Positions 1-23,278 of a DNA stretch of 23,278 nucleotides are shown piece after piece. The DNA lies in IMG/VR virus record IMGVR_UViG_3300030101_000408, positions 1-23,278 of that record. One strand, 5' to 3'. Position 1 is the stretch's first letter; each line of letters starts with the position of its first letter. Under the pieces are notes generated by a model that searched no databases, was not told where the DNA came from, and saw only the letters and a list, made by a program, of their open reading frames with translations. The translations under genes were made by a program, and so were the position numbers. The DNA comes from a virus.

Positions 1-195
1 CCTGATCCGGTGGAGAAGAAGTTCTCTGACGAGGTTATTGAGGAGGTCACATCATTTCCTAATGGTGATCATGATGATTTTTGTGATAGCATGACGTTAG
101 CGTTGATGCGATTTAGGCAAGGTGGGTTTGTATCGTTGAGTGGTGAAGATGACATGAACGATGAATATGCGCCTCGAAGACGGGAGTATTACTGA
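1..195 (+). CDS. terL: Terminase large subunit, C-terminal end (5' partial)
   Basis: The reading frame is open from base 1 and ends at a TGA at 193-195, so the gene starts outside the window. The 64 visible residues contain FPNGDHDDFCDSMTLAL followed by MRFRQGGFV. This matches the end of the RNase H-like nuclease domain of phage large terminases, where a late Asp-rich motif helps bind the catalytic metal. The enzyme cuts concatemeric DNA and drives it into the prohead through the portal, encoded two genes downstream, and this order is the usual one. The acidic tail beyond the nuclease motif (GEDDMNDEYAPRRREYY) is probably disordered. The stop overlaps the start of the next gene (TGATG), suggesting translational coupling. 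The fragment is short, but the motif and the position next to the portal make the call fairly safe. Confidence 0.85.
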   Translation, partial: PDPVEKKFSDEVIEEVTSFPNGDHDDFCDSMTLALMRFRQGGFVSLSGEDDMNDEYAPRRREYY

Positions 196-557
196 TGTCT
201 GAACTGACAAGTGAAAAAGCTCGTAAGCAATTTCCTAATATGCGTTTGACACGCGCAATGGAGCTTACAAGAATTGATGATCTCTCGAAAAAAGATCGTC
301 CTGCGGCAATTAAAAGACTTAATGCGTTGCTTAGTAAAGGTTCACAATCTGGAGGTTTAAACGATGCAGAAACAAAAACAGCCAATCAATTTTACAAAAA
401 GTTGCAAAAAAAATTAAAAGCAGGTTCTACAAAAGGTCGTGGTGGTGGAGCTATGCTTGATTTAGGCAGAATGGCAACTGGTACGGATCTACCTCCAATG
501 AAAAAAATGCGTGACGGTGGTGTTGTTCGCGGTTCTCAATTTAAAGGAACGTTCTGA
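195..557 (+). CDS. Small basic protein between terminase and portal, unknown function
   Basis: This is a 120-residue protein that I cannot assign to a family. It overlaps the terminase stop by one base and its own TGA overlaps the portal ATG, so it belongs to the packaging/portal unit. The N-terminal half looks helical and charged (about residues 1-80, with RTRAMELTR-type amphipathic stretches and KKLQKKLK). The C-terminal part is Gly- and Lys-rich and ends in MKKMRDGGVVRGSQFKGTF. That ending resembles the Gly-Gly peptides found in the basic-protein cluster at 10365-12670. It could be a minor virion protein or a packaging accessory factor. A small terminase is unlikely, because that gene normally precedes the large subunit and no DNA-binding fold is apparent. 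Confidence 0.75.
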   Translation: MSELTSEKARKQFPNMRLTRAMELTRIDDLSKKDRPAAIKRLNALLSKGSQSGGLNDAETKTANQFYKKLQKKLKAGSTKGRGGGAMLDLGRMATGTDLPPMKKMRDGGVVRGSQFKGTF

Positions 558-3001
558 TGGCCTTACCACCACTCGTTGCTCAAGGTTTGAATTTAGACGA
601 CACCATGGGCTTACCGGATGTAGAGATTCCGGTTGATGTTCCGATGTCCTTTGAGGAGGGTGCGGAGGTCATGCAGATGCCTGACGGTGGCGTGATGGTG
701 CAGGAGATGATGGAGATGCAAGCTCCGCCTGTTGACGCTCCATTTGATGCGAACTTGGCTGAGTTCTTGGATCAATCTATTCTAGGCGAGTTATCGAATG
801 AGTTGCGCGGTTTTTATCAGGATGATTTAGATTCACGATCTGAGTGGGAAGAGACTTACACCAAAGGGCTCGATCTACTTGGCTTAAAGACGGACGAGAG
901 AACGACACCTTTTGAGGGGGCATCTGGGATTACGCATCCTATGATTAGCGAGAGTGTCACTCAGTTCCAAGCACAAGCATACAAGGAACTGCTGCCGTCT
1001 GGCGGTCCGGTTAGAACGCAGGTTATTGGTGCTCAGACCCCAGAACGTGAAGCACAGGCTAATCGTGTCAAGCACTTTATGAACTACCAGATTATTGAAG
1101 TCATGGAAGAATATGATCCAGACATGGATCAGATGTTATTTTATCTTCCGTTGAGCGGATCGACATTTAAGAAAGTGTATTTTGATCCTACGAAACAACG
1201 TGCCGTGGCGAAGTTTATACCTGCACAGGATTTGGTGGTTCCGTATTCGGCTAGTGATTTGCAGACGGCAACCCGTGTTACTCATGTATTGCGTATGGAT
1301 GAGAATGAAATACGCAAGATGCAGGTTGCGGGTATGTATCGTGACGTTGAGTTATCTGGTGGTTCTGATCAGGAGGAAGATTCTGTCAGGCAAAAGGTAA
1401 ATGAGTTAGAGGGTATATCGAAGAATTACAGTGACGATGTTCATACTGTTCTGGAGTTTCACATTGATTTGGACATTGAGGGCTTTGAGGATGTTGATCC
1501 GATGGGGGAGCCCACGGGTGTAAAGCTTCCGTACATTGTTACGATTGACGAGGACTCAAGTGAGATACTGTCTATTCGCAGAAACTTTACGCCTGATGAC
1601 GGGTTGAAACGTAAGATACAGTATTTTGTGCACTATAAGTTCATGCCGGGTCTTGGGTTTTACGGATTTGGTTTGATTCACATGATTGGTGGGTTGGGCC
1701 GTGCGGCGACTAGTTTATTACGTCAATTGATCGATGCGGGTACGTTGTCTAACTTGCCAGCTGGATTTAAGGCACGGGGTGTGAGGGTTCGCAATGACGA
1801 TGAGCCTTTGCAACCGGGGGAGTTTAGGGACATTGACGCACCTGGGGGTAGTATTCGTGATGCGATTGTGCCTTTGCCATATAAGGAACCGTCTGCAACA
1901 TTGAACGCTTTGATGGGTGGTTTGGTTAATGACGGGCGTAGGTTTGTGGCTTTGGCAGATCAACAAATGTCAAACATGAACCAAGAGACACCTGTGGGCA
2001 CAACGGTTGCTATGCTTGAGCGCGGCATGAAGGTGATGTCTGCGATTCACAAGCGACTACACTATGCACAGAAGAATGAGTTTAGACTGCTGGCTCGGAT
2101 TTTCAGAGACAACTTGCCGCCGATGTATCCCTATGAGGTTGCTGGTGCTCCGCAGGATGTAAAGGGCACAGATTTTGATGCACGAATTGATGTGCTTCCG
2201 GTTAGTGATCCAAATATTTTTTCGATGTCGCAGCGTATTGCGTTGGCGCAACAACAATTGCAGTTGGCGCAATCGAATCCGGAGATGCACAATTTGCATC
2301 AAGCATATCGGCGTATGTATCAGGCCCTTGAGGTTCAGAACATTGACGAGTTGCTTAACCCACCCCCGCCGCCTCCACAGCCAATGGACCCAGCTATGGA
2401 GAACGGGGTGTTGTTGAGTGGTCAGACTCCGCAGGCTTTTCCCCCGCAGGATCATGACGCTCACATCCAGAGCCATATGGCTTTGCTCTCATTGCCCGTG
2501 TTCCAAGCTAATCCTGCTGCCCTTGGAGGAATTTTGTCCCATGTCCTCCAGCATATTAGTTTGAAAGCACGGGCAATGGTTGAGATGGAATTTGCGGATA
2601 TGCAGCAACAGTTGCAAATGGCGGCACAGATGAATCCAACACCTGAGTTACAGATGCAAGCCCAACAGATGGCACAGCAAATGGAAACTCGTGTGGCCCA
2701 GGTACAGGCACAGATGATTCAGGAGATCATGCCAGCTATGTCTGCCTCTGGTCAGGATGACCCTTCCGCTGATCCATTGGTACAGATTAGAATGCAAGAG
2801 CTTGCGATACGTCAAATGGAAGCGCAGAACAAAGCGCAACTTGACGAAGCAAAGCTTGATCTAGAGAAGTTGAAGGCGCAACAACGTGCCGTTACTGACT
2901 CGGCGCGACTGGAGCTTCAGGAGCAGATTGCTGATGATCGTAATGACGTTAACATCGAGCGTATCAACGTTCAGCGTGAAGCGTCAATGCGGAGACAGTA
3001 G
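557..3001 (+). CDS. Portal protein, P22-like
   Basis: This 814-residue protein has the size and layout of the P22-type portal family, which forms the ring at one capsid vertex through which DNA enters and leaves. An acidic Met-rich leader (1-60) contains MPDGGVMVQ. The portal core begins near residue 97 with a long region including SEWEETYTKGLDLLGL and PFEGASGITHPMISE; next come ANRVKHFMNYQI and SGSTFKKVYFDP, typical of the wing and clip. A proline run near residue 600 (NPPPPPPQPMDP) leads into a long Gln/Met-rich helical tail (about 640-814) with strong coiled-coil character, matching the extended C-terminal barrel of P22 portals. It is longer than P22 gp1 (about 725 residues), mainly at the ends. 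The TGATG junction with the preceding gene fixes the start. Its place directly after the terminase supports the call. Confidence 0.9.
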   Translation: MALPPLVAQGLNLDDTMGLPDVEIPVDVPMSFEEGAEVMQMPDGGVMVQEMMEMQAPPVDAPFDANLAEFLDQSILGELSNELRGFYQDDLDSRSEWEETYTKGLDLLGLKTDERTTPFEGASGITHPMISESVTQFQAQAYKELLPSGGPVRTQVIGAQTPEREAQANRVKHFMNYQIIEVMEEYDPDMDQMLFYLPLSGSTFKKVYFDPTKQRAVAKFIPAQDLVVPYSASDLQTATRVTHVLRMDENEIRKMQVAGMYRDVELSGGSDQEEDSVRQKVNELEGISKNYSDDVHTVLEFHIDLDIEGFEDVDPMGEPTGVKLPYIVTIDEDSSEILSIRRNFTPDDGLKRKIQYFVHYKFMPGLGFYGFGLIHMIGGLGRAATSLLRQLIDAGTLSNLPAGFKARGVRVRNDDEPLQPGEFRDIDAPGGSIRDAIVPLPYKEPSATLNALMGGLVNDGRRFVALADQQMSNMNQETPVGTTVAMLERGMKVMSAIHKRLHYAQKNEFRLLARIFRDNLPPMYPYEVAGAPQDVKGTDFDARIDVLPVSDPNIFSMSQRIALAQQQLQLAQSNPEMHNLHQAYRRMYQALEVQNIDELLNPPPPPPQPMDPAMENGVLLSGQTPQAFPPQDHDAHIQSHMALLSLPVFQANPAALGGILSHVLQHISLKARAMVEMEFADMQQQLQMAAQMNPTPELQMQAQQMAQQMETRVAQVQAQMIQEIMPAMSASGQDDPSADPLVQIRMQELAIRQMEAQNKAQLDEAKLDLEKLKAQQRAVTDSARLELQEQIADDRNDVNIERINVQREASMRRQ

Positions 3002-3013
3002 CGTTGGTGTGTT

Positions 3014-3484
3014 ATGCTAGATCCTGTCACAGCCATTGCTGGGGCTTCCGCAGCTTTTAACGCCATAAAGAAGGGTATTCAGGTTGGTCGAGACTTGGAG
3101 TCCATGGGCAAGGATCTTGCCCGATGGGGTGGTGCCATGGCTGACTTGGACTTTGCGGAGAAGCAGGCCCAGAAACCTCCTTGGTATAAGGCGCTGGGTG
3201 GAGGGGTTGAATCTCAAGCCATGGAGATATTTGCAGCTAAGAAGAAAGCTGAGTCCATGCGAAAGGAGATGAAGGATTACATTTCTTATTTGTATGGGCC
3301 ATCTAGTTGGGAAGAGATACTTCAAATAGAGGCGGACTTACGCAAGCAAAAGCGGGAACACGAATATAGAAGAATTGAACTTAGGCAGAAAATTATAGAG
3401 TGGACAGCAGGCATAATTCTTTTTGTTATTTGTGTGGGGGCGTTATTTCTTTTGGTTGGACTTATGAGGTCAGCAGTTGGTTAG
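3014..3484 (+). CDS. Conserved marine-phage protein with a C-terminal membrane anchor
   Basis: This 156-residue protein begins MLDPVTAIAGASAAFNAIKKG, followed by a long charged helical region (about 25-125, rich in Lys, Glu and Arg). A single hydrophobic segment at about 129-150 (TAGIILFVICVGALFLLVG) is followed by MRSAVG. The form is that of a C-tail-anchored protein with a cytoplasmic coiled-coil body. I recognise the N-terminal pattern from uncultured marine phages, where it is annotated only as hypothetical. It lies 13 bases after the portal gene and just before a run of small membrane proteins and the holin/endopeptidase pair. A role in lysis control or inner-membrane assembly is possible but unproven. 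The alternative is a minor head or tail protein. Confidence 0.8.
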   Translation: MLDPVTAIAGASAAFNAIKKGIQVGRDLESMGKDLARWGGAMADLDFAEKQAQKPPWYKALGGGVESQAMEIFAAKKKAESMRKEMKDYISYLYGPSSWEEILQIEADLRKQKREHEYRRIELRQKIIEWTAGIILFVICVGALFLLVGLMRSAVG

Positions 3485-3713
3485 TGTAGTAGGTAAGTCA
3501 GAATTTGCTATGTTGCATGAGGTGCGACAGGCGCAGCGCAGCATTGAAAGTCAGCAGGCGCAGCAAAACATTTCTCGTGAACATCAACGTGTTCACAGGC
3601 GGCAAAAGGTGGTTGAGCAGCAACAGGTTGCTTTAGAATACAGTTATGATAGGTTGGGCGACAGGAAAGCAGTGGAGCAACCGCAGGGTTCACGGGTTGA
3701 TGTAGAGGTGTAA
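3477..3713 (+). CDS. Small Gln-rich helical protein, TTG start
   Basis: This is a 78-residue protein dominated by Gln, Arg, Glu and His (for example RSIESQQAQQNISREH), predicted to be a single charged helix or coiled coil with no membrane segment. The chosen TTG at 3477 has GAGG about seven bases upstream and overlaps the previous gene's stop by eight bases, as elsewhere in this operon. The alternative is an ATG at 3510 without a convincing ribosome binding site, which would give 67 residues. It fills the only space between two better-supported genes, which argues that it is real. No family is recognised. The opposite strand is also open here, but that reading lacks a plausible context. Confidence 0.55.
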   Translation: MVSVVGKSEFAMLHEVRQAQRSIESQQAQQNISREHQRVHRRQKVVEQQQVALEYSYDRLGDRKAVEQPQGSRVDVEV

Positions 3714-3714
3714 G

Positions 3715-3915
3715 GTGACAAACACTTTTGAAAAAATACTTCAATATAAGCTGATGCCGCGCTTAATGATGATGGTTATGACCGTTATGTATATAAAAGT
3801 CATAAACTGGGGAATGAGCCTTGATGACTTGTCAACGCAACAATCTGCTATGATTTCGGTGGTCAGTGGGGCCATGACAGGAACAATAGCGGTCTGGCTA
3901 GGTTCTGAAAAATGA
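3715..3915 (+). CDS. Two-TM small membrane protein, holin-like
   Basis: This 66-residue protein has two hydrophobic segments, at about 13-31 (LMPRLMMMVMTVMYIKVI) and 46-62 (MISVVSGAMTGTIAVWLG), separated by a short polar loop, SLDDLSTQQS. The GTG start has GAGG a few bases upstream and begins right after the previous stop. Small two-TM proteins next to endolysin genes are often holins or holin modulators (pinholin or antiholin), but a larger 3-TM holin candidate lies 400 bases downstream. This protein could be a second holin or antiholin, or a membrane protein unrelated to lysis. Its stop overlaps the next ATG (ATGA). Confidence 0.75.
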   Translation: MTNTFEKILQYKLMPRLMMMVMTVMYIKVINWGMSLDDLSTQQSAMISVVSGAMTGTIAVWLGSEK

Positions 3916-4193
3916 AATGGTTCTCGCTTTCATCTTGGTTGTCTTTATTGATGGGCAACAAATCCAAATCGGAGGAGTTGCCGCCTTCAGAGACATCCAC
4001 CGTTGTGCCCACTTTGCCAAATCCATCGAGCAAACCGGAAACGAAACGTGGACGACCAAAAGGGTCTACGTCCAAAACAAAATCCAAGCGCACTGCGAGC
4101 CAAAGTTCCTCCCAAAAGAAACAACGTTCTGGGACTAAAAATGTCAAGAGAAGAAGAGGCCGACCTCCTAAGAAAAGCGTTAGACGAAACTAA
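3912..4193 (+). CDS. Small basic protein with two AT-hook motifs
   Basis: This 93-residue protein starts with a short hydrophobic stretch (MKWFSLSSWLSLLMG). It continues with a Ser/Pro-rich linker and a Lys/Arg-rich tail containing two AT-hook cores: KRGRPKGS at about 45-52 and RRRGRPPKK at about 80-88. The Gly-Arg-Pro core flanked by basic residues is the classic minor-groove, AT-tract-binding motif. It starts at an ATGA overlap with the preceding gene. The last 53 bases also encode the N-terminus of the next gene in another frame, so the second AT-hook lies in dual-coding DNA. It may condense or organise phage DNA, or be packaged with it. The hydrophobic start could be a weak membrane anchor. 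Function is inferred from motifs only. Confidence 0.65.
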   Translation: MKWFSLSSWLSLLMGNKSKSEELPPSETSTVVPTLPNPSSKPETKRGRPKGSTSKTKSKRTASQSSSQKKQRSGTKNVKRRRGRPPKKSVRRN

Positions 4194-4335
4194 AGAACAG
4201 GTACGCATCATGGCACTACAACTTGATGACTACGAACATGCTCTTCGGGATGTAGAGTCTGGTAAAGATGGCTCAATGACAGAGTATCAACAGGCAATTT
4301 ACAAAATGTTTACAGCTTTTACAGGTGAGAAATGA
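4141..4335 (+). CDS. Small acidic coiled-coil protein overlapping the AT-hook gene
   Basis: This 64-residue protein starts MSREEEADLLRKALDETKEQ and continues with heptad-like spacing (VRIMALQLDDYEHALRDVES), predicting one long helix that probably oligomerises. The frame stays open farther upstream, but an ATG at 4141 gives a protein of even, sensible composition. The upstream extension would be an out-of-frame shadow of the AT-hook gene. The start overlaps that gene by 53 bases, a longer overlap than elsewhere in the window. The stop overlaps the holin ATG (ATGA), which suggests coupled translation. No family is recognised. A lysis accessory role is possible from position only. Confidence 0.65.
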   Translation: MSREEEADLLRKALDETKEQVRIMALQLDDYEHALRDVESGKDGSMTEYQQAIYKMFTAFTGEK

Positions 4336-4793
4336 TTACACTTTTAGGGAGTTTGCTGGGTTTTGGTACTTCGTTTTTGCCAGAAGTTTTAAACTATTTT
4401 AAAGCGGGTCAGGAACATAAGCATAAACTTGAGATCATGAGAGTTGAGATGGACATGATGTCCAAACGCTCAGAGTTGAAACTACAACTTCTGGACAAAG
4501 AGGCGGATATTAAGGAAACAGAGGGGCTATATAAACATGATAGCGTGGATGCTGGGGGTTTTATCAATGCACTTCGAGGTAGTGTCCGCCCTATCATTAC
4601 TTATTGTTTTTTTGGTCTTTTCGTTGCCATTAAAGTAACGGCGTTACTTGCGTTAATGGATACAGGACATGATCTTGGTCGTTCGTTAAGTTTAATATGG
4701 GACGATGCTACGGCGGGGTTGTTTGCTGCAATTATGTCTTTTTGGTTTGGTAACAGGGCTGTTAGCAAATATATGAAGCTTAAAAATAAGTGA
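4332..4793 (+). CDS. Putative holin, GTA-like 3-TM family
   Basis: This 153-residue membrane protein has hydrophobic segments at about 4-22, 86-108 and 126-142, and a long charged helix between the first and second (KLEIMRVEMDMMSKRSELKL). The second half, with GGFINALRGSVRPIITYCFF and FAAIMSFWFGNRAVSKY, resembles the 3-TM holins of gene transfer agents and related alphaproteobacterial phages. These proteins open the inner membrane so the endolysin can reach the cell wall. An M15 endopeptidase follows directly, forming a holin-endolysin pair. The start overlaps the preceding stop (ATGA). The family match is from memory of the sequence pattern; the topology is read directly. Confidence 0.75.
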   Translation: MITLLGSLLGFGTSFLPEVLNYFKAGQEHKHKLEIMRVEMDMMSKRSELKLQLLDKEADIKETEGLYKHDSVDAGGFINALRGSVRPIITYCFFGLFVAIKVTALLALMDTGHDLGRSLSLIWDDATAGLFAAIMSFWFGNRAVSKYMKLKNK

Positions 4794-4915
4794 GCCACTA
4801 CAGACGAGCAAACCGACTTGGTACTCAGGGTTGGAGAGATAAAGAGTTAGAGAGCAAAGGCGTAAGAGTTACAATTCCTAAAAGTCCTTGGGAAGAAGAC
4901 AAAGGAGAAAAAACT

Positions 4916-5398
4916 ATGGGTTTTAAACTAGGAAAACGAAGCCTTGAAAGGCTTGAGGGCGTTGATGAACGCATGGTTGCGGTGGTAAAACACGCTATAG
5001 TGGTGACTAAACAGGATTTTTCTGTAATTTGCGGCCTTCGAACTATAGAAGAACAACGCAAACTGGTCGAATCGGGGGCCAGCCAAACTATTGCCAGCAA
5101 GCATATTCCAGGGTTGGCGGTTGACCTTATGGCTTACGATTCGGGTTCAACGCCTGCGGGGCGTTGGGAGCTTAATCTGTATGATGAGATAGCAGATGCC
5201 ATGGCGGAAGGTGCACGAAACGTGGGCGTTGGTGTTTGTTGGGGTGCTGCGTGGTCAACTGAAGAAAATTCTTATCCTATGGACATTCGTTACTGGGAGG
5301 GAATGATGGAAAAGGCAATGAACGCTTACGTGGATAAGAAACGCGCTATGAAAAAACGGGCTTTCATTGACGGGCCACATTTTGAGTTAATTGTTTAA
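4916..5398 (+). CDS. M15-type L-alanyl-D-glutamate endopeptidase (endolysin)
   Basis: From the ATG at 4916 the protein has 160 residues and fits the M15C peptidase fold that cleaves the peptide stems of peptidoglycan. The zinc-ligand signature is SKHIPGLAVDL (His63 and Asp70), and the third ligand is His155 in DGPHFEL. CGLRTIEEQ near residue 39 matches the conserved Arg-containing segment before the first ligand. I chose this start because AAAGGAG lies eight bases upstream, a near-ideal ribosome binding site. The frame is also open back to a GTG at 4790 that overlaps the holin stop; using it would add 42 residues (SHYRRANRLGTQGWRDKEL and onwards) with no signal peptide. Export by the adjacent holin is therefore expected. 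Confidence 0.88.
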   Translation: MGFKLGKRSLERLEGVDERMVAVVKHAIVVTKQDFSVICGLRTIEEQRKLVESGASQTIASKHIPGLAVDLMAYDSGSTPAGRWELNLYDEIADAMAEGARNVGVGVCWGAAWSTEENSYPMDIRYWEGMMEKAMNAYVDKKRAMKKRAFIDGPHFELIV

Positions 5399-5610
5399 TG
5401 GATACTATTGCATTTGCAAAATATATGTATAAAGTCCTCAAGCAACGTCAGGATGAAATATCCGAGGCGCTTGCTCATGATGTCGCAAAAGATTTTCATG
5501 AGTATAAAATGCTCGTTGGAGAGATACGGGGCCTCTCCTTTGCACGAGAGGAAGTAAAAGCCCTGCTGGAGAACGCTGACGAAGATGTCGAAGACACTAT
5601 ATCTTCCTGA
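5398..5610 (+). CDS. Small helical protein, unknown function
   Basis: This 70-residue protein starts MDTIAFAKYMYKVLKQRQDEISE and is almost wholly helical and charged, ending in an acidic tail (ENADEDVEDTISS). Its ATG overlaps the endopeptidase stop (TAATG), and its last 26 bases overlap the start of the co-chaperonin gene. I have seen similar short proteins ahead of capsid genes in marine phages without an assigned role. It could be an assembly cofactor, or a partner of the GroES-like protein with which it is translationally linked. There is no evidence beyond position. Confidence 0.75.
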   Translation: MDTIAFAKYMYKVLKQRQDEISEALAHDVAKDFHEYKMLVGEIRGLSFAREEVKALLENADEDVEDTISS

Positions 5611-6058
5611 TCACGTAGCGCAAAAAATGAATAAAGAGAGACAAGAGCAGTCTTCTTCTATTGATAGCGCGTATGTTGACGCTGAAAACAGGGTGTTGGA
5701 ACCCTCTCTTCTAGACAAAACACTTCTTGACAGGCTACCGCAACCAACAGGCTGGCGGATTTTAGTTATGCCTTACCAAGGGAAACAAAAGACAACTGGT
5801 GGTTTATACGTGCCTGATGAGGTACGAGAACGCGAAAATGTGGCTACTGTTGTTGCATATGTACTCAAAGTAGGTCCGATGGCTTATTCGGATACTAAAA
5901 AGTTTGGGGATACACCTTGGTGCAAGGAGGGCCAGTGGGTTTGCATTGGTCGATATTCAGGATCACGGTTTAAGATTGATGGGGGCGAAGTTCGTATTTT
6001 GAATGATGACGAAGTTATCGCAACCATCCTTGATCCTGATGATATAAAACATGTTTGA
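5585..6058 (+). CDS. GroES-like co-chaperonin (Cpn10 family)
   Basis: This is a 157-residue protein. Residues about 56-150 read as a GroES fold: GWRILVMPYQG (first strand), KTTGGLYVPDEVRE (position and pattern of the mobile loop that docks onto GroEL), VATVVAYVLKVG, then WVCIGRYSGSRFKIDGGEVR and ILNDDEVIATI at the end. Bacterial GroES has about 97 residues, so there is an extra N-terminal region of about 55 residues (LYLPDHVAQKMNKERQ). Phage co-chaperonins such as T4 gp31 replace host GroES so that GroEL can fold the phage capsid protein. The scaffold and major capsid genes directly downstream suit that role. The mobile loop is degenerate, so which GroEL it binds cannot be judged from sequence alone. 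Confidence 0.8.
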   Translation: MSKTLYLPDHVAQKMNKERQEQSSSIDSAYVDAENRVLEPSLLDKTLLDRLPQPTGWRILVMPYQGKQKTTGGLYVPDEVRERENVATVVAYVLKVGPMAYSDTKKFGDTPWCKEGQWVCIGRYSGSRFKIDGGEVRILNDDEVIATILDPDDIKHV

Positions 6059-6068
6059 GGGAAAAATT

Positions 6069-6941
6069 ATGGCAGAAGAAGATGTAAAAGAAGTTGAAGA
6101 AACTATCGAAGTTGAGGTTGAAGCTGCCCAAGAAGCGCCTCAAGAGGAAGCTACGGTTGAGATCGAAGCCGAATCCGAAGAACGAACTGGTGATGAAGTT
6201 GAAGACTATAATAACAAAGTCCAAAAACGCATCAATCAATTAACTCGCAAGTATCGGGATGAACAAAAGAAAACAGAAGAGTCTGCAAGAATTGCGGAAC
6301 ATCTGCTTACTGAAAACAAAAAACTTCAATCTCGTGTTGAGAATTTAGACAAAGGTTATTTGTCAGAGTTCGGTGGTCGTATTGAGTCTGAGGTAGATCG
6401 AGCTAAGAAAGCTTTTAAAGACGCTCATGATGCTGGTGATGCTGAAAAAATGTTTGAAGCACAGCAACAACTCTCAAAAATGGCGATTGAGGGGGAGCGT
6501 TTACGAATGGCGCAGTCTCGTGCGGAAACACGAGCTCAAGAGACAAGTCAGCCAGAGGCTTCTGCGCCTCAACCTCAAGAACAGTCAAAACCGGATCCTA
6601 AAGCGGAAGCTTGGGCCCAAAAAAACGACTGGTTTGGGTCAGATGAAGTTATGACTTATGCGGCATTTGGCCTGCATAAGAAACTTGTCGAAGAAGATGG
6701 GTTTGACCCAAACGAAGACTCGTACTATACTGAACTTGATCGCCGTATTCGGGCGGAGTTTCCGCAAAAATTTTCGGTGAAGAAATCGGGTGGAGCACAG
6801 GTCGCACCTGCTGGCGCTTCAGCTACCCGCACTACTGCAAAACAGGGGCGCAAGTCGGTGAAGCTCTCACCATCACAAGTTGCGATGGCGAAACGTTTAA
6901 ACGTGCCGCTTGAAGAATATGCTAAATATGTGAAGGATTGA
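6069..6941 (+). CDS. Capsid assembly scaffolding protein
   Basis: This 290-residue, highly acidic protein begins MAEEDVKEVEETIEVEVEAA. It has a coiled coil at about 45-95 (NKVQKRINQLTRKYRDEQKK), a helical centre, a Pro/Gln-rich stretch and a basic end, QGRKSVKLSPSQVAMAKRL. An acidic helical body with a short basic C-terminus is typical of scaffolds, whose tail contacts the capsid protein. The position shortly upstream of the major capsid gene is also typical. The frame is open from an ATG at 6051, but the ATG at 6069 has GAGGG about eight bases upstream and is the better start. The C-terminal pattern (SPSQVAMAKRLNVPLEEYAKY) recurs in marine-phage scaffolds I recognise. No protease domain is visible. 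Confidence 0.8.
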   Translation: MAEEDVKEVEETIEVEVEAAQEAPQEEATVEIEAESEERTGDEVEDYNNKVQKRINQLTRKYRDEQKKTEESARIAEHLLTENKKLQSRVENLDKGYLSEFGGRIESEVDRAKKAFKDAHDAGDAEKMFEAQQQLSKMAIEGERLRMAQSRAETRAQETSQPEASAPQPQEQSKPDPKAEAWAQKNDWFGSDEVMTYAAFGLHKKLVEEDGFDPNEDSYYTELDRRIRAEFPQKFSVKKSGGAQVAPAGASATRTTAKQGRKSVKLSPSQVAMAKRLNVPLEEYAKYVKD

Positions 6942-6944
6942 GGA

Positions 6945-7406
6945 ATGGCTGACGTAAGAACTTCTCGAAAGAGTGAGACACGCGATAAAGAAGCGCGCAG
7001 AAAACCATGGGCACCGCCCAGTCACCTTGAGGCACCTGATCCGCCAGATGGATATGTGCATCGTTGGATACGAGTTGCAATGCGTGGTGAGGAGGACAAA
7101 ATGAATGTCAACTCCAAGCTGCGAGAAGGATGGGAACCCGTCCGGAAAGACGAATATCCAGACTATGAGGCTCCAACTATTGACAATGGTCGATACGAGG
7201 GGGTGATTGGTCAAGGTGGATTGATGCTGGCCCGAATACCTATTGAAACAGTGGCAGAACGCACTGCATATTACGGGGGCAGAACCCGCGAACAAATGAC
7301 CGCTGTGGATGAGGATCTTATGAAGGAGCAACATCCTTCAATGCCGATTAAAGCTAGTCGGCAAAGTCGTGTAACCTTCGGAGGCCGTGAACGCGACTCC
7401 GAATAA
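6945..7406 (+). CDS. Conserved protein between scaffold and capsid genes, unknown function
   Basis: This 153-residue protein has a basic, disordered start (TSRKSETRDKEARRKPW) and then a compact segment containing PPDGYVHRWIRVAMRGEED and LREGWEPVRKDEYPDYE. It ends in a helical part with ERTAYYGGRTREQMTAVDED and a basic tail. The pattern is familiar from marine phages, where it lies beside the capsid genes with no known function. It is probably a structural or assembly protein, for instance a minor head component. GAGG precedes the ATG. The gene follows the scaffold stop by three bases, so both are probably made together. Confidence 0.8.
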   Translation: MADVRTSRKSETRDKEARRKPWAPPSHLEAPDPPDGYVHRWIRVAMRGEEDKMNVNSKLREGWEPVRKDEYPDYEAPTIDNGRYEGVIGQGGLMLARIPIETVAERTAYYGGRTREQMTAVDEDLMKEQHPSMPIKASRQSRVTFGGRERDSE

Positions 7407-7423
7407 TTTAGAGGATTGCTATT

Positions 7424-8059
7424 ATGGCAAATGCTAACGGTGCTTTTGGCTTGAAGCCAATTGGTGTAGTCGGTCAGGGCTACAACACTACTGGTATGAC
7501 CGAATATCGCATCGCCTCGAATAACAGTAACGCGATTTACCAAGGTTCACCCGTAAAACCGCTGTCAACAGGATTTATTGATATTGTTGGTGCGGCTGCG
7601 GGTGGGACGGTAGGTCTAGTTGGTGTATTCAATGGCTGTGAGTATGTTTCGTCTACCACTGGTGAGACAATTTTTTCTAACTACTGGCCTGGTTCTGGCG
7701 CGGATTCTAATTTTCCCGTCAAAGCTTTTGTGTTTGATGATCCAATGCAATTGTACACAATCTGCTCAGATGCCTCATTGACTGACGAGGCAACAGCACG
7801 GGCAGCCGTGTTTGCAAACGCTAACTTTTCGTCTGGTACTTCTGGTTCAACAACAACTGGTAAGTCTTCAGCGGCATTGGGTGTTAGCACTATCGCCACC
7901 ACTGCAAATTTAAATTTGAGGATTATGGGCCTACAAGATGACCCAGAAAACTCAGACTTTACTGCGGCTGGTATCCCTGTAATCGTTCGTTTAAACAACT
8001 CCTTCAATTCACCTAACGGTGCAATTGCAGGTGGCACTGTTTCAACGACTGGCGTGTAA
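7424..8059 (+). CDS. Probable head decoration/structural protein
   Basis: This 211-residue protein opens MANANGAFGLKPIGVVGQGY. It is rich in Gly, Ala, Ser and Thr with alternating hydrophobic residues, as in a beta-structured virion protein. Motifs include GLVGVFNGCEYVSSTTGETI (about residues 65-84) and LRIMGLQDDPENSDF (about 165-179). It lies directly before the major capsid gene, the usual place for a capsid-decorating or stabilising protein, and has a good ribosome binding site (AGAGGA). Similar proteins are common next to capsid genes in marine phages. No enzymatic motif is seen. An alternative is a minor head protein rather than a true decoration protein. Confidence 0.75.
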   Translation: MANANGAFGLKPIGVVGQGYNTTGMTEYRIASNNSNAIYQGSPVKPLSTGFIDIVGAAAGGTVGLVGVFNGCEYVSSTTGETIFSNYWPGSGADSNFPVKAFVFDDPMQLYTICSDASLTDEATARAAVFANANFSSGTSGSTTTGKSSAALGVSTIATTANLNLRIMGLQDDPENSDFTAAGIPVIVRLNNSFNSPNGAIAGGTVSTTGV

Positions 8060-8071
8060 GGAGACTGATTT

Positions 8072-8983
8072 ATGGCTATTTCTCGCGCACAACTTGCGAA
8101 AGAGTTGGAACCCGGTCTCAATGCCTTGTTTGGTATGGAGTACGACAGGTACGAAAACCAACATGCCGAGATATACACTACTGAATCTTCAGATCGAGCA
8201 TTTGAAGAGGAGGTGATGTTATCCGGGTTTGGAGCAGCCCCGACCAAATCGGAAGGTTCTGCTGTAAACTTTGACGATGCTAACGAAGCATTTACTGCTC
8301 GTTACAACCACGAAACTATCGCACTTGCGTTCTCTATAACAGAGGAAGCAGTCGAAGACAATCTGTATGATCGTCTTGGTTCGCGTTATACTCGTGCGTT
8401 GGCTCGTTCAATGGCACACACAAAGCAAGTTAAGGCCGCTGCGGTTCTTAACAATGCCTTTACTGCTGGCGCTTCTGCTGGTGGTGATGGTGTAGCGTTG
8501 TGTGATGCGTCCCACCCACTTACAAGTGGTGGAACGTTTGCTAATGAACCAGGCACAGCCGCAGATTTGAATGAGACATCTCTTGAAGATGCTCTTATCA
8601 GCATCTCTGGTTTTGTTGACGAGCGTGGTTTGAAAGTTGCTCTTCGTGGTACGAAGCTTCTTATCCCAAGACAACTTCAGTTTGTTGCAGAACGTCTGAT
8701 GGTATCTAACCTTCGGGTTGGAACTGCGGACAATGATACAAACGCTCTTCGTTCAATGGGGATGTTGCCGCAAGGTTATGCGGTCAATGATTTCCTCACT
8801 GATCCAGATGCGTTTTTTATCATGACAGACTCGCCTCGTGGATTTCTTCACTTTGAGCGTACTCCATTGTCTACAAACATGGAGGCTGATTTTGATACTG
8901 GAAACATGCGTTATAAGGCTCGTGAGCGTTATAGCTTTGGTTTTTCAGATCCACGTTGTGTTTTTGGTTCCCCTGGAGCGTAA
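8072..8983 (+). CDS. Major capsid protein, HK97-type
   Basis: This 303-residue protein has the size and pattern of HK97-fold capsid subunits related to the Mu gpT type. MAISRAQLAKELEPGLNALF forms the N-arm and spine start; SITEEAVEDNLYDRLGSRY and LARSMAHTKQVKAAAVLNNAF form the long helix region. GVALCDASHPLTSGG marks the P-domain loop and the C-terminal part is MRYKARERYSFGFSDPRC. It is preceded by a strong ribosome binding site (AAGGAG) and followed at once by an intrinsic terminator, as expected for the most heavily expressed structural gene. No protease or delta-domain cleavage site is apparent. The co-chaperonin and scaffold upstream probably serve this protein. Confidence 0.88.
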   Translation: MAISRAQLAKELEPGLNALFGMEYDRYENQHAEIYTTESSDRAFEEEVMLSGFGAAPTKSEGSAVNFDDANEAFTARYNHETIALAFSITEEAVEDNLYDRLGSRYTRALARSMAHTKQVKAAAVLNNAFTAGASAGGDGVALCDASHPLTSGGTFANEPGTAADLNETSLEDALISISGFVDERGLKVALRGTKLLIPRQLQFVAERLMVSNLRVGTADNDTNALRSMGMLPQGYAVNDFLTDPDAFFIMTDSPRGFLHFERTPLSTNMEADFDTGNMRYKARERYSFGFSDPRCVFGSPGA

Positions 8984-9036
8984 GTTCTGATATAAAGAGG
9001 TTGCCAATGATTTTTTCATTTGGTTCCTCCCTACTT

Positions 9037-9072
9037 GAAAGAGGCACTTTGTGCCTCTTTCTTTTTGTTTTA
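9037..9072 (+). terminator. Intrinsic terminator after the major capsid gene
   Basis: GAAAGAGGCAC at 9037-9047 pairs perfectly with GTGCCTCTTTC at 9051-9061, giving an 11-bp stem with a 3-base loop. It is followed by a T-rich tract (9062-9072, TTTTTGTTTTA). This is a strong rho-independent terminator for the capsid operon. Just upstream, 9004-9023 holds a weaker imperfect hairpin (CCAATGA against TCATTTGG). Confidence 0.9.
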
Positions 9073-9098
9073 ATCTATGTATATTGTAGGTATCCTGA

Positions 9099-9117
9099 CA
9101 ACTGCATTGGGCAGTTG
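9099..9117. promoter_or_regulatory. Perfect 7-bp inverted repeat in the intergenic region
   Basis: CAACTGC at 9099-9105 and GCAGTTG at 9111-9117 are reverse complements separated by ATTGG. No T-tract follows, so it is not a terminator. It lies between the capsid terminator and the ribosome binding site of the next gene (AGGAG near 9132), where a promoter for the downstream operon would be expected. I see no convincing -35/-10 pair. The TTGACA at 9115-9120 would place a -10 element over the start codon. It may be an operator, a 5' RNA hairpin or a processing site. Confidence 0.4.
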
Positions 9118-9142
9118 ACACTAGCCAAGACAGGAGAAGCAT

Positions 9143-9625
9143 ATGGCTAATACGACTTTTAATGGTCCGGTTCGTTCTGAGAACGGTTTTAAGAACATTA
9201 TCAAAAGCTCTACCACGGGTTCTCTTACCAGTGAAATGACTCTTTCTGTATACACTGCAACTATTACTGTTGCGAATGGTGCTACTTCAGGAAAAGAAAG
9301 TTCAATTGGTATTCCATCTAATTTTATTCCAATGGGTGTTATGGTGGCGGTTACAACTGCTTCCTCAAATAACGTGAACCTAAACGATGTTGGAACCGAT
9401 GCAGATCCAGATGGTTTTGTTGATGGTATATCTGCTGGACTAAATAGCACAGGATTCAAAGGATTTTTCCCTTGTAACGGTGTTTTAGGTATGTCCGGTG
9501 GGACCACAACAGCAGCCACTGCAACAGCCGATGAGGTTGAAGTTGTTGTTTCGGGTGATCCGGGTGGAGACACAGTAATTGTTTTGAAGTTTCTCGGCAT
9601 ATCAAGTTCTTCAGACGCTTCTTAA
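9143..9625 (+). CDS. Small structural protein (MANTTFNGP type)
   Basis: This 160-residue protein begins MANTTFNGPVRSENGFKNI. It is Gly/Ser/Thr/Val-rich with alternating beta patterns (TATITVANGATSGKESSIGI, then GVMVAVTTASSNNVNLNDVG). A low-complexity Thr/Ala stretch precedes EVEVVVSGDPGGDTVIVLKF. This opening is common among marine-phage virion proteins. It has a clear ribosome binding site (AGGAG) and is the first gene after the terminator, so it probably heads a new transcription unit. It could be a decoration protein, a head fibre or a tail component; the sequence does not decide. Confidence 0.78.
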   Translation: MANTTFNGPVRSENGFKNIIKSSTTGSLTSEMTLSVYTATITVANGATSGKESSIGIPSNFIPMGVMVAVTTASSNNVNLNDVGTDADPDGFVDGISAGLNSTGFKGFFPCNGVLGMSGGTTTAATATADEVEVVVSGDPGGDTVIVLKFLGISSSSDAS

Positions 9626-9637
9626 TAGGAGGGCACA

Positions 9638-9910
9638 ATGGCTGCTTCTATTTTTGCCAAGACCGCTACTTCGACAGGAACTTTACAAGGTGGGCGAACC
9701 AGACTGAAATCGTTTTATGTTAAAACGGCTGGCAGTGGTTCTCCTGCTGTAGTGTTTAAAAACGGCAGCGGTGGAGCAACTCAGTTATCTATGGTGTTTC
9801 ATCAATCAGATGACAATCAGATTACCATACCGGATCATGGTATGATTTTTAACGATGAGTGTCATGTGACTTTGACAAACATTGATTCGATAACTGGTTT
9901 CTTTGGGTAG
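9638..9910 (+). CDS. Small beta-rich structural protein
   Basis: This is a 90-residue protein opening MAASIFAKTATSTGTLQGGR. Its strand pattern (LKSFYVKTAGSGSPAVVFK, then DNQITIPDHGMIFNDECHV) suggests a compact beta-sandwich. It starts 12 bases after the previous gene with an excellent ribosome binding site (TAGGAGGG), so high expression is likely. No family is recognised. Its size and composition suit a decoration or minor tail protein co-expressed with its upstream neighbour. Confidence 0.75.
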   Translation: MAASIFAKTATSTGTLQGGRTRLKSFYVKTAGSGSPAVVFKNGSGGATQLSMVFHQSDDNQITIPDHGMIFNDECHVTLTNIDSITGFFG

Positions 9911-9914
9911 CATC

Positions 9915-10199
9915 ATGGCTCGTAAACGAGACAAGATGCCTGCACGAAACAAAAAGAACTTCCGCTCCACTAAGTCTGGGGCGGGAATGACTAAGGCTGG
10001 TGTTGCGGCATATCGCCGTAAGAATCCAGGTTCAAAGTTAAAGACTGCTGTGACTGGGAAGGTAAAGCCTGGTAGTAAGGATGCAAAGAGGCGCAAGTCT
10101 TTCTGTGCTCGTTCTGCTGGTCAAATGAAGAAGTTTCCCAAAGCGGCAAAAAATCCAAATTCGCGTTTGCGTCAAGCGAGAAAGCGTTGGAAATGTTGA
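9915..10199 (+). CDS. Very basic small protein, marine-phage DUF6321-like
   Basis: From the ATG at 9915 this is a 94-residue protein in which about one third of the residues are Lys or Arg. The run PGSKDAKRRKSFCARSAGQM (about residues 52-71) and the opening MARKRDKMPARNKKNFRSTK match a small domain of unknown function that I recall as DUF6321, common in marine phages. That assignment is from memory. There are only two acidic residues. Such a charge suggests binding to packaged DNA or another polyanion. An in-frame TTG at 9903 is possible, but the ATG is preferred. It is the first of a run of basic proteins extending to 12670. Confidence 0.78.
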   Translation: MARKRDKMPARNKKNFRSTKSGAGMTKAGVAAYRRKNPGSKLKTAVTGKVKPGSKDAKRRKSFCARSAGQMKKFPKAAKNPNSRLRQARKRWKC

Positions 10200-10423
10200 G
10201 TAAACAGATAACTTTAATTTTGGTTACTTCAACAATTGGTGTGGTTGGTACAGTAATGTACAGCTGGGCGAGTTGGACGACAAAGACTTTAATTGCTGTG
10301 GACAAGCGCACAGAGGTTATGGCTACTCAAATAGAGTTCATCAAGGTTGAGATGGAGAGATTATATGGCAATGTCACGGGCACAAATGCCTCAACAAATA
10401 TCCAAGCCTCCGCAGAAGAATAA
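10193..10423 (+). CDS. Small single-TM protein with a coiled-coil tail
   Basis: This is a 76-residue protein starting MLSKQITLILVTSTIGVVGT. One membrane segment (about 6-28) is followed by a polar helix (about 35-60, VDKRTEVMATQIEFIKVEME) and a short Asn/Thr-rich end. The topology resembles many phage inner-membrane accessory proteins, such as inner spanins or holin partners, but no outer-spanin partner is visible. It overlaps the basic genes on both sides by 7 and 59 bases. A TTG two codons upstream is an alternative start. Function is unknown. Confidence 0.65.
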   Translation: MLSKQITLILVTSTIGVVGTVMYSWASWTTKTLIAVDKRTEVMATQIEFIKVEMERLYGNVTGTNASTNIQASAEE

Positions 10424-10628
10424 GATTCGAGGATTAACTTATTATAAGAATGGAGGCAAAGCCTCTAAAAAATCAAAAGGAAGCAAAATTTGTCCAGAAG
10501 GAAAGGCTTGGGCAAAACGTACTTTTGACACATACCCTTCAGCTTATGCTAACCTTGCTGCATCAAAGTATTGCAAAGATCCTAACTATGCTAAGAAATC
10601 AAAAGGCGGTAAACGTAAGGGCAAGTAG
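10365..10628 (+). CDS. Lys-rich small protein with Cys pair and GG motif, unknown function
   Basis: From the ATG at 10365 (GGAGAG just upstream) this is an 87-residue protein. A Lys-rich start contains YYKNGGKASKKSKGSK, followed by a compact core ICPEGKAWAKRTFDTYPSAY (about 42-61) and LAASKYCKDPNYAKK, then a Lys/Gly tail. The two Cys (CPEG and KYCKDP) and the aromatic/Ala-rich helix suggest a small folded core between disordered basic arms. I recall this core from marine-phage hypothetical proteins. It overlaps the membrane-protein gene by 59 bases and is followed directly by a second Lys-rich gene. Confidence 0.75.
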   Translation: MAMSRAQMPQQISKPPQKNKIRGLTYYKNGGKASKKSKGSKICPEGKAWAKRTFDTYPSAYANLAASKYCKDPNYAKKSKGGKRKGK

Positions 10629-11003
10629 ATGGGTGAGCTTAAAAAATGGTTGAAACAAAAATGGGTGAGGATAGGCTCTGATGGTTCTATTAAGGGCCCG
10701 TGTGGTACTTCGAAAGACAAAAAGAACCCTGACAGATGTTTACCGCAAGCTAAAGCACGTTCTCTTTCTAAGAAAGATCGAGCGGCGACTGCGAAGAAAA
10801 AGAAGAAGGCTGGGGCAAAAGGAAAGACTGTTGTTAAAAATACTAAAAAAGCTACGGTCAGGAATCTCAATGGTGGTGGTAGAACCGCTCCGAAGAGGCC
10901 GTTCAAAGGTAAAAAAGTGGCGGGATCTGCTGTTGCTAAAGGATGCGGAATAGTGATGGAAGGTAAACGTAAAAGAACTAAAGGCGCTGTAAGACAGTTT
11001 TAA
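10629..11003 (+). CDS. Lys-rich small protein (DUF5872-like) with a GCG C-terminal peptide
   Basis: This 124-residue protein begins MGELKKWLKQKWVRIGSDGS, with IKGPCGTSKDKKNPDRCLPQ in the folded part (about 21-40) and a long Lys/Ala tail (SLSKKDRAATAKKKKKAG). The first 60 residues resemble the small domain I know as DUF5872 in marine phages; this is recall, not a search. The last residues, AVAKGCGIVMEGKRKRTKG, resemble a C-terminal pattern (GCG, then V-M, then basic residues and Thr) seen in other marine-phage virion-type proteins, and loosely the tag at 12151-12207. It starts immediately after the upstream stop. Confidence 0.75.
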   Translation: MGELKKWLKQKWVRIGSDGSIKGPCGTSKDKKNPDRCLPQAKARSLSKKDRAATAKKKKKAGAKGKTVVKNTKKATVRNLNGGGRTAPKRPFKGKKVAGSAVAKGCGIVMEGKRKRTKGAVRQF

Positions 11004-11013
11004 GGAGATTAGT

Positions 11014-11208
11014 ATGGCGATGAAAAAGAAGGGCTACCGTATGGGTGGCAAGATGAATAAAATGGGTGGTCGTATGATGAAGAACGGCGGCAAAACTGCC
11101 AAAGGGATGAAGAACGGTGGCAAGCCTGCTTCAAAAAAGAAATCTATGACGGTTGCTCAACTTCGGGCGGCTGCGAAGCAGATGGGGTATAAAGTAACTA
11201 AAGCTTAA
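11014..11208 (+). CDS. Short Met/Gly/Lys-repeat protein with SAP/HeH-like C-terminus
   Basis: This 64-residue protein has a repetitive first half with four Gly-Gly units (MGGKMNKMGGRMMKNGGKTA, then GMKNGGKPASKKK), each preceded by Met or Asn and followed by a basic residue. The second half, MTVAQLRAAAKQMGYKVTKA, resembles the first helix and turn of a SAP/helix-extension-helix motif, which binds DNA in other proteins; this likeness is weak. It has a strong ribosome binding site (AAGGAGAT). A short basic repeat protein of this kind could coat DNA or bind a virion surface. Confidence 0.72.
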   Translation: MAMKKKGYRMGGKMNKMGGRMMKNGGKTAKGMKNGGKPASKKKSMTVAQLRAAAKQMGYKVTKA

Positions 11209-11894
11209 TGCCGTATCTACAAAGTAATGTACCATACTTTAAAGCATGGGTCCGCCGCGAGTACACACATAACCATGAGAAGTATCATGGAGAATTTCTA
11301 CACGCGATGGTAGTCGCTGTAACTACGATGCCAAATCGTAGTCTCAGTTTTCAAGTAATCTTCACAGGATGTGAAGCAGATGGGGAAGAAGAAGACACGG
11401 TGCATGGGGGTGCAATGTGGGCACGTATGCCTATTACTGCTCTCGTTGCAGATATACCATTAGAGGAGTGGCCTGAACCAATGGCAACACATGATGCACA
11501 ACCTTGGGACTGCGCTTCGCATCACCACGCTGTGTATGTGTTGGATCGGGCTACGCCTTGTCCTTGGATGGCAAAGATTGATGGGGAAATGTATCCAGCA
11601 AAGTATTTATTTACTGTGGACTATACGGATTCTGAGATAGCCGATGACCCAGCACAACATAAACAAAGCCATGTTTTGCAGTTATTAGATGCAGGGGAAT
11701 GGACCGGTAATATTGTTGCGTTACCAAATAATCGTGTGCGTGTTACGCACCCTGCTTGGTTTCAGGCGGGGGAGGGTGCGCCTGATTTTAGGCCCTCACA
11801 ACATATACACTATTCAAAATCTGATTTAGACTATACATTGGATGTAAATCGGATATTCGATAATCTCTACCATGAGGATGAGGATGATGGCTAA
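11208..11894 (+). CDS. Conserved 228-aa protein of unknown function
   Basis: This protein opens MPYLQSNVPYFKAWVRREYT and is acidic, with many Trp and His. Distinct segments include THNHEKYHGEFLHAMVVAV (about 20-38), PLEEWPEPMATHDAQPWDC (about 84-102), CASHHHAVYVLDRATPCPWM (about 102-121) and THPAWFQAGEGAPDFRPSQH (about 180-199). The clustered His and Cys could bind a metal, but no known signature is seen. I recognise the opening from other marine phages, always without a function. Its start overlaps the previous stop (TAATG). It is the only large acidic protein within the basic-protein cluster and may be a partner of its basic neighbours. Confidence 0.8.
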   Translation: MPYLQSNVPYFKAWVRREYTHNHEKYHGEFLHAMVVAVTTMPNRSLSFQVIFTGCEADGEEEDTVHGGAMWARMPITALVADIPLEEWPEPMATHDAQPWDCASHHHAVYVLDRATPCPWMAKIDGEMYPAKYLFTVDYTDSEIADDPAQHKQSHVLQLLDAGEWTGNIVALPNNRVRVTHPAWFQAGEGAPDFRPSQHIHYSKSDLDYTLDVNRIFDNLYHEDEDDG

Positions 11895-12207
11895 AACTAC
11901 AGAATCGGAAATGCAAAAACTTAGAGAAGAGTTTTTTGATGGCCCTGCATCGGATACGATGAGTTTTGATGAGTTTTTGTTGCGAAAAGGAGTTAACCCC
12001 AAAAAGGCAAAGTTTAACGTTGGAGGGTCGATTAGTAAATCTGAAGAGCCTGGGTTAACAGCTTTAGCAAAAGAGGCCCCTGAAGTGGTTCGGAAAATGG
12101 GGAAAAACCCTCAAAGAATCACAAAAAAAGACGGTGGTAAGATTAAAGGGTTTAAAAACGGCGGTTGTGTTATAAAGAAAACAAATCAAAAAGTGTTTAT
12201 GGGTTGA
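11887..12207 (+). CDS. Small protein with the FKNGGC C-terminal tag (copy 1)
   Basis: From the ATG at 11887 this is a 106-residue protein (ATGs at 11872, 11878 and 11884 would add up to five residues). It has an acidic helical start (TESEMQKLREEFFDG) and a middle with LRKGVNPKKAKFNVGGSIS. A Lys/Gly-rich end contains KKDGGKIKG and finishes FKNGGCVIKKTNQKVFMG. The last 18 residues match the end of the next gene at all but one position (Ile/Met), although the two protein bodies are unrelated. The sharing points to a functional C-terminal tag, for example for virion incorporation. The start overlaps the previous gene by eight bases. Confidence 0.78.
   Translation: MAKTTESEMQKLREEFFDGPASDTMSFDEFLLRKGVNPKKAKFNVGGSISKSEEPGLTALAKEAPEVVRKMGKNPQRITKKDGGKIKGFKNGGCVIKKTNQKVFMG
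12151..12207 (+). repeat. Direct repeat, copy 1 (codes the shared C-terminal tag)
   Basis: These 57 bases match 12614-12670 at 54 positions. The three differences all fall at third codon positions, two silent and one Ile to Met. The final 33 bases, including the TGA stop, are identical. Both copies lie at the very end of their gene. Confidence 0.9.
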
Positions 12208-12223
12208 TTAAGGAGATTAAGTT

Positions 12224-12670
12224 ATGGCAAGGCTTGGAACAGACGGGCTTACAGATCCTACAGTTGTACCCCCGAATGACCCCTCTTTAACGCGTCCTAG
12301 AGCAAGACCAAAGGATGCTGCTCGTGTAGGCAACGGAACGGTTGATAAAAGTGTGCGTCCTAGAGCAAGACCGGAGGATAAGAGCATCTTCGGTATGAAA
12401 CCCACCTTAAAAAGAGATAGCTCTAATACCGAAAACAAAAGGGGATTTACACCTGGTGAACAGGCACCGTCACAATCGGAACAAAACAAAAGAGGTTTTA
12501 CTCCTAAGACAGATAAAAAACCAAAGTCTAAGAAAAAAGATCCCGGTGGAGGTGATTTCAGACCTCCAGAGATTTTAGGTAGACCTTCAAAACCTAAAAT
12601 TGATATCATTAAATTTAAAAACGGTGGTTGTGTCATGAAGAAAACAAATCAAAAAGTGTTTATGGGTTGA
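12224..12670 (+). CDS. Pro/Arg-rich repeat protein with the FKNGGC C-terminal tag (copy 2)
   Basis: This 148-residue protein looks largely disordered. It contains two RPRARP repeats (RPRARPKDAAR at about 24-34, RPRARPEDKS at about 45-54), two NKRGFTP repeats (about 71-78 and 87-94), a Lys-rich stretch and PGGGDFRPPEILGRP. It ends FKNGGCVMKKTNQKVFMG, the same tag as the previous gene. It has a good ribosome binding site (AAGGAGAT). A disordered basic linker leading to a shared tag suits a protein tethered to, or carried in, the virion. No family is recognised. Confidence 0.78.
   Translation: MARLGTDGLTDPTVVPPNDPSLTRPRARPKDAARVGNGTVDKSVRPRARPEDKSIFGMKPTLKRDSSNTENKRGFTPGEQAPSQSEQNKRGFTPKTDKKPKSKKKDPGGGDFRPPEILGRPSKPKIDIIKFKNGGCVMKKTNQKVFMG
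12614..12670 (+). repeat. Direct repeat, copy 2 (codes the shared C-terminal tag)
   Basis: This is the second copy of the 57-base repeat at 12151-12207, ending in the TGA of the gene. The copies begin 463 bases apart and sit on otherwise unrelated genes. Only three third-position differences separate them, which suggests either recent copying of the end module or strong selection on the peptide. Confidence 0.9.
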
Positions 12671-12673
12671 TAG

Positions 12674-13339
12674 ATGACTACTTCAGGTTCAAGAGATTTT
12701 AATATTGATGTCGGAGAGATCATCGAGGAGGCATATGAAAGGTGTGGCTTAGAGGTTCGCACTGGTTACGATGCACGTACAGCGCGAAGATCTTTGAACT
12801 TGATGTTTGCTGATTGGGCCAATCGAGGTGTTAACCTTTGGACAGTCAAGCAGGGCACCGCAACTCTTACACAAGGCACTGCAACGGTTACTTTGACAGC
12901 GGATGTAGTTGATGTGTTGGAGATTGTGCTTCGCAGGGGCTCCACAGACTTTGAGATTCAACGCATTAGCCGTGGTGAATATGCAACACTGCCAGACAAA
13001 ACTACGCAGGGCAGGCCCAGCCAGTTTTGGTTTAATAAGCAGATTAGCCCTATTATTAATCTTTGGGCTGTGCCAGAAAACTCTACTGATCAAATTGTGT
13101 ATTACTATGTGCAAAGGATTGAGGATGCAGATGCACTCGTCAATACTACAGATATGCCTTTTCGCTTTTATCCTTGCATGGTGGCAGGCTTGGCTTATTA
13201 CCTTGCAATGAAACGTGCGCCTCAACTTATCCAGGTCTTAAAGAGTGTGTACGAAGAGGAGTTTCAACGGGCGGCTGATGAGGACGAAGATCGTGTACCT
13301 TTAAAGTTACAGCCTAGCATTCAATACTTGAGGGTCTAA
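12674..13339 (+). CDS. Head-tail connector/adaptor, P22 gp4-like
   Basis: This 221-residue protein has a helical opening (DVGEIIEEAYERCGLEVRTG) and the element ARTARRSLNLMFADWANRGVNLW, typical of the gp4-like connector family that binds under the portal. It continues with a beta-rich centre (TATLTQGTATVTLTADVVDV) and YYYVQRIEDADALVNTTDMP before a helical end (MVAGLAYYLAMKRAPQ). In P22, gp4 extends the portal channel and holds the tail hub. The P22-like portal upstream and a second adaptor downstream make this role likely. The assignment is from the pattern; a structural comparison could place it elsewhere in the neck. Confidence 0.78.
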   Translation: MTTSGSRDFNIDVGEIIEEAYERCGLEVRTGYDARTARRSLNLMFADWANRGVNLWTVKQGTATLTQGTATVTLTADVVDVLEIVLRRGSTDFEIQRISRGEYATLPDKTTQGRPSQFWFNKQISPIINLWAVPENSTDQIVYYYVQRIEDADALVNTTDMPFRFYPCMVAGLAYYLAMKRAPQLIQVLKSVYEEEFQRAADEDEDRVPLKLQPSIQYLRV

Positions 13340-13662
13340 TGGCCTACGCTTCGGGCAAAAACGCATTTGGTATATCAGACAGATCGGGTCGGCGTTACCG
13401 CCTTCGTGAGATGAAGACAGAATGGACAGGTGCAAAGGTTGGTCCTGATGAGTTTGATCCGAAACATCCTCAACTGTTTCCTCCGAAAGCATACCCAGAT
13501 CCTCAAGCTTTGCGTGATCCAAGACCAGAGCAGGATCTTACAGAGCAAAGATCTATACAGTATGGCTTTGATCCTGTTGGCTTTCGTGACATAGAAGGAA
13601 TAACGCCACCAAATAACTTAACAGCTACAGGTAGCGTTGGAACGGTAACGGTGACAACATGA
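13339..13662 (+). CDS. Conserved small protein between connector genes, unknown function
   Basis: This 107-residue protein opens MAYASGKNAFGISDRSGRRY, then LREMKTEWTGAKVGPDEFDP and HPQLFPPKAYPDPQALRDPR (about residues 22-67), ending in a Thr/Val-rich tail. The SDRSG and VGPDEF(D/E)-HPQL pattern recurs in marine phages in the same place but has no known role. TAATG and ATGA overlaps link it tightly to both connector genes, so it is probably part of the neck or needed for its assembly. Confidence 0.8.
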   Translation: MAYASGKNAFGISDRSGRRYRLREMKTEWTGAKVGPDEFDPKHPQLFPPKAYPDPQALRDPRPEQDLTEQRSIQYGFDPVGFRDIEGITPPNNLTATGSVGTVTVTT

Positions 13663-14306
13663 GTTTTACATACGATGAGTTAAAAACCGCTATACAAGAT
13701 TATACGGAGAATGTGGAAACAACTTTTGTAAATAATCTTCCTATTTTCATTCGTACCGCAGAAGAACGTATTCTTAAAACAGTGCAGCTTGATCTGTTTC
13801 GTAAAAATGCATCTGGTCAAATGGCAAGTGGAAACCAGTTTTTACAACAGCCTACTGATTTTTTAGCTCCGTTTTCTTTGAGTTACACGAGTAGTAGTGA
13901 AAAAGAGTTTGTTGAGTTTAAAGACGTAAGTTTTATACAAACATACAACCCAAATTCATCAACAACGGGTTTACCAAAGTATTATGCTACTTTTGATAAC
14001 TCAAATTTTATACTTGGTCCCACGCCCAACGCATCTTTTCAGATTGAAATTCATTATTTTTATCGACCAGCCAGTTTGACAGCTGGGTCTGGTAGCGGCA
14101 CTACCTGGTTGAGTCAAAATGCAGAGTTAACGTTGTTATATGGTGCATTAATAGAGGCATATGTATTTATGAAAGGCGAGCAAGACATAATGGCAATGTA
14201 TGATAAAAGATATCAAGAGAGTTTGGCTGGATTGAAAATGCTTGGAGAAGCTAAAGAAACAACACAAGAATATCGTGTTGGCAAAGTTATAAGGCCGAAA
14301 CAATAA
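13659..14306 (+). CDS. Tail adaptor / tail tubular-like connector protein
   Basis: This 215-residue protein starts MSFTYDELKTAIQDYTENVE with FVNNLPIFIRTAEERILKTV (about 23-42). Its beta-rich centre contains PKYYATFDNSNFILGPTPNA (about 107-126) and FQIEIHYFYRPASLTAG (about 127-143). It ends in a helical segment with LTLLYGALIEAYVFMKGEQD. This combination is familiar as the adaptor that follows the gp4-like connector in marine podovirus-like genomes, comparable to tail tubular protein A or the SU10-type adaptor. It would join the head to the short tail and fibres. The coupling by ATGA and TAATG overlaps fits. Confidence 0.75.
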   Translation: MSFTYDELKTAIQDYTENVETTFVNNLPIFIRTAEERILKTVQLDLFRKNASGQMASGNQFLQQPTDFLAPFSLSYTSSSEKEFVEFKDVSFIQTYNPNSSTTGLPKYYATFDNSNFILGPTPNASFQIEIHYFYRPASLTAGSGSGTTWLSQNAELTLLYGALIEAYVFMKGEQDIMAMYDKRYQESLAGLKMLGEAKETTQEYRVGKVIRPKQ

Positions 14307-14590
14307 TGTTTGAAGCACATATGAACGTACCAGTTGTTTCTGTTGTTACGACACAAAACAGAGGCCAAACACCAGAGGAGGTGGCAGCTAGGTGTGTGGA
14401 AAAGATTGTTGATGTTTCTAAAAATGCACATCCTGCTTTGAGGGATCAAGCAATAGCATATCGGGACGCTGTTCAGCAGGTGGTTACTCTTTACATGAAA
14501 GAGGCTATAAAAAGCGACAGAACTACGATATACAATGCAATCAAGGATGCTGGGCAAGAAAGCTTGGCAGAAGCCATAAGGAGACTTTAG
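14306..14590 (+). CDS. Small conserved protein, unknown function
   Basis: This 94-residue, mostly helical protein has VVTTQNRGQTPEEVAARCVE (about 13-32) followed by SKNAHPALRDQAIAYRDAVQ and a helical end (QESLAEAIRRL). Similar short proteins with TPEEVAARCV appear in several marine phages between structural genes and have no assigned role. Its start overlaps the adaptor stop (TAATG) and the next gene begins one base after its stop, so it is part of the same structural operon. It may be an assembly factor or a small tail component. Confidence 0.75.
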   Translation: MFEAHMNVPVVSVVTTQNRGQTPEEVAARCVEKIVDVSKNAHPALRDQAIAYRDAVQQVVTLYMKEAIKSDRTTIYNAIKDAGQESLAEAIRRL

Positions 14591-14591
14591 C

Positions 14592-15050
14592 ATGGCAATT
14601 ACACAGGCAATGTGTACTTCTTTTAAGAAAGAGCTTCTGCTAGGAGTACATAGATTTGGGACAAACTCAGCAGATACGTTTAAGTTATCTTTGTACACAA
14701 GCAGCGCATCACTTGATGCTGCATCAACAGCTTTCACGACCTCAAACGAAGTTTCTGGCACGGGATACAGTTCTGGTGGGGGCACCCTTACTGGAGTTGC
14801 ACCAACCACCAGTAGCACAACGGGATTCACTGATTTTACCGATTTGACCTTTAGTAGTTCTAGCATTACTGCAAGGGGCGCAATGGTTTATAACAGTACA
14901 CCAAGTGCTAATGATGAATCTGGTAGTTCTCTTACAAACCCTGCTTGTATTATTCTTGACTTTGGTTCTGATAAAACTTCTTCAAATGGTGACTTTACCA
15001 TTCAGTTCCCAACGGCAAGCTCAAGTGCTGCAATTATCAGGATTGCATAA
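14592..15050 (+). CDS. Small beta-rich structural protein (MAITQAMCTSF type)
   Basis: This 152-residue protein opens MAITQAMCTSFKKELLLGVH and continues FKLSLYTSSASLDAASTAF with many Ser, Thr and Gly. STTGFTDFTDLTFSSSSITA is followed by a C-terminal part with CIILDFGSDKTSSNGDFTIQ. The pattern is well known from marine phages and suits a beta-sandwich virion protein, possibly a head fibre or tail appendage component. It starts one base after the preceding stop. Position before the fibre cluster favours an appendage role. Confidence 0.78.
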   Translation: MAITQAMCTSFKKELLLGVHRFGTNSADTFKLSLYTSSASLDAASTAFTTSNEVSGTGYSSGGGTLTGVAPTTSSTTGFTDFTDLTFSSSSITARGAMVYNSTPSANDESGSSLTNPACIILDFGSDKTSSNGDFTIQFPTASSSAAIIRIA

Positions 15051-15052
15051 TC

Positions 15053-15505
15053 ATGGCGGTCCTCGTCAATAGAGCCAAGATGACAACCTCAACTACGGGG
15101 ACGGGGACTATTACACTAGGTTCTGCTCTTGATGGATTTCAGACATTTACTGGCGCAGGTGTAACCAACGGTCAAACTGTGCAGTATTGTATTGAGGATG
15201 CCGCAAACTTTGAGATAGGCACAGGGGTCTATACAACATCTGGCACAACTCTTACTCGTAGCGTTACTGAGAGTTCAAACTCTGACAATGCGATAAGTCT
15301 TTCTGGCACGGCTATTGTTTTTATTACGGCGGTAGCGGCTGATCTTACAAGCAGTGTGGCAATTACAGGGGGCAGCATTACAGGTATCGTTGATCTTAAT
15401 GTAACTGATGGTGGCACGGGTGCATCTTCTGCATCAGCAGCAAGAAACAATTTAGATGTAGACCAAGCAGGTACTGCTTTGGCGTTGGCGATTGCGTTAG
15501 GATAA
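15053..15505 (+). CDS. Fibre-type small protein (MAVLVNRAKMTTSTTG type)
   Basis: This 150-residue protein has ALDGFQTFTGAGVTNGQTVQ (about 25-44) and EIGTGVYTTSGTTLTRSVTE (about 54-73) ahead of a C-terminal Gly-rich element, LNVTDGGTGASSASAARNNL. That last element is a widespread fibre motif found before trimeric fibre domains. It ends soon after in QAGTALALAIALG, so if it is a fibre it is a very short one, or the base onto which longer fibres attach. It comes two bases after the previous gene and three bases before the next. Confidence 0.78.
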   Translation: MAVLVNRAKMTTSTTGTGTITLGSALDGFQTFTGAGVTNGQTVQYCIEDAANFEIGTGVYTTSGTTLTRSVTESSNSDNAISLSGTAIVFITAVAADLTSSVAITGGSITGIVDLNVTDGGTGASSASAARNNLDVDQAGTALALAIALG

Positions 15506-15508
15506 GAC

Positions 15509-15817
15509 ATGGCAAATACGTTTAAGAATTACCACACAGCGTCAATAGGCACCAGCGCGTCTACTGTTTACACGGTGCCAAGTTCAACAACGGCGGTAGT
15601 CATAGGGCTGAATCTTGCAAACAGGACGGGCAGTCAGATACTTGTAGATGTGCAGCTTTCATCAACCTTTATTATTAAGAATGCACCAATACCCGGTGGA
15701 TCAGCTTTATCTGTATTAGATGGGAAGATTATCGCAGAGACTACTGAAACCATCGTAGTTACCTCTAACACTGCATCTTCTGTAGATGCGATTGTGTCTG
15801 TTCTGGAGCAAACCTAA
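15509..15817 (+). CDS. Small structural protein (MANTFKNYHTASIG type)
   Basis: This 102-residue protein opens MANTFKNYHTASIGTSASTV, with strands TAVVIGLNLANRTGSQILVD, VQLSSTFIIKNAPIPGGSAL and ETIVVTSNTASSVDAIVSVL. It looks like one beta-sandwich domain. Proteins with this opening are common beside fibre genes in marine phages and are presumed virion components, though their location is unknown. Its stop overlaps the next fibre ATG (TAATG), so it may be an adaptor for that fibre. Confidence 0.78.
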   Translation: MANTFKNYHTASIGTSASTVYTVPSSTTAVVIGLNLANRTGSQILVDVQLSSTFIIKNAPIPGGSALSVLDGKIIAETTETIVVTSNTASSVDAIVSVLEQT

Positions 15818-18798
15818 TGGCAGGATATATTGGAAATAAGGCTGTTGCGTTAAGCACCACGGCTGCAAATGTGACGGGTACGATTACAGCAGGTGCATTA
15901 GACATATCTGGTGACACAGATGTAGACGGCACAACCAACCTAGACGTTACAAATATTGTAGGTGATCTTACTGTAACAGGAGACACTATAACATTTACAT
16001 CAGCAAATGCTAATGATCCTGCATTTAAGTTGATAAATACAACAAACGATACTGATGGTGCTGAACTTCAAATTAGAAAAGACAAAGGTGCGGCTGGTGC
16101 AGATGGAGACATAGTTGGTTTAATATCTTTTATTGGTGATGACGCTACACAACAACAACATATTTTTGCTAAAATGGAAGCATCTATTGCTACAGCAGCA
16201 GATGGCTCTGAAGGTGGTAAGCTGGCTTTTGGTGTTGCTTCCCATGATGCAGAGTTTCAAAATGGTTTAGTTTTACAAGATGGTAATGCAGAGGATGAAA
16301 TAGACGTAACTATTGGTAATGGCACTAGCTCTTTAACTACCATTGCTGGAACATTAACCTCTACAGGTGCAATTACTTCTAACGCAGGAGTTGTTGTAGA
16401 TAACATTACCATAGATGGCACAGAGATAGACCTGTCCTCTGGCACTCTTACCTTAGACTCTGCTGGAGATATTAGTCTTCAAGCAGGTAGTGGTGGTGAA
16501 AGATTATTAATCTCTAACAGCACTGGCGATGTAATTTTGCGAACTGCTGACAGGTTTATTTATTCTAATGGTTCCAGTGGTGGAACTACGATTGATGCTG
16601 GAATTAGGTTTGAAAGTGCTACGCCAAAGCTAGAATTTTGGGTAAATGATGGTGAACGTGCATCTATAAGTTCTGATGGTACGGCTACGTTTGGTAATAC
16701 TGGAGGTAATGCAACTGCTATTATTCAAGGCTCAAGTGGTGCAGGTAGTACAAACCAACCAGGAAGTGACTTGCAACTAAAAGGCGGGGCTGGTGGTGGA
16801 ACTGGTGGTTCTAACATAAAGTTTTTTACTGCTCCCGGTGGGAGTTCAGGCACCAGCGAAAGTGCTGCTGTTGAACGTATGCGTATCAAATCTAACGGCA
16901 CTATTATGTCAGTAGATGCAGGAACTGATAATACTAGATTTGGTGAGGATGCAGGTGCTGCCTTAGTTAGTGGTGCTAACTCTAATGTACTTATAGGTGA
17001 TGTGGCTGGTACTTCTCTCACATCTCCTGCAAGCTTCAATGTTGCAGTAGGTCATCTTGCATTAGATGCTGATACAAAAGGTGATAATACTGTAGCAGTT
17101 GGTTATGCTGCATTAAGTAACCAAAACTTTTCTGAAGCTTCCACTGACTCTGGTAATACTGCTGTAGGTTATTTAGCAGGTGTTGGAAATGTAACAGGTA
17201 TTAATAATACTTTTATTGGGGATAGAGCAGGAGATGCTATAACAGGTTCTGGTTATAGTGGAAGCACAAGACAAGCTGGTGGAGATAATAATGTTGCAGT
17301 TGGTCAAGGTGCTTTAACAGGTGATACTAAAGGTAACAGGTCAACTGCTCTTGGGTATCAGACGTTAGTAAATCAGAATTTTACTAGTTCCACAGATAGC
17401 CATAATACAGCAGTTGGAGCTTTTGCAGGTACAGCAATTCAATCTGGTAGATTTAATACTCTTGTAGGATCAAGTGCAGCTACAACATTAGCTGGTGGTC
17501 AACAAAACGTAGCTATTGGCTATCAGGCATTAACTAATGCAGATGAAGATGATGAAAATGTAGCTATTGGCTCTAATGCACTCTTCGCTCAAAATGCAGG
17601 TGATGCTACAAACAATGTAGGGGTTGGGTGTGACGTTGGAGTAAATCTTTCAACTGCCACTAGCACTACTCTTGTCGGAACAGATGCTAACGGTTCAGGA
17701 GTTATGACAGGTGGAGCCAATACTGCGGTAGGTACTGAGGCTTTGTTTTCTTGTACTAGTGGCGAGGGTAACGCAATTATGGGTTATCAAGCTGCCCGTG
17801 CATTAACGGTTGGTTCTTACAACGTGGCTATAGGCCGTGAAGCATTAGAATCTGATGATGTAGGTAGTCGTTGTGTAGCTATTGGCTACCGTTCTTTAAG
17901 AACGCAAGATTCTGCTGGTGCAACTGCAAATAGTATGTACAACACCGCAGTTGGTTATGAAGCAGGTACAAGTATAGACACAGGTTATTACAATACCTTT
18001 GTAGGTGGTCTTGCTGGTGATGGCACAGATGATGGTCAAGAAAATGTAGCAGTGGGTTATCAGGCATTGAGTGGTAATTGTGGTAATAGCAATGTTGCTG
18101 TAGGTGTACAGGCTGGAATAGCAGTTACTGGAGCTACAAACACTCTTATAGGAAATGGTGCTGGTTCTGGGCTTGGTAATGGTTCTGAAAACGTATTTAT
18201 TGGTGATGCTGCTGGAACAAGAGGCACTGACGCAGCTACTACTGGTTCTTGTATATTAATTGGACATGATACGGGTACAAGTGCATCAGATAGCACTTCT
18301 CAAATACTTTTAGGTGTTGATACTCAAGCAACAACAGACAACAGTTTTCATGTTGGTATTGGATCAAGTCTTATTTCTATTCCTATAAATGGGTCTACAA
18401 CAACTTTTTCAGCATCTTCTGACGAAAGGCTTAAAGAAAATATAGCAACATCTACAGCAGGGTTAAGTTTCTTAAAAGATTTAAGACCCGTTACATACAC
18501 TTGGAAAAAGAAAAAAGACGTACCTTCTAACATGCCATATTTTTACGAAGAGGGTTCTGATGATCCTTGTGTGGGTGAAGGAAAAACATATCATGGTTTT
18601 GTTGCTCAAGAAATAAAAACAGCTTTAGATAACCACACAGAAATAAAAGATGGTCAGGACCTTTGGCACGAAGATGATCATGGAACCCAACGAGTAGCAC
18701 CGGGAGCATTAGTACCAATCCTAGTCAAAGCACTACAAGAACTATCAGCAAAGAACGATGCCTTAGAAGCACGAATAGCAACATTGGAGGGGTCATAA
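15817..18798 (+). CDS. Tail fibre/adhesin with YadA-like beta-roll and S74 chaperone domain
   Basis: This is a 993-residue fibre. It opens MAGYIGNKAVALSTTAANVT and has a beta-helical shaft to about residue 380. From about 390 to 820 there are some two dozen short repeats of the type N-hydrophobic-x-hydrophobic-G-x-x-A-hydrophobic (NVAVGHLAL, NTAVGYLAG, NVAIGYQAL), like the left-handed beta-roll of YadA-type trimeric adhesins. The end is an S74 peptidase/intramolecular chaperone: SSDERLKEN gives the Ser868/Lys873 dyad that cleaves the fibre from its C-terminal trimerisation chaperone (about 126 residues), which ends in the coiled coil ALEARIATLEGS. Cleavage is inferred from the motif. It probably binds the host surface. 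The base composition is noticeably AT-rich. Confidence 0.85.
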   Translation: MAGYIGNKAVALSTTAANVTGTITAGALDISGDTDVDGTTNLDVTNIVGDLTVTGDTITFTSANANDPAFKLINTTNDTDGAELQIRKDKGAAGADGDIVGLISFIGDDATQQQHIFAKMEASIATAADGSEGGKLAFGVASHDAEFQNGLVLQDGNAEDEIDVTIGNGTSSLTTIAGTLTSTGAITSNAGVVVDNITIDGTEIDLSSGTLTLDSAGDISLQAGSGGERLLISNSTGDVILRTADRFIYSNGSSGGTTIDAGIRFESATPKLEFWVNDGERASISSDGTATFGNTGGNATAIIQGSSGAGSTNQPGSDLQLKGGAGGGTGGSNIKFFTAPGGSSGTSESAAVERMRIKSNGTIMSVDAGTDNTRFGEDAGAALVSGANSNVLIGDVAGTSLTSPASFNVAVGHLALDADTKGDNTVAVGYAALSNQNFSEASTDSGNTAVGYLAGVGNVTGINNTFIGDRAGDAITGSGYSGSTRQAGGDNNVAVGQGALTGDTKGNRSTALGYQTLVNQNFTSSTDSHNTAVGAFAGTAIQSGRFNTLVGSSAATTLAGGQQNVAIGYQALTNADEDDENVAIGSNALFAQNAGDATNNVGVGCDVGVNLSTATSTTLVGTDANGSGVMTGGANTAVGTEALFSCTSGEGNAIMGYQAARALTVGSYNVAIGREALESDDVGSRCVAIGYRSLRTQDSAGATANSMYNTAVGYEAGTSIDTGYYNTFVGGLAGDGTDDGQENVAVGYQALSGNCGNSNVAVGVQAGIAVTGATNTLIGNGAGSGLGNGSENVFIGDAAGTRGTDAATTGSCILIGHDTGTSASDSTSQILLGVDTQATTDNSFHVGIGSSLISIPINGSTTTFSASSDERLKENIATSTAGLSFLKDLRPVTYTWKKKKDVPSNMPYFYEEGSDDPCVGEGKTYHGFVAQEIKTALDNHTEIKDGQDLWHEDDHGTQRVAPGALVPILVKALQELSAKNDALEARIATLEGS
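18760..18790 (+). repeat. Fibre 3'-end repeat, copy A
   Basis: These 31 bases at the end of the first long fibre gene match 19197-19227 at 26 positions and share the same register, reading ALEARIATLE. They encode the last heptads of the S74 chaperone coiled coil. Related copies lie at 19197 and 21584. Confidence 0.75.
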
Positions 18799-18799
18799 T

Positions 18800-19168
18800 A
18801 TGGCTGTAACACTTACATGGGGAATTGAGGCAGTAAAGACTCTCCAGTCTCCAAAGGCAGATTTTATAACAGAGATACAATGGTATTTAACTGCTGTAGA
18901 TTCTGATACATACAAAGAAAAACAAACAGATGGAAAAGAAGTTGATGTTCCGTGGTCTGTTAGACGGGAAGGAACTTTATCTAAATTACAAGAAAGTGAA
19001 TCATTTACTGCCTTTGCTGATTTAACTGAAACACAAATAATAGGTTGGGTAAAAAATATCTTAGGAACTTCATCTGTAGCTAGTATTGAAAAAAATACTA
19101 AATCAGTTTTGGAGTCTAAAAAAACTCCATCTCAAGCACCAGCTAAAAAAGATTTACCTTGGTCATAA
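18800..19168 (+). CDS. Small fibre-associated protein, unknown function
   Basis: This 122-residue protein opens MAVTLTWGIEAVKTLQSPKA with a beta-strand-rich first half (ITEIQWYLTAVDSDTYKEKQ) and ADLTETQIIGWVKNILGTSS (about 74-93). It ends in a Lys/Pro-rich tail. The W-x-hydrophobic start and the ADLTE-x-QhhGW element occur in a family of small marine-phage proteins near fibre genes that I recall as DUF7936-like. The role may be a fibre chaperone or a small virion component. It starts one base after the first fibre stop and precedes the second fibre. Confidence 0.75.
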   Translation: MAVTLTWGIEAVKTLQSPKADFITEIQWYLTAVDSDTYKEKQTDGKEVDVPWSVRREGTLSKLQESESFTAFADLTETQIIGWVKNILGTSSVASIEKNTKSVLESKKTPSQAPAKKDLPWS

Positions 19169-19169
19169 A

Positions 19170-19235
19170 ATGCAAGAGCAACAAGAAACAATTACAGCCT
19201 TAGAAGCACGTATCACAGCACTGGAGGTAGGATAA
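19170..19235 (+). CDS. 21-residue coiled-coil ORF, possible fibre remnant
   Basis: One base after the previous stop, an ATG opens a 21-codon frame reading MQEQQETITALEARITALEV and ending G, with a TAA that overlaps the next gene's ATG (TAATG). The peptide is nearly the same as the last residues of both fibres (LEARIATLE and LEARITALE). No ribosome binding site is visible, although coupled re-initiation after the upstream stop is possible. It is either the residue of a deleted fibre 3' end or a very small real coiled-coil peptide. Confidence 0.45.
   Translation: MQEQQETITALEARITALEVG
19197..19227 (+). repeat. Fibre 3'-end repeat, copy B
   Basis: This copy is inside the 21-codon ORF. It matches 18760-18790 at 26 of 31 positions and 21584-21614 at 25 of 31. 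It is the only copy without a fibre gene upstream in its own frame. Confidence 0.75.
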
Positions 19236-21625
19236 TGGCAGGATATATAGGGCCAGCCCCAGTACCACAGGCTACCCAGACCAGAGAAGTTTTTACTTTG
19301 TCATCCACACAGACAACTGTGGGTACAGGTGGTTATACTCCGGGTTTTGTAGATGTGTACTTAAACGGTGCCAAGCTTGCCCCTGCTGATTTTACGGCTA
19401 CCAATGGCAGTGACATTGTTCTTGCTTCAGGCGCAGCAGCTAACGACATTTTAGAGGTTGTGGCCTTTCAAGAGTTTACGGTAGTAGACCAAACATTCTC
19501 TGGCGACATCACCTTCACAGGTGCCAGCTACAACCTAGTATGGGATGCTAGTGACAATGCGTTGGAGTTTGCTGATAACGCTAAAGCAACCTTTGGCGCT
19601 GGTTCTGACCTACAGATTTACCATGATGGATCACATTCTTATATAGATGATACTGGAACGGGAAGGTTATACTTACGTGGTTCAGACAGAGTACAAATAC
19701 AAAAGTACAATAGTGATAGTGGTTTAGTAGAGGATGGCATTTCATTTTTAGAAGATGGGGCGGTTAAGCTTTATCACAATAATTCTAATAAATTGGAAAC
19801 TACCTCAACGGGTGTAGCTATTAGTGGACAAGTTTTTACTAATGTAATTGGTCGATCAGATGACACAAATACTACTATAGATTTTCCCGGCTCTGACGTT
19901 ATTGAAACGTATACGGCTGGCGTTTTACGCACGACCCTCAACAGCAGCGGCAACTTGGGGATTGGGGTGTCTCCTTCTGGCGCACGACTTCACGTAGACA
20001 CGGCTGTAGCTGGGTACGCCGCAAAGTTTGTAAATGACAACACTGCAACTGATGCAAATGGAGTATTAATACAAGCAGGGTCAGCTTCCACAGAATATGC
20101 TCTTAATGTTGCAAATACTGCTGGTTCAACAAACTTTCTTGTTGTCAAAGGAAATGGCAACACGGGGATTGGAGAGTCAAACCCTCTTGCTAAGCTTCAA
20201 ATTTCAACGACCAGTGGCGAAAGTGACATCAGATTACATCGTACAGATACTGCTATTGCAAACGATGATATTTACGGAAATATATTCTTTAGTGGTGATG
20301 ACAGTGACACTAACGCCAACGGGATAAGAGGCTTTATCCGAGGCAAAGCACAAGGCACTGGCGGCGGAATGAAGCTGGAGTTTGGTACGGCTGGTGGCGG
20401 TGTAGCTATTGGTTCAGACCCACGAATGACGATTAATGCAGATGGAAACGTGGGGATTGGAGTTTCGCCTACTACTGCCTATGGAAGTGCTTTACAAATT
20501 CACGATACAGGAACTGCTGGCGCAAATTTACGTTTGACAGATAGCAATACTGGCTCTGGAACTGGTAACGGTATGGAGCTTATTGCTATTAATGCCGATA
20601 ACTATTGGATAAACCGTGAAACATCTGGCGTAATATATAATATAATTGGCACCACTCAAGTTTATAAACTCGACAGCAGTGGCTTTCCTTCATTTACAGG
20701 TGCTTCTGATATCCGATTAACGCTTGGCTCAACAGGCACTGCTGGCACGAACAGTGCCTCTTTTCTTAGGGGTAACGGTGCTAAATTACAGTATAATGCT
20801 GCTTCTGGCAGCCATGAGTGGGAAGTAGGTGGAAGCTTCAAAATGGTGCTAGATAGTTCTGGCAACTTGGGGATTGGGACTTCCTCACCAAACAATAAAC
20901 TAGATGTAAATGGAGGGATTGTTTGTTCGCCAAATACGGATGGCAAAGATACTTTTGAGTTATCTACTCACGCTGTAAACGAAGGAAGGTTAAGTATCAA
21001 AAATGTTGATACAACCACTGTTCAAATTCGGGCTGGTGGAGACAGCTATTTTAACGGCGGCAAAGTCTTGGTTGGCTGCACCTCGTTTGGTGACGATGGA
21101 ATCTCTATGGCTCCTCGTTACTCTGGTCTAAGCACAACTTCACAGATTAGATGGAATAGAGCGTCTTCAAGTCAAACTGGTTCGGCACTTCAATTTTTAG
21201 ATAACAGTCAAGATGTGGGTTCTATAAATTACAACAATTCGTCAACATCGTTTAATACATCTTCAGACTATCGCCTTAAAGAAAACGTTTCTTATTCTTG
21301 GGATGCAACCACTCGTTTAAAACAACTAAAACCAGCCCGTTTTAATTTCATTGTAAGTCCAGACAAAACTGTAGATGGATTTCTAGCCCACGAAGTTAGC
21401 AGCATTGTGCCAGAAGCTATTACAGGTGAAAAAGATGCAATTCAAGTTTGGGAAAGCGCAGAGGAATTACCAGAAGGTGTTTCTGTTGGAGACAACAAAT
21501 TAGATGCTGATGGTAATACTATACCAGCTTTGCAAAGCATCGACCAATCTAAACTTGTGCCTTTGCTTGTCAAAACCATCTTAGAATTAGAGGCACGAAT
21601 AACCGCACTGGAGGCAGGATCATGA
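19235..21625 (+). CDS. Second tail fibre with S74 chaperone domain
   Basis: This 796-residue fibre opens MAGYIGPAPVPQATQTREVF. An N-terminal domain (about 15-85) includes GFVDVYLNGAKLAPADFTAT, as in many short-tailed-phage fibre attachment regions. The shaft has repeated GN-x-GIG-x-x-x-P units (NLGIGVSP, NTGIGESNP, NVGIGVSPT, NLGIGTSSP), one per beta-helical segment. The end is an S74 chaperone with SSDYRLKENV, giving the Ser677/Lys682 dyad, and LKPARFNFIV and VDGFLAHEVSSIVPEA as in the family. The last 120 or so residues would be removed after trimerisation. It ends LEARITALEAGS. Start and end sequences resemble those of the first fibre while the shafts differ, so the two are probably alternative or paired receptor-binding proteins. 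Confidence 0.87.
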   Translation: MAGYIGPAPVPQATQTREVFTLSSTQTTVGTGGYTPGFVDVYLNGAKLAPADFTATNGSDIVLASGAAANDILEVVAFQEFTVVDQTFSGDITFTGASYNLVWDASDNALEFADNAKATFGAGSDLQIYHDGSHSYIDDTGTGRLYLRGSDRVQIQKYNSDSGLVEDGISFLEDGAVKLYHNNSNKLETTSTGVAISGQVFTNVIGRSDDTNTTIDFPGSDVIETYTAGVLRTTLNSSGNLGIGVSPSGARLHVDTAVAGYAAKFVNDNTATDANGVLIQAGSASTEYALNVANTAGSTNFLVVKGNGNTGIGESNPLAKLQISTTSGESDIRLHRTDTAIANDDIYGNIFFSGDDSDTNANGIRGFIRGKAQGTGGGMKLEFGTAGGGVAIGSDPRMTINADGNVGIGVSPTTAYGSALQIHDTGTAGANLRLTDSNTGSGTGNGMELIAINADNYWINRETSGVIYNIIGTTQVYKLDSSGFPSFTGASDIRLTLGSTGTAGTNSASFLRGNGAKLQYNAASGSHEWEVGGSFKMVLDSSGNLGIGTSSPNNKLDVNGGIVCSPNTDGKDTFELSTHAVNEGRLSIKNVDTTTVQIRAGGDSYFNGGKVLVGCTSFGDDGISMAPRYSGLSTTSQIRWNRASSSQTGSALQFLDNSQDVGSINYNNSSTSFNTSSDYRLKENVSYSWDATTRLKQLKPARFNFIVSPDKTVDGFLAHEVSSIVPEAITGEKDAIQVWESAEELPEGVSVGDNKLDADGNTIPALQSIDQSKLVPLLVKTILELEARITALEAGS
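21584..21614 (+). repeat. Fibre 3'-end repeat, copy C
   Basis: This copy at the end of the second fibre gene encodes the coiled coil LEARITALEA and matches copy B at 25 of 31 bases. Confidence 0.75.
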
Positions 21626-22914
21626 CTCGTTCAAGAGAACTTAGTGATTTACCTGTATTAATACCAACGTCTAGTGGAAACATTGAGTTAGACCCTAGTG
21701 GCTCTAATAAAGTTATCTTCAAAGGTAATGCTACAAAGGGCGCTGGACAATTTCAACTTAACTGTGAAAACAACTCACATGGTATAGTAATCAAAGGACC
21801 GCCTCATTCCGCTAGTGCATCCTATACTCTTACCTTACCAAACAATGACGGTGATGCAGATCAATTTTTACAAACAAATGGTTCTGGTACATTAACTTGG
21901 GCGGCTGCTGGTGGTGGTGGTGGTACTACCGTCCACGCAAACCAAGCCGCAATGACAGGCCAATCTACCCCTGCAACAGGCTCTTTACATTATGTAACAG
22001 GTGAAACTAAACTATATATGTACACGGGAAGTGGATACTATGTCTTAGCAACTATTACTAACGCTACACCCGTTATCTCGGACATCACACAATCGACAGG
22101 CGGCGGTTCGTCTGCGAGCATAGGAGCAGGTGCTACGTTTACTCTCACAGCAGGGAGTAATACTGTTGTTACGGTGGCTGCTAGTGATTCAGATGTGGGA
22201 CAGAGCGTGACACATTCAGCGACACTGACCAGCGGCACTTTGTCAGATGTTTTACAAAGTTTTACGCAAGGTTCTGGCGGAAGCACAAATGTCTACACGC
22301 TTGTTCCAGCAACATCAGGAGGTGGTACTTTAACGTATCGCTTTGATGTTACGGATGGCACCGCTACGGCACAGCGTTTAGCAAGCTTTACAATAGCTTT
22401 TTCACAGGCTCTTCAAAACGTCACAGGCTACGAAATTACCCACACAGCAAATGGTAATCAAAATTATACACTATGGACAGCCTGTCTTTTTGATGACTCA
22501 GGCAACGCTCCCTTTGAGAGTTCTACACTGAGAGGTGATACTACACACGCATCAGGATCAATTTATCAAACATTCAACGGAGATGCTTTTACCGAGTACA
22601 ACTATGCTATTACCAATTATACGGGCGGCGATAGCCCACCAAGTGGAACTAGTCGATACATGAATCAATATGTTAACTGGTCTGCGAATAATGTAACGGT
22701 TTCGACTACTTGGACAAATTCTAATGCGATTGACTTAAAACTATTTTACCTTACGGGCGAGGCATACGAAAATAACAATGTGGGTTGGGATGGAGGCTCA
22801 GTGAAGTTCTATATAAATGGAGTAAAAGAAGCAAATGCTCGCACACTGACAGCGCTTCCTGCGGCGGCAGATGGAAACTCAAATGCCCACGGCTATTATA
22901 TAGCGTTTGTTTAA
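21622..22914 (+). CDS. Appendage/fibre protein with Ig-like region
   Basis: This 430-residue protein opens MTRSRELSDLPVLIPTSSGN, then GSNKVIFKGNATKGAGQFQL and SASYTLTLPNNDGDADQFLQ, an arrangement frequent in phage fibre N-terminal domains. A Gly run (AAAGGGGGTT, near residue 100) is a likely hinge. About residues 147-260 (TPVISDITQSTGGGSSASIG and VAASDSDVGQSVTHSATLTS) look like a cadherin/Ig-like beta domain. The C-terminal part (YEITHTANGNQNYTLWTACL onwards) has a jelly-roll-like composition that could bind carbohydrate. It overlaps the second fibre stop (ATGA). No S74 domain is present, so it would fold without that chaperone. The receptor-binding role is inferred. Confidence 0.78.
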   Translation: MTRSRELSDLPVLIPTSSGNIELDPSGSNKVIFKGNATKGAGQFQLNCENNSHGIVIKGPPHSASASYTLTLPNNDGDADQFLQTNGSGTLTWAAAGGGGGTTVHANQAAMTGQSTPATGSLHYVTGETKLYMYTGSGYYVLATITNATPVISDITQSTGGGSSASIGAGATFTLTAGSNTVVTVAASDSDVGQSVTHSATLTSGTLSDVLQSFTQGSGGSTNVYTLVPATSGGGTLTYRFDVTDGTATAQRLASFTIAFSQALQNVTGYEITHTANGNQNYTLWTACLFDDSGNAPFESSTLRGDTTHASGSIYQTFNGDAFTEYNYAITNYTGGDSPPSGTSRYMNQYVNWSANNVTVSTTWTNSNAIDLKLFYLTGEAYENNNVGWDGGSVKFYINGVKEANARTLTALPAAADGNSNAHGYYIAFV

Positions 22915-22953
22915 CACATGTACTAGTAACACAGCATTAGAAGGAGCATAAAC

Positions 22954-23172
22954 ATGACTGAAGAAAACATTATCAGTATCAACGGCACTGATTATAAGCA
23001 GGACGATTTAAGTGATCAGCAAAAGTATATGATTGCACAGATCAAAGATTGTCAGACACGTACACAACAAGCGCAGATGGCGGCTGACCGTGAACGGGCG
23101 GCACTTGATATGTTTACTAATGCCTTGGTAAAATCTTTAGAGGAGCAACCTAAAGAGGTTCTTGCTTCATAG
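22954..23172 (+). CDS. Small helical protein, DUF6447-like
   Basis: This 72-residue protein starts MTEENIISINGTDYKQDDLS followed by DQQKYMIAQIKDCQTRTQQA and a helical tail ending EEQPKEVLAS. The short strand-turn opening (SINGTDY) before a D-D-L-S-D helix is the pattern of a small family I recall as DUF6447, whose function is not known. It has a good ribosome binding site (AAGGAG). It lies between the fibre cluster and another structural gene; a chaperone or scaffold-like role is possible. Confidence 0.78.
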   Translation: MTEENIISINGTDYKQDDLSDQQKYMIAQIKDCQTRTQQAQMAADRERAALDMFTNALVKSLEEQPKEVLAS

Positions 23173-23182
23173 GAGTTAAACC

Positions 23183-23278
23183 ATGTTAGGGTTTGGCGCT
23201 CTCGCCTCGTATCCAATAGCGGATAATGATCAACGCTTTGTCCCTGTTACGGGTGTAGAGGGTACAACCCAGCTTGGG
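23183..23278 (+). CDS. Start of a probable structural protein (3' partial)
   Basis: The 32 visible residues begin MLGFGALASYPIADNDQRFV and run on past the window end. This opening (MLGFGALAS) is common in marine-phage virion proteins found after fibre genes. It has a good ribosome binding site (TAGGAG). Nothing further can be said because the gene is cut by the window edge. Confidence 0.7.
   Translation, partial: MLGFGALASYPIADNDQRFVPVTGVEGTTQLG

Follow-up and report, generated by a model that had tools for sequence, protein, structure and literature searches.

A portable C-terminal tag family on small proteins of marine tailed phages and its possible role in the virion

Why should two neighbouring proteins with nothing obvious in common end in almost the same 18 residues? 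The question is raised by a linear IMG/VR fragment of 23.3 kb (IMGVR_UViG_3300030101_000408), analysed over its whole length and referred to here as the window. It comes from a marine, pelagiphage-like virus, and its portal protein is 52% identical to that of Pelagibacter phage HTVC027P. The answer we propose is built up from the repeat itself, from the family to which its peptide belongs and from the level at which that family is conserved.

Two adjacent genes with one tail

Both genes lie on the plus strand, as do the other elements of this locus. Gene 1 (11887-12207) encodes 106 residues made up of an N-terminal module, a body with the conserved stretch ISKSEEPGLTALAKEAPEVVRKMG and the C-terminal tag FKNGGCVIKKTNQKVFMG (12151-12204, within a DNA repeat at 12151-12208). 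In the spacer 3' of this first copy stands the Shine-Dalgarno sequence AAGGAG of gene 2 (12210-12215). Gene 2 itself (12224-12670) encodes 148 residues: a Pro/Arg/Lys-rich orphan body with RPRARP and KRGFTP repeats, followed by the tag FKNGGCVMKKTNQKVFMG (12614-12667, repeat 12614-12671). It is followed by a gene for a portal-adaptor of the SU10 type (12674-13339; Pfam PF24175, E 1.7e-12), which served us as synteny anchor and whose relatives in annotated phages are labelled ‘tail adaptor’ or ‘adaptor protein’. A second SU10-type adaptor gene is found at 13659-14306 (7e-22), separated from the first by a gene for 107 residues.

The two proteins terminate in FKNGGCVxKKTNQKVFMG, and the earlier note's description of a near-identical tag with three differences, all at third codon positions, holds in every detail: the repeats are identical at 55 of 58 nucleotides (54 of 57 on the 57-nucleotide comparison), and the differences are C12162/T12625, T12171/C12634 and A12174/G12637, two of them silent and the third an exchange of Ile for Met (ATA/ATG), leaving 17 of the 18 residues identical. 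Homology ends one nucleotide past the stop codons, and the flanks on both sides are unlike. That the bodies share nothing obvious was likewise borne out. Full-length homology, which the earlier note regarded as fatal to its reading, was checked for, and the best local match is a low-complexity stretch of 28 residues (36% identity, E 0.009 without composition correction), so the two bodies are not homologous along their length. The likeness of the tails is far beyond chance: over 48 nucleotides the pair agrees at 45, as against a mean of 38 for the KTNQ tails of other phages among themselves and just 36 for the nearest outside tail compared with either copy.

The body of gene 1 is orthologous to adaptor-adjacent, KTNQ-tagged genes of five other contigs (L105, L179, L213, L226 and L231; phmmer 1e-11 to 5e-15), and its residues 8-35 resemble a GGGAA-tagged protein in contig L454 (57% over 28 residues), where the tag differs. 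For the body of gene 2, a protein search of viral contigs, phage records and PDB sequences returned no relative; a short SVRPRARP motif is common to it and to tagged proteins of contigs L286, L290 and L296. Neither gene has a PHROGs match up to E 0.1 or a Pfam match up to E 1. A KTNQ-tagged gene stands directly upstream of the adaptor gene in 66 of 67 cases, the sole exception being gene 1 of the window, which is kept apart from the adaptor gene because gene 2 sits between them.

Judged by these comparisons, gene 1 is the tagged gene normally found beside the adaptor gene. The simplest history makes gene 2 an extra gene that was recently inserted and brought a copied tail with it; the inserted unit (12209-12671) runs from gene 1 to the adaptor gene and comprises gene 2 with its own ribosome-binding site and tail. 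Since a second gene with the same tail separates a KTNQ gene from the adaptor gene only in the window, a recent duplication of the 3' end is indicated, and the earlier suggestion of a mobile 3' module copied by recombination gains support for the second copy.

Such a history invites the objection that the shared tail is a recombination scar without current function, a 58-bp homology or duplication left by the insertion of gene 2. The window pair is indeed unusually alike (in four other contigs the two tails of a tandem tagged pair differ in kind and are identical at 33-43 of 57 nucleotides, as against 54 of 57 here), and gene 2 lies exactly between both repeats. Against this, selection on the peptide, as described below, keeps the same class of tail across hundreds of contigs, and therefore the copied segment was already functional; that gene 2 makes use of its own copy is not proven. 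We regard the scar as quite improbable. An assembly artefact, in which the versions of the locus from two strains were joined at the repeat, is the least probable of all the readings considered here: the window is a single metagenomic contig and gene 2 occurs on no other, but both reading frames are complete, ribosome-binding sites and gene spacing are in order, and both copies bear the derived ending KTNQKVFMG, which was found nowhere else.

A family of strictly C-terminal tags

The earlier note had proposed a search for the peptide at the C-termini of unrelated proteins, and the outcome was divided. The exact 18-mer, like the shortened pattern CV[IM]KKTNQ, had no match in viral contigs and is unique to this contig; a tblastn search with a composite tag peptide also returned no matches, as is expected of so short a query. 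The class to which the peptide belongs, on the other hand, is found on many unrelated proteins. Scanning viral contigs by pattern gave 103 stretches of the KTNQ type and more than 120 of the GGCVMAGRG type, while RGGGAAxRGxxF[KR]Gxx, a broader pattern seen in neighbouring genes, occurs in more than 120 contigs. The position of these motifs is strict. Among distinct IMG/VR open reading frames, the spacing between KTNQxPHMS or GGCVMAGRG and the stop codon is constant in 181 of 181, and all 76 with the RGGGAA pattern end exactly two residues past F[KR]G. The pattern GG..VR[VI][FY] was found 60 times at C-termini and never internally among 10,669 reading frames.

As a cellular control, 257 Gb of bacterial and archaeal genomes were searched with the GGCVMAGRG pattern and gave five scattered matches, four of which could be read in frame and lay 39-155 residues before a stop codon; the fifth, in L382, did not come up in the in-frame check. 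A cellular origin or mimicry of the tag was rejected on these grounds, the matches being few and scattered and the four in frame not C-terminal. The 18-mer is thus one allele of a widespread, portable and strictly C-terminal tag family of about 15-17 residues, which combines Gly-Gly with a terminus of basic or aromatic character and is found in marine tailed phages, among them those resembling HTVC023P and HTVC027P. The letters of the tag were not found in the relevant open-access literature (subscription papers lay outside the search), and the family is apparently undescribed.

The tags keep particular company in the genome, mostly that of the genes for the head-tail rings. Through the adaptor gene, and regardless of tags, 76 adaptor loci were fetched, in which the small gene just 5' mostly ends in KTNQ(K/N)PHMS, GGCVMAGRGVRxTxM or GGCVMAGRGGxFKGx; a tag was recognised in 58 of them (57 by an automatic rule, to which we added L098 with VRTNQKPHMS), and about a quarter are without a recognised one. 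Not every tagged gene is close to a ring gene, as L272 and L281 show. In the window a further tagged gene adjoins the portal gene: a small gene between terminase and portal (195-557, plus strand, 120 residues) ends in the related tag DGGVVRGSQFKGTF (513-554) and runs into the portal protein gene (557-3001, plus strand; phrog_1216, E 5e-48). Most of the nearest portal relatives have terminase and portal genes side by side, and an extra gene there, if any, ends in FKGTF; extra pre-portal genes ending like DGGVVRGSQFKGTF, which bring two more unrelated bodies, occur in L006, L031 and L067, where they form one family, and in L017, where the gene is unrelated.

Other genes of the window deserve mention in their own right. 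A GG-repeat protein (11014-11208) ends in SMTVAQLRAAAKQMGYKVTKA, where related proteins in this position have FKGxF or VRIF tags, a possible case of tag loss or replacement. Its neighbour at 10629-11003 ends in GCGIVMEGKRKRTKGAVRQF, a third kind of conserved C-terminus that is also seen in neighbours such as L094-L097 (KGCGAIMADRRKTTKGAVRQF). The structural gene block further contains a GroES-like co-chaperonin (5585-6058; PF00166, E 1e-10) and an M15-like peptidase that stays below Pfam's cut-off (4790-5398).

Tagged proteins have at least 31 unrelated bodies. Conservative single linkage gives at least 32 body clusters, a lower bound since it lumped the GG-repeat proteins into a single cluster of 174. 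One body may be joined to several kinds of tail, and one kind of tail to several bodies: EF-hand-like bodies (DLTGDGKVTQAD) bear KTNQ tails in 15 cases, AGRG-T in 10 and AGRG-KG in 17, and KTNQ tails are found on five body types. On a tree of 159 adaptor sequences at least 24 changes of tail and at least 35 changes of body are required, rough counts since the tree was made with FastTree and has many unsupported forks. A small protein of the family phrog_16028 (‘NIxxKRxRI..GSGERMRxPGxKGAPT’) has a body that bears AGRG tags in these phages and stands without a tag in phages L075, L121, L151 and L320, and therefore the tag is an add-on. Tags and bodies recombine. Many of the tagged bodies start with a single motif resembling an EF-hand calcium loop (DLTGDGKVTQAD, LDKNKDGKISGED), as in L103, L184, L229, L268 and many others upstream of the adaptor gene, and also in HTVC023P (L378, 28696-29061).

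A conserved peptide and a start signal in one

What is it that selection preserves in these tails, the peptide or the nucleic acid? In the cores of the tags the residues are fixed and synonymous codons vary. The Lys of KTNQ is encoded by AAG 34 times and by AAA 33 times, and the fixed Arg of RGGGAAxRG uses all six Arg codons; selection therefore acts on the peptide. The 3' ends behave otherwise. Of the genes with AGRG-KG tags, 38 of 38 have a stop codon overlapped by the next ATG and a Shine-Dalgarno sequence within the tag, in nearly every case AAGG in the Lys-Gly codons; the same arrangement is seen in 41 of 46 FKGxF tags, and the codons of DGGVVRGSQFKGTF contain the Shine-Dalgarno sequence AAAGGA of the portal gene. 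With KTNQ and AGRG-T tags the ATG mostly follows 3-4 nucleotides past the stop codon. The last five KTNQ codons (AAA CCA CAT ATG AGT) are almost fixed at silent sites in the KTNQ-tagged genes of L163-L259, in spite of variable tag codons further upstream and with no strong Shine-Dalgarno sequence; the start region of the adaptor gene is probably part of the explanation.

The 3' end of many tags consequently does two jobs, as peptide and as ribosome-binding site of the next gene, and part of the terminal conservation arises because the last codons encode that site. The subtype of the tail also follows the gene junction in tandem pairs: where two tagged genes precede the adaptor gene (L309, L335, L337 and L368), the AGRG-KG tail comes first, its stop codon overlapped by the next ATG, and the AGRG-T tail second, with the adaptor ATG 3-4 nucleotides past its stop.

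One could go further and suppose that conservation of the tail is mainly a matter of nucleic acid, for the start signals of the next gene, so that inserted bodies would retain the 3' end already in place without any role for the peptide itself. The Shine-Dalgarno sequences inside the AGRG-KG and FKGxF tags and the near-invariant silent sites of the last KTNQ codons speak for this idea, but the conserved core lies 27-48 nucleotides upstream and varies freely at silent sites. Tags persist, moreover, where the Shine-Dalgarno sequence lies in the spacer (35 of 59 VRVF tags, and also L324) and where the next gene starts 36-59 nucleotides away. The first copy in the window is a case of this kind, being followed by a separate AAGGAG, which makes it dispensable as a ribosome-binding site. 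We consider a mainly nucleic-acid role rather unlikely; as the sole explanation it is rejected for the core and accepted for the last two to five codons only.

The earlier note had named the cysteine between the Gly-Gly pair and the basic run as a possible binding or processing site. The residue counts decide against a Cys-based function. Where the scan pattern left the position free, Cys occupies it in 18 of 67 KTNQ tails and Ala in 44 of 67. A broader form of the proposal, that the Gly-Gly-Cys stretch is a site of processing or attachment by double-glycine cleavage, lipidation or a disulphide, can point to a nearly invariant GG and to the frequency of Cys in AGRG tags, though there the scan pattern demanded Cys. 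Its difficulty is that 49 of 67 KTNQ tails have Ala or another residue in place of Cys. Known double-glycine signals are N-terminal leaders; the GG of the tag is C-terminal, 15-16 residues from the stop codon, a position that does not correspond to a double-glycine (C39) leader. Such a site is very improbable. Of the sorting, cleavage or docking signal that the earlier note had imagined, docking or sorting is the most reasonable part, given that the peptide class is found at the C-termini of so many unrelated phage proteins, and processing at Gly-Gly-Cys is disfavoured.

A possible anchor in the virus particle

The tagged proteins are small and basic and appear to be largely disordered. Net body charge is positive in 142 of 142, with a mean of +0.15 per residue as against +0.06 in 61 control genes; gene 1 has +0.075 and gene 2 +0.108. 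An AlphaFold2 model of gene 1, built from 13 sequences, has a mean pLDDT of 64 and of about 47-59 in the tag region. According to this model the tag does not fold by itself, and the model says no more about it. For residues 1-40 of gene 1 helices are predicted (pLDDT 74-87), and disorder is therefore not a property of every body.

By analogy, the tag probably anchors these small basic proteins in the virus particle. The analogy is with gp7.3 of phage T7, a tail scaffold or ejected protein of 99 residues of which, in the mature phage, only the C-terminal loop (84-98) is ordered; the loop is anchored to two nozzle subunits at the junction of adaptor and nozzle, and density around the DNA end has been attributed to the positively charged remainder (PMC11784390). 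Like the tagged proteins, the Lys/Gly-rich gp7.3 combines a small, basic body (+0.084 per residue by our count) with a short, conserved C-terminus. Its ordered anchor measures about 15 residues, and its gene lies close upstream of that of a head-tail ring protein, which in T7 is the portal. Unlike the C-terminus of gp7.3, the tags are common to many bodies, with several genes per genome, and KTNQ genes adjoin the adaptor gene. Homology to gp7.3 or gp6.7 of T7 was looked for and not detected: comparison with their C-termini (that of gp7.3 being ARSSGGGINI) gave no BLAST match with four consensus tags and -1.3 bits with a tag HMM. The likeness is one of analogy.

On this model a conserved C-terminal anchor would be joined to a replaceable basic body. 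The tag would dock a flexible, DNA-binding body onto a ring of the virion (adaptor, nozzle or portal), and the acquisition of the tail would turn a new body into a virion protein. The joint explanation, namely a portable C-terminal tag family, a gene 2 inserted with a copied tail and a tag that serves as virion-ring anchor, is the one we tentatively adopt, at somewhat less than an even chance. Against it speak the negative comparison with T7, the tagged genes that are not near ring genes, the adaptor loci in which no tag was recognised, the share of terminal conservation owed to the ribosome-binding site and the predicted helices of gene 1.

Its main rival holds that the tag is a loading peptide for the capsid interior, by which small basic proteins are packed with the DNA into the HK97-fold head. 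There is a precedent in encapsulins, shells of the same fold, which load cargo via short C-terminal peptides on otherwise unrelated proteins (PMC8346489). In sharing a C-terminal peptide among unrelated proteins the two systems are alike; the bodies are suitably small and basic, and their genes lie within the head-tail gene block. The peptides differ in sequence, however, since the tags, judged by eye, bear no likeness to the encapsulin consensus SDGSLGIGSLKRS, and it is with the portal and adaptor genes, not with the capsid gene, that the tagged genes are associated. Capsid loading seems to us unlikely.

A cultured phage makes the anchor model testable. Protein gp51 of Pelagibacter phage HTVC023P (QGZ17680.1) ends in RGGGAAVRGMGFKGVF and belongs to the wider tag class, its tag being of the RGGGAA and not the KTNQ type; the protein is unstudied, and its N-terminal module also occurs without a tag, for example in HTVC027P.

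The model may be extended: marine phages would have a small set of exchangeable C-terminal ‘address tags’, which direct many rapidly evolving accessory proteins each to a particular ring of the virion, and a new gene would come to encode a virion or ejected protein simply through capture of a tagged 3' end. This extension is possible, if doubtful. Were it true, FKGTF-type tags would belong next to the portal and KTNQ- or AGRG-type tags next to the adaptor, a captured 3' end would bring with it the ribosome-binding site of the next gene, and gene 2 would be a capture event caught early.

Most small genes of the abundant ocean phages are without an assigned function, and the tag offers a handle on all those that carry it. 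It predicts which orphan proteins have a common binding partner, probably in the virion, and the short peptide could be used for pull-downs. A tail that combines a docking signal with the start signal of the next gene may represent a route by which phages recruit new genes.
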